In this document: one piece after another, positions 1-64,000 of the stretch
Layout: each line of letters begins with the position of its first letter
How positions within the stretch are numbered: position 1 is the stretch's first letter
Assembly: GCF_900101825.1 (NCBI RefSeq)
Contig: NZ_FNAG01000002.1
Span: forward strand, 186,001 to 250,000
DNA: 64,000 nt
Reading direction: 5' to 3'
Origin: Aquimonas voraii
GTDB taxonomy: Bacteria > Pseudomonadota > Gammaproteobacteria > Xanthomonadales > Xanthomonadaceae
Notes under the pieces: generated by a model
Told to the model about the DNA's origin: nothing
What the model saw: the letters and a program-made list of their open reading frames with translations, nothing else
Database searches by the model: none
Program-made: the position numbers and the translations under genes

Positions 1-783
1 GCGCGGCGCCGCTTCGAACTGCAGACCGACCTGCGGCTGGCGATCGGCCGCAGCGAGTTCGAAGTGCACTACCAGCCGATCGTCGACCTCGACAGCGGCC
101 GGCCGCTGGGCTGCGAGGCGCTGGTGCGCTGGCGCCACCCGCGCCGCGGCCTGCTGCTGCCCGGCGAGTTCTTGCCGCTGGCGGAGGAGGCCGGTCTGAT
201 TGGAGAGATCGACCTGTGGGTGCTGCGCAGCTCCTGTCGCCAGGCCTCGCTGTGGCGACAGGCGTTCCGCCGCAGCAGCTTCACCCTCAGCGTCAACATG
301 GACGAGCGGCTGGTCGCCTCGCAGGTGGCGGCGCACGAGGTCCGCGCTGCTCTGCTGTCCTCGGGTCTGCCCGCTGCAAATCTGCAGATCGAAGTCACCG
401 AGCGCGTGTTCGGCGGCGACATGAACCAGGCTGGCGAGCGCCTCGCCGCGCTCAAGGCCACCGGCGCCGGCCTTGCGGTCGACGATTTTGGCACCGGCTA
501 CAGCTCGCTGGAGCGCTTCGCCGACTCACCCTTCGATGCGCTCAAGATCGACCGCGGCTTCGTCCGCGACATGGGCAGCAATCCGCGCCACCGCGCCATT
601 GTGCATACCATCATCGGTTTCGCCGGTGACCTCGGGCTTGCGCTCACCGCCGAGGGTATCGAGATGGAAGAGCAGCGCGCTGCCCTGCATGCGATGGGCT
701 GTACGCGCGGCCAAGGCTACCTGTTCGCGCCGGCCATGCCGGCCGCCGAGTTCGAGGCCTGGGCGCGGACCCGCGAGGCCTGA
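1..783 (+). CDS. EAL-domain protein, 3' part (c-di-GMP phosphodiesterase)
   Basis: The window opens inside this gene: the frame is open from base 1, so the N-terminus and any sensory or GGDEF part lie upstream. The 260 visible residues are almost one complete EAL domain, the fold that hydrolyses cyclic di-GMP. EALVRW is at about residue 39, followed by EVTERVF, DDFGTGYSSL, LKIDRGFV, the AEGIE loop and GQGYLFAPAMP. The metal- and substrate-binding motifs look intact, so activity is likely. What signal it senses cannot be seen. It ends with TGA about 60 bases before a separate TetR-type regulator on the same strand. Confidence 0.88.
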   Translation, partial: ARRRFELQTDLRLAIGRSEFEVHYQPIVDLDSGRPLGCEALVRWRHPRRGLLLPGEFLPLAEEAGLIGEIDLWVLRSSCRQASLWRQAFRRSSFTLSVNMDERLVASQVAAHEVRAALLSSGLPAANLQIEVTERVFGGDMNQAGERLAALKATGAGLAVDDFGTGYSSLERFADSPFDALKIDRGFVRDMGSNPRHRAIVHTIIGFAGDLGLALTAEGIEMEEQRAALHAMGCTRGQGYLFAPAMPAAEFEAWARTREA

Positions 784-843
784 GGCCGCCGAAGGCGAGG
801 GCGCGGCGGGTACACTTCCGGCTTCACCCGCAGTGCCACGCCC

Positions 844-1512
844 ATGTCCCTACGAACGGCCGGTGAGGCCGACTCCACGCTGACCCGTGATGAGCGCCGC
901 CTGCTGACGCGCGCCCAGCTGCTGGCGGCGGCGCTCCAGCTGATGGGCACGGGGCGCAGCTTCGCCTCGCTCAGCCTGCGCGAGATCACCCGCGAGGCCG
1001 GCGTGGTGCCGGCGGCCTTCTACCGGCATTTCCCGAACCTCGACGAGCTCGGCCTGGCCCTGGTCGAGGAGTCCGGCGCCACCCTGCGGCGGCTGTTGCG
1101 CGAGGCCCGCCGCACCGGCTTGCCGCCCACCCAGATCCTGCGCAGCTCGGTGCTGATCTTCCGCACCTATGTGCAGCAGCATCGCGCGCACTTCCTGTTC
1201 ATCGCCTCCGAGCGCGGCGGCGGCGCGCCGGTGATCCGCCAGGCCATCCGCACCGAGGAAGGCCACTTCGCGCAGGAGATGGCGCAGGACATGCGCCGGC
1301 TGAACCTGATGCCCGGCCTCGATGCCAATACGCTTGCCCTGTTGTGCCGTCTGGTGGTGGCGACCGTGATCAACGCCATCAACGACATCCTCGACCTGCC
1401 GCCCGGCGATGCACAGGCCGAACGCGAACAGCAGCAGGAGCTGACCCGCCAGCTGCGGATGATCTTCCTCGGCGCCCAGCGCTGGCGCGAGGAGCGCGAC
1501 GCTGGCGCCTGA
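844..1512 (+). CDS. TetR-family regulator, FabR-like
   Basis: This 222-residue protein is a TetR-type repressor. The N-terminal helix-turn-helix contains SFASLSLREITREAG followed by FYRHFPNLDELG, a pattern close to FabR of E. coli, which represses unsaturated fatty acid synthesis genes. The C-terminal ligand domain also ends FabR-style (RQLRMIFLGAQRW). The agreement runs over most of the length, so a lipid-homeostasis role is a fair inference, but no fab or desaturase gene lies beside it and the target is unknown. The ATG at 844 gives the usual family length. Confidence 0.82.
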   Translation: MSLRTAGEADSTLTRDERRLLTRAQLLAAALQLMGTGRSFASLSLREITREAGVVPAAFYRHFPNLDELGLALVEESGATLRRLLREARRTGLPPTQILRSSVLIFRTYVQQHRAHFLFIASERGGGAPVIRQAIRTEEGHFAQEMAQDMRRLNLMPGLDANTLALLCRLVVATVINAINDILDLPPGDAQAEREQQQELTRQLRMIFLGAQRWREERDAGA

Positions 1513-1523
1513 GTGCGCCGGCT

Positions 1524-2015
1524 TCAGTCGGGCTCGGCGAGGCGTTCGACCTCGAACAACAGGGAAGCGCCCGGCGGAATCGCGCGACCGGCGCCGCGCT
1601 CGCCGTAACCCAAGTCCGGGCCCAGGCGCAGCAGGCGCTGGCCGCCGGGCTTCAGGCCCACCAGACCTTCGTCCCAGCCGCGGATCACCTGCCCCGCGCC
1701 GAGCACGAACTCGAAGGGCTGGCCGCGTGCATGCGAGTCATCGAATTTCGGCCCGCGGCCGCCCTCGGCGCGCTGGTCGAAGAGGTAGCCGCGGTAGTGC
1801 ATGCGAAGGCGGTCGCCCGGCTTGGCGGGCGAGCCCTCACCCTCGCGCAGGTCGACGATCTCGATGCCTTGAATGCGACCGAACTCGGGCGGCAGGGGCT
1901 GTGGCGCGCAGCCGGCCAGTGCCAGCAGGTACGCGGACAACATCCAGACGGACCTCCACACGGTCAGGCGGCGCGGCAGCGCGTACGCTCTCTGCTTCAT
2001 CGAACGGAACCCCAT
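1524..2015 (-). CDS. FKBP-type peptidyl-prolyl isomerase, lipoprotein
   Basis: The 163-residue protein has a hydrophobic N-terminal segment ending in a lipobox (LALAGC), so it is probably a lipid-anchored envelope protein. The rest is one FKBP domain that speeds proline cis-trans isomerisation in folding proteins: KPGDRLRMHYRGYL, FEFVLGAGQVIRGWDEGL, GERGAGRAIPPGASLLFEVE. An in-frame ATG at 2000 gives a shorter start (MKQRAY...) and leaves more room for the divergent gene starting at 2025; I cannot decide between the two. Confidence 0.85.
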   Translation of the reverse strand: MGFRSMKQRAYALPRRLTVWRSVWMLSAYLLALAGCAPQPLPPEFGRIQGIEIVDLREGEGSPAKPGDRLRMHYRGYLFDQRAEGGRGPKFDDSHARGQPFEFVLGAGQVIRGWDEGLVGLKPGGQRLLRLGPDLGYGERGAGRAIPPGASLLFEVERLAEPD

Positions 2016-2024
2016 GGCTCAGGT

Positions 2025-2294
2025 ATGCGCAAAGTCTACGAGGCCGACAGCTACATCGACGCGCAGATCACCCGCGGCTGGCTGGAAGCCGCCGGCGTGC
2101 CGTCCCTGTTGGCGGGCGAACACCTGGGCGGCGCGATCGGCGAACTGCCGGTCGCGGGCCTGCACAGCCTCTGGGTCGGCGACGATTTCGAGCATGCCGC
2201 ACGGGCTGCGCTTGCCGAACTCGCGGCGCAGCGCGACGAAGGTGCCGAGGGTGAGGGGGCGGCGGCATCCGACGATGGCCTGCTCCCTGCCTGA
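2025..2294 (+). CDS. DUF2007-type small protein (putative signal-transducing)
   Basis: An 89-residue protein starting MRKVYEADSYIDAQITRGWL, typical of the DUF2007 family, which resembles the PII/cation-sensing fold: exposure of a short helix, then IGELPVAGLHSLWV, then an acidic alanine-rich tail. The biochemical role of the family is not settled. The ATG at 2025 was chosen because everything upstream in this frame is antisense to the FKBP gene. It is divergent from that gene with only about 10 bases between starts. Repeat R1 copy 1 follows its stop. Confidence 0.75.
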   Translation: MRKVYEADSYIDAQITRGWLEAAGVPSLLAGEHLGGAIGELPVAGLHSLWVGDDFEHAARAALAELAAQRDEGAEGEGAAASDDGLLPA

Positions 2295-2332
2295 ACAGTG
2301 GCGTCTGCAAGCACGGGCAGCGGCCGGTGAAG

Positions 2333-2482
2333 GCAACACAGATCCAGTCCCTCCTGGCCTGGATGAGCGGTCGCGAGTCCGGCGCATGTCCGGACTCGCT
2401 TTCGCTGGATCAAGCATCGCGTGCTCGATCCACGGGCGCGCCCTTCATGGCGCGCGACAACGCTGAATGCTTCAGCCTTGCC
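2333..2482 (+). repeat. R1 structured repeat, copy 1
   Basis: About 150 bases between two convergent genes. It carries the R1 series of hairpins: GCGAGTCCGG/CCGGACTCGC around a short loop, GGATCAAGCA/TGCTCGATCC, GGGCGCGCC/GGCGCGCG, and a last stem CAACGCTGAA/TTCAGCCTTG (one mismatch). The same architecture recurs at 10794, 25851, 27661 and 50204. Confidence 0.85.
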
Positions 2483-2583
2483 TGAATGGCGCCTCGATCG
2501 GTCGGCGATGCTTCGGCGGAGCGCCGAGTCCACGGCACTGCGACCCACGCTGCGCGGCCGCGCTCGATGCCCCTGGGCCGAGC

Positions 2584-3438
2584 TCAGCGCTTGGGCGCGA
2601 ACGCCTGGGTGAGCAGGGCACCGTCGAAGCCTGCGCTCTCGCCTTCGCCGCTGGCATAGCGGTACAGGGCTGCCGAGTAGATCCCTGACAGCGCCGCCTG
2701 CACGAGCGCGCCGATCACCAGCGCGATGACCAGGATGGCGACCGCCAGGCCGATCAGCACGGCGTTCTGGCTCATCGCTGCGGCCACGATCAGCGCCACG
2801 CCCGCAATGACCACCAGGAAGTTGATCAGGCCGAACACGAGGCCGATGCCGCCCTGGCCGATCACGTTCTCGCCCCAGGTGCGCTTGAGCAGCAGCGCGC
2901 TCTCCTTGACCGCTTCGACCGGGCCGACATCGCGGCTGACAAGCACCGGCACCACGAGGAAGCTCGCGACCGTCCATGCCGCCCCCAGCAGGCCTGCGAT
3001 CCAGCGGCCCAGCCAGCCCGCGCGCTCCTGGATCGCGCGCAGGAGCATGCCGACGGTCGCGGCGATCAGCGCGTAGCCGAAGATCGCTCCGAGCTTGCCG
3101 CCGGCGATGCGCAGGCCGTCGCCCAGGGTCGGATCGCCGCCCTGCAGGCGGATCATCGCGGCACCCACCAGTGCGGTGTTGAAGAAGAAGATCACGAAGT
3201 ACTGCGACAGGTAGAACAGGAAGGCCAGCACATAGGCGAGCGGCGGCAGGCCCTGTTCGTCCATCCGCTGCAGCCCATCCAGTGCGCCGAGGCCCAGCGC
3301 CGGCAGGACGAATGCTGCCGTCACCAGCAGGGTGGCGATCGAAGACAGCAGCGGAAACAGCAGCAGCTCCTTGTCCTGCCTCAGCACCGAAGCGCTGGCC
3401 TTGATCAGCGACCAGCTGCGCGCGAAACGTTCGAACAT
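2584..3438 (-). CDS. DUF6159-type membrane protein
   Basis: A 284-residue integral membrane protein. After a cytosolic start (MFERFARSWSLIKAS) there are about six hydrophobic segments, including LLSSIATLLVTAAFVLPALG, a pair around residues 80-130, and a long stretch near 205-255 rich in V, A and I. Its opening and the VSRDVGPVEAVKESALLLKRTWGENV segment match the widespread DUF6159 family, whose function is unknown. It stands alone on the minus strand; its start is 85 bases from the end of the ferredoxin reductase gene. Confidence 0.75.
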   Translation of the reverse strand: MFERFARSWSLIKASASVLRQDKELLLFPLLSSIATLLVTAAFVLPALGLGALDGLQRMDEQGLPPLAYVLAFLFYLSQYFVIFFFNTALVGAAMIRLQGGDPTLGDGLRIAGGKLGAIFGYALIAATVGMLLRAIQERAGWLGRWIAGLLGAAWTVASFLVVPVLVSRDVGPVEAVKESALLLKRTWGENVIGQGGIGLVFGLINFLVVIAGVALIVAAAMSQNAVLIGLAVAILVIALVIGALVQAALSGIYSAALYRYASGEGESAGFDGALLTQAFAPKR

Positions 3439-3523
3439 GGCGAAACCCCCGAAGGCGCGGGCGCCCCCGATGGGCGCCGCGTGAAGACGAAGTATGCGGG
3501 GAAGCGTGACGCCTGCGAGCGGA

Positions 3524-4336
3524 CTACTTTTCGACGAAGGCGCGCTCGAACACGTAGTGGCCAGGCGTGCCGATGCGCGGACTGACTTCGAAGCCGCGGC
3601 GGTCGAGCAGGGCGCGGAAGTCGGCCAGCATGCCGGGGCTGCCGCAGATCATGGCGCGATCCTGCGCGGGGTCGAGCGGATCGAGGCCGAGGTCGCGCAT
3701 CATCTGGCCGGAGTCCATGAGGTCGGTGATGCGGCCCGCGTGCACGAAGGGCTCGCGGCTCACCGCCGGGTAGTAGAGCAGCTTGTCGCGCACCATCTCG
3801 CCCAGATACTCGTGCTGCTGCAGCTCGCGGGTGAGGAAGTCGCGGTAGGCCAGATCGCGCTCCAGACGCACGCCATGCACCACGATGATCTTCTCGTAGC
3901 GCTCGTAGGTCTCGGGGTCGCGGACGATGGCCAGAAAAGGCGCGAGCCCGGTGCCGGTCGCCAGCAGGTAGAGGTTGCGGCCGGGCTTCACGTCCGAGAT
4001 CAGCAGGGTGCCGGTGGGCTTCTTGCTGACCAGCAGCTCCTCACCCGGCTGGATGTGCTGCAGGCGCGAGGTGAGCGCGCCGTCCGGCACCTTGATGCTG
4101 AGGAACTCGAGCTGCTCCTCCCAGTTCGGGCTGACGATCGAGTAGGCGCGCAGCAGCGGCTTGCCGTCGACCATCAGGCCGATCATCACGAACTGGCCGT
4201 TCTCGAAACGCAGGCCCTCGTCGCGGGTGGTGTGCAGGGTGAAGTACTGGTCGGTCCAGTGGTGCACGGCGGTGACCCGCTCGATGCGGTAGGGCTTGTC
4301 GGCTTCGGCGCGGGCGGGCTGGACGGCAGCGTTCAT
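3524..4336 (-). CDS. fpr: ferredoxin-NADP reductase
   Basis: This 270-residue flavoenzyme moves electrons between NADPH and ferredoxin or flavodoxin. The FAD-binding half has FVMIGLMVDGKPLLRAYSIVSP (the RAYS flavin motif). The NADP-binding half has LLATGTGLAPFLAIVRDP and ends MICGSPGMLADFRALLDRRG then GTPGHYVFERAFVEK, with the aromatic near the C-terminus typical of bacterial Fpr. The ATG at 4336 (MNAAVQPARAEADKPYRIERV) gives family length; longer reading in this frame is low-complexity sequence upstream. No partner ferredoxin is adjacent. Confidence 0.93.
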   Translation of the reverse strand: MNAAVQPARAEADKPYRIERVTAVHHWTDQYFTLHTTRDEGLRFENGQFVMIGLMVDGKPLLRAYSIVSPNWEEQLEFLSIKVPDGALTSRLQHIQPGEELLVSKKPTGTLLISDVKPGRNLYLLATGTGLAPFLAIVRDPETYERYEKIIVVHGVRLERDLAYRDFLTRELQQHEYLGEMVRDKLLYYPAVSREPFVHAGRITDLMDSGQMMRDLGLDPLDPAQDRAMICGSPGMLADFRALLDRRGFEVSPRIGTPGHYVFERAFVEK

Positions 4337-4629
4337 GCGGAAGGGTTTCCAGGCGCCCGGCCGCGCCGGCCGGGGCCGAGGCGTTGGAGGGGCGCTTGAG
4401 GGGGAAGGGAAGGCCTCGGAGCGGAGGCGATTGTCGGCGGCATTATCGCCTGTGGGCTTGAGGCGACTCAAAACTCCGCCTGCCCGAGCCGGTCGAGCTC
4501 TCTGCTGTGTCGCTGAATGTGGCCTGTCCAATGCGTCTGTCGCTGAGCGATGCGGGTACTTGCTGGTCCAGCGCCGGATTGGCACAGTTCCGCGCGGCCC
4601 GTTCGGCCACATTCCGTTTTGGGGGTTCC

Positions 4630-5376
4630 ATGTTCTTGCGTTCGCTTCTGCTGCTGTCCTGCTGCGCGTACTCGTCCTTCGCCCTGGCCGATGCGCCGCG
4701 CGCACCGGCGCCTACTCCGGATTGCCTTGATGCGCGGCAGGTCGATCGCCTGTATCCGGTGTCGCCCTGGCAGCTGGCCGTGGTCCAGGCCGATGGCCGA
4801 CGCTTCCGCGTCGAACTGGATTCGGCCTGCCCTGTTGTGCTCGAAGATGCGGCCAAGCTCAGCCTGCTTTCGCAGGAGGGCTGGGCTTGTGGCGGCCCGC
4901 GCGAGTTCATCGTCGATGCCAACACCGGCACCGCCTGCGCGATCGCCGCGCTTGCGCCGGCGGACGCGCGTGAATTCGCGGCCCTGCTGCGCGAGGCCGG
5001 GCAGGGGGACGATGTCCGGCTCGCGCCGCTGGAGGTCAAGGCGAAGGCGCCGCGCGGATTCCGCGGCAGCCACGATCACTGCTTCGCCGCCCGCCATGTG
5101 CGCGGCTGGAGCGAATCCGGCGAAGCGCTGGAGGTTGAAGTGGCTGCGCGCCGCTCCGGTGGCAACCTGCGTTACCGGGTCGAACTCGACGAAACCTGTC
5201 CCGACCTGGGCCGTGCGATCACCGTGGCTTTCCGCTCGGGCACCGACAACGGCGTGATCTGCGGCCATGCCGGGGATCGGGTGGAGCTGATGGATGTGGG
5301 CCTGATCCCTGTGGCCCCGCTGGGTTCGCGCTGCGCGATCCGCGAGGTCTTTCCGATCGCGCAGGTGGCCCGATGA
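4630..5376 (+). CDS. secreted two-repeat protein (DUF6491-like), first paralogue
   Basis: A 248-residue protein with a signal peptide (MFLRSLLLLSCCAYSSFALA). It contains two similar halves: both carry an RVEL..(A/T)C motif and a Cys-Gly near the end (GWACG in the first half, GVICG in the second). The second half resembles the small periplasmic DUF6491 family (CFxxRHVRGW...YRVELDETCPDL...CAIREV). Function is unknown; paired cysteines suggest disulphides. The next gene is a clear paralogue and its ATG overlaps this stop by four bases, so they are probably co-translated. Confidence 0.75.
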   Translation: MFLRSLLLLSCCAYSSFALADAPRAPAPTPDCLDARQVDRLYPVSPWQLAVVQADGRRFRVELDSACPVVLEDAAKLSLLSQEGWACGGPREFIVDANTGTACAIAALAPADAREFAALLREAGQGDDVRLAPLEVKAKAPRGFRGSHDHCFAARHVRGWSESGEALEVEVAARRSGGNLRYRVELDETCPDLGRAITVAFRSGTDNGVICGHAGDRVELMDVGLIPVAPLGSRCAIREVFPIAQVAR

Positions 5377-6110
5377 ACCGCTCCGTGCTCGCCCTGATGG
5401 CGCTTGCCCTGGCCGGCGCGGCCGCCGCCCGTTCCCCCGCGCCCTCGCCGGACTGCCTCGACGCCCGCCTGGTCGAGGACTTCCACGCGCCCTCGGCCTG
5501 GCAGCTGGCGGTGGCGCTGTCGAACGGTCAGCGCTTCCGCGTCGAACTGGCCGAGGCCTGCGAGTCGCTGCTGCAGGCCGAGGCCCAGCCCAGTCTGCTG
5601 GCTCGCGAGGGCTGGGCCTGCGGTGAGGGCGCCTTGGTGCAGGTGCAGCCGGGCGGGGAGACCTGCGGCATCGCCGCGCTCGCGCCGGTCGAGTCGCGTG
5701 AATTCGCGCGGCTGGCCCGTGAGGCTTCGGCGCGCCGGCTGGCGACCGTCGAAGTGCGGGGCCGCGGGCGCAGCGGATTCGGTGGCAGCGCCGACTTCTG
5801 CTTCGCCTCGCGCCACCTGCGCGCCTGGAACGAGGTCGATGGTGGCCTCGTGGTCGAGGCCTCCGCACGGCGCGGTGGCGGGCGCGCCAGCTACCGCGTG
5901 GAGCTCGACGGCAGCTGTTCCGATCTCGGCCGCTTCGAGAACATCGATTTCGCCTCGGGCGCCAACAACGGCCTGATCTGCGGCAACACCGGCGACACCG
6001 TGATCATCCTTCCCGACGATCGGGCCGATCTCGCCGGCATGGCTGCGAGCCGGCTCGGCAGTCACTGTCCGATCCGCGAGGTCTATCCCTTGGCCGTCAG
6101 CCCCGGCTGA
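5373..6110 (+). CDS. secreted two-repeat protein (DUF6491-like), second paralogue
   Basis: This 245-residue protein is a tandem duplicate of the preceding gene. Shared stretches include SPDCLDAR, WQLAV, RFRVEL, EGWACG, CGIAALAP and YRVELDGSCSDLG, and it also has two similar halves. A signal peptide covers the first 20 residues (LALAGAAAARS). It ends near C(P)IREVYPLAVSPG, as its twin does. The four-base overlap with the upstream stop implies an operon. The function is unknown, and divergence of the loops suggests the copies may have separated in role. Confidence 0.75.
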   Translation: MNRSVLALMALALAGAAAARSPAPSPDCLDARLVEDFHAPSAWQLAVALSNGQRFRVELAEACESLLQAEAQPSLLAREGWACGEGALVQVQPGGETCGIAALAPVESREFARLAREASARRLATVEVRGRGRSGFGGSADFCFASRHLRAWNEVDGGLVVEASARRGGGRASYRVELDGSCSDLGRFENIDFASGANNGLICGNTGDTVIILPDDRADLAGMAASRLGSHCPIREVYPLAVSPG

Positions 6111-6245
6111 GTGGCGCGCGCCGCCCGCTGACCGCCGTGCATTACGGCGCTCCGCGGGCGGCGCCAGACGCGGGGCGCCTCGATTCACGCGACCGCGATG
6201 CCCGCACCACCAGCCTTGCGAGCCAACCCAATTCTGGAATTCGCC

Positions 6246-7145
6246 ATGAGCACGTCGCGTCGCCTCGACCAGCACGATTTCCATCCCGAAGTGCTGCGCC
6301 TGTTCGATCAGTTCGTGCACGGCGCTATTGACCGCCGCGCATTTCTCGCAGGCGCGGGGCGCTACGCCGCGGGAGCCGCGGGTGCAGCGGGCCTCTTGGC
6401 GGCGCTCAGCCCGCAGTTCGCCGCCGCCCAGCAGGTGGCTGTCGATGATGCCCGACTGCGCGCCGAGTACCGCGAGTTCGACTCGCCGCAAGGCCACGGC
6501 AAGGGGCGCGGCTATCTCGCGCAGCCCGCCGAGCCCGCGGGCCCGCTGCCCAGCGTGCTGGTGGTGCACGAGAACCGCGGCTTGAACCCGCATATCGAGG
6601 ACGTCACGCGCCGCTTGGCCCTTGCGGGCTATCGCGCCTTCGCGCCCGATGCGCTGTTCACCCTCGGCGGCTATCCCGGCGACGAGGACGCAGCGCGCGC
6701 GCTGTTTCCGCAGCTCGACCAGGTCAAGTGCCGCGAGGACTTCGTCGCCGCTTCGCGCTGGCTGCTGGCGCTCGAAGGCGGCAACGGCAAACTCGGCGCC
6801 ACCGGCTTCTGCTATGGCGGTGCGATCGTCAACCTGCTGGCCACGCGACTGCCCGAACTGGCCGCCGCCGCGCCCTACTACGGCGGTGCGGCGCCGCTGG
6901 AAGGCGTGCCGGACATCAAGGCCGAGCTGCTGGTGGTGCTCGCCGCCGACGATGAGCGCGTCAATGCGACCTGGCCGCCCTACGAGGCCGCGCTGACCGC
7001 CGCAGGCGCACGCTTCGAGCTGTTCCAGCCGCCCGGCACCCTGCACGGCTTCCACAACGACACCACGCCGCGTTACAGCGAAGCCGCGGCGCGCGAGGCC
7101 TGGGCGAGGACGTTGGCCCTGTTCGAGCGCAGCTTGCGCGCATAG
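6246..7145 (+). CDS. dienelactone hydrolase family protein, Tat-exported
   Basis: A 299-residue alpha/beta hydrolase of the dienelactone hydrolase family. The catalytic cysteine sits in GATGFCYGGAIVN, with the acid in VVLAADDERV and the histidine in PGTLHGFHND. Before the domain is a twin-arginine-like signal (DRRAFLAGAGRYAAG then a long alanine-rich hydrophobic stretch ending AAAQ), so it probably folds in the cytoplasm and is exported by Tat. The physiological substrate cannot be read from sequence. The ATG at 6246 keeps the whole signal region; the upstream in-frame ATG adds only low-complexity sequence. Confidence 0.88.
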   Translation: MSTSRRLDQHDFHPEVLRLFDQFVHGAIDRRAFLAGAGRYAAGAAGAAGLLAALSPQFAAAQQVAVDDARLRAEYREFDSPQGHGKGRGYLAQPAEPAGPLPSVLVVHENRGLNPHIEDVTRRLALAGYRAFAPDALFTLGGYPGDEDAARALFPQLDQVKCREDFVAASRWLLALEGGNGKLGATGFCYGGAIVNLLATRLPELAAAAPYYGGAAPLEGVPDIKAELLVVLAADDERVNATWPPYEAALTAAGARFELFQPPGTLHGFHNDTTPRYSEAAAREAWARTLALFERSLRA

Positions 7146-7148
7146 GCG

Positions 7149-7180
7149 CGCTCGGGGCCCCGAGCGGGCGGGCGTATACT
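7149..7180 (+). promoter_or_regulatory. 18-bp perfect palindrome plus -10 box before yjdM
   Basis: CGCTCGGGGCCCCGAGCG at 7149-7166 is a perfect palindrome. A TATACT -10 hexamer at 7175-7180 lies 27 bases before the yjdM start. A -35 box at the usual distance would fall inside the palindrome, so the palindrome may be an operator; it may instead be a terminator stem for the upstream hydrolase gene, although no T-tract follows. Confidence 0.45.
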
Positions 7181-7207
7181 TTCACGCCCTTTCCATGGTT
7201 CCGTCCG

Positions 7208-7552
7208 ATGTCCGACCTCCTGCCTTCGTGTCCGCAATGCGGCTCGGACAACACCTATCGCGACGGCGCGCAGTGGATCTGCCCTGATTGCGCCCACGAA
7301 TGGGAGCCCGGCGTCGCAGCAGCGGCGGAGCCGAGCGAGGAGCGTGTGGTTCGCGATGCGAACGGTAGTCCGCTGGCCGACGGCGACTCGGTCGTGCTCA
7401 TCAAGGACCTCAAGGTCAAGGGCAGCTCGACCGTGCTCAAGGTCGGCAGCAAGGTGAAGAGCATTCGACTGGTCGACGGCGACCACGAAGTCGACTGCCG
7501 CATGGACGCCGGCAACTTCATGCTCAAGGCCTGCTATCTGCGCAAGGTCTGA
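7208..7552 (+). CDS. yjdM: YjdM/PhnA family zinc-ribbon protein
   Basis: A 114-residue protein very like E. coli YjdM (formerly PhnA). An N-terminal zinc ribbon has CPQCGS and CPDCAHEW. It is followed by the highly conserved core VVRDANGSPLADGDSVVLIKDLKVKGSS and IRLVDGDHEVDCRMD. Despite its old name it is not an established phosphonoacetate hydrolase; its role remains uncertain. It is preceded by a palindrome and a TATACT box, and its last codons overlap the convergent gene by about 20 bases. Confidence 0.93.
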   Translation: MSDLLPSCPQCGSDNTYRDGAQWICPDCAHEWEPGVAAAAEPSEERVVRDANGSPLADGDSVVLIKDLKVKGSSTVLKVGSKVKSIRLVDGDHEVDCRMDAGNFMLKACYLRKV

Positions 7553-7950
7553 TCGCCGCTCGGCGCTGTCGCGGCCAGGCCGATCAACAGCAGGGCGATC
7601 GAGGCGACATCGAACAGCAGCACGCGCTGCAGCGCGGGTGAGAGCGGCCAGCGCTGGAGACACAGCAGGGCGAATGCGATGTCGCTGGCCAGCAGCAGGG
7701 CGCATCCCGCGCGCAGCGAGCCGCGTCCGTTCAGTGCGAAGGCCAGCGGCAGGCTGAGCAGGGCGAACAGCAGGGCACGGTGCTGCAGCAGCAGTTCGAC
7801 TGCGGGCTCGATGCTGGCCGCCAGCGCGTAAAGCGTCCGCAGCGAGTCGGCGCCCAGCAGGCCCGGCAGCGGCAGCCAGTGGATCGCGATCGCGACCCAC
7901 AGGCCCGCGCGGATCCACTGGCGTCCGAAACTGATTCGCGTGCGCTGCAT
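7534..7950 (-). CDS. small membrane protein, unknown
   Basis: A 138-residue hydrophobic protein with about four membrane segments (AGLWVAIAIHWLPLPGLLGA, LLFALLSLPLAFAL, AGCALLLASDIAFALLCLQ, LLFDVASIALLLIGLAAT). It directly abuts the next minus-strand membrane gene, whose stop is one base from this start, so the two are probably one transcript. Its 3' end overlaps yjdM convergently. No family was recognised. Confidence 0.65.
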   Translation of the reverse strand: MQRTRISFGRQWIRAGLWVAIAIHWLPLPGLLGADSLRTLYALAASIEPAVELLLQHRALLFALLSLPLAFALNGRGSLRAGCALLLASDIAFALLCLQRWPLSPALQRVLLFDVASIALLLIGLAATAPSGDQTLRR

Positions 7951-8370
7951 TCAGGCGATCGCCGCGGCGGCGGCACGGATCCGCTCGCTGCGCCGAAGGC
8001 CCAGCCACTGCAGCGCGGCGAACACCAGCACGCCCAGCGCCTGCGCGATCAGCAGCAGCCAGCCCAGCGCATTCGGCGCAATCCAGCCGAGGGTCGGCAG
8101 CAGCAGGCTGGCCGCCGCCCATTCGACGTTGACGGCGATCGCAAGCCAGACGCTCCAGGCCGGCAGCCGCGCCTGGCCGCCCATCCAGCCGGTGAATGCG
8201 GCCCAGCCGAACATGAAGGCGGCGATCAGGATCATCTGTTCGCGGTTGAAGCCGAGTGCGGTGCTCAGCGGCATCAGCAGCAGCGGCACCGCCGCGGCGG
8301 CAGCCAGGCTGAGGATGGCGTCGAGCCGCAGGCCCAGGCGCAACAGGGATGAGGGAAGCACGGTGCTCAT
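7951..8370 (-). CDS. small membrane protein, unknown
   Basis: A 139-residue protein with about four hydrophobic helices (DAILSLAAAAAVPLLLMPLS, MILIAAFMFGWAAFTGWMGG, VWLAIAVNVEWAAASLLL, ALGWLLLIAQALGVLVFAAL). The layout resembles small DoxX-like or SPW-like membrane proteins, but no diagnostic motif was found. The ATG at 8370 is chosen because upstream codons are low-complexity and cross the divergent regulator's promoter region. It heads a two-gene minus-strand pair, and the MmyB-type regulator starting at 8490 is divergent, so it may control this pair. Confidence 0.65.
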   Translation of the reverse strand: MSTVLPSSLLRLGLRLDAILSLAAAAAVPLLLMPLSTALGFNREQMILIAAFMFGWAAFTGWMGGQARLPAWSVWLAIAVNVEWAAASLLLPTLGWIAPNALGWLLLIAQALGVLVFAALQWLGLRRSERIRAAAAAIA

Positions 8371-8489
8371 GGCGGATCTCCTTGGGTTCGGGGGTTGACG
8401 GCGGCTGCAGCTTCGGCCCGTGCCTGCCGGCGGTCGATTACCTTCGAGGTAATGCCCCAGCCGCGCCGGCGCGAGTAGCATCCGCCGCC

Positions 8490-9323
8490 ATGGACAGCCC
8501 CCGATCGACCGCCGCGTCCGCGTCTTCCTACGCCATCGGCGGCCTGCTGCGCGACTGGCGCCAGCGCCGTCGGCTCTCGCAGCTGGAGCTTGCGCTGGAG
8601 GCGGAGATCTCGACGCGACATCTGAGTTTCATCGAGACCGGCCGCGCCCGTCCCAGCCGTGAACTGGTGTTGCGCCTGGCCGCACTGCTGGAGCTGCCGC
8701 TGCGCGAGCGCAACCGCTGCCTGCTCTCGGCGGGATTCGCGCCGGCGTTCGCCGAGGCCACGTTCGACAGCCAGGCGCTCGCGGCCGCGCGCGAAGCGGT
8801 GCAGCGGGTGATCGATCTGCACTCGCCGTTTCCCGCGGTGGCCGTGGATCGGCACTGGAATCTGCAGCTGGCCAACGCCAGCGCGCAGGCTTTGCTGGGC
8901 GCGGTGGCGCCCGAGCTGCTGCAGCCGCAGGCCAATGTGTTGCGCATCAGCCTGCATCCGCGCGGGCTGGCGCCGCAGATCATCAACCTGAAGCAGTGGC
9001 GCGGGCATCTGCTGGCGCGCCTGCGCCGCCAGGTCCACGAGAGTGGCGATGCCGCGCTGGCCAGTCTGCTTGCCGAGCTGTCGGCCTACCCGAGCCTGCC
9101 GCATGAGTCTGAGCGGCACGACACCCCGGAGTCGCCGACGCCCGATGTGCTGATGCTGTTCCGCCTGCGCAGCCCGTTGGGCGAGCTCGCCCTGTTCAGC
9201 ACCATCACGGTGTTCGGCACGCCCGCGGACGTCACGCTTTCCGAGCTCGCGCTGGAGTGCTTCTACCCGGCGGACGCGGCGACCGCGGAGCGGCTGCGCG
9301 CGCTCTCGATTTCAGGAGGCTGA
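8490..9323 (+). CDS. XRE regulator with MmyB-like ligand domain
   Basis: A 277-residue transcription regulator. Residues about 10-70 form a helix-turn-helix of the Cro/XRE type (LRDWRQRRRLSQLELALEAEISTRHLSFIETGRARPSRE). The rest matches the MmyB-like ligand-binding region: FPAVAVDRHWNLQLANASA, NVLRISLHPRGLAPQIINLKQW, and LFSTITVFGTPADVTLSELALE near the end. Such proteins often act on neighbouring divergent genes; here those are the two small membrane proteins. The ATG at 8490 gives the usual start just before the HTH. The ligand is unknown. Confidence 0.88.
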   Translation: MDSPRSTAASASSYAIGGLLRDWRQRRRLSQLELALEAEISTRHLSFIETGRARPSRELVLRLAALLELPLRERNRCLLSAGFAPAFAEATFDSQALAAAREAVQRVIDLHSPFPAVAVDRHWNLQLANASAQALLGAVAPELLQPQANVLRISLHPRGLAPQIINLKQWRGHLLARLRRQVHESGDAALASLLAELSAYPSLPHESERHDTPESPTPDVLMLFRLRSPLGELALFSTITVFGTPADVTLSELALECFYPADAATAERLRALSISGG

Positions 9324-9366
9324 CGCGCTGCATCCGCTGCTGGCGAACGTCAGCCCCGTCAAGCCC

Positions 9367-9897
9367 TCACGCCCTCAGCCAGCGGCGCATGTGCGGGAAA
9401 GGTTCGACCCCGAGCGTCCGCGCTTCCGCCAGTCCATAGGCCATGCCGGCCTGCATCAGCCCATGCAGGCCGGGATAGACGCCGAAGCCGAAGGTCGTCG
9501 CCAGCGCCTCGCCCTGGCCGTGGTAGCCGCCGGCATGGAACAACTCGCGCGCGGACAGCCCCACCGCGCAGGCTGCGGCATAGGCCCAAGCCATGGCCTC
9601 CGCTTCGCCGGCATGCGGGACATGCTCGCAGTCGTGCAGTGCACCGCTCTGCGCGGGCCGCAGGGCTGCCGGCATCACTGCGAGATGCCCGGCCTCATGC
9701 AGCAGATCGCCCGGCCACTGGAGCGCCACCCGATCCACCACCAGGCCGCCCGCGCGAATCGCCACGCCCGGCAGGAAGCCGGGCGTCGCCAGTGGTTCGG
9801 CGTCCACGCGCAGCCCGATATCGCGCAGGAAGGCGATCAGGCGATCGGTGGTTGCCGCCGCAGCAGGGGTGTCGATCGGGGCGGAAGAGGGAGCCAT
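9367..9897 (-). CDS. uncharacterised protein with HEAGH motif
   Basis: A 176-residue protein beginning MAPSSAPIDTP. The segment LLHEAGHLAVMPAALRP contains HExxH, the zinc site of many metalloproteases, and further histidines follow (HDCEHVPHAGEAEAMAW and FHAGGYHG). Zinc binding and peptidase activity are inferences from that motif only; no signal peptide is visible. The start is chosen after a poor upstream stretch. It lies between the MmyB-type regulator (convergent) and the unknown gene ending at 9977. Confidence 0.68.
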   Translation of the reverse strand: MAPSSAPIDTPAAAATTDRLIAFLRDIGLRVDAEPLATPGFLPGVAIRAGGLVVDRVALQWPGDLLHEAGHLAVMPAALRPAQSGALHDCEHVPHAGEAEAMAWAYAAACAVGLSARELFHAGGYHGQGEALATTFGFGVYPGLHGLMQAGMAYGLAEARTLGVEPFPHMRRWLRA

Positions 9898-9976
9898 GCA
9901 GTCACGCAGACGGAGACGGTGCCTCGATTGTGGCCGAAGCCGGACCACAGTGATCGTGGCGCTGCACCGACGCGCC

Positions 9977-10708
9977 TCAGCCGTTGGCGCGTCCGGCCTG
10001 CCGCACCAGTGCCGCCGGGTCGATGTTCTCGAAAGCGCACAGCTCCTTCAGCGCGTACTCCATCACCGCACGCGCATGGCCGGTGACGCGAGCGAGCATG
10101 CGATGGATCTGCGCGTCCTTCTCGTTGCGGTTCTGGCACTGCGCCGAATAGGTTTCGAAGGCGTTGAGCGCCAGCACCAGGTCGGCCACCTGGTTGGGAC
10201 ATTCGCAGTCGACCAGGGACTTCACGTCCTGCAGTGCGGCCAGTTGCATGTCGTCGTAGCGCCGCATCGGCGGCTGCTGTTCGAGCCGCAGCAGGGTCGC
10301 CTCCGGGCTCACCGCGGTCGCGGTGGCGGACGTGCTGCTGGCGAGGTGCTTGACGATCAGGCCGATCATGTTCGAGCGCAGCGAGCGCGCGCTCACCGGC
10401 GCCCGCAGCAGCTGCCGGCGCGGCCCGCGCAGGCGCTCGATCAGGTCCCACTTGGCGAAGGCGTAGACCACCAGGCTCAGCTCCGGATTGAAGGCGCGCT
10501 CCAGTTCGTCCAGCACCGCCTCGGGCTGCTCGCCAAGCAGGGCGAGGTCCACCACCAGCGCATCCACGCGCACCGTGCCGGCGGCGGCGAGGAGCTGCTC
10601 CTTGCGCTCGCCGGACAGCACGACCTGCAGGTTCTTCTGGTCGGCTTCGCCAGCCTGGCTGCGCAGGTATTGGGGAAGGGTGGCGTGGAAGAGGGCGAGG
10701 TTGACCAT
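9977..10708 (-). CDS. uncharacterised cytoplasmic protein
   Basis: A 243-residue protein with no signal peptide or membrane segment. Residues about 45-125 alternate strand and helix like a degenerate response-regulator receiver (VDALVVDLALLG, LSLVVYAFAKWDL, RQLLRAPVSARSL), lacking the conserved phosphorylation set. The C-terminal half (CECPNQVADLVLALNAFETYSAQC and following helices) resembles a helical, cysteine-containing domain I associate with some xanthomonad MerR-type regulators. That association is from memory and weak. R1 copy 2 lies upstream of its start. Confidence 0.6.
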   Translation of the reverse strand: MVNLALFHATLPQYLRSQAGEADQKNLQVVLSGERKEQLLAAAGTVRVDALVVDLALLGEQPEAVLDELERAFNPELSLVVYAFAKWDLIERLRGPRRQLLRAPVSARSLRSNMIGLIVKHLASSTSATATAVSPEATLLRLEQQPPMRRYDDMQLAALQDVKSLVDCECPNQVADLVLALNAFETYSAQCQNRNEKDAQIHRMLARVTGHARAVMEYALKELCAFENIDPAALVRQAGRANG

Positions 10709-10793
10709 GGGGGCTGTCCTGGGGGAGGGGGCGTGCAGTGTCCTTCCCCGAGGGTCTAGGTCAGGTGTTGGCAGCTGCTCGATCGGCTCTCAA

Positions 10794-10944
10794 GGCAACA
10801 CTGATCAAGTCCCTCCTGGCCTTGCTCAGTGGTTCCGAGTCCGGCACAGGTCCGGACTCGCTTGCGCTGGATCAAGCATCGCGTGCTCGATCCGCGGGCG
10901 CGCCCTCCATGGCGCGCGGCGACGCTGAATTCTTCAGCGTCGCC
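10794..10944 (+). repeat. R1 structured repeat, copy 2 (reference copy)
   Basis: The cleanest R1 copy, in the 434-base gap between two minus-strand genes. Hairpins in order: CACTGA..TCAGTG (about 10800-10830); CGAGTCCG/CGGACTCG (10836-10860); GGATC-A-AGCA/TGCT-C-GATCC (10869-10893); GCGCGCC/GGCGCGC with a 6-base loop (10898-10917); and a perfect 12-bp stem at 10918-10944 with loop TTC. The rest of the gap (10709-10793, 10945-11142) shows no supported gene. Confidence 0.88.
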
Positions 10945-11142
10945 TTGAGGGTTTCCGTAGCGATCGATGCATTCGCGGCGCTCGCGCACGTGCGGGGGCA
11001 TCGGCAGTTCCCTGCGCACCGCCTGCAGCGTGGCGGCTTGGCCGAGGCTCGCCGCCCCTGCGGCGGATCGGCAAGCGAGTGCGTTGACGGCACGGGTCAG
11101 GCAGGAGCGATGCGGGCTGTGCCGGCCTCGCCCGGCCCGCGC

Positions 11143-11994
11143 TCATTCCGCGCTGGGAAAGGTGAACTCTTCGCCTTCGGAGATGACGCCCATGCGCTCG
11201 AACCAGTCGGGGCCCAGCGCACTCTGCAGCGGTCCCGTGCAGGGCAGGGCGGCGATGGCTTCGCCGTCGCGCTCCACCTGCACGCCCTGGAGTTCGAGTG
11301 TCTCTCCCGCGGCCCCCCAGCGGCCGATGCCGCTGTAGACCACGTACGCATACGCGCCGTTGTGGAAGCGCAGCCAGCTGCCGCCGCCACCGGCAAACGG
11401 CGTGGACTCTCCGCGCGATGCCAGCCGCGGCACCGCGCGGTGGTCAGGGACGGCCAGCTCGGGCGGCGCGCTGCCGTCGGCCTTGCCGAAGCGGTACTGC
11501 AGCGAGCCCGATACGTTCGAGGCATCGGCCGAGGCGCACACCGAGACCCGTTTGGTCCCGGTCGCGCAGTCGAAGGCGATGGATTCATCGGGCGCACACA
11601 GCGAGACGGCCATGGCCGAATTCGCGGGGCGCAACACCCGTGCCGAAGTCACCAGCACGACCTGATCGCTCTGCCCGCAGTCCACATCGCCCCGGCAGGA
11701 CTCGGCCAGCACGCTTTCCACGGAGTAGCTGAGCTTGAGCCGCTGGCCGATCAGCGAGGGGTCCTCGCACAGCTCGAACACGGCCGACTCATGGAAGGTC
11801 TCGCCGGCGTCCGACTCGAGCTGCAGATAGCAGCTCACATCGCCACTGACGGCTTCGCGCAGCATGCCCACGGTCTGCTTGAGCTCGCCGTCGATCCGCA
11901 GGGTCTCGGCGTGCGCGGCGCCTGCGGCCACCGCGCAGGCGAGCAGGCTGGACACGAGCCACCGCCCTTGGGCGTGATGCGGGAGGAGGTGCAT
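11143..11994 (-). CDS. secreted protein, unknown
   Basis: A 283-residue protein with a signal peptide (LVSSLLACAVAAGAAHA). The mature part has paired cysteines (CYLQL, ELCEDP, ESCRGDVDC, SLCAPDE, FDC, SVCAS) and beta-rich segments, so a disulphide-bonded envelope protein is likely. No known domain was recognised. It stands alone, with the divergent secreted gene starting at 12304 and R1 copy 2 downstream of its stop. Confidence 0.68.
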   Translation of the reverse strand: MHLLPHHAQGRWLVSSLLACAVAAGAAHAETLRIDGELKQTVGMLREAVSGDVSCYLQLESDAGETFHESAVFELCEDPSLIGQRLKLSYSVESVLAESCRGDVDCGQSDQVVLVTSARVLRPANSAMAVSLCAPDESIAFDCATGTKRVSVCASADASNVSGSLQYRFGKADGSAPPELAVPDHRAVPRLASRGESTPFAGGGGSWLRFHNGAYAYVVYSGIGRWGAAGETLELQGVQVERDGEAIAALPCTGPLQSALGPDWFERMGVISEGEEFTFPSAE

Positions 11995-12303
11995 GAGGTT
12001 CTCACTGGTCAGGGGCAGCGACCGCAGGATGCGGTGCCGCGCTCAGCATAGCGGCCGCGTGCCGCCCATGCCGTCGCGCATGCGTCGTGCCGGGCACTGC
12101 CGGCTGCCGCAGCCGACCCGCCGGTGGGGTAGGCGTGGCCCGGCTTGCTTTCAAGCCGCTGTCGCCGTCTTCACCACAACTACGCATTCGATACACATCC
12201 GCTGCAGTCTTCGGCGCGCGGCTTGGATAGGTTTGTGGGCGCCCGAAGCGTCTCGCCCGGGCATCGGCACCGCCGATCTCCATCACCGGACAGGGAGGAC
12301 CCC
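11995..12303. other. divergent intergenic region
   Basis: About 310 bases between two divergent genes for secreted proteins, so it should hold both promoters. I see no clear -35/-10 pair, repeat or hairpin with T-tract. A weak A/T-rich stretch is present near 12178-12198. Reading frames through it are low-complexity. Confidence 0.4.
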
Positions 12304-13257
12304 ATGGCACCCAGGATGCTGTTTTCGCTTGCCACATTGATCGCCCCGCTCTTCGCGCCGCAGGCCCACGCCGCCTCGCGCATCGATGACATCCAGCGCG
12401 TGCTGCCCAACGGCCAGCTGAGCCGCGAGATTCCCGCCGGTGAGACGGTCACGCTCAGGATCAGCGGTGTCTGGCGCGACAGCTGTACGCCGAACGTGCT
12501 GGGCTTCGAGCGCAGTGGTGAGGGGCGACTGCTGAACCTGTTCTGGAACCGCTCGGCCTTCGTTTTCTGTTTCTCGACGCTCACCCCCTTCACCCGCGAC
12601 ATCGAGAACGTGCGTTTCGACGAGAATGAGATCGGCGCGTTGTCAATCACCGTGGTCAACACCCACGACGGACTGGCGGCGCCGGATGGCAGCACCGTCA
12701 CCCCGGTCCAGGGCTTGACCGTGCTGCCGCCGATCGAGCTCGCCATCCAGGCGCCGGCCGAGCGGCAAGTGACGCACTGGCCCACCGCGCGTCAGCCGCC
12801 GGCTGGGCTGTTCCCGGTCACCGCGCAGTACGACCTGAGCGGCGCCTGGTATTCACCGGAGCATTCGGGCACCGGCCTGCTGCTGCAGCACGCGCGTCGA
12901 AAGGCGGGCTCCGCGAACCTCGACAGCCTGTGGGGCAGCTGGTCCAACTTCGCCACCGACGGCCGCAGCCAGTGGCATGTGTTGTCGGAGACCTACTGGG
13001 CCTCGCCCACCCGTTTGCTGGGCCGGGTGCTGCGCGCCGAGGCCGATGCCGTGGCCTGCACCACACAGTTCCCCAACCCCGAGTGCAACTTCGCCGCGCG
13101 TGCGGCGCGTACGGTCGAGACCGTTGGCATTTTCGAGATCACGGTGCACGGCCCGGACGAACTGACGCTCACCATCGACGACTCCGGCACGCCGCTGCTG
13201 CTCGGCATGACGCAGCCGCCGGTGCAGGGCTACAGCGTGCGGTTGCGCAGGCTCTGA
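12304..13257 (+). CDS. secreted protein with one W-rich repeat
   Basis: A 317-residue protein with a signal peptide (MLFSLATLIAPLFAPQAHA). After a beta-rich N-terminal half comes a W-rich repeat: YDLSGAWYSPEHSGTGLLLQ, LWGSWSNF, QWHVLSETYW, then VGIFEITV and LTLTID. The same repeat plan (GxW..P..SGxG.....W.xYxxxGxxxW) occurs twice in the 521-residue protein at 26001-27566. It is common in secreted proteins of this bacterial group, but its role is unknown. The ATG at 12304 is followed at once by the signal sequence, and upstream in-frame codons are not protein-like. Confidence 0.75.
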   Translation: MAPRMLFSLATLIAPLFAPQAHAASRIDDIQRVLPNGQLSREIPAGETVTLRISGVWRDSCTPNVLGFERSGEGRLLNLFWNRSAFVFCFSTLTPFTRDIENVRFDENEIGALSITVVNTHDGLAAPDGSTVTPVQGLTVLPPIELAIQAPAERQVTHWPTARQPPAGLFPVTAQYDLSGAWYSPEHSGTGLLLQHARRKAGSANLDSLWGSWSNFATDGRSQWHVLSETYWASPTRLLGRVLRAEADAVACTTQFPNPECNFAARAARTVETVGIFEITVHGPDELTLTIDDSGTPLLLGMTQPPVQGYSVRLRRL

Positions 13258-13293
13258 GGCGCTCGGCGGATCGCGCTTGCGCCGCCGACGCCG

Positions 13294-14772
13294 TCAGTCC
13301 TCGAAGCCGTCGCGGAACATCGGGCCGATCAACTCGATCGGTCCGATATCGCAGCGGATCGGTCCGCCATAGAGGCCTGACTGCGGACGCGAGCTGCCTG
13401 CCGCATCGCTGGTCAGGCAGGCCGCCGGATTGGCAAGGCTGGCCGTCTCCGCGCCAGCGTCGATCAGCGGGCTGTTCGGTGCCAGCGCGAAGGCCACGGG
13501 CTGTGCGGCCGGCAGGGTCGGCTCGCTGCCGGCCAGCCCCAGCGTGGTCACGCTGAGCGCTGTGGTTCCGCAACCGATCGAGGTGCCCTGCAGGGCAGCA
13601 TTCGCGTTGTGGGTGTTCGCGGTTCCGGAGCAGTGCGTCCCCGCGGTGCTGCCGTCGAGCCCGATCGCGCCGAAGGCCGTATGCGACAGATTGAAGCTGC
13701 CCACGTTGTCACCCATGCGCAGGCTGTGGCCGCTGCCGCCGCTGGCGGCATTGCGCTCGAACAGGCTGTTGCGGATGTCCAGCACGCCGCTGCTGCCGCC
13801 GTAGTTGGCGAACTGGACGGCGCCACCCGAGCCGGCGCTGTTGGCGACGAAGCTGCTGTTGCGCACGCTGAGGTTGCGCGCGGCCGAGGCGTTGCCGAAG
13901 GCGGCCACCGAGATCGCGCCGCCCTCGCGATCCGCCACATTGCCGCGCAGGAAGCTGCGCTCGACGTTGAGTCCGCCGCTTTCGAGATGGATGGCCCCCC
14001 CGAAACCGCCCGCCGTCCCGCCCGGATTGCCCACCCGGTTGCCGCTGAACCCGCTGTCGCGCACTGCGTGGTTCAGGCTGCTGCCGGCGATGTAGAGCGC
14101 GCCGCCCAGGGGCCCTGCGTCGCCGCTTCCATCGCTCAGCACGCGATTGTCGACGAAGGTGCTGCGCTCGACGATCAGATTGCCCGCGCCGGCCTTGAGG
14201 ATCGCGCCGCCGCCCGAGGCCACGGTGGGGATCAGCGTCACCTGGTTGTCGAGAAAGACGCTGTCGGTGACCGTAAGCTGGGCACCGGCATAGATCGCCC
14301 CGCCCCCCTGGATGCCCGCCAGGCAGCCCGAGAACAGCACCCGCGCCACCACCATGGGCGAACTGGCGCTGGCATCCACGCCGCTGCGCAGGCAGCCGCC
14401 GCCACCCGCAAAGCCCCGGGTGAGGGTGAGATCGCGCACGCTGAACAGCGCGTTCTCGAACGAGAACAGCAGCCGGTTCGTGCTCAGCCCATCGATCTGC
14501 AGGCCCGGGCTGCCGCTGCCGTCGATGGTGACGAAGGCGCCGCTGCGGCCGATGGCCGGCAGATTGCTCAGCACCTGGATCGTCTGCCCGCTGCCGACCG
14601 CGAAAGCGATGGTGTGGCTGTTTTCCGCGGTATTCGCATTGAGCGACTGGATCGCCGCCCGCAGGCTGCCCGCACCGCTGTCGGCGGTGCTGGTGACGGT
14701 GTAGGTGGTGGCGGCCTGGCTGGCGGTGAACGGCAGCAGGGCGAGCGGGACGAGGCAGGACAGGAGGCGCAT
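13294..14772 (-). CDS. secreted beta-helix protein with GFE-type tail
   Basis: A 492-residue secreted protein. The signal peptide (LLSCLVPLALLPFTASQAA) is followed by TYTVTSTADSGAGSLRAAIQSLN, the usual opening of right-handed beta-helix adhesin-like or choice-of-anchor proteins. Many short GGA(I/L/V) turns and repeated asparagines form the helix ladder (GGGAIYAG, GGAILKAG, GGAIHLES, GGAISVAA). It ends IGPMFRDGFED, a short acidic-aromatic tail resembling the end of the protein at 61755. The ATG at 14772 opens the signal peptide. Substrate or ligand unknown. Confidence 0.82.
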   Translation of the reverse strand: MRLLSCLVPLALLPFTASQAATTYTVTSTADSGAGSLRAAIQSLNANTAENSHTIAFAVGSGQTIQVLSNLPAIGRSGAFVTIDGSGSPGLQIDGLSTNRLLFSFENALFSVRDLTLTRGFAGGGGCLRSGVDASASSPMVVARVLFSGCLAGIQGGGAIYAGAQLTVTDSVFLDNQVTLIPTVASGGGAILKAGAGNLIVERSTFVDNRVLSDGSGDAGPLGGALYIAGSSLNHAVRDSGFSGNRVGNPGGTAGGFGGAIHLESGGLNVERSFLRGNVADREGGAISVAAFGNASAARNLSVRNSSFVANSAGSGGAVQFANYGGSSGVLDIRNSLFERNAASGGSGHSLRMGDNVGSFNLSHTAFGAIGLDGSTAGTHCSGTANTHNANAALQGTSIGCGTTALSVTTLGLAGSEPTLPAAQPVAFALAPNSPLIDAGAETASLANPAACLTSDAAGSSRPQSGLYGGPIRCDIGPIELIGPMFRDGFED

Positions 14773-15082
14773 GGGCAGTGCTCCGATGACAGGCCTCAAG
14801 GCTACGTCGCCACGGTGCAGATCCGGACATCGGTGAGCCAGAGCCGCGCGCGTCGCCACGCCCCTGCGGTCTGCCTCTTGCCTTGCCTCGCGCTTGCCCC
14901 GGCCGCCCTGTCGGAGCGCGCGGCTCCACATCCGCAGATGCCTATCCTCGGATCCTCACTCTCAGATCCTCACCTTCAGGTCCTCAACTTCAGAATCCTG
15001 GGGGGAGCGCGCAGCGAGGCGGTCGGCTCCGCCCCAGCGCTGCTCACCGTCGCTATCGATTTCCTTGCCATCGGAGTCTTCC
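14773..15082. other. intergenic region with 14-bp tandem repeat
   Basis: A 310-base gap between divergent genes. At 14951-14992 three 14-base units sit in tandem (GATCCTCACTCTCA, GATCCTCACCTTCA, GGTCCTCAACTTCA), about 90 bases before the GNAT start. They could be regulator-binding iterons or a simple repeat. No gene is supported elsewhere in the gap. Confidence 0.6.
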
Positions 15083-15622
15083 ATGCATTGCTTTCAAGCC
15101 CACACAGACCGCGCCGACGAGATCGCCCAACTGGTCGAGTCCAGCTTCACCGCCTCCGAAGGAGAGCGCGAAGGCCGACTGATCGGCAAGCTCGCCTTCG
15201 ATCTGCTGCGGCAGACACCGACCGAGGATCGGCTTGCCTACGTTGCCGAGGATGCGGGCCAGCTGGTCGGCGCCATCGTCTTCTCGCGACTGCGCTATCC
15301 GCAGGACTCGCGTCAGGTCTTCGTGCTGGCGCCGGTGGCCGTGGCCACCGCCCGGCAGCATCAGGGCATCGGCCTGCAGCTGCTGCGCTTTGGTCTGCAA
15401 GCCCTGCGCGAGCACGGCGTGGATGCCGTCCTCACCTACGGCGACCCCAACTACTACTGCAAGGTGGGCTTCCAGCCGCTGCGCGAGGACGAGGTGCAGG
15501 CGCCGTTTCCGCTGCAGATGCCGCATGGCTGGCAAGGTCAATCGCTGCGCGAGGCCCCTCTGCTTCCGCTGCCGGGGCCGTGCCGCTGCGTTGAGGCCTT
15601 GAACGATCCGGTGTTCTGGTGA
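15083..15622 (+). CDS. GNAT family N-acetyltransferase
   Basis: A 179-residue GNAT protein. The acetyl-CoA site is visible as VLAPVAVATARQHQGIGLQLLRFGL (the Q/RxxGxG/A pyrophosphate loop), followed by VDAVLTYGDPNYYCKVGFQPL, the usual last strand. The YGDPNYYCKVGF pattern is like the YhbS-type putative acetyltransferases that act on small molecules or proteins. The substrate is unknown. The ATG at 15083 gives the family-length start; the frame upstream is antisense-like and low-complexity. It stands alone, convergent with the flavin reductase. Confidence 0.87.
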   Translation: MHCFQAHTDRADEIAQLVESSFTASEGEREGRLIGKLAFDLLRQTPTEDRLAYVAEDAGQLVGAIVFSRLRYPQDSRQVFVLAPVAVATARQHQGIGLQLLRFGLQALREHGVDAVLTYGDPNYYCKVGFQPLREDEVQAPFPLQMPHGWQGQSLREAPLLPLPGPCRCVEALNDPVFW

Positions 15623-15717
15623 CATGGGCCGGCTCGGCTGCGCCCGCCGCATCGAAGTGCGCTGCCTCAAACGTCCGGGATACCGCCTCTCACTGCGCCG
15701 CCGTGGCCGACGCCTGC

Positions 15718-16374
15718 TCACCCCGCGGGCGCATCGCGCTCGCTCGGCGTTCGCCGGAACGCCGGCGACGCGGCAAAAGGATCGACCCCCGCGCGCTGCT
15801 GCGCGGCGGCCTCTGCCCACCAGTGCAGCTGCTCGATGCCGCGCGCTGCGTACTTCGCCCAGCGCGCTGAGTCCTGATCGGCGGCGGGCCTGCCGTCGGC
15901 CTCGAAGGCTTTGTCGGCATGCGGAAAGTGCAGCATCGCCGAGACCGGCAGGCAGCCGAGTTCCGACAGGTAGCTGCGCATGTTCAGCGCCGCCCGCGCG
16001 CCGCCCCACTGGCCGCTGGAGTAGGTCGCGATCAGGCTGGGCTTGAAGGCGAAGGCCGAGCTTGGGAAGTGATTCAGCAGGTCCGCCAGCGCCGGGCTCA
16101 TGCTGTGGTTGTATTCGGGGCTCACCATCACATAGGCGTCGGCTTCGACGATCTGCCGCTCCAGCGCGGCGAGATGTGCCGGCTTGCTGCTTTCGGCGTA
16201 AGCGAAGACCGGCTTGAAGACCTCGGTGGGCGGGTAGTCGAGCGGATCGATCAGCGTGGTTTCGAAGCGACTGGCGAGGTGCGCGCCGAGAAACGCGCAG
16301 ACGCGCTCACCCAGACGCTTGGGTTGCGGTGGTGTCGAGGCTCGGCGGGAGCCGAGGAAGAGCAGGGCTTTCAT
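15718..16374 (-). CDS. NAD(P)H-dependent FMN reductase, flavodoxin-like
   Basis: A 218-residue protein of the NADPH-dependent FMN reductase family. It has the FMN phosphate-binding region at the start (FLGSRRASTPPQPKRLGERV) and the strong family motif SPEYNHSMSPALADLLNHF, then YSSGQWGGARAALNMRSYLSELG. Such enzymes reduce flavins, quinones or azo compounds; the substrate is unclear here. The C-terminal 45 residues (WAEAAAQQRAGVDPF and after) are less conserved and may be a disordered tail. Confidence 0.85.
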   Translation of the reverse strand: MKALLFLGSRRASTPPQPKRLGERVCAFLGAHLASRFETTLIDPLDYPPTEVFKPVFAYAESSKPAHLAALERQIVEADAYVMVSPEYNHSMSPALADLLNHFPSSAFAFKPSLIATYSSGQWGGARAALNMRSYLSELGCLPVSAMLHFPHADKAFEADGRPAADQDSARWAKYAARGIEQLHWWAEAAAQQRAGVDPFAASPAFRRTPSERDAPAG

Positions 16375-16606
16375 GTTGAGTCTCCGGACACGGTGGTGGT
16401 GGCGTCCCTCGCCGGCATGGGGTGCCCCAGCTTGGGCGAGTTCTTCAAACGGAAGATCGATGCTCCGAGGTGGGGATCACTCGATTGGATTTATCGCTCG
16501 GTCCGGTCCGCGACGGAGTGTCCTGTGCACCCTCGCGACTGCAACAGGGGTGAGCTTCCGCCTGTCTCGATGCTCCTGAAGTGGTAGACGCTTGGCGCAT
16601 GCCTTT

Positions 16607-17056
16607 TCACGCGAGCCGCCTTGCAATCGCGTAGCCAAGCGCTGCAGAAACAAGGGCTGGCAGCCAGCCCTCTATCGCGTCCTGGAGCAGGGACACGTCC
16701 AGGAAGAGGGCCGAGATCGAAGTGCCCAGGATCAGGTAGGCGACAAGTACCGCGGTGATATCTCTCGCCGGCCTTGAATGGGCTCGTGTGCCGACCCAGG
16801 CGAAGACCAGTGATTCGAGCACTCCGCAGGCAATCAGCTGGGTCAGCCGGAACAGGCCCATGGGTTGGGTGACGTCCTGCGCTGTAAGTCCAAGGCTTGT
16901 GAAGCCGAGCGCAGTGATCACGCTGCTCGCCATTACCGTGAGCAGAAACAGGCCGAGCGCCCAGATGACGATGCCTGGTATCGACAGGCCGGACGCTGTC
17001 GTCGGGGCGGAGGGTGGTGGTTCAAACTGCTGCGAGGGCCGATACGGCGATGTCAT
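16607..17056 (-). CDS. four-helix membrane protein, unknown
   Basis: A 149-residue protein starting MTSPYRPSQQFEPPPSAP: a proline-rich cytosolic head followed by four hydrophobic stretches (GIVIWALGLFLLTVMASSVI, LTQLIACGVLESLVFAWVG, ITAVLVAYLILGTSISALFL, LPALVSAALGYAIARRLA). No family was recognised. The ATG at 17056 is preferred to a GTG or ATG nine bases upstream. It lies at the outer edge of the toxin-antitoxin island, downstream of hipA on the same strand. Confidence 0.65.
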   Translation of the reverse strand: MTSPYRPSQQFEPPPSAPTTASGLSIPGIVIWALGLFLLTVMASSVITALGFTSLGLTAQDVTQPMGLFRLTQLIACGVLESLVFAWVGTRAHSRPARDITAVLVAYLILGTSISALFLDVSLLQDAIEGWLPALVSAALGYAIARRLA

Positions 17057-17168
17057 CCGGTGCATTCGGCATGCTGTTCGAGGCAGTAGCGTAGGGCATG
17101 TGCGCCCCTCGCGAGGCGGCGTGGCGTGCCAGTGTGATTGGATCGTCAATTGGCGTAGCGGGCGCGGC

Positions 17169-18497
17169 TCACTCCAGCGTGTGCAGCTTCTTCGCTGCCG
17201 CTGCGACGCCTTCCAGCACGCGCTCCGCCAGCTCTCCAGGAAAGCGCTCGGGCAGCTGCCGGGCCACCTGTTCGACCACCACCGGCGCCCGTTCCGCCAA
17301 GTCCTCACGCAGCGCACGCGCGCGCTCGATTGGAAAGCCGCAGCGATGCGCGGTGGCGTCCCAGTGGCGGGGCAGGATGCGCTTCCAAAGGGAGTGACGA
17401 TGCGTGCTGTGTGCTGCCATCGCCATGCGTGCGCGCTCGGGGGCAAGCTGATTGCGGCCCTTGCCCAGCACCGCATGCGCCGACAGCACGTCGTACAGCG
17501 GCGCCAGCCGATAGCGGCCGCCGGCCTCGATGTGCAGGCTGAAGTTCTTGGCGTGGCCATCGGTGGCGCAGAGCAGCCAGAACACCAACTGCGCGCGGAA
17601 GAAGGTCTCGCGGTCAGCCTCGGCCTGTGCCGAGCCCAGCAGGAGCCGCATGCCCTGCATGATGCCGGGCCCACCGTCGGCCTTGTACTTGAAGGCCGGC
17701 GGTGTGCCGGTGGCCTGGCAGAAGTCTTCCTGCGGCAGGCGCAGCCAATGTGTCCTGGCCTTGGCCAGGCGCCGATCAAAGCGCTGCACTACCAGTGCCT
17801 TCTGCTCTTCGAACTGGGCGATGCGACATTCCGCCACCGGCAGGCCGAAGGCGTGCAGAAGCTGCGCGCACAGCCACTCGTTCTCGACCGAGGTGGCGAA
17901 GTCGGCCTGCATATTGCCGACCCTGCCCAGCGGCAGCTTGAAGATGTGCGTGCTCGGCGTGGTGCCCAGCGGGCGCTGCCAGCCGCCAGCGTGCCAGAGC
18001 AGGGCGGTCTTCTCCTGCGCGCCGGCCAGCGAGATGCGCAGGTCGACCTGGTCGTCGCGGCCAAGCCCCGAGAGTGCCGGTGTGCGCCGGAGCAGGGCGG
18101 CGACATCGGCCTCGCGCATCGGCTCGCCCTCGATGCGATCAATCGGCGCGGGCGCCACCTCGTCCGGCAGCAGCTGCACCGCGCCCACGCAGTCGCGACC
18201 CACTTCCGCCAGCAGATCAAATGCGCGCTGGCTGGCGGCACCGAAGCGCGACTGCAGGCGCTGGCGAATGGCCGGGCTGTCCGGCAGCAGGTTGTCGAAG
18301 AAGGCCTCCACCACCGGGCCCGTGTAGGGCGCGGCGCGCAAGGGCAGAGACAGCGACAGCGGACGTGCGGCCTTGGACTGCAGCCAGCTCGCCTCGTACC
18401 CGAAGGCATGCACGCCACCTGCGCCGATGCGCCAGCGGCCAACGAACTCGCCGTTCATCCACACCGCCAGCTGGCGAGGGCCGCGTGCGCGCCTCAC
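17169..18497 (-). CDS. hipA: HipA-family kinase toxin
   Basis: A 442-residue protein, close to the 440 of E. coli HipA, a serine kinase that phosphorylates glutamyl-tRNA synthetase and causes growth arrest. The N-terminal domain (WMNGEFVGRW) and nucleotide loop (DDQVDLRISLAGAQEKTALLW) are present; the catalytic Asp and Asn sit in LLCATDGHAKNFSLH and the metal Asp in LAPLYDVLSAH. It starts at a GTG one base after the hipB stop, so translation is coupled. All key residues are visible. The target in this organism is not shown. Confidence 0.92.
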   Translation of the reverse strand: MRRARGPRQLAVWMNGEFVGRWRIGAGGVHAFGYEASWLQSKAARPLSLSLPLRAAPYTGPVVEAFFDNLLPDSPAIRQRLQSRFGAASQRAFDLLAEVGRDCVGAVQLLPDEVAPAPIDRIEGEPMREADVAALLRRTPALSGLGRDDQVDLRISLAGAQEKTALLWHAGGWQRPLGTTPSTHIFKLPLGRVGNMQADFATSVENEWLCAQLLHAFGLPVAECRIAQFEEQKALVVQRFDRRLAKARTHWLRLPQEDFCQATGTPPAFKYKADGGPGIMQGMRLLLGSAQAEADRETFFRAQLVFWLLCATDGHAKNFSLHIEAGGRYRLAPLYDVLSAHAVLGKGRNQLAPERARMAMAAHSTHRHSLWKRILPRHWDATAHRCGFPIERARALREDLAERAPVVVEQVARQLPERFPGELAERVLEGVAAAAKKLHTLE

Positions 18498-18498
18498 C

Positions 18499-18750
18499 TC
18501 ACCACTCCGGCGACTGCGGATCGTCCGCCGGCGCTTCGTTCGGCTCCAGCACCAGGCGCAGCTGCAGGGCGGAGAGCAGCTTGTACAGGCTGGCGATGCT
18601 GCTGCCGCTGGGGTCGGTTTCGAGGCTGGAGACCGTCTTCTGCAACAGCCCCACCTTGCTGCCCGCCTCGCGCTGGGTCAGTTCAGCGCTCAGCCGCCGG
18701 CCGCGCAGCACGGCGGCCAGCTGTTGGGGGGTGTCGGCATGGAGGCGCAT
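18499..18750 (-). CDS. hipB: HipB-like antitoxin, XRE family
   Basis: An 83-residue protein with one Cro/XRE helix-turn-helix (LAAVLRGRRLSAELTQREAGSKVGLLQKTVSSLETDPSGSSIASL) and a proline-rich tail. Family partners bind hipA, hold it inactive, and repress the operon. It lies immediately upstream of hipA, with one base between them. Just before its start codon are three repeated operator-like sites and a near-consensus promoter, in line with autorepression. Confidence 0.92.
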   Translation of the reverse strand: MRLHADTPQQLAAVLRGRRLSAELTQREAGSKVGLLQKTVSSLETDPSGSSIASLYKLLSALQLRLVLEPNEAPADDPQSPEW

Positions 18751-18754
18751 GGCG

Positions 18755-18826
18755 TATACCCTGTGGGGGATTTCGACGCTTTATACCCTCTGGGGGTTAG
18801 AGGTTCAATACACCCTGTGGGGTATT
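18755..18826 (-). promoter_or_regulatory. hipBA promoter with three operator-like repeats
   Basis: On the minus strand a near-consensus sigma70 promoter is visible: TTGAAC at 18808-18803, 17 bases, then TATAAA at 18785-18780. Three sites of the form AAxxCCCCxxAGGGTxTA occupy 18807-18826, 18782-18799 and 18755-18772, each imperfectly symmetric (ATACCCC..GGGTGTAT in the first). Their common ACCC positions are exactly 27 bases apart. The first overlaps -35, the second fills the spacer to -10, the third lies at the expected transcript start. HipB binding is the obvious inference. Confidence 0.78.
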
Positions 18827-18851
18827 GCGCCGAAGCCCGCCGCATCGGCCC

Positions 18852-19082
18852 CCGAAGCGCGCATAGGGTGGGCCCCGGCCCACCATGAGCCACACGCTCG
18901 CCAAGGTCCTCGCCAACGCCCTGCCACCTCATCGCAAGCACCCGCGCGAGGTCAGCAGGCAAGGACACACCTGCACCCCCGACACCTCGCACCGCTGCGC
19001 TGGCAGCCCGCTCGCGGTATCGAGATCCAGACGTGCCACCAGCAGCCTCGGCGGGGCCTGCGGTTGCCAGCAGGTCACTCGC
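18852..19082 (-). pseudogene. R2 repeat joined to hydrolase 3'-end remnant, copy a
   Basis: From the R2 palindrome (TAGGGTGGGCCCCGGCCCACC from 18864) this block runs to the vapC stop. Read on the minus strand from 19072 it encodes CWQPQAPPRLLVARLDLD then TASGLPAQRCEVSGV, which matches the last 33 residues of the hydrolase at 20970-21767 without gaps (21 of 33 identical). The hydrolase stop TAG is replaced by CAG. R2 to stop is 108 bases here and in the other two copies. It is a gene remnant, not a gene. Confidence 0.75.
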
Positions 19083-19502
19083 TCAATCCGCCACCTCCGA
19101 AGCCCAGTCCTCCACGCTCAATCCGCTGACACGCGCAAACTCGCGCGTGTTGTGCGTCACCAGCGTGGCCGCATCGGCGAGGGCGTGGCAGGCGATCCAA
19201 AGATCGTTCGCGCCGATCGGCGTGCCCTGATCCTTCAGTTGAGTCGCCTGCTCGGCATAGTGCCGGCAGATGGCCGGGCCGCTCGGATACCGCACAGGCA
19301 CCTGGCGGCTGAGCTGGTCGAGCCGTCGCAATACCTCGGCCTTGCGCGTACTGCGCTCCGCGCCCTTCAGCAATTCCGCCCAAGTGATGAAGGACATGCA
19401 GATCTCGTCGGACTCCGGCAGCGCATCAATTCGTTGCGCCACGCTGGGCGGCCGGTTCTTGATCAGGTAGATCAGGATGTTGGTGTCGAGCAGATAGATC
19501 AC
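19083..19502 (-). CDS. vapC: PIN-domain ribonuclease toxin VapC
   Basis: A 139-residue PIN-domain toxin. Acidic residues of the active site are present: MIYLLDTNILIYLIKN (first Asp), SFITWAELLKGAE (Glu), GANDLWIACHALADAATLVTHNTREF (Asp, with the usual TxN). VapC toxins cleave tRNA or rRNA; the target here is unknown. It overlaps vapB by four bases. Its stop codon lies exactly at the edge of the displaced hydrolase remnant, suggesting the insertion junction. Confidence 0.92.
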   Translation of the reverse strand: MIYLLDTNILIYLIKNRPPSVAQRIDALPESDEICMSFITWAELLKGAERSTRKAEVLRRLDQLSRQVPVRYPSGPAICRHYAEQATQLKDQGTPIGANDLWIACHALADAATLVTHNTREFARVSGLSVEDWASEVAD

Positions 19503-19771
19503 AGCGGCTCGCGTTCCTGCACGTCGGGCTGGCTGGCGCGCTCCGCCTCCAGGGCCGCAACGAATTCCGCGTCCGCGTCTGCCAGCGCCTCAAGCGCTTC
19601 GAGCAGGGCAGCACCACGCCGCGCACGCAGCGGATGGATGATCAGATCACCCGCCTCGTTGCGGGTGATGGTGACGCGGTCGGTATCCAGCTTGAACTCG
19701 GCCGGAATACGCACGGCCTGGCTGTTGCCGTTGTTGAACACACGAGAGGTCAGGGTCGCCATGGCTGGCAC
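19499..19771 (-). CDS. vapB: VapB antitoxin, AbrB-like
   Basis: A 90-residue antitoxin of the swapped-hairpin AbrB type: SRVFNNGNSQAVRIPAEF is the DNA-binding half, and the acidic C-terminal half (ALADADAEFVAALEAERASQPD) would mask VapC. The track start at 19771 is GTG (MPAMATL...); an ATG at 19762 (MATLTSRV) is equally likely or better. It overlaps vapC by four bases. Upstream of it, at about 19775-19800, lies an A/T-richer segment with inverted ACT..AGT elements that may hold its promoter and operator. Confidence 0.9.
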   Translation of the reverse strand: MPAMATLTSRVFNNGNSQAVRIPAEFKLDTDRVTITRNEAGDLIIHPLRARRGAALLEALEALADADAEFVAALEAERASQPDVQEREPL

Positions 19772-19869
19772 CTGTGTTTACTTGAGTGTGTGTACTTTGG
19801 GGCTCCGCGTGCTGAGCTGCAAGCACAGCCAGCTTCCCAGCGTGAGCCGACACCGTGGACCGCGGCGCC

Positions 19870-20078
19870 ACCGAGCACCTATAGGGTGCGCCCCGGCCCA
19901 CCATGAGCGGCACGCCCGCCCCGGTCTTCGCCAAGGCCCCCGCCCTCCCATCGCAATAACCCGCGCAAGGCCAAGGGCAAGAGCACCCCTACACCCTCGA
20001 CCCTCTGGACCGCTGCACCAGAACCCCAGTCGCTGCACTTGAATCCAGATCGGCCATCAGCAGATCAGGCAGTGCTCG
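19870..20078 (-). pseudogene. R2 repeat joined to hydrolase 3'-end remnant, copy b
   Basis: Same organisation as copy a. The palindrome begins TAGGGTGCGCCCCGGCCCACC at 19882. On the minus strand the sequence from about 20075 reads LPDLLMADLDSSAATG then VLVQRSRGSRV and a stop TAG at 19991-19989, matching the hydrolase C-terminus in frame (VPGLLVADLDLHAATG...), about 16 of 29 identical. The distance from the palindrome to the stop is again 108 bases. Both vapBC and the next module are therefore flanked by copies of the same segment. Confidence 0.72.
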
Positions 20079-20083
20079 CCTGC

Positions 20084-20111
20084 TTGCCCGGCATCCCTCC
20101 AGGACTAGAAT
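20084..20111 (+). promoter_or_regulatory. putative promoter of the antitoxin/PIN module
   Basis: TTGCCC at 20084-20089 and TAGAAT at 20106-20111 are separated by 16 bases, 29 bases before the antitoxin ATG. This is a plausible sigma70 promoter; it lies just past the end of hydrolase remnant b. Confidence 0.45.
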
Positions 20112-20140
20112 CGACCCACCCCGAACTTCGGCCCTGCGTC

Positions 20141-20383
20141 ATGACCACCGTACAGATCACCCTGCCAGACCAGCTTGCCGAAGAAGCCGCGAGCGCCGGT
20201 CTGCTGCGCGCCGAGCGTATCGAAGCGTTGCTGCGTGAGCAGCTGCGAGTAGAACGAGTGGCGCAACTGCGGGCCGCGAGGCATTCGCTGGCCGCGGACC
20301 CCGTGCCTGCGCTGACCGCAGCCGAGATTGACAGCGAGATCACCGCCTATCGCGATGCGCAGCGACGTGCGGCTGGTACTTGA
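20141..20383 (+). CDS. antitoxin of a PIN-type module
   Basis: An 80-residue protein starting MTTVQITLPDQLAEEAASAG, a ribbon-helix-helix style beginning, then an acidic helical tail (LTAAEIDSEITAYRDAQRRA). Such tails commonly wrap the toxin. It overlaps the following PIN reading frame by 29 bases, as in co-translated toxin-antitoxin pairs. Family assignment is from its opening pattern and position; no structural test is possible here. Confidence 0.78.
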   Translation: MTTVQITLPDQLAEEAASAGLLRAERIEALLREQLRVERVAQLRAARHSLAADPVPALTAAEIDSEITAYRDAQRRAAGT

Positions 20384-20795
20384 TACCAACACGGCCGTCT
20401 CGGGCCTGCTCTGGCCCGGAGGACCGCCCTGACACTTGATCGACGCCGCGCTCGATGGGCGTATCGAACTCTTCAGCAGCACCGCCCTGCTGGCCGAGCT
20501 TCAGGGCGTGCTGGACCGGCCGAAGTTCGCCCGAACACTGGCCAAGCGCGGAACGTCTGCGCGTACGCTGTTCAATGGCTATGCCGCGCTGGTGACGCAT
20601 GTGTCGCCTGCAACGGTGCGGCGCGTCGTCAAGCGCGACCCTGATGACGATCACGTCCTAGCCTGTGCGCTTGCGGCCAATGCCCGCCTGATCGTCTCGG
20701 GCGATCTCGATTTGCTTGATCTCGGTGAACACGAAGGCGTGCCGATCTTCACGGCGGCCCAGGCCCTGACTTGGATCGAGCAAGCGCTGAACTGA
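20355..20795 (+). pseudogene. PIN-family toxin with in-frame TGA
   Basis: From the ATG at 20355 the frame encodes a COG1569-like PIN toxin (LVLDTNTAVSGLLWPGG) but meets TGA at 20430-20432, then continues in the same frame: HLIDAALDGRIELFSSTALLAE, KRDPDDDHVLACALAANARL, VSGDLDLLDLGEHEGVPI. The domain continues across the stop without shift, so one substitution (for example CGA to TGA) would explain it. The N-terminal catalytic Asp lies before the stop; the others after it. A TTG at 20436 could restart translation but would lack that Asp. The toxin is therefore probably inactive. Confidence 0.8.
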
Positions 20796-20850
20796 CGAAG
20801 CAGGCCCCGGCGACTCAGCTTTCATACCTCGCAAGATCGCCCACAGCTTC

Positions 20851-20969
20851 GCCGGAGCGCCATAGGGTGAGCCCCGGCCCACCATGAGCCACTCGCTCGC
20901 CAAGGTCTTCGCCAACGCCCTGCCACCCCATCGCGAGCACCCAAGCGAGGCCGGCAGGCAAAGACGCCC
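20851..20969. repeat. R2 repeat, copy c, next to the intact hydrolase gene
   Basis: The palindrome TAGGGTGAGCCCCGGCCCACC starts at 20863. The next 108 bases lead exactly to the stop codon of the hydrolase at 20970. This unit aligns without gaps with the R2 parts of copies a and b. It also contains the peptide-like frame MSHSLAKVFANALPPHR, shared with copy a but broken in copy b. Confidence 0.75.
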
Positions 20970-21767
20970 CTACAGACCGGACGTCCTGCATCGCTGCGCC
21001 AGCAGCCCCGTCGCCGCGTGCAAATCGAGATCCGCCACCAGCAAACCCGGTACCCCATGTGGCTGCCAGCAGAGCAGCCGCCCATCGGGCGCGGCGATCG
21101 CGGAAGTGATCGGCACACCCTCGCTCGCACAGTTGACCGAAGCGAAGTAGACGGTGTTCTCTGCGGCGCGGCAGCGCACGGCCATCTCGTGGAAGCTGCC
21201 GCCCGGGTCGGCAAAGGTCTGCGGGCGAAAGCCGCCGGGCTCGCCGACGGCGGCATGCGGATGGAACACCACCTGTGCCCCGCGCCGCGCCGCCCAGCGC
21301 ACCGTCTCGGGATAGCGCCAGCCCTCGTGGCAGATCACCACGCCAAAGCGCAGCGGGCCCACGCTGAACACCTGCCGCTCGCTGCCATAGGCGGGGTAGG
21401 TGGGCTCCTCATCCGGATCGATCTGGCCCTTGTCCTGCCAGCCGAGGATCTCGCCATCGGCACCGATCACGCAGGCGCTGATCTGCAGCCCGCGCTCGGT
21501 GATGCGCTCGGTGCCCAGGATCACCGCCACGCCTGCCGCCTTCGAGGCATCTGCCACCGCACGCACGGCCTGCTCAAGAAAGCCCGTCTCCGGCGCCGGC
21601 ATCACCGCCCCCGGCCATCGATAGCCGGGGATAAAGCACTCGGGGAAGCAGAGGATCAGCGCGCCTTGGCGCCCGGCTTCGGCGATGGCGGCGACGGCGG
21701 CATCGACCGCGGCTTCGCGGGTGGCGGGGATTGGGAGGTTGGCGAGGGCGATGCGGGTGGTGGGCAT
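20970..21767 (-). CDS. carbon-nitrogen hydrolase family protein
   Basis: A 265-residue protein of the nitrilase superfamily. The catalytic triad is clear: Glu in LCFPECFIPGYRWP, Lys in GWQDKGQIDP, Cys in VVICHEGWRYPETVRWAARRGA. These enzymes cleave amides or nitriles; the substrate is not determined. The N-terminus MPTTRIALANLPIPATREAAV and length are typical. Its last about 30 codons are repeated in frame as two remnants at 18974-19081 and 19992-20075, outside the two toxin-antitoxin modules. Confidence 0.88.
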   Translation of the reverse strand: MPTTRIALANLPIPATREAAVDAAVAAIAEAGRQGALILCFPECFIPGYRWPGAVMPAPETGFLEQAVRAVADASKAAGVAVILGTERITERGLQISACVIGADGEILGWQDKGQIDPDEEPTYPAYGSERQVFSVGPLRFGVVICHEGWRYPETVRWAARRGAQVVFHPHAAVGEPGGFRPQTFADPGGSFHEMAVRCRAAENTVYFASVNCASEGVPITSAIAAPDGRLLCWQPHGVPGLLVADLDLHAATGLLAQRCRTSGL

Positions 21768-21847
21768 GTCTGGGCCTGGTTTGACGTCACACGCGAAGCA
21801 GGGGCTAGGACAGTTCGGTCTTGAGCCAACTGCCCTCCCCTTGCAAG

Positions 21848-22450
21848 CTAGAGCTCGACTTCAGGTTCGGCAGTTGCCAGAGCAGAAGTCAGCTCCGACA
21901 GCCTGCCATTCTCGAAGCGAAAGCGGGTCGTAAACGGCAGGCTCGGGCAGCACAGTGCATCGCTTTCTGCGTACTTCAAGCCCTCCAGCGAGATCACACC
22001 TGCTTCGATGCTCACCGGGGCGTTCGGGAAGCTGCGCCAGCCCTTGCCGCCGATCTGCATCACGTCCAGCAGTCGGTAGGGCTCATGAGGGTCGTCGAGC
22101 TCGCCGGTTTCGTTAACTATGTGCGCGAACACGGCGAGGTAGTCGTTGTGCGAGTTGCTCTTGCGGAAGCCTTCGAGCGAGAACACTGCCACCGCGGCCT
22201 GCCCCTGATCGGGCAGCAAGGGGCCGAACCGCACCCCGTCTCTTTGCTCGCCTAGCACGGCGTAGCCGTCCGAAAGCAGTACGGCCAGCTGCTCCAGTCT
22301 GCGTGCGATCAGGGCATGGCGTTGCAGGTGCAGTATCCCCTGAGCGGGTTCCTCAAGCGCGAGTGATTCGTCGGGTGACGGGTCGACGGCTTCGCTTGCG
22401 GTGCCGCGCGAAGCGCTTATCGCCAGCGCTGCTGCCAGCAGAAGCTTCAC
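21848..22450 (-). CDS. secreted protein, unknown
   Basis: A 200-residue protein with a signal peptide (MKLLLAAALAISASRGTASE). The rest has GYAVLGEQRDGVRFGPLL, VAVFSLEGFRKSNSHNDYLAVFA, PHEPYRLLDVMQIGGKGWR and ESDALCCPSLPFTTRFRF; no family was recognised. It is probably periplasmic. Codon use is a little less GC-biased than its neighbours. It sits upstream of hutI on the same strand with a 34-base gap and is not clearly linked to histidine use. Confidence 0.65.
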   Translation of the reverse strand: MKLLLAAALAISASRGTASEAVDPSPDESLALEEPAQGILHLQRHALIARRLEQLAVLLSDGYAVLGEQRDGVRFGPLLPDQGQAAVAVFSLEGFRKSNSHNDYLAVFAHIVNETGELDDPHEPYRLLDVMQIGGKGWRSFPNAPVSIEAGVISLEGLKYAESDALCCPSLPFTTRFRFENGRLSELTSALATAEPEVEL

Positions 22451-22484
22451 AGGTGAATGTTCGAACGCGTTCAGGAGAGCTCCG

Positions 22485-23708
22485 TCAATCGTGGCGTTGT
22501 GACGCGTAGTGAGTGGCTTGTAGCAGCTCCGCCCCCATCCAGTAACTCAACTCCGCCGCCTCAGTCACCCCCCACACCGCGATATCCGCCCGCATCCCTT
22601 CCACCAATCGTCCCCGATCCGCCAGCCCCAGCGCCTTCGCCGCATTCACCGTCGCACCGCGCAGGGCTTCTTCGGGGGTCAGGCGGAACAGGGTGCAGGC
22701 CAGGTTCATGGCAAGGCGCAGGGACATCAGCGGTGAGGTGCCGGGGTTGAGATCGGTGCTGACGGCCATGGGCACGCGGTGGCGGCGCAGGGCGTCGATG
22801 GGGGGCAGCTGGGTTTCGCGCAGGCAGAGGAAGGCGCCGGGCAGCAGCACGGCAACGGTGCCGCGTTCGGCCATGCGGGCCACGGCGTCTTCGTCGGTGA
22901 ACTCGATGTGGTCGGCGCTCAGGCCCCCGTAGTCGGCGACCAGGGCCGCGCCGCCGAGGTTGCTGAGCTGGTCGGCGTGCAGCTTCACCGGCAGGCCCAG
23001 CGCGGTGGCTGCATCGAACACGCGGCGGGTCTGTTCGGGGCTGAAGCCGATGCCTTCGCAGAAGGCGTCGACGGCGTCGACCAGGCCTTCGTTGTGGGCG
23101 GCGGGCAGGATGGCGGTGCAGACGTGGCGGATGTAGTCGTCGGCGCGGCCGGCGTATTCGGGCGGCAGGGCATGGGCGGCCAGCAGGGTGGTGCGCACGC
23201 TGATGCCCAGCACCTCGCCGAGTCGTCGCGCCACGCGCAGCATGCGCAGCTCGGTGTCGATGTCGAGGCCGTAGCCGGACTTGATCTCGATGGTCGCCAC
23301 GCCGTCACGCATCAGCGCGCGGGCGCGGGGCAGGGCGGCGGTGAGCAGCTGTTCTTCGGTGGCTTCGCGGGTGGCGCGCACGGTGCTGAGGATGCCGCCG
23401 CCGGCCTGGGCGATTTCGGTGTAGCTGGCACCGTTCAGCCGCATCTCGAATTCGCGGGCGCGGTTGCCGCCGAACACCAGATGCGTGTGGCAGTCGATCA
23501 GGGCGGGCGTGGCGAGTGCGTTGTCGAACAGCTCGATTTCGCGGGCCTGGTGGCGCTGCTCGGCGCTGAGCTTCGTCTGCGGGCCGATGTAGGCGATGCG
23601 GCCGTCGCGGATGCCGATGGCGGCGTCTTCGATCAGGCCGTAGCCGCTTTCGTCGGCGAGCGTGGCGGCGCGCAGGCCGCAGAGCAGGCGGTCGAAGGGC
23701 GCGCTCAC
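22485..23708 (-). CDS. hutI: imidazolonepropionase
   Basis: This 407-residue amidohydrolase opens the ring of imidazolonepropionate in histidine degradation. The metal and active-site motifs are present: [52 protein letters not shown] and [10 protein letters not shown]. It starts at a GTG one base after the stop of a GNAT gene, so the two are probably co-transcribed. No hutH, hutU or hutG is in the window; they may be elsewhere. Length matches the family. Confidence 0.95.
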
Positions 23709-23709
23709 C

Positions 23710-24252
23710 TCAGAGCTCGCGCAGGTAGAAGCGGTTGCAGGCGAAGTGGCCGGTGGCGCCCATGGCCCGCGGGATGCGGCTGAAGCCGCTGCGTTCGTAG
23801 AGCTTGGCGGCGGCGTCCATGCCGGTGAGGGTTTCGAGGTAGCACTGGCGATAGCCGGCTTCGCGGGCGTAGTCGAGGCAGACCGCCATCATCGCGGCGC
23901 CTGCGCCGATGCCGCGGGCCTCGCGCAGGAAGTACATCTTGCGCAGCTCGCAGACGCCGGGCACGTCACCCGCGAGTGGTGCGATGCCAGCGCCGCCGAT
24001 GACGCGGCCGTCGCGCTCCAGAACGAAGTAGGCGTGGCCGGGGGCGGCGTAGTTTTCGCTCATCGCAGCGACTTCGGGATCGTGGATGGCGAAGCCCGGG
24101 CCGTCGGCGCCGAATTCCGGCATGACGGTGCGGATGATGTTCGCCACCGCGGGGTCATCGGCGGCGCTGATGCGGCGGATGCGTGCGTTGTTCGGCAGCG
24201 TTGCCTTGGGCGAAGTCGCGTCGGTGGAGCCGGTGTCGGTATGAGCGGGCAT
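23710..24252 (-). CDS. GNAT family N-acetyltransferase
   Basis: A 180-residue GNAT. The acetyl-CoA region is [26 protein letters not shown], and the last strands give [24 protein letters not shown]. It is directly upstream of hutI with one base between. The link suggests a role in histidine-derived or related metabolism, but the substrate is unknown. The ATG at 24252 precedes a Ser/Thr-rich head ([16 protein letters not shown]) that may be partly disordered. Confidence 0.85.
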
Positions 24253-24339
24253 GGCGGTGCGCGTGGGCGGGTTGTGAAGGCCCGATTATGGGTGCGCGCG
24301 TGGCGATGTGGGGCGTGGCTTTGGTGGGGGGCGGGCCTC

Positions 24340-24430
24340 GTGGCGGGGCCGCCTGTGCGCAAGGCGGAAGCCTACGGCTTTGCCGCGCCCTCCATGGCGC
24401 GCGGCAAAGGCTCAGTTCTTCTGCCTTGCC
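24340..24430 (+). repeat. R1-like partial repeat
   Basis: At the 3' end of the monooxygenase gene: CTTTGCCGCGCC, loop CTCCAT, then GGCGCGCGGCAAAG (24378-24409), followed by a weaker stem AAGGC..CTGCCTT. The CTCCATGGCGCGCGG segment is identical to R1 copy 2. Only the last two hairpins are clear, so it is a truncated or divergent copy. Confidence 0.4.
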
Positions 24431-25654
24431 TCAGAACAGTGCGCGCAGGCCCTGGGTCAGCGGCCGCGTCTGCTCGCGGCTGTCGCCGCTGGCCGACAGC
24501 GCGCCCGCGAGCGCGCGACGGAAGGGCAGGGCGCGGGCGGCGAAGGCGATGCCGGCCCGGCGCAGCAGGCGCGCCGGGGCGCTGTCGCTGGTGTAGAGCC
24601 GGGCGATCGCGCGGGTGGCCAGGTACAGCGGCCGGGTGGCGCGGCGCAGTTCGCGCTGGTAGCCCTGCAGGTCGCGGGCATTGGCGATGTCGAGGCCCAC
24701 GGTGCGGGCCCGACGGATGCGCTGGGCCAGCAGATCCACGCCGAGCAGGCCGAAGTTGAAGCCGTGCGCGGTGACCGGGTGCATGCCCACCGCGGCATCG
24801 CCGACCAGGGCGAAGCGCGTGCCGACGAACTGGCGCGGATACACGCCGACCAGCGGATAGGCATGGCGGCTGCCGATCGGCTGCATGGCGCCCAGGCGAC
24901 CGTCGAAGCGGCGGGTGATCTCGGCGCCGAAGGCGGCCTCGTCCATCGCCAAGAGGCGCTGGATCTCGCAGGCCGGAAGCGTCAGCACGGCCGAGGCGGT
25001 GCGCTCGCCGAGCGGCAGCAGGGCCAGGGTCTGGCCGAAGCCGAACCACTCCCAGGCGGTGTGCTCGTGGCCGACTTCGTGCCGCATGCGGCAGACCAGC
25101 ATGGTCTTGCCGAAGTCCTCCATGTCGGCGGCGACGCCCAGCGCGCGTCGGGTCTCGGAGAAGCGGCTGTCGGCCGCGACCAGCAGGCGACCACGCAGCA
25201 GGCGGCCGTCGGACAGCTGCACCTCGGCATGGCTGCTGCGGCAGTCCACCGCGATCGGCCGCAGGCCATCGAACCAGTGCAGCCCGGCCTGCCCCTCCAC
25301 TGCGGCATAGGCCGCACGACGGATGAGGTGGTTGGGCACCAGCCAGCCGAGGCGGTCGTGCGGGCTGGCGCCGGGGTCGATCTCGATGCCGCGCTTCGCA
25401 TCGCCGTTCAGCACCTTGGCGGCCCGCAGCGGGTGGCGCTCGTCCTCGGGGATGTGCGCCCACACGCCCATGCGCTGCAGGAGCTCGACGCTGTGATGGG
25501 TCAGCGCGATCTCGCGGCCGTCGAACTCGGCCTCGGCGAGCGCTTGGCGCGGCTGCTGGTCGACCAGGGCGATGCTGAGGCCGGCATCCGCCAGCGCCCG
25601 CGCGAAACAGAGGCCGTTCGGCCCGGCACCGATCACGATCAGGTCGAAGTCCAT
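24431..25654 (-). CDS. FAD-dependent monooxygenase, UbiM-like
   Basis: A 407-residue UbiH/COQ6-type flavoprotein monooxygenase. The FAD Rossmann motif (VIGAGPNGLCFARALADAGL) starts the protein; the DG motif region is VAADSRFSETRRALG and the second FAD motif is ALVGDAAVGMHPVTAHGFNFGL. The family hydroxylates the ubiquinone ring. The pattern around MHPVTAHGFNFGL and the length suggest UbiM (5-demethoxyubiquinol hydroxylase in some proteobacteria), but UbiH/F paralogues are close, so the exact position hydroxylated is uncertain. ubiE is at 43.4 kb, not adjacent. Confidence 0.78.
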   Translation of the reverse strand: MDFDLIVIGAGPNGLCFARALADAGLSIALVDQQPRQALAEAEFDGREIALTHHSVELLQRMGVWAHIPEDERHPLRAAKVLNGDAKRGIEIDPGASPHDRLGWLVPNHLIRRAAYAAVEGQAGLHWFDGLRPIAVDCRSSHAEVQLSDGRLLRGRLLVAADSRFSETRRALGVAADMEDFGKTMLVCRMRHEVGHEHTAWEWFGFGQTLALLPLGERTASAVLTLPACEIQRLLAMDEAAFGAEITRRFDGRLGAMQPIGSRHAYPLVGVYPRQFVGTRFALVGDAAVGMHPVTAHGFNFGLLGVDLLAQRIRRARTVGLDIANARDLQGYQRELRRATRPLYLATRAIARLYTSDSAPARLLRRAGIAFAARALPFRRALAGALSASGDSREQTRPLTQGLRALF

Positions 25655-25850
25655 GTGCGGTGTCTCGCGCTAGTGGAGGTGACAGGGCGCACAGGCTGCC
25701 GCAGGGCAGGGTGGCCGTTCCTGATCTGAATCAAGCGTTTGTGAAGACTGCGGGGCGATGCCCCGGCGGCAGCGTCTGGCGGCTGCCGTCCGGGGATCGC
25801 GGGCGTGTCAGCGGGAAGTGCTCGATGGCCGGTCAGGGCCTGGGCTCAGG
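25655..25850. other. gap between the monooxygenase start and R1 copy 3
   Basis: Part of a 346-base gap between two minus-strand genes. It should contain the promoter of the monooxygenase, but no clear -35/-10 pair is visible. No gene is supported. Confidence 0.35.
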
Positions 25851-26000
25851 GCAACGCTGGAGAATCCAGCGTTGTTGCGCGCCATGGCGGGCGCACCCGC
25901 GGATCGAGCACGCGATGCTTGATCCAGCCAAGGCGAGTCCGGACCTGCGCCGGACTCGCGATCACTGATCAAGGCCAGGATGGACTTGATCCGTGTTGCC
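25851..26000 (-). repeat. R1 structured repeat, copy 3
   Basis: R1 in minus orientation. Read on the minus strand: CACGGATCAAGTCC...GATCAGTG, CGAGTCCGG/CCGGACTCG, GGATCAAGCA/TGCTCGATCC, GGTGCGCC/GGCGCGC, and last stem AACGCTGG/CCAGCGTT. The last stem differs from copy 2 on both arms yet still pairs. It starts directly after the stop codon of the gene at 26001, in the same orientation as that gene. Confidence 0.87.
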
Positions 26001-27566
26001 TCAGGGGTAGCGGCGGCCGTTGACCTCGGCCTCGACCAGCACGCTGGTCGTGCGCGTGGTCTGGCTGCTGGGCGGCGCGCCGGCGGCGCTGGTGGTGCTG
26101 GTCGACTCCTGCTCGCTGCGCACGGTGCCGACGCTGGGATGGGCGGAGAGCAGGGTGCGGCCTTCGGTGCGGGTGCTGACGGAGAAGCCCGCCACGTTGA
26201 CCGTGCTGTTGAGCGTGACGCGGGTGTCGAAGCTGCAGGCGCCATTGAAGGTGCCCGCCGGTGCGCTCACGTCGGCGCTGCCCGTCCGCACCGTGAGCTG
26301 TTCGGTCTGCACGTCGGCGGCGACCTGCATGCCCATCGCCGTGTAGCGGTTCTTCACCACATAGCTGCGGCGCAGTTCGGTGCCGACCGGGGTGAGGCGC
26401 GGAATCTCCACCGGCGGCTCGTACTCGTAGGTGCCCTGGGCGTTGGCCGAGCGGATGAAACCCTCGCCGCCGAGGTAGATGCGGTGGGTGTCGGTCTGCT
26501 CGATGAACTCGCGCACGGTCGCGCTGTTGTCGCCGACGATGCGGTCTTCCAGCACGAACACCGGGCGGCCCTTGTAGGTGCTGGTGCCGGTGACGCGCTG
26601 CTCGATGCGCCCGCCGCTGCCGTCCTGCAGCAGGAAGCGGTCGCCCACGCGCAGTGGGGGATAGCACTCGTCGCCCGCGGATGGCTCGCCGACCGGCGTG
26701 GCGGGTACGCTGCGGCACTCGCTGCTGCGGGCGCCGAACTCGGCGCGGCTGATCTGCACGCTGCGGGTGCTGCCGCCGATCGTGTAGCTGAACTCGCCGG
26801 CGGCGCCGTTGGTGAATCTGAGGCTCACCGTGCCGACCTCTTCGATCTGGCCCACCGCCGGCTGGCCGTTGATCTGATCGAAGCGGGTGCCGGTGCGACC
26901 GCGCAGCAGCGGGCCGGTGTAGCGGCCGTCGGCCTGACGCGTCGCGTTGAACACGAACCAGGCCGGCTTGCGGTCTTCGCCATAGGTGTACCAGGTGGCC
27001 GAGAGCAGGTCGCCAACGTGGTTGATCTGCACGCCCCAGCCGCTCTGGTCCGGGTTCCACCACAGTGCGGTGTAGTTGCTGAAGCCGGCCGGATCGGCGC
27101 TGCTGCCCGAGCACTCGAGCTGCTGGCCGTCGAACACGAAGCGATCGAGCTGCTTGCTCTGGCTGATGCCGTCGATGGTGTAGTCGAACAGCATGCGATC
27201 GCGCGCGGGAAAGCGCAGCCGGGCACTGCCGACCTTGGTGCCGGTCTCCGACGCACGGCCGTTGATCTGCGTGAAGGGGACGCCCGTGAAGCGGTAGACA
27301 TCGCCGAGGTAGCTGCCGTCGGACTGCAGGCTGGCTCCGCCGATCACGAACCAGCTGGCTTGGCCTTGGACGTCATAGGTGAACCAGGTCGGCAGCAGGA
27401 CATTGCCCTGGTCGATGGTGAACAGGCCCCAGCCCGACTCGTCGGCGCGCCACCAGCCGCCGGTGTAGTCGATGCTCTGGGCGAGGCCGGCCGAGGCCGG
27501 CAGCAGCAGGGCCAGTGAAAGCGCCAGTCGGCGATGGCCGAGAGCCGTGCGAATCTGCTTGAACAT
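26001..27566 (-). CDS. secreted protein with two W-rich repeats
   Basis: A 521-residue protein with a signal peptide (LALSLALLLPASAGLAQ). Two repeats of about 130 residues follow: YTGGWWRADESGWGLFTIDQG then TWFTYDVQGQASWFVIGG near residue 35-85, and YTALWWNPDQSGWGVQINHVG then TWYTYGEDRKPAWFVFNA near 165-215. Each ends with SLRF-like strands and a Cys. The C-terminal 230 residues have a Cys-rich start (DECYPPLRVGDRF) and a Ser/Thr-rich tail. Function unknown. R1 copy 3 abuts its stop. Confidence 0.8.
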   Translation of the reverse strand: MFKQIRTALGHRRLALSLALLLPASAGLAQSIDYTGGWWRADESGWGLFTIDQGNVLLPTWFTYDVQGQASWFVIGGASLQSDGSYLGDVYRFTGVPFTQINGRASETGTKVGSARLRFPARDRMLFDYTIDGISQSKQLDRFVFDGQQLECSGSSADPAGFSNYTALWWNPDQSGWGVQINHVGDLLSATWYTYGEDRKPAWFVFNATRQADGRYTGPLLRGRTGTRFDQINGQPAVGQIEEVGTVSLRFTNGAAGEFSYTIGGSTRSVQISRAEFGARSSECRSVPATPVGEPSAGDECYPPLRVGDRFLLQDGSGGRIEQRVTGTSTYKGRPVFVLEDRIVGDNSATVREFIEQTDTHRIYLGGEGFIRSANAQGTYEYEPPVEIPRLTPVGTELRRSYVVKNRYTAMGMQVAADVQTEQLTVRTGSADVSAPAGTFNGACSFDTRVTLNSTVNVAGFSVSTRTEGRTLLSAHPSVGTVRSEQESTSTTSAAGAPPSSQTTRTTSVLVEAEVNGRRYP

Positions 27567-27660
27567 GGAGCGCCCCCTGTCGGCGTGGATGGACGCGGAC
27601 AGGCTAGGTGTCGACGCGTGCCGCGTGTACCCCCTGAACTGGGGGGGCAGGGTTAGCCGC

Positions 27661-27810
27661 TTGTTGAAGAACTCCCTTCCGGGGAGTTTTTCAAGTCGGC
27701 GGTCCGGCGCAGGTCCGTACCGCCTCCCGACACATCCATCGCTTACGCGCTTGCTTCGTCGTCCCGGCCACCCTTGGCCGGGCTGGCAGCCTGTTTTTCA
27801 ACAGCCTGCT
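27661..27810 (+). repeat. R1 structured repeat, copy 5, running into nadC
   Basis: A strongly diverged R1. Hairpins: 13-bp stem TTGAAGAACTCCC/GGGAGTTTTTCAA (27664-27694, one G-T pair); GGCGGT..ACCGCC around loop CGCAGGT (27698-27724), the same loop as copies 3 and 4; CCCGGCC/GGCCGGG with 6-base loop (27763-27782), the same arm and loop size as copy 2; GCAGCCTGTT/AACAGCCTGC (27786-27809). Its right half lies inside the nadC reading frame. Confidence 0.68.
27664..27694 (-). terminator. candidate terminator after nadC (first R1 stem)
   Basis: On the minus strand nadC is followed, about 50 bases on, by a 13-bp hairpin (one wobble pair) with T-rich flanks (TTCTTCAAC). It could end nadC transcription before the next gene. 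The stem is also the first hairpin of R1 copy 5. Confidence 0.4.
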
Positions 27811-28675
27811 CGACCGCGGCGAGCCGCAGCGAGAAGTCGATCGCCTGCACATGCTTGGTCAGGCTGCCGATCGAGATGCAGTCGACGCCGCTCTCGGCGA
27901 TCGCGCGGATGCCTTCGAGGCCGACGCCACCGGACACTTCCAGCGGGACGCGGCCGGCGGTGAACTCGACCGCGCGACGGCGCTCCTCGGCGTTGAAGTC
28001 GTCAATCAGGATGCGGTCGGCGCGGGCCTTGATGGCCTGCGCCAATTCATCCAAGGTCTCGACTTCGACGATGACGGGCAGACCCGGCGACTGGCGGCGC
28101 GCCTGCGCCACGATCGCGGCGATGCTGCCGGCCGCGGCGATGTGGTTCTCCTTCACCATCACGGCGTCGTACAGGCCGATGCGGTGGTTGTGTCCACCGC
28201 CGCAGCGCACCGCGTACTTCTGTGCGAGCCGCAGGCCGGGCAGGGTCTTGCGGGTGTCGAGGATGCGCGCGCGGGTGCCGGCAACGGCTTCGACGAAGGC
28301 GGCAGCGCGGGTGGCCGTGGCCGACAGGGTCTGCAGGAAGTTGATCGCGCTGCGTTCGGCCGAGAGCAGGGCGCGGCTGGTGCCTTCGATGGCGCAGACC
28401 TCGGCGCCGGGCTGCAGCCACTGGCCGTCGGCTGCGCGCCAGTCGATGCGCGCCTCGGGGTCGAGCGCGCGGAAGCAGGTCTCGAACCAGTCGCGGCCAG
28501 CCAGCACGGCGCGTTCGCGGCAAATCAGGCGGGCGCGTGAGCGCGCGCCGGCGTCGATCAGCGCGGCCGTGGCATCGCCGCCGCCGATGTCCTCTTCGAG
28601 CGCGCGCACCACATCCAGCGGGATGCGTGCGCGCTCATCGGGGGTGAGCTCGGGGTGGGCGGCAAACTGCGGCAT
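27743..28675 (-). CDS. nadC: nicotinate-nucleotide pyrophosphorylase (carboxylating)
   Basis: A 310-residue enzyme that makes nicotinate mononucleotide from quinolinate and PRPP in NAD synthesis. Family motifs: EEDIGGGDATAALI, LSAERSAINFLQTLSATATRAAAFVEAV, DTRKTLPGLRLAQKYAVRCGGGHNHR, MVKENHIAAAGSI, VEVETLDELAQA and LEVSGGVGLEGIRAIAESGVDCISIGSLTK. The usual NadC ends soon after SLRLA; here about 20 more residues (VEQAVEKQAASPAKGGRDDEASA) are encoded by the hairpin repeat R1 copy 5. The tail is probably not needed for catalysis. Confidence 0.95.
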   Translation of the reverse strand: MPQFAAHPELTPDERARIPLDVVRALEEDIGGGDATAALIDAGARSRARLICRERAVLAGRDWFETCFRALDPEARIDWRAADGQWLQPGAEVCAIEGTSRALLSAERSAINFLQTLSATATRAAAFVEAVAGTRARILDTRKTLPGLRLAQKYAVRCGGGHNHRIGLYDAVMVKENHIAAAGSIAAIVAQARRQSPGLPVIVEVETLDELAQAIKARADRILIDDFNAEERRRAVEFTAGRVPLEVSGGVGLEGIRAIAESGVDCISIGSLTKHVQAIDFSLRLAAVEQAVEKQAASPAKGGRDDEASA

Positions 28676-28700
28676 GCGGAGTCACTCGGGCGCGGGGGCG

Positions 28701-28738
28701 CATAGGGTAGGCGCGCGCTCGCTGCGCGCCTACCCGTG
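28701..28738. repeat. R2-like palindrome
   Basis: CATAGGGTAGGCGCGC, 7-base loop, GCGCGCCTACCCGTG: a perfect 12-bp stem in the 73-base gap between the enoyl-CoA hydratase stop and nadC start. It has the R2 CATAGGGT.GG...CC.ACC plan with different bases in the stem. Confidence 0.55.
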
Positions 28739-28748
28739 CATTCGCTGG

Positions 28749-29510
28749 CTACTTGCCCAGCCGCGCCACCAGCGCCTTCAGCACGCCCTGGGTTTCCGGG
28801 TGGTACCAGCCTTCGATGAAGGGGCCGAGGTCGATGGCGTCGGGCGCGCAGATCGCCTGGATCAGGGACTCGCGCGACATCGCGCGGGTGATCAGCATGG
28901 CCCGACGCGGCAGGCTCAGGTGGGCCTCCAGCCAGGCGATCGCGCGCGGGATCACCTGGTCGAGCTCGGCCACTTCGTCGACCATGCCGATCTCGGCGGC
29001 GCGGGTGGATTCGATCATTTCGCCGGCGACCAGCAGGCGCTCGCCGATACGCTCGCCCACGAGGCGCTTCAGCGCGTACTGGATCGGGCCCGGCACCACC
29101 AGGCCGACCTGGGTTTCGTTGAGTCCGATGCGGTACGGACCTTTCTCACCCGCACGCGCCATCACCCGGTAGTCGGCGAACAGGCTGATCACCGCGCCGC
29201 CGGCCGGGCTGTGGCCGGTCAGGGCAGCCACCACCGGGATCGGGCAGGCGGCGAGCCTGGCGCAGACCTGCATGAAGGCGCCCCAGGTGGCGAGCACGCC
29301 CTCGCGGTCGAGCGTGAGCAGGGTCGGCACGTCCAGCCCGCCGGAGAACAGGCCCGGGCTGCCCGAGATGACCAGCCCTTCGGCGCCTTCGCCGGGCGCA
29401 GCGTCGATCGCCTCGATCAGGGCCGTGAGCAGGGCGTGGTTGAAGGCGTTGGCCGGCGGGCGATCGAAGCGCAACTCGTGAACGCGGCCGTGGGAAATCT
29501 TCTGCAACAT
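28749..29510 (-). CDS. enoyl-CoA hydratase/isomerase family protein
   Basis: A 253-residue crotonase-fold protein. The oxyanion-hole regions are LVISGSPGLFSGGLDVPTLL and VVAALTGHSPAGGAVISLFADYR. The usual two Glu of hydratases are partly changed, so it may be a hydratase, isomerase or another crotonase. Start MLQKISHGRVHELRFDRPPANAFN at 29510 matches the family; the upstream in-frame extension is low-complexity. A substrate cannot be assigned. It is the last gene before the c-di-GMP and H-NOX pair. Confidence 0.82.
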   Translation of the reverse strand: MLQKISHGRVHELRFDRPPANAFNHALLTALIEAIDAAPGEGAEGLVISGSPGLFSGGLDVPTLLTLDREGVLATWGAFMQVCARLAACPIPVVAALTGHSPAGGAVISLFADYRVMARAGEKGPYRIGLNETQVGLVVPGPIQYALKRLVGERIGERLLVAGEMIESTRAAEIGMVDEVAELDQVIPRAIAWLEAHLSLPRRAMLITRAMSRESLIQAICAPDAIDLGPFIEGWYHPETQGVLKALVARLGK

Positions 29511-29642
29511 GCATACGCCTCCGTAGGGTGGGGGCGATAGCATAGCGGCCCCGCCGACCCCGGGCCTGCTGCGTGGCGTCAAGAAGCACGGGTCCGGGCC
29601 GCTGCAGACACGCCCGCCGATGCGCACGTGCCGCGGGCGAGA

Positions 29643-31838
29643 TCACTCGCCGAGGGGAAGCCGACGCGTCGCCAGGGCGATCACGTCCTCGGCCGGCATC
29701 GGGCGAGCGAAGTGGTAGCCCTGCATCTGGTCGACGCCCATGCGCACCAGCAGGTTGCGCTGGGCGATGGTCTCCACGCCTTCGGCCACCACGGCGATAT
29801 CGAGCGACTGGCACAGGGTGACCATGCCTTCGAGCAGGCGCAGGGCGCGCGCATCGGTATCGATGTCGTCCATGAAGCAGCGGTCGATCTTGATGGTGTT
29901 GAAGGGCAGCCGCCGCAGGTAGGCCAAGGAAGAGAAGCCGGTGCCGAAGTCGTCCAGCGAGAGCTTGAAACCCTGCTCGGACAGCCGGCGCAGAAAGCTG
30001 CGCCCGGCTTCGATGTTCTCGAGCAGGGCCGACTCGGTCAGCTCGATTTCCAGCATGTCGTGCGGCAGGCTGTGCCGCGCACAGGCCGCCACCAGCTGCT
30101 GCTCGGTGTCAGGGTCGAACACCTGCCGCGGCGAAAGATTGAGTGCGACCGGCGTATGCAGCCCCATGCGCAGCAGGTGCGCGGCGAAGGCAGCGGCGCG
30201 CTCCATCGCGATCAGGCCGAGCGCGCCGACCAGGCCGAACTCCTCGGACAGGGGAATGAAGGCGGTCGGCGAGACCGGCCCCAGCCGCGGGTTGTTCCAG
30301 CGCATCAGCAGCTCGTAGCCGACCACGTAGCCGCCGGCGCTCACCTTGGGCTGCAGCACGGTGTCCATCGCGCCGGCCTCGATGTCGCGGCGCAGTTCGG
30401 TGATCAGCTCCAGTCGGCGTGCCGCTTCGCCGCCCAACTCGCCGCGGTGGAACTCGGCGCGCGCGCGGCCCCGCTGCTTGGCCTTGCGCATGGCCGTCTC
30501 GGCCTGCTGCAGCAATTGATCGGCCAGGCGCGAATCCTCGGGGAACAGGGCGATGCCGATGCTGGCGCTGACCGAGACCATGCGCTCGCCCATCTGCATC
30601 GGCGCGCCGACGGTGGCGATGATCTGGCGCGCGGCGGTGGGCGCGCGCCCGGCGGCGTCCTCGCCATCGAGCAGCATGGCGAACTCGTCGCCGCTCAAGC
30701 GCGCCAACTCGTCGCGTTCGCCGGCCAGGTCCTGCAGGCGCTGCGCGGTCTCGAACAGGAAGGCATCGCCTGCGGCATGGCCCAGCGAGTCGTTGATCGC
30801 GCGGAAGCCGTCGAGGTTGATCCACAGCAGAGCCAGTGGAGCACCCTGCTCGCGGGCGAGACGCAGCTTGAGACGGTTCTCGAAGTGAGCGCGGTTGGCC
30901 AGGCCGGTCAGGCCATCCAGCAGGCTGGCGCGCTGGGCGCGCGCCTGGGCGCTGCGCTGCAGGCTGAGATCGCTGAGCGTGGCGACCAGCATGCCGCGGC
31001 GCTCGGCGCCTTCGATCACCCGCAGGATGCTGAGTTCGACGGGCAGCAGGCTGCCGTCGGCGCGCTTGAGCTGCAGCTGCTCGCGCCAACCTTCGCCGAC
31101 CTCGATCAGCAGGTGCTCCAGTGCCCTGCGGTCGCCCTGCAGCAGGCTGAAGACATGGCTGCCCTTGCCAAAGCTGTCGATGCCAACGAGATCGTGGAAA
31201 GCGCGGTTGCATTCGTGGATCACGCCGCGGCGGTCGAGCATCAGCATCGGCTCGCGGGCCTTGTCGAAAGCGTCGCTCAGCAGGTGCAGTGCCTCTTCCG
31301 CCTCGCGTTCGGCGGTGACGTCGCGCAGGGTGCCGACGATGCGCTCGATCCGGCCCGAGGCGCTGCGTGCCACCGCGCGGCCGCGGATGCGCACCCAGCG
31401 CCAGTTCGAATTCAACCGCAGGCGGAAGCTGCACTCCAAGGACTCGGCGGCGCCGCGCAGGTAATCGCGCCAATGCGTACTGGCCTCGCCGATGTCGGCC
31501 GGGTGCACGCTGCCGGCGTCGTCGAGCAGGATCTGCGGCGCGTCATCGAGGGTCTGCAGGCGGTCGCCCTCGAAGCTGCGCAGGCTCAGACGACTGCTCG
31601 CGGCCTCCCACTCCCAGATGCTCTCGCCGCTGGCCCACAGCGCCAGCGCGAGGGTGTGCTCGGCCTCGCGGGCGCGCTCGGCGCTGAGGTAGAGCTCGCG
31701 GCTCTTGGCGGTGAGCAGGGCTTCGGCCTGGCGCCGCGCCTCGCGCTCGCGCTCCAGTCGGCGCTCCATCAGGGCCAGGCGCTGTTGGGCGGCGGGATCC
31801 TGAGGCTCCGATGCGGGCGGCAGCAGCAGTCCAGGCAT
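29643..31838 (-). CDS. PAS-GGDEF-EAL protein, c-di-GMP turnover
   Basis: A 731-residue multidomain protein: a coiled coil (about 15-62), two PAS domains (about 64-175 and 180-300), GGDEF (about 310-470) and EAL (about 480-725). GGDEF has SGDEF (RLSGDEFAMLL), a variant seen in some active cyclases. The EAL start is YELLMRW, so ELL rather than EAL, while DDFGTGFSSL and IKIDRCFMDD are kept. Both activities may therefore be present or one may be regulatory. It follows the H-NOX gene by 22 bases on the same strand, so NO sensing is likely to control it. The start (MPGLLLPP) is placed at 31838. Confidence 0.9.
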   Translation of the reverse strand: MPGLLLPPASEPQDPAAQQRLALMERRLEREREARRQAEALLTAKSRELYLSAERAREAEHTLALALWASGESIWEWEAASSRLSLRSFEGDRLQTLDDAPQILLDDAGSVHPADIGEASTHWRDYLRGAAESLECSFRLRLNSNWRWVRIRGRAVARSASGRIERIVGTLRDVTAEREAEEALHLLSDAFDKAREPMLMLDRRGVIHECNRAFHDLVGIDSFGKGSHVFSLLQGDRRALEHLLIEVGEGWREQLQLKRADGSLLPVELSILRVIEGAERRGMLVATLSDLSLQRSAQARAQRASLLDGLTGLANRAHFENRLKLRLAREQGAPLALLWINLDGFRAINDSLGHAAGDAFLFETAQRLQDLAGERDELARLSGDEFAMLLDGEDAAGRAPTAARQIIATVGAPMQMGERMVSVSASIGIALFPEDSRLADQLLQQAETAMRKAKQRGRARAEFHRGELGGEAARRLELITELRRDIEAGAMDTVLQPKVSAGGYVVGYELLMRWNNPRLGPVSPTAFIPLSEEFGLVGALGLIAMERAAAFAAHLLRMGLHTPVALNLSPRQVFDPDTEQQLVAACARHSLPHDMLEIELTESALLENIEAGRSFLRRLSEQGFKLSLDDFGTGFSSLAYLRRLPFNTIKIDRCFMDDIDTDARALRLLEGMVTLCQSLDIAVVAEGVETIAQRNLLVRMGVDQMQGYHFARPMPAEDVIALATRRLPLGE

Positions 31839-31860
31839 GGTGTGGGTAGCGCCGCCGGGT

Positions 31861-32406
31861 TCAGTAGAGGGCATGGAGTTCGAACACCATCGCATCGGCC
31901 CCCAGTTCCGGCGCCTCGCGCAGTTCCAGTCGTTGTGGCTCCTTGTAGAGATCGGCAGCGCCAATGATCAGGCCCTCGGCCAGCGCGCTCATCCGCCGCG
32001 GCGAGCGATAGGCGAGCTGCAGGTGTCGTGGCCCGCGCTCCAGCACTTCGAAACGCGGCAGCCGCGCTTCGGGATAGAGCTTGTGTACCTCGACGTGGAT
32101 GTGCGACTCGATGCTGGCCAGGAAGTCATAGAGGGTCCGCTTGCCGGCGAACAGCTCCGGATAGGCCTGTTCGAATCGGCCCAGCAGATGCTGGCCGAAG
32201 CCGCGCACGAGCGTGTCCACCGGCTGTCCGGTCTCCTCGGACAGCAGGCCGACCAGGCGCACGATCTCCTCGTGCGGGTAGTAGCCCACGGCGGTGTAGG
32301 CGCCGCCATGGGGCAGCGCGGCGCGCTGCAGCACCCGGTCCGCCAGCTCTGGCGAGTAGCGCGTTTCAACCATGTCCATGAGTTCGGTGAAGACCATGCC
32401 CAGCAT
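31861..32406 (-). CDS. H-NOX haem NO-sensor
   Basis: A 181-residue protein with the H-NOX (haem NO/oxygen binding) fold. It starts [26 protein letters not shown]. The probable proximal histidine is H104 in [14 protein letters not shown], and the YxSxR haem-propionate motif is YRSPR at 133-137. H-NOX proteins from bacteria bind NO and act on a partner kinase or c-di-GMP enzyme; here the partner is the PAS-GGDEF-EAL gene immediately downstream. The start at 32406 is the methionine that opens the fold. Confidence 0.92.
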
Positions 32407-32570
32407 CGGACGCTCCGGTGGGGTGGGAACGCTTGGCGCATGCAAGCGCTGGGCCGCGGCAACGCGAGGGGGTGCGGTATGACGAGCGCAGCCGCAGCCG
32501 CACGGCTGGCTTGACGGCGCGGCGTCCCCCTGCGAGGTTCCGGGGCTGCCTTCCCTGGACCTCTCGCCCC

Positions 32571-33710
32571 ATGCCCCAGACCGCCGCCCTGCCGAGCCGC
32601 TCCTTCCACCCGCCGCAGCGCCTGCTGCTGGGGCCGGGGCCATCCACCGTGCCGCAGCGCGTGCTGGACGCACTGGCCCGTCCCACCCTGGGCCATCTCG
32701 ACCCGGCCTTCGTGGGCTTGATGGACGAGATCAAGCTGCTGCTGCGCTACGCCTTCCGCACCGAGAACGCGCTGACGTTTCCCGTTTCCGCTCCCGGCTC
32801 GGCCGGCATGGAGGCCTGCGTCGTCAACCTGATCGAGCCCGGCGATCGAGTGGTCGTCTGCGTCAACGGCGTATTCGGCGGACGCATGCGCGAGAACGTG
32901 CTGCGCGCCGGCGGCGTGCCGATCCTGGTCGAGGACGACTTCGGCCAGCCGGTCAGCGTCGACAAGGTCGAAGCCGCGCTGAAGGCCAATCCGGGCGTCA
33001 AGGCGCTGGGCTTCGTGCACGCCGAGACCTCGACCGGCGCGCGTTCGGACGCCCAGGCCCTGTGTGCGCTGGCCGCGCAGCACGGCGCGCTATCGATCGT
33101 CGACGCGGTGACCAGCCTCGGCGGGATTCCGCTGGAAGTCGACGCCTGGGGCATCGACGCCATCTACTCGGGCTCGCAGAAGTGCCTGTCCTGCCCGCCG
33201 GGCCTGTCGCCGGTGAGTTTCTCCGAGCGCGCCGTGGCCGCCGTGCGTGCGCGCAAGACCCCGGTGCAGAGCTGGTTCCTCGATCTGTCGCTGGTGATGA
33301 ACTACTGGCAGGGCGAGGGTGGCCGCAGCTATCACCACACCGCGCCGGTCAACATGCTTTACGCCCTGCACGAAAGCCTGCTCATGCTGGCGGAGGAGGG
33401 GCTGGAAGGCGCCTGGGCGCGGCATCAGTCCAACCACCTGCGACTGCGCGCCGGCCTTGATGCGCTCGGCCTGGAGCTGCTGGTGCCCGAGGCCGCCCGC
33501 CTGCCACAGCTCAACGCCATCCGGATTCCCGAGGGCGCCGACGACCTCGGCGTGCGCCGCGCCCTGCTCAACGAGCATGGCATCGAGATCGGCGCGGGCC
33601 TCGGGCCCCTGGCCGGCAAGGTCTGGCGCATCGGCCTGATGGGCGAGAGCAGCCGGCCGGAGTGCGTTGACCGCGTGCTCGGCGCCCTGAAGCAGGTGCT
33701 GGGGCGCTGA
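32571..33710 (+). CDS. alanine/serine-glyoxylate aminotransferase family protein
   Basis: A 379-residue PLP enzyme of the class V aminotransferase type. It has [18 protein letters not shown] at the start, [27 protein letters not shown], and the PLP lysine in [18 protein letters not shown], then [25 protein letters not shown]. These enzymes usually convert glyoxylate to glycine using alanine or serine. The exact amino donor is not determined. The ATG at 32571 begins just before the family motif; it is divergent from the H-NOX gene. Confidence 0.9.
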
Positions 33711-33777
33711 CGCAGCGGCGGGTTTCCCGCACCGGCGTGACGCCCATCACGCGACGCCGGCGCGGGTCCGCGCCAGC

Positions 33778-34299
33778 ATGCCCTCCCATCCGAACGCGCG
33801 ACGCGGAACCGCCCAGATGGACCCGAGCCAAGACATCGATCTGCTGGCGACCCTGTGCGGCGACTGGGAGGGCGTCACCCGTCTCCACGCCGGCCATGCC
33901 GCGCATCCCGAGCACACCTCCAGCGCCTGGCTGCGCTGCGTGCAGGCCGGAACGCCTACGCGTGCCCGGCTGCGCTACGTGTGGACCTTCGAGGACCGCA
34001 TCCGCGAGGGCCATCTGCTGCTGGCAGTGGATCCCGGTAGCCGCCGCGCCAGCGGCGCCTGGATGGACAGCGGTGTCGGCGGTGCCGTGGGCGGCGCCGA
34101 GGTGCTGGCCCTGCGCGGCTGGCTGGACGAAAGCGGGCTGCTGCGCCTGAGCGGGCAGGGCGGCGAGGGCATCAGCGCGGACTGGACCTGGCGGCTGGAG
34201 CTCGACTGTCCCGAGCCGACCCGGCTCGAACTGCGCCTTTACACGATCTCGCCGCAGGGCGAGGAAGAACTCGCCGCCTCGGCCGAATACCGGCGCTGA
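33778..34299 (+). CDS. DUF1579-like protein
   Basis: A 173-residue protein (start MPSHPNARRGTAQ; an alternative start MDPSQDIDLL is at 33817). LATLCGDWEGVTRLH and the run of beta strands GAWMDSGVGGAVGGAEVLALRG, SADWTWRLELDCPEPTRLELRLY resemble the DUF1579 family of unknown lipocalin-like function. No signal peptide is seen. It is 67 bases after the aminotransferase on the same strand and may share its transcript. Confidence 0.7.
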   Translation: MPSHPNARRGTAQMDPSQDIDLLATLCGDWEGVTRLHAGHAAHPEHTSSAWLRCVQAGTPTRARLRYVWTFEDRIREGHLLLAVDPGSRRASGAWMDSGVGGAVGGAEVLALRGWLDESGLLRLSGQGGEGISADWTWRLELDCPEPTRLELRLYTISPQGEEELAASAEYRR

Positions 34300-34365
34300 A
34301 GCCGTGTGCCTGCCCTGGGCGTCCGGACCAGCCCTGGCGCCCTCGCTCGCGAGCCCTGAGCCCCG

Positions 34366-35781
34366 TCAGCGCTGCCTGGACACGCGCCCGAACCCGCTCT
34401 CCGCCTCGGCCGCGAGATAGGCGAACACCGCATACGCCCGCGCCTGCTGGTCCAGCGCCTCGCTGTCGATCTTGTCCAGGGTGTCGTTGGCGGTGTGGTG
34501 GTAGTCGAAGTAGTCCATGCCGTCCTGCGCCAGCTGGGCCCAGGGCACGCCGCGCTGCACCAGCGGGCCGACGTCCGGGCCGGGGCCGCCACCCTCGCGC
34601 TCGAAGGGGATGCCGAGCGGCGCCAGCACCTCGGCGATCTGCTCCAGCAGCGGCCAATAGGTGGGCTCCACGCCTGCGCGCAGGGCGTAGATGCGGCCCG
34701 CGCCGAAGTCGCTCTCGGCGCCGATCACATGCTTCGCCATCTGCTCCGCATGCGCGGCGGCGTAGGCGCGCGCGCCGAGCAGGCCCTGTTCCTCGTTGCC
34801 CCAGGCGATCACCCGCACGGTGCGGCGCGGACGCTGATCGAGCTTCAGCAGCGCGGCGCCTGCGGCCATGGTGATGCCGATGCCGGCGCCATCGTCGAGC
34901 GCGCCGGTGCCGAGGTCCCAGGAGTCGAGGTGGCCGCCGATCACCACGACCTCGTCCGGCAGCTCGCGTCCGCGGATGTCGCCGATCACGTTGTAGCTGG
35001 TCGCCTCGCCGCGGTTCTCGGCATCAATGTCGAGACGGATGCGCACCGGCTGGCCGCGCTCGATCATGCGCGTCAGCAGGTCGGCGTCGGGGTTCGAGAC
35101 CGCCGCCGCGGGGATCTGCTTCACGTCTTCGGCGTAGCGCATGATCCCGGTGTGCGGGAAGCGATCGGTATTGGTGCTGATCGAACGGATGATCAGGCCG
35201 ACCGCGCCTTTCTTCGCGGCCTCGACCGCGCCCGAGCTGCGCCCGATCACGCTGAGCCCGTAGCCGCGGCCGTCGCGCGCGCGCTGGGTGCGCTGGCTGA
35301 TGAAGACGATCTTGCCTTCGGCCGCGTCGGTCGGGGCGGCCTGCAGCGCGGCGATGCTGTCGAAGGCCACGATCTCGGCTTCCAGCGGCTTGCCGCCGGT
35401 GCCGATGCTGCCGCCGAGCGCGGTGATCGCCAGCGGCTGCGGATACGGCGCAAGAATCTCGCCGCGCTCATGACCGCGCCGCCAGTAGGGGAAGCTGAAG
35501 GGCTCGATCCGCACGTCATCGAAGCCGAGCGCTCCGAACTTCGCCAGCGCCCATTCGATCGCGCGGGCATCGGCTTTGGTGCCCGCCATGCGCGGCCCGA
35601 CCTCGGTGGTCAGCGACTCGACGATGGCATAAGCGGCGCCGGCCTCGACGTGCTTGTCGCGCAGGGCGGCGGCGTTCGCAAGGCTCCCGGCTGACAGCGG
35701 CGCCACGACAGGCGAGGCTGGCTCAGAGGCATGCGCATTCAGCGCTAAGAGGGCGGCGAGCAGGCAAACGCGCAGACGCAT
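34366..35781 (-). CDS. secreted M28 zinc peptidase with PA insert
   Basis: A 471-residue protein with a signal peptide (MRLRVCLLAALLALNAHA). The M28 zinc ligands are visible: GGHLDSWDLG (His, Asp), GALDDGAG (Asp bridge), WGNEEQGLLG (catalytic Glu), GAESDFGAG (Asp) and DYHHTANDT (His). A PA-like lid is inserted before them (about 150-260). Family members include aminopeptidases and plasma glutamate carboxypeptidase (Q). A secreted aminopeptidase or carboxypeptidase role is likely; the specificity is not clear. Confidence 0.9.
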   Translation of the reverse strand: MRLRVCLLAALLALNAHASEPASPVVAPLSAGSLANAAALRDKHVEAGAAYAIVESLTTEVGPRMAGTKADARAIEWALAKFGALGFDDVRIEPFSFPYWRRGHERGEILAPYPQPLAITALGGSIGTGGKPLEAEIVAFDSIAALQAAPTDAAEGKIVFISQRTQRARDGRGYGLSVIGRSSGAVEAAKKGAVGLIIRSISTNTDRFPHTGIMRYAEDVKQIPAAAVSNPDADLLTRMIERGQPVRIRLDIDAENRGEATSYNVIGDIRGRELPDEVVVIGGHLDSWDLGTGALDDGAGIGITMAAGAALLKLDQRPRRTVRVIAWGNEEQGLLGARAYAAAHAEQMAKHVIGAESDFGAGRIYALRAGVEPTYWPLLEQIAEVLAPLGIPFEREGGGPGPDVGPLVQRGVPWAQLAQDGMDYFDYHHTANDTLDKIDSEALDQQARAYAVFAYLAAEAESGFGRVSRQR

Positions 35782-35887
35782 GGCGGAACTTCCGGAGGCA
35801 GGAGAACGCTGGAACCATGCCAGCGCCCGAGGGCACCGGCATGTGCGGAAAGGCCGGGAGCCGAATCGGCCTGCCCGGCTCTCGAAC

Positions 35888-36286
35888 TCACTTCTTCAGC
35901 AGATCGCGGATCTCGCGCAGCAGCAGCACGTCTTCCGGCGGTGCCGGCGGCGCGGCGGGCGCTTCTTCCTGCTTGCGCTGCAGGCGATTCATCAGCTTGA
36001 TCACCATGAAGATCGCGAACGCGATGATGGTGGAGTCGACCACCGTCTGCAGGAAGGCGCCGTACTTGAACAGCACCGGCTCCACGCCCTCCGCGCCTTC
36101 CTTGAGCGTGATCGCGAGGTCGGAGAAGTTCACGCCGCCAACGATCAGGCCGATGACCGGCATGATGATGCCGTCGACCAGGGAGCCGACGATCTTGCCA
36201 AAGGCCGCGCCGATGACCACACCCACCGCCAAGTCGACGACGTTGCCGCGCATGGCAAAGGCCTTGAATTCACTGATGAAGCTCAT
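35888..36286 (-). CDS. mscL: large-conductance mechanosensitive channel
   Basis: A 132-residue channel that releases solutes during osmotic downshock. It has the classic N-terminus ([33 protein letters not shown]), the pore-lining first helix with [15 protein letters not shown], the second helix [18 protein letters not shown], and the cytosolic bundle ([12 protein letters not shown]). It is monocistronic by spacing (70 bases from murU). Confidence 0.97.
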
Positions 36287-36356
36287 GTCGCCCCCGAACA
36301 GTCCAGCGGCGCCGTTCGCCGCGGGCCGACTTTAGCGGAAGCGCGGGGCTGCGGGT

Positions 36357-37076
36357 TCAGGTGTGCGGCTGCGCGCGCAATCGCGCATCCAAGGCCGCCA
36401 GCCGCTCCGGCGTGCCGACATCTTCCCAGGCGCCGGTGTGCTTGAGCCCGGCGATGCGATCGGCGCCCATCGCTGCGCGCAGCAGTGGGGCGAGGCCGAA
36501 GCGCGGCGGGCTGCGGCGGCTGTCCTCGTTGTCGCCGATGACCTCGCGCCAACCGTCCAACAGGCGGGCGTCGAACAGGCCGATGCCGGCATAGGTCAGG
36601 CGTGGTTCGCCCTCGCTGCGCAGGCGCCCGCCCTCAAAGTGGAAATCACCGCGCGGGTGCTGCGGCGGGTTGTCGACCATCAGCAGCTGGGCGAGATCGT
36701 TCGGCGCGAGTGCGAAGCCGGCGTAGTCGACGTCGCAGAACACGTCGCCGTTGACCAGCAGGAAGCGCGGCGCATCCAGCAGGGGCAGGGCGTTCAGCAG
36801 GCCGCCGCCGGTCTCCAGACGCTCGGCCTCGCGGCTGTAGCGGATCGAGATCCCGTAGCGCGTGCCGTCGCCCAGCGCCGGCTCGAAGCAGTCGGCGAGG
36901 TGGGCGATGTTGATCACCACGCGTCGCACGCCAGCTTTGGCCAGCGCTTCCAGATGCCACTCGATCAGGCGCTTGCCGCCGACGGGCAGCAGGGGCTTCG
37001 GCGTCACGTCGGTGAGCGGGCGCATGCGCTCGCCGCGGCCGGCGGCGAGGAGGAAGGCGACGTCGACCGCGCTCAT
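36357..37076 (-). CDS. murU: N-acetylmuramate-1-phosphate uridylyltransferase
   Basis: A 239-residue nucleotidyltransferase. Its phosphate-loop motif is FLLAAGRGERMRPLTDVTPKPLL, then GKRLIEWHLEALAKAG, LLVNGDVFCDVDYAG and the conserved HTGAWEDVGTPERLAAL. In Pseudomonas and others MurU makes UDP-MurNAc from MurNAc-1-P during wall recycling. The adjacent amgK, overlapping it by four bases, supplies that substrate, which supports the call. Confidence 0.88.
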   Translation of the reverse strand: MSAVDVAFLLAAGRGERMRPLTDVTPKPLLPVGGKRLIEWHLEALAKAGVRRVVINIAHLADCFEPALGDGTRYGISIRYSREAERLETGGGLLNALPLLDAPRFLLVNGDVFCDVDYAGFALAPNDLAQLLMVDNPPQHPRGDFHFEGGRLRSEGEPRLTYAGIGLFDARLLDGWREVIGDNEDSRRSPPRFGLAPLLRAAMGADRIAGLKHTGAWEDVGTPERLAALDARLRAQPHT

Positions 37077-38116
37077 GCCGATGCGTCTGCGCGCGGCCGG
37101 GTGAGGTCGCGGCCTTCGGTGAAACGCTGCATGAGCACGCGGAAGTCAGCCAACTCGGGGTGGCGCGCGGCGATATCGAGCACGTAGCCGAGCACGCGCG
37201 GCAAGTCAGCGAGGTAGCCGGCCTTGCCGTCGCGGTAGTGCAGGCGGCAGAAGATGCCGAGCACCTTCAGATGGCGCTGCAGGCCCATCAGGTCGAAGGC
37301 GCGGAAGAAGCGCTGCGGCGCATCGGCGATCCGCCCGGCGCGCACCAGTTCGCGGCGGAAGTCCTCGGCCCAGGCCTGCACGCGCGCTTCGTCCCAGCGC
37401 AGGTAGCAGTCGCGCAGCAGGGAGACGAGGTCATAGGTCAGCGGGCCGCCAAGTGCATCCTGGAAGTCGATGATGCCGGGGCCGGGCGTGCAGTCGATCA
37501 GGTTGCGGCTGTGGTAGTCGCGGTGCACGAACACCCGCGGCTGTGCCATCGCGCAGTCGAGCAGCAGGCGGAAGGCGGACTCGATCGGGTCCCAGTCCTC
37601 GCATTCGAGCGCGATGCCCAGATGCCGCCGCAGGAACCATTCCGGCATCAGCTCCAGCTCCATCTCGAAGCGGGCCTGCTCATACGGCTGTACGGCCTCG
37701 GCCGGCAGGGTCTGCAGGCGCAGCAGGGCCTCCATCGCGCGGCCGTACAGGGCGTCGGCGCTGTGCTCGTCCAGCCGATGCTGGTAGAGCGCATCGCCGA
37801 GGTGTTCGATCAGCGCGAAGCCAAGCCCGGCATCGGCGGCGATCACCTTCGGTACGCGCAGGCCGGCGCCGCCGATCAGCGCGCCGACGTCCAGCCAGGG
37901 CTGCAGCGGCACCTGTGCAGGTGGAGAGTCCATCAGCAACAGCTCGGGCGCGCCGTCGAGCCGCAGGTAGCGGCGGAAGCTGGCGTCGCTGGCCGCGGGA
38001 GCCAGCGCGAGGTCCTTTCGGCCCAGCCGCTCGCAGGCCCAGTCCAGCGCCTCGATCGCGCGCGGATCTGCGGGTGCGATGGCGATGGGGCCACTGGAAT
38101 CGTGCGCGGTGCTCAC
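37073..38116 (-). CDS. amgK: anomeric MurNAc/GlcNAc kinase
   Basis: A 347-residue aminoglycoside-phosphotransferase-like kinase. It has SDASFRRYLRL near the start, the catalytic VFVHRDYHSRNLI (HxDxxxxN), and the Mg-binding IDFQDALGGPLTYDLVSLL. With MurU downstream and overlapping, AmgK (phosphorylating sugars at C1) is the best assignment, as in the established AmgK-MurU pathway. It starts at a GTG at 38116, overlapping the deacetylase stop by four bases. Confidence 0.88.
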   Translation of the reverse strand: MSTAHDSSGPIAIAPADPRAIEALDWACERLGRKDLALAPAASDASFRRYLRLDGAPELLLMDSPPAQVPLQPWLDVGALIGGAGLRVPKVIAADAGLGFALIEHLGDALYQHRLDEHSADALYGRAMEALLRLQTLPAEAVQPYEQARFEMELELMPEWFLRRHLGIALECEDWDPIESAFRLLLDCAMAQPRVFVHRDYHSRNLIDCTPGPGIIDFQDALGGPLTYDLVSLLRDCYLRWDEARVQAWAEDFRRELVRAGRIADAPQRFFRAFDLMGLQRHLKVLGIFCRLHYRDGKAGYLADLPRVLGYVLDIAARHPELADFRVLMQRFTEGRDLTRPRADASA

Positions 38117-39069
38117 GCGCTGGCGGCGAGATCGGCTTCGGCCAGCGCACGCACGTGGGCGACGCTGCATTCGCGAAGCGCGGTGAGGCTATAGCCGCCC
38201 TCCAGCGCCGACACCAGACGGCCCCGGGCGTGGCGGTCCGCGAGGTCGATCAGCTCCTCGGTCAGCCAGGCGTAGTCCGCGGCTTCGAGGTTCAGTCCGG
38301 CCAGCGGGTCGAGGCGATGGCCGTCGAAGCCGGCCGAGACCAGCACCAGCTCGGGCCGGAACGCGTGCAGGGCGGGCAGGGCATGGCCGCGGTAGAGCTC
38401 GCGCAGCTCCTGGCCGCCGGCGCCTTCCGGCAGCGGCAAATTGAGAATGTTGCCGGCGCCGCGCTCGTGGGTTTCGCCGGTATAGGGGTAGAGCGGCGTC
38501 TGGTGGCTGGACAGGTACATCACCCGCGGATCGTTCCAGAAGATGTCCTGGCTACCGTTGCCGTGGTGCACGTCGAAATCGATGATCGCCACGCGCTTCA
38601 GCCCATGCTTCACCAGCGCATGGGCCGCACCCACCGCCACCGAATTGAACAGGCAGAAGCCCATGGCCTGGGCGCGTGTCGCATGGTGGCCGGGCGGGCG
38701 CACCGCGCAGAAGGCGCGCTTGGTCTCGCCCGCCATCACCGCATCGATGGCAGCCACGACCGCGCCGGCGGCATGGCGCGCGGCCTCGGGCGAGTCCGCG
38801 TTCATCGCCGTGTCTTCGTCGATGCGGTGCTGCTCCTCGATCGCGACGTCGAGGATGCTGGCGACCAGCGCCGGCGTATGCGCCAGCAACAGCTGTTCGC
38901 GCGTGGCACGCGGCGCTTCGCGCCAGTCGATCGGCAGATCCTCGATGCCGTGCAGGGCATGCAGCACCGAAGCCAGACGCTGCGGCGATTCCGGATGGCC
39001 AGGGCCCGCACTGTGGCGGATGCAGACGGGGTGGGTGAACAGCAGCATCCGCGCGGGTCCTCGAATCAA
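38113..39069 (-). CDS. histone deacetylase-like amidohydrolase
   Basis: A 318-residue member of the arginase/deacetylase superfamily. The zinc site motifs are clear: RPPGHHATRAQAMGFC, IIDFDVHHGNGSQDIFW, and VSAGFDGHRLDP. Bacterial members deacetylate acetylpolyamines, acetoin-related or other acetyl compounds; substrate unknown. A better start is M8 (MLLFTHPVCIRHSAG) at 39048. It overlaps amgK by four bases and follows the PduO gene; the role in this run is not obvious. Confidence 0.88.
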   Translation of the reverse strand: MIRGPARMLLFTHPVCIRHSAGPGHPESPQRLASVLHALHGIEDLPIDWREAPRATREQLLLAHTPALVASILDVAIEEQHRIDEDTAMNADSPEAARHAAGAVVAAIDAVMAGETKRAFCAVRPPGHHATRAQAMGFCLFNSVAVGAAHALVKHGLKRVAIIDFDVHHGNGSQDIFWNDPRVMYLSSHQTPLYPYTGETHERGAGNILNLPLPEGAGGQELRELYRGHALPALHAFRPELVLVSAGFDGHRLDPLAGLNLEAADYAWLTEELIDLADRHARGRLVSALEGGYSLTALRECSVAHVRALAEADLAASA

Positions 39070-39082
39070 GAGCGGGAGAACG

Positions 39083-39637
39083 TCAACCCTTGCGCCGCTC
39101 GTGGTTCCACAGCACTTCGCCGTGGCCCGAGGCGCGCGCCAGCACGCGCGCCATCACGAACAGCAGGTCCGACAGTCGATTGAGATAGCGGATCGCCTGT
39201 GGACGCACCGCATCGTGGTGGCCGAGGGTGACCACCTCGCGCTCGGCGCGGCGGCAGACGGTGCGCGCCACATGGCAGTGCGCGGCCGGCGCGCCGCCGC
39301 CGGGCAGGATGAAATCCTTGAGCGGCGGCAGGTCGGCGTTGAGCCCGTCGAGGATGCCTTCGAGGCGCTCGATATCGGCGTCCTGCATCGCGGCATGGCC
39401 CGGGATGCAGAGCTCGCCACCCAGGTCGAACAGCTGGTGCTGGATCGAGATCAGCGGTTCGCGGATCGCCTCGGGCAGGTCCTGCGCCAGCAGCACGCCG
39501 ATGCAGGAGTTCAGCTCGTCGACCGTGCCGTAGGCGGTGACGCGGGCGGAGTCCTTGGCGACGCGGCTGCCGTCACCCAGGCCCGTGGTGCCGTCGTCGC
39601 CGGTGCGCGTGTAGATCTTGGAAAGCCTGTTGCCCAT
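39083..39637 (-). CDS. pduO: ATP:cob(I)alamin adenosyltransferase, PduO type
   Basis: A 184-residue enzyme that adds the adenosyl group to cob(I)alamin. Motifs: KIYTRTGDDGTTGLGDG (ATP loop), GTVDELNSCIGVL, LFDLGGELCIPG, FILPGGGAPAAHCHVARTVCRRAER and LNRLSDLLFVMAR. It lies three bases after the DUF6580 gene and upstream of the deacetylase, so it is in an operon. No B12 riboswitch was recognised before the operon. Confidence 0.93.
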   Translation of the reverse strand: MGNRLSKIYTRTGDDGTTGLGDGSRVAKDSARVTAYGTVDELNSCIGVLLAQDLPEAIREPLISIQHQLFDLGGELCIPGHAAMQDADIERLEGILDGLNADLPPLKDFILPGGGAPAAHCHVARTVCRRAEREVVTLGHHDAVRPQAIRYLNRLSDLLFVMARVLARASGHGEVLWNHERRKG

Positions 39638-39640
39638 GGC

Positions 39641-40192
39641 TCAGGCCGCTGCGCGGGCAGTGCGAAGGGCCGGCAGGCGCTGCTGCAGCAGGGCGTAGCC
39701 GCCGAACAGGATCAGGCTCCACACCGCGGTGCCCAGCAGCTGGGCGCGGAAGAAGGGCAGGGCCGCCACATAGCATTCGGTCAGGCCGACGTTGCAGGCC
39801 GGGTGCGTGCCGAGATTGTCGGCGGTGGCCCAGACCGCGAAGTTGGTGACCACGAAGAACAGCACCGCTCCGGCGAGGCCGGCGGCGCCGACGCGCAGCA
39901 CGCTGACCCGGTCGCGCAGCCAGAAGCCGAGCAGCACGCAGGCGGCGACGCAGCCGTAGACCACCGGCATCAGGCCGTAGACGCCGATGTACAGATCGCT
40001 CAGCAGCAGGGCGCCCAGCGGCACCGCGAACGCCGCCCAGCGGCTGGCGAAGTAGGCGCCGCCGAACAGGGCGATGGCCTCCACCGGGGTGAAGTTCCAG
40101 GCGTGCGGCAGCAGGCGCGAGGCGGCGGCGGCGAGGATGAAGGCGGCCAGCAGCAGCGGGCGCAGCGGCAGCGAAGAGGCGTTGGGGGACAT
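39641..40192 (-). CDS. DUF6580-type membrane protein
   Basis: A 183-residue integral membrane protein. Start MSPNASSLPLRPLLLAAFIL. FTPVEAIALFGGAYFASRWAAFAVPLGALLLSDLYIG resembles the DUF6580 family, often considered a putative substrate-binding transporter component, possibly for cobalt or cobalamin. The neighbouring pduO (three bases apart) supports a cobalamin link by inference only. About five hydrophobic segments follow one another. It heads the operon running down to murU. Confidence 0.78.
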   Translation of the reverse strand: MSPNASSLPLRPLLLAAFILAAAASRLLPHAWNFTPVEAIALFGGAYFASRWAAFAVPLGALLLSDLYIGVYGLMPVVYGCVAACVLLGFWLRDRVSVLRVGAAGLAGAVLFFVVTNFAVWATADNLGTHPACNVGLTECYVAALPFFRAQLLGTAVWSLILFGGYALLQQRLPALRTARAAA

Positions 40193-40552
40193 CGGCGGGC
40201 TCCAGCGGAATCGGCGCAGCGCAGCGCCGGGGGACAGCGCCCAAGGATAGCCGAGGCGATTGCGGGGCGGTGAGGGCCGATCGTGCAGGCGAAGGTTCGA
40301 CTTGCAGTCGAGCAGCGCCCAGAGCGTGTGAATAAGCCCGGATGCCGTAGCGAGGGCGTTGCTGGGCGTTCGTGGCAAAGCGCGGAAAGTGAATTCAAGA
40401 AAGTTTGGTGAATCCAATGACCGCGGAAATCGCGTGGCGCGCTGCCGCCACGGGCGACCCGAGGCGGCCGCAGCAGGCGGATGGTTCCCACACGCTCTCA
40501 GCGGAGGCGGTGCGCCAGGAGGCGTCGGGCCGAGCGCGGCTTCTGCGCGGTA
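40193..40552. other. 360-base gap upstream of the DUF6580-pduO operon
   Basis: No gene is supported. The segment 40322-40357 (AGCGTGTGAATAAGCCCGG and onward) resembles 41410-41445 (AGCGTGTGAAAAGACCTGG and onward), a pair of short related repeats about 1.1 kb apart. No B12-box or clear promoter was seen. Confidence 0.5.
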
Positions 40553-40828
40553 TCAGCCCTGCCGCTGCGGCGGCAGGCGAACCTGCACCTTCTCGACAAC
40601 GGTGAAATCGCCCTCGATGACGTCGCTGGGCGCGGTCGAGCGCGGTGCGGGCTGGCCTCCGCGCAGTTTCCACCACAGCTGGCGCAGGCCCAGTGCGGCG
40701 AGCACGGCCGCCGCCAGCGCAGCCCCGGCCAGCGCGAAGAAGGACAGCACAGCGATGCCGGCCACCGCCAACAGCAGGCGCACGATCGGGTTGCGGGGCA
40801 GGCGAAGCTGGACGAAGGCGGGGCGCAT
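40553..40828 (-). CDS. small membrane-anchored protein, unknown
   Basis: A 91-residue protein: a basic head (MRPAFVQLRLPRNPIVRLLL), two adjoining hydrophobic stretches (LLLAVAGIAVLSFFALAGAA, LAAAVLAALGLRQLWWKL), then a soluble tail with VIEGDFTVVEKVQVRL. No family recognised. It lies alone on the minus strand. Confidence 0.6.
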   Translation of the reverse strand: MRPAFVQLRLPRNPIVRLLLAVAGIAVLSFFALAGAALAAAVLAALGLRQLWWKLRGGQPAPRSTAPSDVIEGDFTVVEKVQVRLPPQRQG

Positions 40829-41055
40829 GGTGGGTCCTGTGGGCGGCCGCTGGAGGCGGACGTCGGTCGAGTATTGAGGCGGATCGCTCCGGCCTCAAGC
40901 GCGAAGCCGAGCCTCGGCTGAATGAAAGCCCCCGCGGCCGCCGTCGAGGGCAGGCGCCGATCCGCACGCGCGTGGATCGGGCGCGGCGGTGTTGCCGCGC
41001 TTTTCGTGCTCGCCGCCGGCTGCGTATGCTGGGAGGCCCCGCGCGGAGCCCGCCT

Positions 41056-41382
41056 ATGTCCCAACGTCTGTGTCTGCTGTCCGACCTGCCCGAGGCCCAG
41101 CCCATCGCCGTGGAGGCGACGATCGACGGTGGCGAGGAGTCGCTGGTGCTGGTGCGCAGCGGCGAGCGCGTCGAGGCCTTCCTGAACGTCTGTCCGCACG
41201 CGGGCCGCCGCCTCGACTGGGCGCCCGGCAAGTTCCTGATGGAGGGCGGCCGCCTCGTCTGCGCGGCGCATGGCGCGAGTTTCGCCCTGCCCGGCGGGGC
41301 CTGCGTCGCCGGACCCTGCAAGGGGCAATCGCTGTCGGCGGTCGCCGTGCAGGTCGAGGGCGAGGCCGTGCTGTTGGGCTGA
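41056..41382 (+). CDS. Rieske-type 2Fe-2S protein
   Basis: A 108-residue single-domain Rieske protein. Ligands are visible as CPHAGRRLDW (Cys, His) and CAAHGASF (Cys, His), with 17 residues between the motifs, close to the CxH-x15-17-CxxH spacing. Such small proteins act as ferredoxins for dioxygenases or nitrite reductases. No partner oxygenase is near. The ATG at 41056 gives the usual start; a preceding gap has no gene. Confidence 0.9.
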   Translation: MSQRLCLLSDLPEAQPIAVEATIDGGEESLVLVRSGERVEAFLNVCPHAGRRLDWAPGKFLMEGGRLVCAAHGASFALPGGACVAGPCKGQSLSAVAVQVEGEAVLLG

Positions 41383-41464
41383 GGCTCGCTGCTGTCGCAG
41401 CTCAGCGTTCACAGCGTGTGAAAAGACCTGGACGCCGCAGTGGGCGGATGGTTCTCGCCTGCGC

Positions 41465-41935
41465 TCAGTCGGCGCGCGCCCGCCGCATGTCCACATGCGG
41501 TATGCCGTCTTCGAGATAGCCCTCGGAGCAGACCTCGAAGCCGTGCGCGGCGTAGAAGCCCTGCAGGTGCGCCTGCGCGCCGAGGGTGATCGGCTGGCCG
41601 GGCCAGAGCGCTTCGCAGCGGGCGATCGCCTCGCGCATCAGTGCATGCGCCAGCCCCGCGCCGCGCGCCGACGCGCTGACGATGACCCGGCCGATCGCCG
41701 GCGTATCGAAACCGAGCCCCGGCGGCAGCAGGCGCGCATAGGCCTGCAGTCGACCCTCGCGTTCGCCCAGCAGGTGCCAGACGCCGGCCTGGGCATCGCG
41801 GCCGTCGAGATCGGGATAGGGGCAGGTCTGCTCGACGATGAACACATCGACGCGCAGGCGCATCAGCGCATACAGGCGATGCACGTCGAGCGCCTCGAAG
41901 GGCAGGCAGGACCAGGCGACAGCGGTTGTGGACAT
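41465..41935 (-). CDS. GNAT acetyltransferase, ElaA-like
   Basis: A 156-residue protein of the ElaA-type GNAT group. FEALDVHRLYALMRLRVDVFIVEQTCPYPDLDGRD is the characteristic ElaA start; the CoA loop is RVIVSASARGAGLAHALMREAI, and the end has GFYAAHGFEVCSEGYLEDGIPHVDM. The start overlaps the transporter stop by one base (TGATG), so they are co-translated. Confidence 0.9.
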   Translation of the reverse strand: MSTTAVAWSCLPFEALDVHRLYALMRLRVDVFIVEQTCPYPDLDGRDAQAGVWHLLGEREGRLQAYARLLPPGLGFDTPAIGRVIVSASARGAGLAHALMREAIARCEALWPGQPITLGAQAHLQGFYAAHGFEVCSEGYLEDGIPHVDMRRARAD

Positions 41936-43161
41936 CAGAGGCTCCAGCCGCGCAGCAGCAGCCAGGCCAGGGCCAGCGCGGTCGAGATCAGGGTGACGGG
42001 GATGCCGACCCGGGCGAAGTCGGCGAAGCCGAGCCGCACGCCCGCCTGGGCGGCGCGTTCGGCGGTGATGATGTTGGCCAGGCTGCCAAGCAGCAGCAGG
42101 TTGCCGGCCAGCGTCGAGAAGACCGCCAGCGCAGTCAGTGCGTGCTGCGACAGCCCGCCGAGGGTCTCGACCAGCAGCATCACCAGGGGCACGTTGCCGA
42201 TGGTGTTGCTGCCGATCAGCGCCGCTGGCACCAGCAGGCCGAGCCGCTCGAGGTTGAGCCCGGCCGCGTCCAGCGCCGCCACCGCGGAACTCGCGGTCGG
42301 CAGCTCGGCAAAGGCGGCGGTGACCACGAACAGGCTGGCGATCAGCACCAGCAGGCTCCAGTCGACGCGCTTCAGCAGGGCGGCGGTGCCGATCCGGCGG
42401 CCGGCAAGCAGCACGGCGGCAATCGCCAGCGCGGCGATCTCGCGGTGGCGATCGAGCAGCAGCATCGCCACCACCACGGCCAGCACGGCGAGCACGCTCT
42501 TCAGCAGCAGCCAGCGCTGCAGCGGCAAGTCGGCCAAGGGTTCGGCGCGCGCCGCCACCGCCAGCCGACCGCGCCAGGTCCAAGCGACCACGGCGTACAC
42601 GCAGAGCAGGGCCAGCGCCGAGGGCAGGGCAGCGACGGCGAGATAGGCCAGGAAGTCGAGCTGGCCCAGCTCGCCGATCAGCAGGTTCTGCGGATTGCCG
42701 ACCAGCGTCGCCGCCGAGCCGGCATTGCTGGCCAGGGCCAGACCCAGCAGGTAGGGCCGCGGGTCGAGCGCGCGCGCAGCGAGGCCGTGGACCAGCAGCG
42801 GCGTCAGCGCGAACACCACGATGTCGTTGACCAGCAGCGCCGACAGCAGGCCGCCGGTGGCGACCACGAGGCCCAGCAGGGCCAGCGGCGACAGCGGGCT
42901 GCGCGAGAGCGCGCGCGCTACCGCGTCGAAGGCGCCGGCCTCGGCGAAGTGGCCACCGATCAGCATCAGCGCGAACAGCAGCACCAGGGTCGGCAGGTCC
43001 AGCGCCTGCGCCCACTCGCCGTAGGGCAGGGCGCCCGTGGCCAGCAGCAGGGCCGCGCCGCCCAGCGCGATGCCGCTGCGGTCCAGCGCCAGCCCTGGCA
43101 GGCGGCCCAGCGCCATGCCGAGGTAGACGAGGGCGAAGACGATGATGACGAACGCGGTCAT
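41935..43161 (-). CDS. SLC13/ArsB-type ion transporter
   Basis: A 408-residue integral membrane protein of the ion transporter superfamily (anion or sodium symporters and antiporters, ArsB- and NhaD-like). Hydrophobic helices fill most of the length. The two re-entrant motifs are LASNAGSAATLVGNPQNLLIG and LAGNLLLLGSLANIIT. The ion cannot be told from sequence. Its stop overlaps the start of the ElaA-like gene. Confidence 0.85.
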   Translation of the reverse strand: MTAFVIIVFALVYLGMALGRLPGLALDRSGIALGGAALLLATGALPYGEWAQALDLPTLVLLFALMLIGGHFAEAGAFDAVARALSRSPLSPLALLGLVVATGGLLSALLVNDIVVFALTPLLVHGLAARALDPRPYLLGLALASNAGSAATLVGNPQNLLIGELGQLDFLAYLAVAALPSALALLCVYAVVAWTWRGRLAVAARAEPLADLPLQRWLLLKSVLAVLAVVVAMLLLDRHREIAALAIAAVLLAGRRIGTAALLKRVDWSLLVLIASLFVVTAAFAELPTASSAVAALDAAGLNLERLGLLVPAALIGSNTIGNVPLVMLLVETLGGLSQHALTALAVFSTLAGNLLLLGSLANIITAERAAQAGVRLGFADFARVGIPVTLISTALALAWLLLRGWSL

Positions 43162-43255
43162 GGGGCGGGGCGCAAGGGCGTGGCGCGCAGTGTAGGGGCA
43201 GGGGGCGCCTCCTGCGGGCGAGCGCGGGTTCGTGTGCAGCGCCCGTCTCCATGGC

Positions 43256-43330
43256 GTGGGCCCTGGCCCACCATGAGCTCTGCACTCGCCTCACCCCGTT
43301 CCCGGCGAACGCCGCCAACGCCCGGCCGCC
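43256..43330 (+). repeat. R2 repeat, copy d
   Basis: GTGGGCCCTGGCCCACCATGAGC at 43256-43278 has the R2 palindrome, followed by a degenerate continuation (CTCGCCTCACC...GCGAACGCCGCC). It lies between the transporter start and ubiE with no hydrolase remnant. Confidence 0.6.
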
Positions 43331-43372
43331 ATCGCCCACCCGGCCCATCCGATGCTGCGATAATCCCGCCCC

Positions 43373-44164
43373 ATGAACACGACCCGCGACGCCCAGGACA
43401 GCAGCCGCGCGCAGAGCGCCCCCGGTGAGACCACCCACTTCGGCTTCCGTGAAGTGCCGACCGCCGAGAAGAAGCGCCTGGTCGGCCAGGTGTTCAGCTC
43501 GGTGGCTGCGAAGTACGACCTCATGAACGACCTCATGAGCTTCGGCATCCACCGGATCTGGAAGCGCTACTTCGTCGCCACCAGCGGTGTGCGTCGCGGT
43601 GACCGCGTGCTCGACCTGGCAGGCGGCACCGGCGACATCGCGCGCCTGCTGCTGGAGCGGGTCGGCGAGAGCGGCGAGGTCATCATCGGCGACATCAACG
43701 GCGACATGCTGCGCGTGGGCCGTGACCGGCTGACCGACCGCGGCCTGGTGCGCGGCCTGCGCTACGCCCAGTTGAATGCCGAGGCGCTGCCGTTTCCGGA
43801 CGCCAGCTTCGATCTGGTCACCATCGCCTTTGGCCTGCGCAACGTCACCGACAAGCAGAAGGCGCTGAACGAGATGCAGCGCGTGCTGAAGGTCGGCGGT
43901 CGTGCCCTGGTGCTGGAGTTTTCCGAAGTGCAGCCGCAGTGGCTGAAGCCGCTGTACGACCTCCACTCCTTCCAGGTGCTGCCGCGGCTGGGCAAGCTGT
44001 TCGCCGGTGACGCCGACAGCTACCAGTACCTGGCCGAGTCGATCCGCCAGCATCCGCCGCAGAACGAACTGAAGGCGATGATGGAAGCCGCGGGCCTGGA
44101 GCGCTGCGACTACCGCAACCTCACCGGCGGGATCTGTGCGATCCACTCGGGGCATAAGCTCTGA
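43373..44164 (+). CDS. ubiE: ubiquinone/menaquinone methyltransferase UbiE
   Basis: A 263-residue C-methyltransferase acting on quinone precursors. Features: [44 protein letters not shown] near the start; the SAM motif [15 protein letters not shown]; and [35 protein letters not shown]. This is the full family signature. It begins at ATG 43373 soon after R2 copy d, and a heptamer repeat follows its stop by a few bases. Confidence 0.97.
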
Positions 44165-44178
44165 AGAGCCGGGATTGG

Positions 44179-44241
44179 GGATTCGGGATTCGGGATTCGG
44201 GATTCGGGATTCGGGATTCGGGATTCGGGATTCGGGATTCG
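44179..44241 (+). repeat. GGATTCG heptamer tandem repeat, nine units
   Basis: Nine perfect GGATTCG units from 44179 to 44241, preceded by a degenerate GGGATTG unit and followed by GCAAGAGC. The same start and end context flanks a three-unit copy near 54238. Length 63 bases; it should vary in copy number. Confidence 0.95.
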
Positions 44242-44284
44242 CAAGAGCGCCAGCCGGAATAGGGCGGGTCCCACGACCGCGAAG

Positions 44285-44392
44285 GACGCCTTGCATGCAG
44301 CGAAGCCGCAGGCCGTTGGGCGCGGATTGGGTGCGTGGGGGCAGCGGATGTACCTGCGACTCGGTTGACGCCTTGCATGCAGCGACGCCGCA
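44285..44392 (+). repeat. direct repeat GACGCCTTGCATGCAGCGA
   Basis: GACGCCTTGCATGCAGCGA at 44285 and again at 44367, followed by AGCCGCAG and CGCCGCAG. The two copies are 82 bases apart. The 375-base gap between ubiE and the M1 peptidase contains this and the heptamer repeat; no gene is supported. Confidence 0.75.
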
Positions 44393-44539
44393 GACGGCTC
44401 GCCGCGCAGGGCGCTCGAACCGCATGTGTCCGACCTCGGCACGGGCATCGACGCCCAACACGCGCAGCCGCCCGTGGGTGGAAATCGAGAGCGGCTGCTA
44501 GACTCGCGCGGTTTTCACATCTGCCTGCGAGTTCCGCCC

Positions 44540-46453
44540 ATGGCCCTGCGCTCCGCCTCGCGTTCCGTTCTTCTCAGCCTGCTCGGGCTGCTCGTCTTCG
44601 GCGCCTTCGCCACCGTGCAGGCGGCCCCTGCCGAGCCTGCCGTCGAGATCGATCCGGCGCTTGCCGACCGCGTCCGCGACGAGCACAGCTATGCCCAGCC
44701 GGACAAGGTCCGCATCCGCGATCTCGCGCTGAACCTGCACGTCGATTTCGACACCCGCAGCCTGCGCGGCGCGGCCGACTACGCCCTCGATTGGCAGGAC
44801 GAAAAGGCCCGCACGCTGGTGCTCGATACCCGCGACCTGAGCATCGACAAGGTGCTGGGCCGCCGCAGCGATGGCCTGTGGCGCCGGCTCGACTTCAAGC
44901 TCGACGCCCCCGATCCGGTGTTCGGCTCGGCCCTGCGCATCGAGATGCGCCGGCAGTACGAAGTGGTGCGCGTGCGCTATCGCACCTCGCAGAACGCCTC
45001 CGGCCTGCAGTGGCTGGAGCCCTCGATGACGGCGGGCGGCAAGCAGCCTTTCCTGTTCAGCCAATCGCAGGCCATCCACGCGCGCAGCTGGGTGCCGCTG
45101 CAGGACACGCCGGGCGTGCGCTACACCTACAGCGCGGTGGTGCATACGCCGCCCAACCTGGTCGCGCTGATGAGCGCCGACAATCCGGTCAGCCCGGTGC
45201 GCAACGGCCGCTACGTGTTCCGCATGTCGCAGCCGATTCCCTCGTATCTCATGGCGATCGCGGTGGGCGATCTGGCCTTCAAGCCGATCTCCGCGCGCGC
45301 CGGCGTCTGGGCCGAGCCGCAGACCCTGGACGCCGCGGTCGAGGAGTTTGCCGATACCGAACGCATGATCGAGGCCACCGAGTCGCTGTACGGCCCCTAC
45401 CGATGGGAGCGCTACGACCTCTTGATCCTGCCGCCGAGCTTTCCCTTCGGCGGCATGGAGAACCCGCGCCTGTCCTTCATCACGCCGACCGTGATGGTGG
45501 GTGACAAGTCGCTGGTCAGTCTGATCGCGCACGAGCTGGCGCACTCCTGGTCGGGCAACCTGGTGACCAATGCGAGCTGGAAGGACATCTGGCTCAACGA
45601 GGGCTTCACCAGCTACGTCGAGAACCGCATCGTCGAAGCTCTGTACGGCGCCGAGCGTGCGCAGATGGAGAGCGTGATCGAGCAGGCCAGCCTGCGCCGC
45701 GCGCTGTCCGAGCTCGACGCCAAGGACCAGGTGCTGGTGCTGCCGCCGCTGCAAGGCCGCGATCCCGATGACGCGCTGTCGCCGGTGGCCTATATCAAGG
45801 GCGCCTGGTTCCTGAGCTTCCTTGAGCAGCGCTACGGTCGCGAGGCCTTCGATGCCTTCCTGCGCGGCTACTTCGATCGCTATGCCTTCCAGAGCATCGA
45901 CAGCGGCACGTTCCTTGGTCATCTGCGCGAGACCCTGATGGCCGCGCAGCCCGACGTGGTGAGTGAGACCGAACTGCAGGCCTGGCTGTTCGAGCCCGGT
46001 GTGCCCGAGTTCGCGGTGCCGGCCAGTTCGGCGCGCTTCGCCGCGGTCGACGCCGCGCGCCGGGACTTCCTCGATGGCAAGACCGCCGCCAAGGAGCTCG
46101 ACACCGCCCAGTGGAGTACGCAGGAGTGGCTGCAGTTCCTGGAGGGCATGCCGGAGGTGTTGGAAAGCGCCCAGTTGATCGCGCTGGATGAGGCCTTCCG
46201 CTTCACCGGCACCGCCAACGGCGAGTTCGCGATGCGCTGGTATCCGCTGGCCGAGCGCAGCGGCTATTTCGAGGCGCGCCCGGCGATGGCCGAGTTCCTG
46301 AAGCGCATCGGTCGGCGCAAGCTGATCATGCCGGTGTACGCCGCGTTGGCGGCGACGCCCGAGGGCTTGGAGTTCGCCCGCGCGGTGTTCGCCGAAGCGC
46401 GCCCGGGCTACCACCCGATCACCTCGGCTTCGGTTGAAGCCGCGCTGAAGTAG
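44540..46453 (+). CDS. M1 family aminopeptidase, LTA4-hydrolase-like
   Basis: A 637-residue secreted peptidase with a signal peptide (LLSLLGLLVFGAFATVQAA). The exopeptidase motif is FGGMENPRLSFITP; the zinc site is IAHELAHSWSGNLVTN with NEGFTSYVENRI (HExxH...E, near residue 331). The C-terminal helical domain (WLQFLEGMPEVLESAQLIAL) is typical of leukotriene A4 hydrolase-type enzymes. It probably trims peptides outside or in the periplasm. The ATG at 44540 opens the signal peptide. Confidence 0.93.
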   Translation: MALRSASRSVLLSLLGLLVFGAFATVQAAPAEPAVEIDPALADRVRDEHSYAQPDKVRIRDLALNLHVDFDTRSLRGAADYALDWQDEKARTLVLDTRDLSIDKVLGRRSDGLWRRLDFKLDAPDPVFGSALRIEMRRQYEVVRVRYRTSQNASGLQWLEPSMTAGGKQPFLFSQSQAIHARSWVPLQDTPGVRYTYSAVVHTPPNLVALMSADNPVSPVRNGRYVFRMSQPIPSYLMAIAVGDLAFKPISARAGVWAEPQTLDAAVEEFADTERMIEATESLYGPYRWERYDLLILPPSFPFGGMENPRLSFITPTVMVGDKSLVSLIAHELAHSWSGNLVTNASWKDIWLNEGFTSYVENRIVEALYGAERAQMESVIEQASLRRALSELDAKDQVLVLPPLQGRDPDDALSPVAYIKGAWFLSFLEQRYGREAFDAFLRGYFDRYAFQSIDSGTFLGHLRETLMAAQPDVVSETELQAWLFEPGVPEFAVPASSARFAAVDAARRDFLDGKTAAKELDTAQWSTQEWLQFLEGMPEVLESAQLIALDEAFRFTGTANGEFAMRWYPLAERSGYFEARPAMAEFLKRIGRRKLIMPVYAALAATPEGLEFARAVFAEARPGYHPITSASVEAALK

Positions 46454-46457
46454 GCCG

Positions 46458-47432
46458 ATGAGCCGGCGCCGCCGTTTCAGCCGTCGACGCCGCCGCTGGG
46501 CGCCCTGGCTGGCCCTGCTGGCGCTGCCCCTGCTGGCCTATCTCGCGCTGGGCCTGCTCGCTCCGGACTGGCTGCTGCGCCAGGCCCTGCGCCTTGACGC
46601 TTGGCGCAGCGGTGCTGCGCGCATCGAGCTGCAGGTGGAAGGCGAGCGCTGGGTGCTGTTGCAGCGCGGTGCTGTCGATCCCGCGCAGCCGGTCTGGCTG
46701 CTGCTGCATGGCTTCACCGGCAGCAAGGAGAACTGGCTGCCGCTGCTGCGCGCACTGCCGGACGACGTGCCAGTGCTGATGCCCGACCTGCCGGGCTGGG
46801 GCGAGTCGGAGCGCCGCGCGCCGGCTGACTACGGCTACGCCGCGCAGGCGGCGCGTGTAGCCGCCCTGATTGAGACGCTGGGACTGACACAGGTGCATCT
46901 GGTCGGCCATTCGATGGGCGGCGGCATCGCCGCGCTGGTCGCATCGAGGCATTCGCAGGGCCTGCGCTCGGTCACTCTGATGAGCGCGGCTGGTGTGCGC
47001 TTCCGCGACAACGCCTTCGGCCAGGCGGTGCTGCGCGGCGAGCATCCCTTCGGCGTGGCCACGGTGGATCAGCTCGACGCCTATCTCGGGCTGGTCTTCC
47101 GCGACCCGCCGCCACTGCCCTGGCCGCTGAAGTCGGCGCTGGTCGAGCGCCGCATCCGCGACGACGCCTTCGAGCGCGGCGTGCTGGAGGCGATCGCACG
47201 CGGGCCTGAGGCCTTCCTGCCCGGCGAGTCCGCCGGCGCCATTGCCCTGCCGACCCTGGTGCTGGGCTGCTCCGCCGACCCGGTGGTGGACCCGAGTGCG
47301 GGCGAGGTGTACGCGCAGCGGATCGCGGGCGCCGAGCGCGTTGCCCTGGAGGGCTGCGCGCACATGCCGATGATGGAGCTGCCGGAGGCTGTTGCCGCGG
47401 CCCTTCGGCAGTTCGCGGAGCCCATGCCGTGA
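46458..47432 (+). CDS. membrane-anchored alpha/beta hydrolase
   Basis: A 324-residue protein with an Arg-rich head, a membrane segment (WLALLALPLLAYLALGLL), then an alpha/beta hydrolase: LLLHGFTGSKENWLPLL, nucleophile Ser in VHLVGHSMGGGIAAL, Asp in GCSADPVVDPS, His in GCAHMPMME. Substrate unknown; related proteins are lipases or esterases. It starts five bases after the M1 peptidase and overlaps the kinase gene by four bases, so the three form one run. Confidence 0.87.
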   Translation: MSRRRRFSRRRRRWAPWLALLALPLLAYLALGLLAPDWLLRQALRLDAWRSGAARIELQVEGERWVLLQRGAVDPAQPVWLLLHGFTGSKENWLPLLRALPDDVPVLMPDLPGWGESERRAPADYGYAAQAARVAALIETLGLTQVHLVGHSMGGGIAALVASRHSQGLRSVTLMSAAGVRFRDNAFGQAVLRGEHPFGVATVDQLDAYLGLVFRDPPPLPWPLKSALVERRIRDDAFERGVLEAIARGPEAFLPGESAGAIALPTLVLGCSADPVVDPSAGEVYAQRIAGAERVALEGCAHMPMMELPEAVAAALRQFAEPMP

Positions 47433-50203
47433 GCGCGCTCGACTGGGCCGAGGTGCGGCGCCTGTTCGACGCCATCTGCGATCTGCCGCCCGAGCAGTGG
47501 CGCGGGGTACTCGAGGCAGAGGGCGTCAACGAGGCCGTGGCGGCCGAGGTGCTGTCGCTCTGCGATGCGCAGACCCGTGGCATCGGCCTGCCGCAGCCGG
47601 TGGCGGAACTGCTGGCCAATCTCGACCCCGAGCTTGCGCCGGGCACGCGGCTTGGGCCCTGGCGGATTCTCGGCACCCTCGCCGAGGGCGGCATGGGCCG
47701 GGTGTATCTCGCTGAGCGCGCCGACGGCCAGTACCAGCTCAAGGTTGCGATCAAGCGCCTGCGCGCGCTCGGCCAGCCGGACGAGAACCGCATGTTGGAA
47801 CGCGAGCGACAGATCCTCGCCGACCTCGCGCATCCGCATATCGCCCGCCTGCTGGACGGCGGCACCAGCCCCAACGGCCAGCCGCATCTGGTGATGGAGT
47901 ACATCGAGGGCGAGCGCATCGATCGCTGGTGCCGTGCGCAGGCGCTCGACCTGCCGGCGCGGCTGCGCCTGTTCCAGCAGGTCTGCCGCGCGGTCGCGCA
48001 TGCGCACCGGCATCTGGTACTGCACTGCGACCTGAAGCCCTCCAACATCCTGGTGCGCAGCGACGGCTCGCCGGTGCTGCTCGACTTCGGCATCGCACGC
48101 CTTGCCGGCAGCGCCGATGCCCAAGGGCAGGGCTACATGACGCCGCGCTATGCCAGCCCGGAGCAGAAGCGCGGCGATCCGCTGTCGGCGGCCACGGATA
48201 TCTACAGCCTTGGCCTGATCCTGTCGGAGCTGGTCGCGCCCGGCGACGAGGATCCGCGCGGCGATTCCTCGACGGCTACGCCGCCGACCCAGCCGCCCAG
48301 CGGACGCGCGCGGCGCAGCGGCCTGCCCTGGGCGGGGCGCCTGCGCGGTGACCTTGATGCGATCGTGATGCGCGCCTGCGCGGCCGAGCCGGAACACCGA
48401 TACGCCAGCGCCGAAGCCCTGGCCGAGGACATCGAGCGCTACTTCGAGCACCGGCCGGTCTCACCGCTGGCGCATCGGCGCGGCTACCGCCTGCGGCGCC
48501 TGCTGCAGCGGCGCTGGCCGGCCTTCGCTGTGGGCGGAGTGCTGCTGACGATGGCGCTGGGCTTCACCGTGAGCCTGCAGCAGCAACTGCAGCGCGCTCA
48601 GGCGGCTGAGCGCGCGGCGCGGCTGGAAGCGGAAAGCAACCGCGAGACAGTCGACTTCCTGCTGAGGGTGTTCGAGCACGCCGACCCCGAAGCCGGCGAG
48701 CGCGCCGACACCACCGCGCGTGACCTCATCGATGCTGCCCGCGCCGAGCTCGAACAGAGCCTCGACCGCCAACCGCGGCTGAAGCTGCGGCTGGCAGTCA
48801 CCCTGGGCAGCGTCTATGAGCGCATCGGCCTGCCGGCGGAATCGCTGGCCCTGCTGCGCATGGCCGAAGCCCTGGCGCCCACCGATCTCGAGGTGACCGA
48901 GCGTCTGCTCCTGATGGACGCCCTGGCCCATGCGCTGAACTCGCTGGGCCAGCGGGCCGAGGCGATCCGCGTGGCCGAGGCCGCCAGCGCGCTGGCACGA
49001 TCTCGCCTGCCGCCGGAGCACCCGGTCTTGGCCAACGCGCTGAACATGCAGGGCCTGCTGCTGGATGCCGAACGCCGCAGCGCCGAGGCGCTGCCGCTGC
49101 TGCAGCAGGCGCTGGACATCCGCCTCGCAGCGTTTGGCGAGCACAGCATCGAGACCGCCGCGACCCTGCACAACCTGGGTCTCGCGGCGCGTCGCCTCGG
49201 TCGGCTCGATGAAGCCGAAGCCTGGCTGGAGCGCTCGCTGGCAGCGAAGCGCACCCTGGTGCCGGAGGGGCATCCGCGGGTGCTGACCTCGCTCGAAGCC
49301 CTGGCCAACGTCTATCGCGATCGCGGCGAGCTGGCGCGGGCGGTCGAGAGCTTCGCGCGCCAGCGCGAACTGCGCGTGCGTGCGCACGGGGCCGACAGCG
49401 TGCGGGTGGCCAGCGTGAGCAACGAACTCGCCAGCGGTCTGCACGACCTGGGGCGCTATGCCGAGGCTGAGCTCGCCTATCGCGAGGCCCTGCGCATCAA
49501 CCTGCTGCGTCGTGGGCCGGACGCGCCAGATACCGCGGTGGTCATCAACAACCTCGCCAGCCTGCTGGAGGACCGCGGTGATCTCGAAGGCGCCGAGCCA
49601 CTCCTGCGCGATTCCCTGCGCATCCGCAGCGCAGCGCTCGGGCCCGAACATCTGGCGACCGCGCGCGCCCACGGCAACCTCGGTCGATTGCTGATGCTCC
49701 GCGGCCAGCGGGATGCAGCCCGCATCGAGATCGAGCGCGCGCTGGATCTGCGCGGGCGCGCGCTGGCCGAGCCGCATGCCGAGCTGATGGGCAATCGCCT
49801 GCTGCTGGCCCGGCTCGAAGCGCGCAGCGGCAACCGCGCCGCGGCCGAGCGGCACTTCGACTCGGCGCGCGCCCAGTTCGAAGCGCTGGCGCCGCGCGAT
49901 CCGCTGCTGCGGCTGCGCTTTCTGGAGTCCGAAGCCGAACTGGCGCTGGAGTTCGGCGATCCGGCGAGTGCGCGTGCGAGGTTCGATGCCGCGATCGCGC
50001 TGGCGCGCGAGGCCCTGTCCGCCGAGCATCCGCGCTGGGCCGGGCTGGTCGTGCGGCGCGCGCGCGCGCTGCCACTGGAATCGGCCGAGCCCGTCGAGCT
50101 TGAACGGGCCCTGCAGGTGCTGGAGTCTGCCCTGGTGTCCGAGGCCCCGCTGCTGCGCGATGTCCGGCGCGGTGCCTCAGGTTCGGGTTTCGACGCGCCT
50201 TAG
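47429..50203 (+). CDS. membrane Ser/Thr kinase with TPR repeats
   Basis: A 924-residue protein. Residues about 80-350 form a kinase: LAEGGMGRVYLA, VAIKRL (ATP lysine), LHCDLKPSNILV, LDFGIARL and GYMTPRYASPEQ. The catalytic loop is HCD rather than HRD, so it is a non-RD kinase. A membrane helix (WPAFAVGGVLLTMALGFTVSL, about 365-385) is followed by a large TPR-rich domain outside. Its start overlaps the hydrolase gene by four bases. R1 copy 4 begins at its stop codon. Ligand and substrates unknown. Confidence 0.92.
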   Translation: MSALDWAEVRRLFDAICDLPPEQWRGVLEAEGVNEAVAAEVLSLCDAQTRGIGLPQPVAELLANLDPELAPGTRLGPWRILGTLAEGGMGRVYLAERADGQYQLKVAIKRLRALGQPDENRMLERERQILADLAHPHIARLLDGGTSPNGQPHLVMEYIEGERIDRWCRAQALDLPARLRLFQQVCRAVAHAHRHLVLHCDLKPSNILVRSDGSPVLLDFGIARLAGSADAQGQGYMTPRYASPEQKRGDPLSAATDIYSLGLILSELVAPGDEDPRGDSSTATPPTQPPSGRARRSGLPWAGRLRGDLDAIVMRACAAEPEHRYASAEALAEDIERYFEHRPVSPLAHRRGYRLRRLLQRRWPAFAVGGVLLTMALGFTVSLQQQLQRAQAAERAARLEAESNRETVDFLLRVFEHADPEAGERADTTARDLIDAARAELEQSLDRQPRLKLRLAVTLGSVYERIGLPAESLALLRMAEALAPTDLEVTERLLLMDALAHALNSLGQRAEAIRVAEAASALARSRLPPEHPVLANALNMQGLLLDAERRSAEALPLLQQALDIRLAAFGEHSIETAATLHNLGLAARRLGRLDEAEAWLERSLAAKRTLVPEGHPRVLTSLEALANVYRDRGELARAVESFARQRELRVRAHGADSVRVASVSNELASGLHDLGRYAEAELAYREALRINLLRRGPDAPDTAVVINNLASLLEDRGDLEGAEPLLRDSLRIRSAALGPEHLATARAHGNLGRLLMLRGQRDAARIEIERALDLRGRALAEPHAELMGNRLLLARLEARSGNRAAAERHFDSARAQFEALAPRDPLLRLRFLESEAELALEFGDPASARARFDAAIALAREALSAEHPRWAGLVVRRARALPLESAEPVELERALQVLESALVSEAPLLRDVRRGASGSGFDAP

Positions 50204-50354
50204 GGAAGGTCTGAACAACCCCATCCAGGAGTTGCCCAGACGTCGCGAGTTCGGCGCAGGTCCGGACTGGCTCACGCCGGATCAAGCACTTGCGTGCCTG
50301 ATCCGCGGGCGCGCCGTCCTGGCGCGCGGGAAGCTCGAATGAATCAGAGCTTCC
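50204..50354 (+). repeat. R1 structured repeat, copy 4
   Basis: R1 directly after the kinase stop codon. First stem GTCTG..CAGAC with inner CAAC/GTTG; GGATCA-A-GCA/TGC-C-TGATCC; GCGCGCC/GGCGCGC; final perfect 8-bp stem GGAAGCTC/GAGCTTCC (50329-50354). The last stem has unrelated bases to copy 2 but still pairs. Confidence 0.85.
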
Positions 50355-51266
50355 TTGGTTCGCGGTGGTTCAGTGCGTACGCCCGCCGGGGAGGTCTTTC
50401 CGTGGGCAAGGGCTGACCAAACAGATCGCAACACCGCGGTGGGCCAACGCAGCCGTGGCGAGCGTGCTCGGTGCGGGCAGGCTCGGCGCGAGCACGCTTG
50501 GATAGCGCGTGATCGCACTGCCTTGCCTCGGGGCGGCGGCACCCCCGGCGAGCGTCTTCCTCATGGTGGGCCAGAGCCCACCCTATGCGGGCTTGGGTCT
50601 GCGATTGGGGGCGGTTCAGCGGGTGGCGGCGACAGCGATCGGTCAGGCGCTCGATGACCGGGCAGCGTAGCGTGACTCCGCTGGCATCGGCACTGCACGG
50701 CGCCAGTCGATCAGCCCACAGACCGGGCGGCGCAGGCATGCCGTGCTGCCCGGCGGGGCTGCGGAGGCCGCCGACAGCCTTGACGCTGCGGCTGCTGCCG
50801 CGGCTGAGATCGGGCGGCTGTCGTGGGGCGGTTCATCGCGCGGCACGGGATGGCCGGGTTCGCGCAGGTGTGGCGGCAGGATCAGGTCCATGGACGGCGC
50901 TCCCGCTGTGCTCGCGCACGCAGCGCAGGCGCAGGGATGGGCGTTCGCGGAGTCGCTCCAGGACGCAGTGCAGGCCGTGGGGCCGAGGCGCTGCGCGGCG
51001 CCAGCAGACGCAGTCGGGGCTTGCGGGTTTCGCGTTCGAACATGCCGATCTCCTCCGTGTGCGGGTCGCGACGGGCGGTACGTCGCGGTGGACACAGTTG
51101 AAACCGCCGGCCGGTGCTGGTGCCGACGCGATCTGGCGATTTGCGGGCAGAACGCCGGATGGCCGCATGCGACGTGCGCATCGCTCAATCTCTTCGTCCC
51201 GCCACAACGCGAAAGCGCGCCCCCGAACGGAGGCGCGCCTTCGTCGACCTACCGTGGACCGGGCGA
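50355..51266. other. non-coding stretch, about 0.9 kb
   Basis: Between R1 copy 4 and the S9 peptidase stop. It includes R2 copy e (about 50440-50590, minus orientation, palindrome GGTGGGCCAGAGCCCACC). From 50600 to 51266 several open frames exist on both strands, but none has a plausible start, codon pattern or recognisable motif. The base composition is like the rest of the genome. Confidence 0.5.
50440..50590 (-). repeat. R2 repeat, copy e
   Basis: On the minus strand TAGGGTGGGCTCTGGCCCACC then ATGAGGAAGACGCTCGCC: the same plan as the R2 copies in the toxin-antitoxin island (palindrome, ATGAG, GCTCGCC). No hydrolase remnant follows. Confidence 0.6.
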
Positions 51267-53219
<1,953 letters not shown>

Positions 53220-53519
53220 GAGCGGCGGGCCCGGTGGTTGGACAGGCCTGCAAAGGTGCCGCCTGCGGGTCTTGGGCGCGGGTGCCAGAAGGCAGGGCGC
53301 AGCGCTTGGGATCGCTGGACTCTTGGCGTACTGCAGGTGCCGGCCAGCGCGCTGGGAGGCGTCACGCCTGCGCGGCCCCTGTCCGCTCGAAGGCGCTGGC
53401 GTGAGTCCCGGGATGCAAGGCCTGACGCGCGTCGGACGGGTCCTGCTCCATCGCGGGGGAGAGGGGATGAAGCAGGGTGGCGAGGCTTGCGGCGCTCACC
53501 TGGGCCGCCTCGATTGCGT
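53220..53519. other. 300-base gap, nothing recognised
   Basis: Upstream of the S9 peptidase start. No gene, repeat or clear promoter was seen; reading frames are low in plausible start sites. Confidence 0.35.
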
Positions 53520-53864
53520 TCAGCGCAGGTCGACGTCGACGTAGGCCTGCTCGATGGCGCGCTCCAGCGCGGCAAACACGTCGCGCGCGGTTTCGAACTC
53601 GCGGCGCAGGCCGGGGAGGAGGCGGATCAGCTCCTGCTCCTCGGGCGTGCCGATGGTGGCCGATGAGAGTCGCATGCCAGCGGTGAGGTAGCGGGCGCGG
53701 TGCTCGGCCACCACCTTCGCCAGTTCGACCACGTGCTTGCGCTCGATCTTGGGAATGTCGCGGTGGATCACCTCGCGGTTGATCTTGCGGATCTCACGCT
53801 CGATCTCCTGCAGCGCATAGCGATGCCGCTTCATCAGCGCGTCTTCGTCGTCCTGGGGCAGCAT
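53520..53864 (-). CDS. small coiled-coil protein, unknown
   Basis: A 114-residue protein starting MLPQDDEDALMKRHRYALQEIEREIRKIN. It is rich in charged helix-forming residues (HRDIPKIERKHVVELAKVVAEH, REFETARDVFAALERAIEQAY), so a coiled coil is likely. No signal or family recognised. The start was chosen at the ATG preceded by a low-complexity stretch. Confidence 0.68.
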   Translation of the reverse strand: MLPQDDEDALMKRHRYALQEIEREIRKINREVIHRDIPKIERKHVVELAKVVAEHRARYLTAGMRLSSATIGTPEEQELIRLLPGLRREFETARDVFAALERAIEQAYVDVDLR

Positions 53865-54280
53865 GGGGGCCTCCGCGTGGGGTGTGCTCGCCCTTGCGAC
53901 ATGCAAGTTTCGCGCTTGGGCCGGCGTCAAGCCTGTGCTGCGCCTTTACGCAGGGGTGCGAACCACGTGCGCGCGGCTATGCTTTGCGGGCTGTTTGCAG
54001 GACGCGCGAGGGGGGGCGAGCGCTACTCAGTCTCTCGATCCTTGATGTGGAGCCCCTCTCCCCTGGTGGGAGAGGGGTTGGGGAGAGGGGGCGCACCTTG
54101 CGCGAGACTTGCCTCCTCCCCTGGCCTGCCGTCGCTTCGCTCGGGCTCCCAAGAATGTCGGCTGCCACCGGCAGCCGACAGGCGTTCTTCTCCGCTTCCC
54201 ACGAGGGGAGAGGGGAGTCGCTTTGCTCCGGCTCTTGCGAATCCCGAATCCCGAATCCCCAATCCCGAGCTCCGAAACCC
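53865..54280. other. gap with inverted-repeat and heptamer elements
   Basis: A 416-base gap between divergent genes. It contains CTCTCCCCTGGTGGGAGAG (54055 on), a hairpin seen in many genomes, the mirrored GAGGGGAGAGGGGAG (54204-54218), and the heptamer array at 54238. No gene is supported. Confidence 0.55.
54238..54265 (-). repeat. GGATTCG heptamer tandem repeat, three units plus one variant
   Basis: Read on the minus strand: GGGATTGGGGATTCGGGATTC and onward, then GCAAGAGCC. Three perfect units at 54258-54238. The same start (GGGATTGG) and end (GCAAGAGC) flank the nine-unit array after ubiE, so both are copies of one element with different unit numbers. It ends 15 bases before the next gene's start. 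Confidence 0.9.
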
Positions 54281-54985
54281 ATGCCCCAGTCCAGCGTCTA
54301 CGTCCTGCCGCCGCCCGCCCAGCCCTGCGTTGCCGTGGCCGAGAGTTCGCAATACTTCCCGGTCCGCCGCATCTACTGCGTGGGCCGCAACTACGCCGAG
54401 CACGCCCGCGAGATGGGCGCGGACCCGAGCCGCGAGGCGCCGTTCTTCTTCATGAAGCCGGCCGATGCGGTGGTGTCCGACGGCGCGCGGATTCCGTATC
54501 CGGGCCAGACCGCGGACTTTCACTACGAGGCCGAGCTGGTGGTGGCGATCGGCGGCAGCGGTGCGGGCCTGAGCCCCGAACAGGCGCAGGCCCTGGTGTT
54601 CGGCTACGGCGTCGGCATCGACTTCACTCGCCGCGACCTGCAGGCGCAGTTCAAGAAGGGCGGCAAGCCCTGGGACATGGCCAAGGGTTTCGACCGCTCC
54701 GCGCCCTGCAGCGCGATCGTGCCGGCGGCGCGCATCGGCCATCCCAAAACGGCTCGCATCGAGCTGATCCAGAACGGCGAGATGCGGCAGTCGGCCGATA
54801 TCGCCGACCTGATCTGGTCGGTGCCGGAACTGCTGGCGAATTTGTCTACCTTCGTGCGGCTGGAGCCGGGTGATCTGGTGTTTACCGGCACGCCAGCCGG
54901 TGTCGGCCCCTGCGTGGCGGGCGATCGTCTGACCGCGCGCGTCGAGAGCATCGGCCAGATCAGCGTCGAGATCACGGAGCGCTGA
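54281..54985 (+). CDS. fumarylacetoacetate hydrolase family protein
   Basis: A 234-residue FAH-family enzyme. It has RRIYCVGRNYAEHAREMG, FFFMKPADAVVSDG, DFHYEAELVVAIG (metal-binding Glu region), GYGVGIDFTRRDLQ, KGFDRSAPC and LEPGDLVFTGTPAGVGP. This is close to FAHD1-type acylpyruvases/oxaloacetate decarboxylases. The actual substrate is uncertain. It is one base before the next gene, so the two are co-transcribed. Confidence 0.9.
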   Translation: MPQSSVYVLPPPAQPCVAVAESSQYFPVRRIYCVGRNYAEHAREMGADPSREAPFFFMKPADAVVSDGARIPYPGQTADFHYEAELVVAIGGSGAGLSPEQAQALVFGYGVGIDFTRRDLQAQFKKGGKPWDMAKGFDRSAPCSAIVPAARIGHPKTARIELIQNGEMRQSADIADLIWSVPELLANLSTFVRLEPGDLVFTGTPAGVGPCVAGDRLTARVESIGQISVEITER

Positions 54986-54986
54986 A

Positions 54987-56591
54987 ATGAGCGATACGCG
55001 CAGCGATGTGCTGGTGATCGGCGCCGGCCACAACGGTCTGGTCTGCGCCACCTATCTGGCGAAGGCGGGCCTGTCGGTGCGCGTGCTCGAGCGCCGCGGC
55101 GTGGTGGGCGGCGCGGCAGTGACCGAGGAATTCCACCCGGGCTTCCGCAACTCCACCGCGAGCTACACGGTCTCGCTGCTGCACCCCAAGGTGATCCGCG
55201 AACTCGACCTGCACGGCCACGGCCTGCGCATCGTCGAGCGTGAGCTGGGCAACTTCCTGCCGCTGCCGGACGGGCGCTATCTGAAGGCCGGCGAGGGTCG
55301 CACCCAGGCCGAGGTGGCCAAGTTCAGCGCCCGCGATGCCGAGCGCCTGCCGGCCTACGGCGAGCACCTCGACCGCATCGCCGGCCTGCTGCGGGAGCTG
55401 GCCGCGCAGACCCCACCGAACGTGCCGGCGCAAGGCGGTTGGCTGGCCGCGCTGCCCGAGTTGATCCGTGCTGCCGGTTTGGGGCGTCGCGCGGCGGCGC
55501 TGGGCATCGAAGGTCAGCGCGATCTGCTGGATCTGTTCACCGATTCCGCCGGCGCCTACCTCGAGCGCTGGTTCGAGTCCGAGCCGATCCAGGCCCTGTT
55601 CGGTTTCGACGGCGTGGTCGGCAACTACGCCAGCCCCTACGCGGCCGGCAGCGCCTACGTGCTGTTGCATCACGTGTTCGGCGAGGTCAATGGCAAGGCC
55701 GGGGTGTGGGGGCATGCGATCGGTGGCATGGGCGCGATCACCCAGGCGATGGCGCGTTCAGCGCAAGCGGCGGGCGTGCAGATCGAAGTGAACGCTGGCG
55801 TGACCGAAGTGCTGGTCGAACAGGGCAGGGCGGTGGGCGTGCGCTGCTCTGACGGGCGCGTGCATCGCGCGGGCCGCGTGGTCGCCAATGTCAATCCCAA
55901 GCTGTTGTTCACCCAGCTCGTGCCGCCGTCGGAGTTGCCTGCGGACTTCGCCGAGCGCATGCGCGGCTACCGCTGCGGCTCCGGCACTTTCCGCATGAAC
56001 GTGGCCCTGTCCGAGCTGCCCGACTTCAACTGCCTGCCGGGCCGCGCGCGTGCCGAGCACCACACCGCCGGCATCATCCTGGCGCCCAGCCTGCGCTACA
56101 TGGAGCAGGCCTTCTTCGACGCGCGCCAGTACGGTTGGTCGCAGCAGCCGATCGTGGAGATGCTGATCCCCTCGACCCTGGACGACAGCCTCGCGCCCGA
56201 GGGCGCGCACGTCGCCAGCCTGTTCTGCCAGCACGTCGCGCCCGAGCTGCCCGATGGCAAGCAGTGGCCAGACCATCGCGATGAAGTGGCGCGCATGATG
56301 ATCGACACCGTCAACGCCCATGCGCCCAATTTCAAAGCCTCGGTGCTGGGCTATCGCGCACTCTCGCCCTTCGACCTGGAACAGGAATTCGGCCTGATCG
56401 GCGGCGACATCTTCCACGGCGCACTGAGCCTGAATCAGCTGTTCTCGGCGCGGCCGGTGCTGGGGCACGGCAACTACCGGATGCCGCTGAAGGGCCTCTA
56501 CCTGTGCGGCTCGGGCGCGCATCCGGGCGGTGGCGTGAGCGGGTTGCCGGGACACAATGCGGCGCGGGAGGTCCTGCGCGATCGCCGCTAG
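54987..56591 (+). CDS. FAD-dependent oxidoreductase, PYROXD2/phytoene desaturase-like
   Basis: A 534-residue flavoprotein. The FAD Rossmann motif is VLVIGAGHNGLVCATYLAKAG, then LERRGVVGGAAVTEEFHPGF; the end has LYLCGSGAHPGGGVSGLPGHNAA, a second flavin-binding region. The pattern is that of the NAD(P)/FAD oxidoreductase group related to PYROXD2 and carotenoid desaturases. The substrate is unknown. It overlaps nothing but follows the FAH gene with one intergenic base. Confidence 0.88.
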   Translation: MSDTRSDVLVIGAGHNGLVCATYLAKAGLSVRVLERRGVVGGAAVTEEFHPGFRNSTASYTVSLLHPKVIRELDLHGHGLRIVERELGNFLPLPDGRYLKAGEGRTQAEVAKFSARDAERLPAYGEHLDRIAGLLRELAAQTPPNVPAQGGWLAALPELIRAAGLGRRAAALGIEGQRDLLDLFTDSAGAYLERWFESEPIQALFGFDGVVGNYASPYAAGSAYVLLHHVFGEVNGKAGVWGHAIGGMGAITQAMARSAQAAGVQIEVNAGVTEVLVEQGRAVGVRCSDGRVHRAGRVVANVNPKLLFTQLVPPSELPADFAERMRGYRCGSGTFRMNVALSELPDFNCLPGRARAEHHTAGIILAPSLRYMEQAFFDARQYGWSQQPIVEMLIPSTLDDSLAPEGAHVASLFCQHVAPELPDGKQWPDHRDEVARMMIDTVNAHAPNFKASVLGYRALSPFDLEQEFGLIGGDIFHGALSLNQLFSARPVLGHGNYRMPLKGLYLCGSGAHPGGGVSGLPGHNAAREVLRDRR

Positions 56592-56772
56592 GCGTTCCCT
56601 GCGCTGCGATCATGTCGTGCCCAGGCGAGCGGCGCATCGAGTGCCGACAGCGCCGTGCGGACGCGATGCGTCGAAGGCGTCTTGAGCGGGGGTTCTACCG
56701 CGGCAGCGCTGCTCGGCGGGGGCAATACTCCAGAGTGCTCGATCAGCACCCTGGGGCGGCCCCGGCTGAGGA

Positions 56773-58200
56773 TCAGCGCGACTTCGGCACCAGCGGCGTG
56801 TTGCTGGTCGAGAACAGGTGGCTGGTGTCGGTGCTCTTGCCGCTCGACGCGCCATGGCAGCCGAAGCAGCCCGGCGGGCTGACCTGGTGATAGGTCTCCA
56901 TCGTGGTATTGGCCAGCAGCACCGAGCCGGCGAGCGTGGGATCGCTGCCGCTCTTCGGGATCGAGCCGTCCTTTGACCACACCGCGCCCACCTGGAAGTA
57001 GTTGGCGCGCACGTCCTTCACCAGGCCCAACATCAGCTGGATGTCGAAGTTCAGCGAGATCAGCTGGCTGTTGTTGTCGGCCGAGGCTGGTGTCGGTGCA
57101 CTGCCCCAGGGATTGACCCGATACACGTCGTTGGCTCGGATGCTGTTGCCCGGGGTGGCCTGCAGATCGCCATTGCTCTGCACGGTCATCTGCGCCACCA
57201 GGGCGCCGTCGCGGCTGCCGCCGCTCTGCATGAAGTTCCAGCTCCCCTGCGAGTTGTAGGGCACCTCGAGCTGCTGGCCGAACAGGCTGTTGAAATAGAA
57301 ATCGTTGTTCGGTGCGTTGTCCTTGTGCTCGAAGGTGGCCCAGACCATCTCCGGGTGGCCCTTGACCGGCCCCACCACGTGCATGCCGACGAGCGCGAGC
57401 GTCTTCACCTCGGTCGGCTGCTTCGGGTCGAGGGTCCAGGTGGTGCTGCTGGTCGGCAGGTAGCGCGGCACGGCGGCCACCGTGGTGAGGTACTGGCTGG
57501 TGTCGGCAACCGTGCTCGCGTCCACCCATGCCGACTTCAACTCGACGGTCAGGGCATTGCCGTCCGGCAGGTTGCTGCCGTTCTGGCTGGCATAGGCAAG
57601 AATCGGCGTCAGTTCCGCCTGCGTGGTCGGAAAGGCGGCGTCCTTCGCGATCGCGCCGTTGGTCACCGCCGTGTTGAACCAGGCGTAGACGTCGTTGGCG
57701 TGGGTCGCGAAGTACACCAGCGATCCGTTGAGGCTCAGCAGGGTGTCGTTGCCTCCGGCCTGTCCGCCGGGCTGGAACTGCTGCGGCTTGCTGCCGCGCA
57801 GGCTGAAGCGGTTGCCCGGTGCGCCCGCGCCGTTGCGCACGTACGTACCGTTGCCCTGGGCGTCGAAGATCAGATCGAAAAACACCGGCGAGTCGAGCAC
57901 CGTGCCGCCGGCCTCGGGCGAGTTGATCCACAGAAACATCTGGTGCGCCCACTTGTAGAAGTCGCAGGCGCTGGGATCGGCGGGAAAGGCCAGGCTGTCG
58001 GCAAATTTGACGTCGCCGCCTGCCGTGACGCTGCCGTCCTCGAACCAGTTGCCGAACTCGCGGGCGGAAATGGAACAGCTGGACTGCACGTACTGCAGCC
58101 CGTCCGGCGGCAGGGTCGGGCCGGCGGACGTCGAGACGCTGGCAGCAAGCCCACCGGCGGCGAGGAGGGCGGTGAGCAGCGGAGACTGCGGCTTCGGCAT
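56773..58200 (-). CDS. secreted protein with a CxxCH haem motif
   Basis: A 475-residue protein with a signal peptide (LLTALLAAGGLAASVSTSA). Near its end is a single c-type haem site, PPGCFGCHGASSG. The central part has many beta strands and Trp/Phe (HQMFLWINSPEAGG, MVWATFEHKDNAPNNDFYFN, LISLNFDIQLMLGLV). A cytochrome-like periplasmic electron-transfer or oxidoreductase role is possible; I do not recognise the family. It is monocistronic. Confidence 0.78.
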   Translation of the reverse strand: MPKPQSPLLTALLAAGGLAASVSTSAGPTLPPDGLQYVQSSCSISAREFGNWFEDGSVTAGGDVKFADSLAFPADPSACDFYKWAHQMFLWINSPEAGGTVLDSPVFFDLIFDAQGNGTYVRNGAGAPGNRFSLRGSKPQQFQPGGQAGGNDTLLSLNGSLVYFATHANDVYAWFNTAVTNGAIAKDAAFPTTQAELTPILAYASQNGSNLPDGNALTVELKSAWVDASTVADTSQYLTTVAAVPRYLPTSSTTWTLDPKQPTEVKTLALVGMHVVGPVKGHPEMVWATFEHKDNAPNNDFYFNSLFGQQLEVPYNSQGSWNFMQSGGSRDGALVAQMTVQSNGDLQATPGNSIRANDVYRVNPWGSAPTPASADNNSQLISLNFDIQLMLGLVKDVRANYFQVGAVWSKDGSIPKSGSDPTLAGSVLLANTTMETYHQVSPPGCFGCHGASSGKSTDTSHLFSTSNTPLVPKSR

Positions 58201-58449
58201 GGCGGTTCTCCCGGAGAGCGTGGTGGATGAACGAACGTGGTCGGCTTCGGCAAAGTAAGCCCCCGGGTGATGCGGCAACCAGCTGTCAGATCTGACATTC
58301 GACCCGCGCCGGAGCCAGTGAAAGGTGGAGGACGTCCCGAGCGCTGCTGCCATCCGCGTACCCATGACGGTCTGCAGCTGCGGCTTCGTGATGGGAGGCG
58401 CGCGGCCGCGGGGCTAGAGTGGGGCCCTTCACCAGAGCAGGGGACGCGC

Positions 58450-59157
58450 ATGACGCAGGGCTGGGATGCATCGGCACGGGCCTGGATCGAGGTGATCGGC
58501 AGCGAGGGCGACTGGGGCCGCCGCCATGTGCTCGATGCGCCGATGCTGCAGCGCGTGCGCGGGCGTGATTTCCAGTGCGCAGTCGATATCGGCTGCGGAG
58601 AGGGGCGCTTCTGCCGGATGCTGAAGGCCGAAGACCTCGACTGCATCGGCATCGACCCGACGCAGGCCCTCATCGAACACGCGCGTCAACGCGATCCGTC
58701 CGGCGACTACCGCATCGCGTGCGCGGAGTCCTTGCCCCTGCCGGAAGCGAGCTGCGATCTCGCCGTGTTCTACCTGTCGCTGATCGACATCGCCGACCTC
58801 GATGCCGCGCTGGCCGAGGCCCGGCGCGTCTTGAGGCCCGGCGGCAGCCTGCTCATCGCCAACCTGCAGGGCTTCAACACCGCGGCGGTGGGCCAGGGCT
58901 GGAGTCGCGAGCCCGACGGCAGCCGTCGCTTCTGCATCGACCACTATCTGCAGGAGCGCGTCACCTGGATCGCCTGGCAGGGCATCCACATCGCCAACCA
59001 TCACCGTCCGCTGCAGCGCTACCTGCAGGCTCTGTTGGCGTTGGGATTCGAACTGCGGCATTTCGCGGAACCTCCGCCGGTAGGCGTCGAGGGTGAAAAG
59101 GCCGATCGCTACCGACGCGCGCCGAACTTCCTGCTGATGGAGTGGGAGCGGCGATAG
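58450..59157 (+). CDS. class I SAM-dependent methyltransferase
   Basis: A 235-residue methyltransferase. The SAM motif is AVDIGCGEGRFCRMLK, then CIGIDPTQALIEHARQRDP, AESLPLPEASCDLAVFYLSLIDIADLDAALAEARRVLRPGG. The substrate is unknown; many small-molecule methyltransferases look like this. Start MTQGWDASARAWIEVIG at 58450. It is alone on the plus strand. Confidence 0.87.
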   Translation: MTQGWDASARAWIEVIGSEGDWGRRHVLDAPMLQRVRGRDFQCAVDIGCGEGRFCRMLKAEDLDCIGIDPTQALIEHARQRDPSGDYRIACAESLPLPEASCDLAVFYLSLIDIADLDAALAEARRVLRPGGSLLIANLQGFNTAAVGQGWSREPDGSRRFCIDHYLQERVTWIAWQGIHIANHHRPLQRYLQALLALGFELRHFAEPPPVGVEGEKADRYRRAPNFLLMEWERR

Positions 59158-59517
59158 ACGGCTGCTTGCGCGCAGGGCCCGAATCGTGGCTGCGTGCCCT
59201 GTTCGCCAGAAATGCCGAACCGCAGACGCATGGCGTTGACACCTCATCAAGCGGACTGGGCGCGGGTCAGGCAACGCGTTTCTCGCTCTGTCCGTTGCAC
59301 CTGCGGCGCCGCGAACGATGCGGCATGGGGTGTGCCTGTGGCGCACCAGACGATGCGAGCTGGGGTGCGCCCGCGGCGCGTCAGACGATACGAAACTTGC
59401 CGTCTCTGCGACGCGCCTGCGGAGCAACCCGCTTTCCATGCCGTTCTCCCGGCGCCGCGCGAAGGCAAGCCTTCGTCTGACCTGACATGCTGCACGCCCA
59501 GCCTTGGGAGATTCGCG
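59158..59517. other. 360-base gap with 35-bp tandem repeat
   Basis: Three 35-base units lie in tandem at 59297-59331, 59332-59366 and 59367-59401; a weaker fourth may follow. Shared core in units 1-3 is (G/C)(C/T)GGCGC..(G/C)(A/T)(G/C)A(A/G)ACGAT(G/A)CG. No gene is supported in the gap. It precedes the gamma-glutamyltransferase and may bear its control region. Confidence 0.6.
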
Positions 59518-61260
59518 ATGATCTTCGCCTCAGGACGTTTCATGTTGCTGGCCTGCCTGCCGCTGTTGCTGCTCGCCGGCTGCGCGCAGCCTCCGCCGCG
59601 CGCGCAGTCGCTTCCGAGCCAAGCCCCGCTGCGTGAGGCCATGGTCGCCGCTGCCGATCCGCTGGCGGTCGACGCCGGGCTCGAGATCCTCCGCGAAGGC
59701 GGCAGCGCGGTGGATTCGGCGATCGCGGTGGCGATGACGCTCGGCCTGGTCGAGCCGGAATCCTCGGGCGTCGGCGGTGGCGGCCTGCTGGTGCACTACC
59801 GCGCGCGCGATCGCGCCATCGAGGCCTACGACGGCCGCGAGTGGGCGCCCGCTGGCGCGCAGCCGGACATGTTCCTGCAGGCCAATGGTGCGCCGATGCC
59901 CTTCGAGGTCGCCCAGGCCAGCGGGCTGTCGATCGGCACGCCCAGCCTGGTGGCGATGCTGGCGATGGCGCATGAGGCGCATGGCCGACTGCCCTGGTCA
60001 CGGCTGATGCAGCCGGCAATTCGACTGTCCGAAGACGGTTTCGTCATTGGTCCACGGCTGGCGCGCAGCCTCCAGACATATCGCGCCGCGATCGCCGCCG
60101 ACCCGCAGGCGCGGGCGATCTATCTCCATGAAAAGGGCCAGCCCTGGCCGCAGGGCCATCGCCTGCGCAACCCCGAGTACGCGCGCAGCCTGCGCGCGAT
60201 TGCCGAGCAGGGGCCGCGCGCACTCACGCACGGTCGCATCGCCGATGAGATCATCGCCGCCGCCCAGCGCGCGCCGCGCGCCGGCAGCTTGAGCCTGGAC
60301 GATCTCGCGGCCTTTGCGCCGCGCCGCCTCGAGCCCCTGTGCGCGCCCTTCCGCGCGTATCGCGTCTGCTCGGTGCCCTCGCCGAGTTCGGCCAACGCCA
60401 TGCTGTCGATCCTCGGCCTGTATGCGCGTGCGCGGCCCGCCCCCGACGGCCCGCAGAACATCGACGACTGGGCGGCGTTCGTGTGGGCGAGCCGCCTGTC
60501 CTACGTCGATCGCGATCACTACATGGCCGACGAACGCTTCGTCGAAGCGCCCACCGCGGCGCTGGTTGCGTCGGACTATCTCGACGCCCGCGCGGCGCTG
60601 ATCGATCTGCGCGCGAGCCGCGATGCGATCCCGATCGGTGCGCCGGCCGGCGAGGCCCTGCGCCAGCGCTGGGGCAGCAGCGCGATGCAGGAGAACGGTA
60701 CCACGCATCTTTCCATCGTCGATGCCGACGGCAATGCGGTGGCGCTCACCGCCACCATCGAATCCGAGTATGGCGCGCAGCGCATGGCCGGCGGCTTCTG
60801 GCTCAACAACCAGCTCACCGATTTCTCGTTCGAGCCGGTCATCGACGGCAAGCCGGTCGCCAATGCGGTCGCCCCGCGCAAGGCGCCGCGCTCGTCGATG
60901 TCGCCGTCGATCGTCACCGACGCCGACGGCCGGCTGGTGCTGGTCACGGGCTCGATGGGCGGCAGCACCATCATCGCCTCGGTCGCGCGCAGCATCATCG
61001 GCGTACTCGACTGGAATCTCAGCCCGCAGCAGGCCCTGGCCACGCCGGCCCTGTTCGCGCGCACCCGCACGATCGAAGCCGAACGCGGGCGCCTGCCGAA
61101 CGCCATCCTTGAGGGCCTGCGCCAGCTGGGCTGGAACGTGGTCGAGGCCGACCTCTACAGCGGCACGCATCTGATCGAGGTCACGCCGCAGGGCCTGGAG
61201 GGCGGCGCGGATCCGCGGCTGGAGGGCAGGGCGGCTCGGGTGCTCCTCGCGCGGCGCTGA
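59518..61260 (+). CDS. ggt: gamma-glutamyltransferase, lipoprotein
   Basis: A 580-residue Ntn-hydrolase. The lipobox is LLLLAGC near residue 20, so it is probably lipid-anchored. The catalytic Thr (about residue 394) begins the small subunit in NGTTHLSIVDADGNAVALT, after a typical GGT N-terminal half (DAGLEILREGGSAVDSAIAVAMTLG, SSGVGGGGLL). The family cleaves gamma-glutamyl bonds, as in glutathione use. The gene ends before a 494-base gap. Confidence 0.93.
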   Translation: MIFASGRFMLLACLPLLLLAGCAQPPPRAQSLPSQAPLREAMVAAADPLAVDAGLEILREGGSAVDSAIAVAMTLGLVEPESSGVGGGGLLVHYRARDRAIEAYDGREWAPAGAQPDMFLQANGAPMPFEVAQASGLSIGTPSLVAMLAMAHEAHGRLPWSRLMQPAIRLSEDGFVIGPRLARSLQTYRAAIAADPQARAIYLHEKGQPWPQGHRLRNPEYARSLRAIAEQGPRALTHGRIADEIIAAAQRAPRAGSLSLDDLAAFAPRRLEPLCAPFRAYRVCSVPSPSSANAMLSILGLYARARPAPDGPQNIDDWAAFVWASRLSYVDRDHYMADERFVEAPTAALVASDYLDARAALIDLRASRDAIPIGAPAGEALRQRWGSSAMQENGTTHLSIVDADGNAVALTATIESEYGAQRMAGGFWLNNQLTDFSFEPVIDGKPVANAVAPRKAPRSSMSPSIVTDADGRLVLVTGSMGGSTIIASVARSIIGVLDWNLSPQQALATPALFARTRTIEAERGRLPNAILEGLRQLGWNVVEADLYSGTHLIEVTPQGLEGGADPRLEGRAARVLLARR

Positions 61261-61754
61261 TTGGCGTCGATCGACCCTCGGGCTTGTTCCACAAAGGTAT
61301 CCGCATCGCATTGTCGCGCGGCTCCGCGCCTCGCGCGAAGAAGCGCTGGCATCGGCCGTGCTGCGCAGGGCGCAGCAGGGTCGAAGTCGGAGAAGTCGCG
61401 CCCATGCACGCTCAGGCTCGCGCACCCGAGCGATCCGCCCGAGTGCAGCGCCTTCCGCCGTGCGGCGCGCGTCCCTTGCGGCCGCCCTGTAGGCGCGCAG
61501 CGGAAGCCCAGCCCTGCAACGGGGCCTTCGCGATGAACTTGCCGCGCTGTCGCTGTGCGCCTGGGCGAAGTCAGCGCCGTCAGGCCTGCACTGCGTCCGG
61601 CGATTGCACCGGCAGCAAGTAAGCGCGGGGGGCGCGCGCACTCCAAGGCCACTCACTTTCGAGCTTTGCGGACCGTTCGTGCGGAGTTGGGCGCCAGAGT
61701 GCGATTGGCTTCAGCAAGACCGGCGATCTGCCGTGGATGGCCTCGAGGTGAGTC
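61261..61754. other. 494-base gap, nothing clear
   Basis: After the gamma-glutamyltransferase. Reading frames are short or low-complexity. No repeat of the classes found elsewhere was seen. The region just before 61755 should contain a promoter for the two secreted genes, but none was clear. Confidence 0.35.
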
Positions 61755-62033
61755 GTGCTGCCAAAAACCGTGATCCTGCTCGGGCTGTGCCTGCCGCTGA
61801 TCGCTTGGGCTCAGGCCAGTGGTGGCAGCTATGTGCTGCCTCGCGACGTGAATGCCAGCGGCGGCGGTCAAGCCAGCGGCGGCAGCTATCAGCTGCAAGG
61901 CAGCATCGGGCAGCCCGCAGCCGAGCCCCTGCATCCCGCCAGCGGCGGCCCTTATGCGCTGAGCGCGGGCTTCTGGGCAGCGGGCGCGCCGGATTCCGAT
62001 CTGCTTTACGCCGATGGTTTCGAAAGCCCTTGA
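61755..62033 (+). CDS. small secreted protein with GFE-type tail
   Basis: A 92-residue protein starting at GTG, preceded at a few bases by GAGGTGAG (a likely RBS). After a signal peptide (LLGLCLPLIAWAQA) come the repeats ASGGSYVLP, ASGGSYQLQGSIGQP and ASGGPYALSAGFW, then the tail DLLYADGFESP. The tail resembles RDGFED of the beta-helix protein at 13294. It lies 14 bases before the 605-residue secreted gene, so they are probably one transcript. Function unknown. Confidence 0.72.
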   Translation: MLPKTVILLGLCLPLIAWAQASGGSYVLPRDVNASGGGQASGGSYQLQGSIGQPAAEPLHPASGGPYALSAGFWAAGAPDSDLLYADGFESP

Positions 62034-62046
62034 CCGAGGACGACAC

Positions 62047-63865
62047 TGTGAATCGTTTCCGAGCTCTGAAAACCTCCGGACTGCTGTTGGCCTTGAGCTG
62101 TGCAGGCAGTGTCATTGCGACTCCGCTGGACAGCGCGTTCAGCTATCAGGGCGAGCTGCGTGATGCGGGCGCTCCCGCGAATGGCCTGTACGACCTGGAG
62201 CTGTGTCTGTTCGATCAGTTCGTGGGCGCCAGCGCGCTGGCCTGCGTGAGCGCTGCGGATGTGCCGGTACAGAACGGTCTGTTCACCACCGCCGTCGATT
62301 TCGGCAGCGGCGCATTCATCGGCCAGCAGCGCTATCTGGAGCTTCGGGTACGTCCGGGCGCCAGAGGCGGCGCTTACACGCCCCTGGCACCACGGCAGTT
62401 GATACGGGCGGTTCCGGAAGCCGTACGCGCGGCCAGCAGCAGCGTTGCGCCGTGGTCGGGGCTGATCGGCGTGCCCGCTGGCTTTGCCGACGGCGTTGAC
62501 GACGACAGCGGTGGCACGGTGAGCCTCGTCGCTGCTGGCACCGGGCTCAGCGGGGGACCGATCACCGGCAGCGGCACGCTGTCCATCGCCAACGGCGGCG
62601 TCGGCAGCCTGCAGCTCGCCGACGCTGCCGTCACCGCCGCCAAACTGGCCAACAGCGCGGTGGCCACTGCCGCCCTTGCCGATGCCAGCGTGACCTCGTC
62701 CAAGATCGCCGCGGGTGCGGTCGGCGGAACTCAGATCAATCCGGCTGAAGTACAGACGCGAATCGGGAGCGGTTGTCCTGCCGGAACGTTCATCCGCGCC
62801 GTCGATATTGACGGCTCGCTGCAGTGCGAGGCGCCCGCGCAAGCCCAGCAGCTCAATGCCGTCGACGAAATGGTTGGCGGCGGTTCGCCCTTCTTCGCCC
62901 GATCCTCGCTGGCGGTGCCGGCGGATGGTCTGCCGGTGATCGGCTACTACGACGGCAATACCCAGATGCTGCGCGTGGCGAAATGCCAGAACCCCAGCTG
63001 CAGCTTCTCGGGCCGACGCAGCCTGGGTGTCGCTGGACTCAATGCCTCGCTGGCTTTGGGCAGCGATCAGCTGCCGGTAATCAGTTCGCGCTCCGGCACG
63101 GATGTCAGCGTGAGCAAATGTGCAGATCCGTTCTGCGGCAGCGCCACCAGCACGGTCATCGACACGGCCACGGTCGACAGCACCAGCCTCGCAGTGCCGT
63201 CCGACGGGTTGCCGGTCGTGGCCTACAGCACGACCGCAGGCGCCTTGAAGGTGGCGAGATGCAGCACTGCGGCCTGCACCGGCGCTGCGACGATCACCAC
63301 CGTGCTGGCCAACGGCAACGCCCAATACGCCTCCTTGGCGTTGGGTGCGGACGGTCTGCCGCTGCTTGTGTACTCCGACCTTGGCAGCGTCTTCCGGGTG
63401 TTGAAGTGCAGCACCGTCAGCTGCGCGGGGTCCACCACCATCAGCGCCCTGGACGGCGGCACGCAGGGGCTTACTGCGGCCATTGCGCTGGGCCACGACG
63501 GCCTACCGGTGATCAGCTTCTGGGGCGGATCCCAGCTGCGCGTAGCCAAGTGCGCCAACCCCGCCTGCAGCGGCGGGACGATCGTCAGCGTGATCGACAC
63601 GCTCAGCAGCAGCAACGGTCTGGTGAGCTCGATCACCGTCGATGCAGCGGGCATCCCGATCATCGCCTACGCTGACAACTCCGGCGCCAACACCAAGGTG
63701 GCCCGCTGCGGCGATGCGGCCTGTAGCGGGGCGGCCACCATCACCGCCTTCGACGTGTTTGGCAGTGCGTCCATCGCCATCGGCGCCGACGGCTTGCCGG
63801 TGATGAGCAATCAGTCCGCGAGTGCGCTGCGCGTCTTCAAGTGCGGCACCCCCAACTGTCGCTAG
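62047..63865 (+). CDS. secreted repeat protein, unknown
   Basis: The coding frame begins at GTG 62048 (the base before it is included in the coordinate only as a margin); 605 residues. A signal peptide (LKTSGLLLALSCAGSVIA) is followed by FSYQGELRDAGAPANGLYDL, a motif of many tail-fibre-like secreted proteins; then a linker (ANGGVGSLQLADAAVTAAKL, ADASVTSSKI); then six or so repeats of the type SLAVPADGLPVIGYYD..LRVAKCQNPSC. Those repeats have paired cysteines and the DGLPV turn, so a beta-propeller-like fold is likely. Its stop overlaps the next minus-strand gene by a few bases. Confidence 0.75.
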
Positions 63866-64000
63866 CGTGGCTTCAGCAGCGCCGCGCGCAGCCTTGCGAG
63901 TTCGCCGCGCAGAGGCGCACCCGCATGCATCTGCGACTCGATGATGGGGGCCGCCTGCGCGATCAAGCGACTGGCCTGCGCGCGATCACCGGCGGCCAGC
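63862..64000 (-). CDS. 3' end of a gene, possibly helical
   Basis: Only 46 codons are inside the window. On the minus strand the frame reads LAAGDRAQASRLIAQAAP then IIESQMHAGAPLRGELARLRAALLKPR and stop at 63862. It looks helical and coding (TPR-like spacing), possibly the end of a TPR or kinase-TPR protein similar to that at 47.4 kb. It overlaps the preceding stop codon by four bases. Too short for a firm call. Confidence 0.45.
   Translation of the reverse strand, partial: LAAGDRAQASRLIAQAAPIIESQMHAGAPLRGELARLRAALLKPR

Follow-up and report, generated by a model that had tools for sequence, protein, structure and literature searches.

Which interaction could hold the operators of a hipBA toxin-antitoxin promoter at one exact distance from each other, and is such a spacing particular to one promoter or common to its relatives? 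The question is raised by a 64,000-nucleotide stretch of the Aquimonas voraii genome, hereafter the window, in which an initial annotation described three sites with a CCCCxxAGGGT core, exactly 27 bases apart, in front of the hipB and hipA genes. We examined these sites, the promoter and the two genes in the window and compared them with hipA loci from other bacteria. Publications are cited by PMC number from excerpts of their text.

Three palindromes at the hipBA promoter

The coordinates of the genes, the promoter elements and the sites are given in Table 1. The identity of both genes agrees with the initial annotation, by profile matches as well as by matches to E. coli chains and to 2wiu. 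HipA is 44.6% identical to E. coli HipA over 435 aligned positions, scores above the cut-off for both PF13657 (N-terminal) and PF07804 (kinase), and its residues 9-427 align to the E. coli HipA chains with an E-value of 1e-103. Equivalents of Ser150, Asp309 and Asp332, the role of which in E. coli HipA is described in excerpts of PMC3376134, are all three present. The toxin is a single protein, not the split HipS and HipT of the HipBST type. HipB is just above the cut-off for HTH_3 and matches the HipB of 2wiu (E 3.2e-07); its score against the NCBIfam hipB equivalog is 43.2, under the cut-off of 79. The C-terminal Trp of HipB, called universally conserved in excerpts of PMC3376134, is found in 88 of the 93 HipBs compared below, the window's included. 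The five HipBs that end otherwise (L089-L093) have fitted promoter periods that are still 27 or 28 bp, with a weak score for L089.

Table 1. Coordinates in the window of the hipBA genes, the promoter-like hexamers and the operator sites
Feature	Position	Strand	Description	Basis
hipA, kinase toxin	17169-18497	-	442 aa; one base from hipB	profile and structure-chain matches
hipB, antitoxin/repressor	18499-18750	-	83 aa; HTH_3; recognition helix LLQKTVSSLE; C-terminal Trp	
operator site 3, AATCCCCCACAGGGTATA	18755-18772	-	adjoins the predicted start, over the leader	core search, repeat finder, genome pattern scan
-10-like hexamer TATAAA	18780-18785	-	its TATA is the last four bases of site 2	by-eye call
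operator site 2, TAACCCCCAGAGGGTATA	18782-18799	-	fills the -35/-10 spacer and gives the TATA of the -10	core search, repeat finder, genome pattern scan
-35-like hexamer TTGAAC	18803-18808	-	in the 9-bp gap of sites 1 and 2, directly after site 1	by-eye call
operator site 1, AATACCCCACAGGGTGTA	18809-18826	-	upstream of the -35 hexamer	core search, repeat finder, genome pattern scan

An exact search of the window with the core CCCCNNAGGGT gave just three matches, at 18758, 18785 and 18812 of the minus strand, hence in two steps of 27 bp as first described. With one mismatch allowed, the 16 matches do not exceed chance (14.3 expected), and Markov-1 model windows (n = 100) gave 0.19 exact core matches per strand, none of them in a triplet of equal spacing. 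A repeat finder returned the same repeat family at 18755, 18782 and 18809. The core proved to be cut off-centre from a longer palindrome of 18 bp, with the consensus TATACCC-N4-GGGTATA, and all six half-sites share an A at place 2 and a CCC run over places 5-7. The three palindromes at 27-bp steps are thereby confirmed as real. In the 4.4-Mb genome, a loose 18-mer pattern is matched exactly at the three sites of the hipBA promoter and nowhere else. When up to one mismatch is allowed, 20 places are found (the three exact ones and 17 with one mismatch, two of these overlapping) vs 21 in the reversed control, so that the genome search suggested by the initial annotation gave no excess of further sites and no regulon is indicated.

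The two hexamers lie where they had been located, 17 bases apart, with a predicted start at 18773 and the hipB ATG at 18750. This promoter is a by-eye call, because a stricter sigma-70 scan of 18500-19100 found none; the scan demands T as the last -10 base, which TATAAA does not have. The sites had been described as covering the -35, the spacer with the -10, and the transcript start. This stands for the spacer, the -10 and the leader, most of which is covered by site 3 from its beginning beside the predicted start, but the -35 hexamer sits in the gap between sites 1 and 2. Taken together, the array is best read as a probable autorepression array for HipB or HipBA.

A step of 27 bp represents, at 10.5 bp per turn, 2.57 helical turns or about 206 degrees, close to the 2.6 turns first stated. 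On B-DNA arithmetic it is plausible that adjacent HipB dimers would sit on alternating faces, the real shape being set by bending and contacts. The E. coli operator is reported to be bent by 70 degrees by HipB or HipBA (excerpts of PMC3920265 and PMC3376134), hence the real geometry may depart from the arithmetic.

The E. coli K-12 hipBA promoter, with four operators, resembles that of the window in its HipB-HipA pair, its several sites and its 18-bp palindromes in the same register. The half-site consensus, TATACCC in the window vs TATCCCC in the E. coli operator oligo (excerpt of PMC3376134), differs by one base, A for C, and three regular sites at 27/27 bp stand against E. coli distances of 28/39/28 bp. 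The core had been said to differ from the TATCC-N8-GGATA operators of E. coli HipB, and none of the six half-sites reads TATCC. Most of the relatives' operators also differ from that motif, which we take as a species trait and not as defining for the HipBA family.

Spacing and operator letters among relatives

The comparison covered 93 hipA loci, namely the window, 80 loci from a contig collection picked on HipA similarity alone (70 Pseudomonadota, 6 Verrucomicrobiota, 2 Myxococcota and 2 Spirochaetota), E. coli K-12 and 11 relatives. A HipB-like HTH gene lies directly upstream of hipA in all 93. The best direct-repeat distance in the 205 bases before the HTH gene, a measure free of fitted sites, was 27 bp in 47 promoters, 54 bp in 20, 26 bp in 12 and 52 bp in 2. 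At 27 bp, a z of at least 3 was reached by 55 of the 93 promoters vs none of the 93 hipA coding stretches and one of 89 stretches further upstream; the mean z was 2.95 in the promoters vs 0.44 in the further-upstream control, which thus shows a slight rise too.

A fit of three palindromes, with the period free over 18-39 bp and one shuffle per promoter as control, gave 27 bp in 72 promoters, 26 bp in 15, 28 bp in 2 and other periods in 4. No shuffle scored above 31, a value surpassed by 85 of the 93 promoters, and 84 of these had a period of 26 or 27 bp; among the 87 fits with either period, three were no better than shuffles. The shuffled promoters displayed no comparable peak, their commonest period occurring in 9 of 93. 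A site scan of 84 promoters showed that many arrays extend past three sites in the same step, some of them to 4-11 sites, with distances of 27 bp (170 times), 26 bp (27 times), 28 bp (5 times) and 26 other distances. This histogram was rejected as independent evidence: about 166 of its distances are built in, the sites having been fitted at periods 26, 27 and 28 only. The free tests of the spacing are the direct-repeat distances and the palindrome fit at 18-39 bp. Hence the 27-bp spacing, the wide occurrence of which the initial annotation had left out, is common to most of the relatives examined and not peculiar to the window promoter.

Two kinds of array were seen besides. At about 480-780 of locus L113, a hipBA promoter carries an unbroken run of eleven predicted HipB operators at 27-bp steps. 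Some relatives that share the E. coli helix also show 28 bp; in L168, L169 and L082, with an E. coli-type helix, 28-bp distances are combined with 37-39-bp ones, which would correspond to the insertion of roughly one helical turn between two pairs of sites.

The position of the promoter relative to the sites was compared as well. Among nine relatives compared singly, L002, L003, L037 and L083 have the -10 register of the window and L008 nearly so. In L004 and L028 the promoters are different or weak, whereas L113 and L015 have phase 16 with weaker hexamers. Over the 69 promoters fitted at 27 bp, the start of a -10-like box falls on the downstream edge of a site (phase 14-17) in 34 promoters and on the mirror edge (phase 0-2) in 6. 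Among the 33 of them with a promoter score of at least 9, 20 have it at the downstream edge and 3 at the mirror edge. The two edges make the fair comparison, since sites ending in TA favour -10-like matches in themselves.

The letters of the sites, in contrast to their spacing, change widely. Half-sites over the loci read TATACCC, TATCC, TATCG, TACAG, TACAA, TACTA, TAGAC, TTCAA, TATTC and others, some of which may represent a gap palindrome, as the fit at times picks the wrong phase between site and gap. The relation of these letters to HipB was followed in 54 representatives of 83 out of 101 loci, the 18 with a fit score below 33, E. coli included, having been dropped (with E. coli restored, these are the 84 promoters of the site scan). 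The best predictor of operator similarity, out of 57 seven-residue windows of HipB, was LLQKTVS in the recognition helix (r 0.438), and the helix columns kept a partial r of 0.306 given the rest of HipB, a value reached in none of 2000 permutations of the 54 representatives. Moreover, CCC half-sites occur with 10 of 10 Lys-Thr helices, the type found in the window, vs 2 of 73 other helices. This tracking of operator by helix is the best evidence on the reader of the sites and points to HipB, as initially proposed. The table of helices and operators also amounts to a natural code of operator specificity for an XRE-type repressor. It appears that the spacing, more than the site letters, is what evolution keeps.

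More distant HipA proteins were reached with two further queries, the second query HipA being 35% identical to that of the window and the third about 20-27% over partial alignments. Loci were assigned to the resulting three HipA groups by the query with the best score, so that the groups are not proven clades. In the distant-group search, 10 of 69 loci, with no HipA or no upstream HTH, were dropped, as were 9 with an already counted promoter. After thinning to below 60% identity, the group of the window peaked at 27 bp (36 representatives, mean z 3.02; shuffled maximum 0.42), the second group at 50 bp (7 representatives, mean z 2.53; shuffled maximum 1.06) and the third at 41 bp (18 representatives, mean z 1.59; shuffled maximum 0.68). 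Single loci reached a z of at least 2.5 at the distance of their own group in 23 of 36, 3 of 7 and 6 of 18 cases respectively. The evidence for the peaks of the two distant groups, near 50 and 41 bp, is thus thinner. Under strict per-locus labels, 80 of the 99 loci grouped with the window carry 27, 26 or 28, but the group's own spacing is found in only 5 of 10 loci of the 50-bp group and 6 of 30 of the 41-bp group. Placed on a HipA tree (FastTree, with long-branch warnings; 3 of 142 alignment rows, shorter than 330 residues, dropped), the spacing labels require 37 changes vs a shuffled mean of 65.6, a number as low being reached in none of 200 shuffles. For the labels 50 and 41 by themselves, clustering on this tree is not clear, with numbers as low in 40 and 34 of 500 shuffles respectively.

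What may fix the distance between operators

We consider it rather probable that the palindromes are operators of HipB or HipBA and that neighbouring complexes touch each other, likely via HipA, which would fix the distance at 27 bp. The first part, operators on which HipB dimers would shut the hipBA promoter, is strongly suggested by the comparison. HipB dimers, alone or as HipA-HipB2-HipA, would occupy the spacer together with the -10 and the leader. Contact between adjacent HipBA complexes would plausibly set the spacing: touching most likely through their HipA subunits, they would hold the sites 27 bp apart and the array would fill cooperatively, a full array keeping HipA inactive and stopping transcription. 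The site letters could then change with the HipB recognition helix while the spacing hardly changes. HipA bridging is our first choice for the contact because HipA dimerisation has been reported in E. coli promoter complexes; in excerpts of PMC7029023, the HipA7 substitution G22S is thought to hinder it, and excerpts of PMC6581861 refer to HipA-HipA dimerisation in DNA binding. Residues altered in HipA7 were tried as a marker of the 27-bp group and rejected: Asp291 is kept in 99 of 99 HipAs there but also in 10 of 10 of the 50-bp group, and Gly22 in 60 of 99 of the 27-bp group. This failure to single out the group counts against the HipA contact. The irregular E. coli distances (28/39/28 bp), the low share of distant-group loci with their group's spacing and the slight rise at 27 bp in the further-upstream control also weigh against the preferred reading.

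The main rival to HipA bridging, in our view unlikely, retains the operator array and lets HipB alone set the spacing, by direct contact or by a bending of the DNA that favours the next dimer, with HipA as a bystander. It would agree with the cooperative binding of HipB to the four E. coli operators described in excerpts of PMC3920265, and with two hipB genes that have no detectable hipA in about 3.2 kb and keep a spacing of 27 or 28 bp. L200 retains a pair of operators at 27 bp, and L179 by eye a triplet at 28 and 27 bp, for which the scan ranks 29 first. The loss of hipA at these two loci may be recent, which makes them uninformative on the role of HipA, though their spacing does not help the HipA reading. 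Arg occupies the fifth helix position in 12 of the 13 promoters fitted at 26 bp in the helix comparison, and the 26-bp fits pair with a palindrome one bp shorter at a constant 9-bp gap, a pairing that is built into the fit. However, the spacing varies by HipA group though all groups have an XRE-type HipB, and HipA is reported to dimerise on the E. coli promoter (PMC7029023, PMC6581861).

That the spacing is merely inherited, through recent duplication of a 27-bp unit or because promoter geometry dictates the arrays, is improbable. Some arrays do have like gaps (identity 1.0 in 5 of 83 and 0.78 in one more), and the eleven units of L113 would suit a duplication. But the mean identity is 0.44 in the gaps vs 0.76 in the outer bases of the sites, a value that the fit tends to raise, and in the window only 2 of 9 gap positions are identical; with gaps that differ more than the sites' outer bases, the majority of arrays lack the look of a fresh duplication. 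Moreover, the letters vary over the loci while the spacing stays, and arrays of 4 to 11 sites hold more than a promoter needs. Another regulator of hipBA as reader of the sites is very hard to reconcile with letters that follow the HipB recognition helix in the 54 representatives and with an exact 18-mer pattern found nowhere else in the genome.

HipA bridging, the preferred cause, can be extended to the distant groups. Each HipA group would keep its own distance (27, about 41 or about 50 bp) through toxin-toxin bridging while the site letters drift with the HipB helix, so that the spacing would be a readable signature of how the complexes pack. We hold this extension tentatively, as possible but a little short of probable, its standing having been lowered slightly because neither 50 nor 41 as a label shows clear clustering by itself. 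Persistence mutations of E. coli are located in HipA. A conserved distance between changing sites in several phyla would argue, on comparative grounds, for selection on a higher-order DNA complex. It offers a simple experimental handle, namely to shift one site by a few bases and see whether repression or persistence changes.

Related arrays and the neighbourhood of hipBA

Operator arrays on hipBA promoters were known before. Those of E. coli are described in excerpts of PMC3376134 and PMC3920265. The Caulobacter crescentus hipBA1 and hipBA2 promoters are reported to carry identical inverted repeats at intervals that fit the E. coli complexes (excerpts of PMC7029023) and three operator sites (excerpts of PMC8545095); by this description they are like the array of the window. 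In Legionella pneumophila, HipBST has three evenly spaced operators bound by HipB, as predicted in the window, but a split toxin, a different motif and 53-bp gaps between operators (excerpts of PMC10653801). A precedent for constrained spacing is YefM-YoeB, in which an altered distance of two palindromes disrupts cooperative binding (excerpts of PMC3920265), although this is a different toxin-antitoxin family with a centre distance of 12 bp. A family-wide rule for hipBA spacing was not found in the titles, beginnings of abstracts and passages of the open literature searched, a body of text to which subscription journals mostly do not belong. What merits a specialist's attention is that the spacing is conserved while the letters vary.

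The immediate upstream neighbour of hipBA, likewise on the minus strand, is a vapBC-like toxin-antitoxin pair (19083-19771). Beyond it, a further PIN-domain protein (20436-20795, plus strand; PF13470 above cut-off) is preceded by a small ORF (20039-20383) with no match above cut-off. Between these toxin-antitoxin genes, a partly palindromic 27-base repeat, TAGGGTGNGCCCCGGCCCACCATGAGC, is interspersed at 18864, 19882 and 20863; it has 107 genome matches at up to three mismatches (59 and 48 by strand) vs none for the reversed control.
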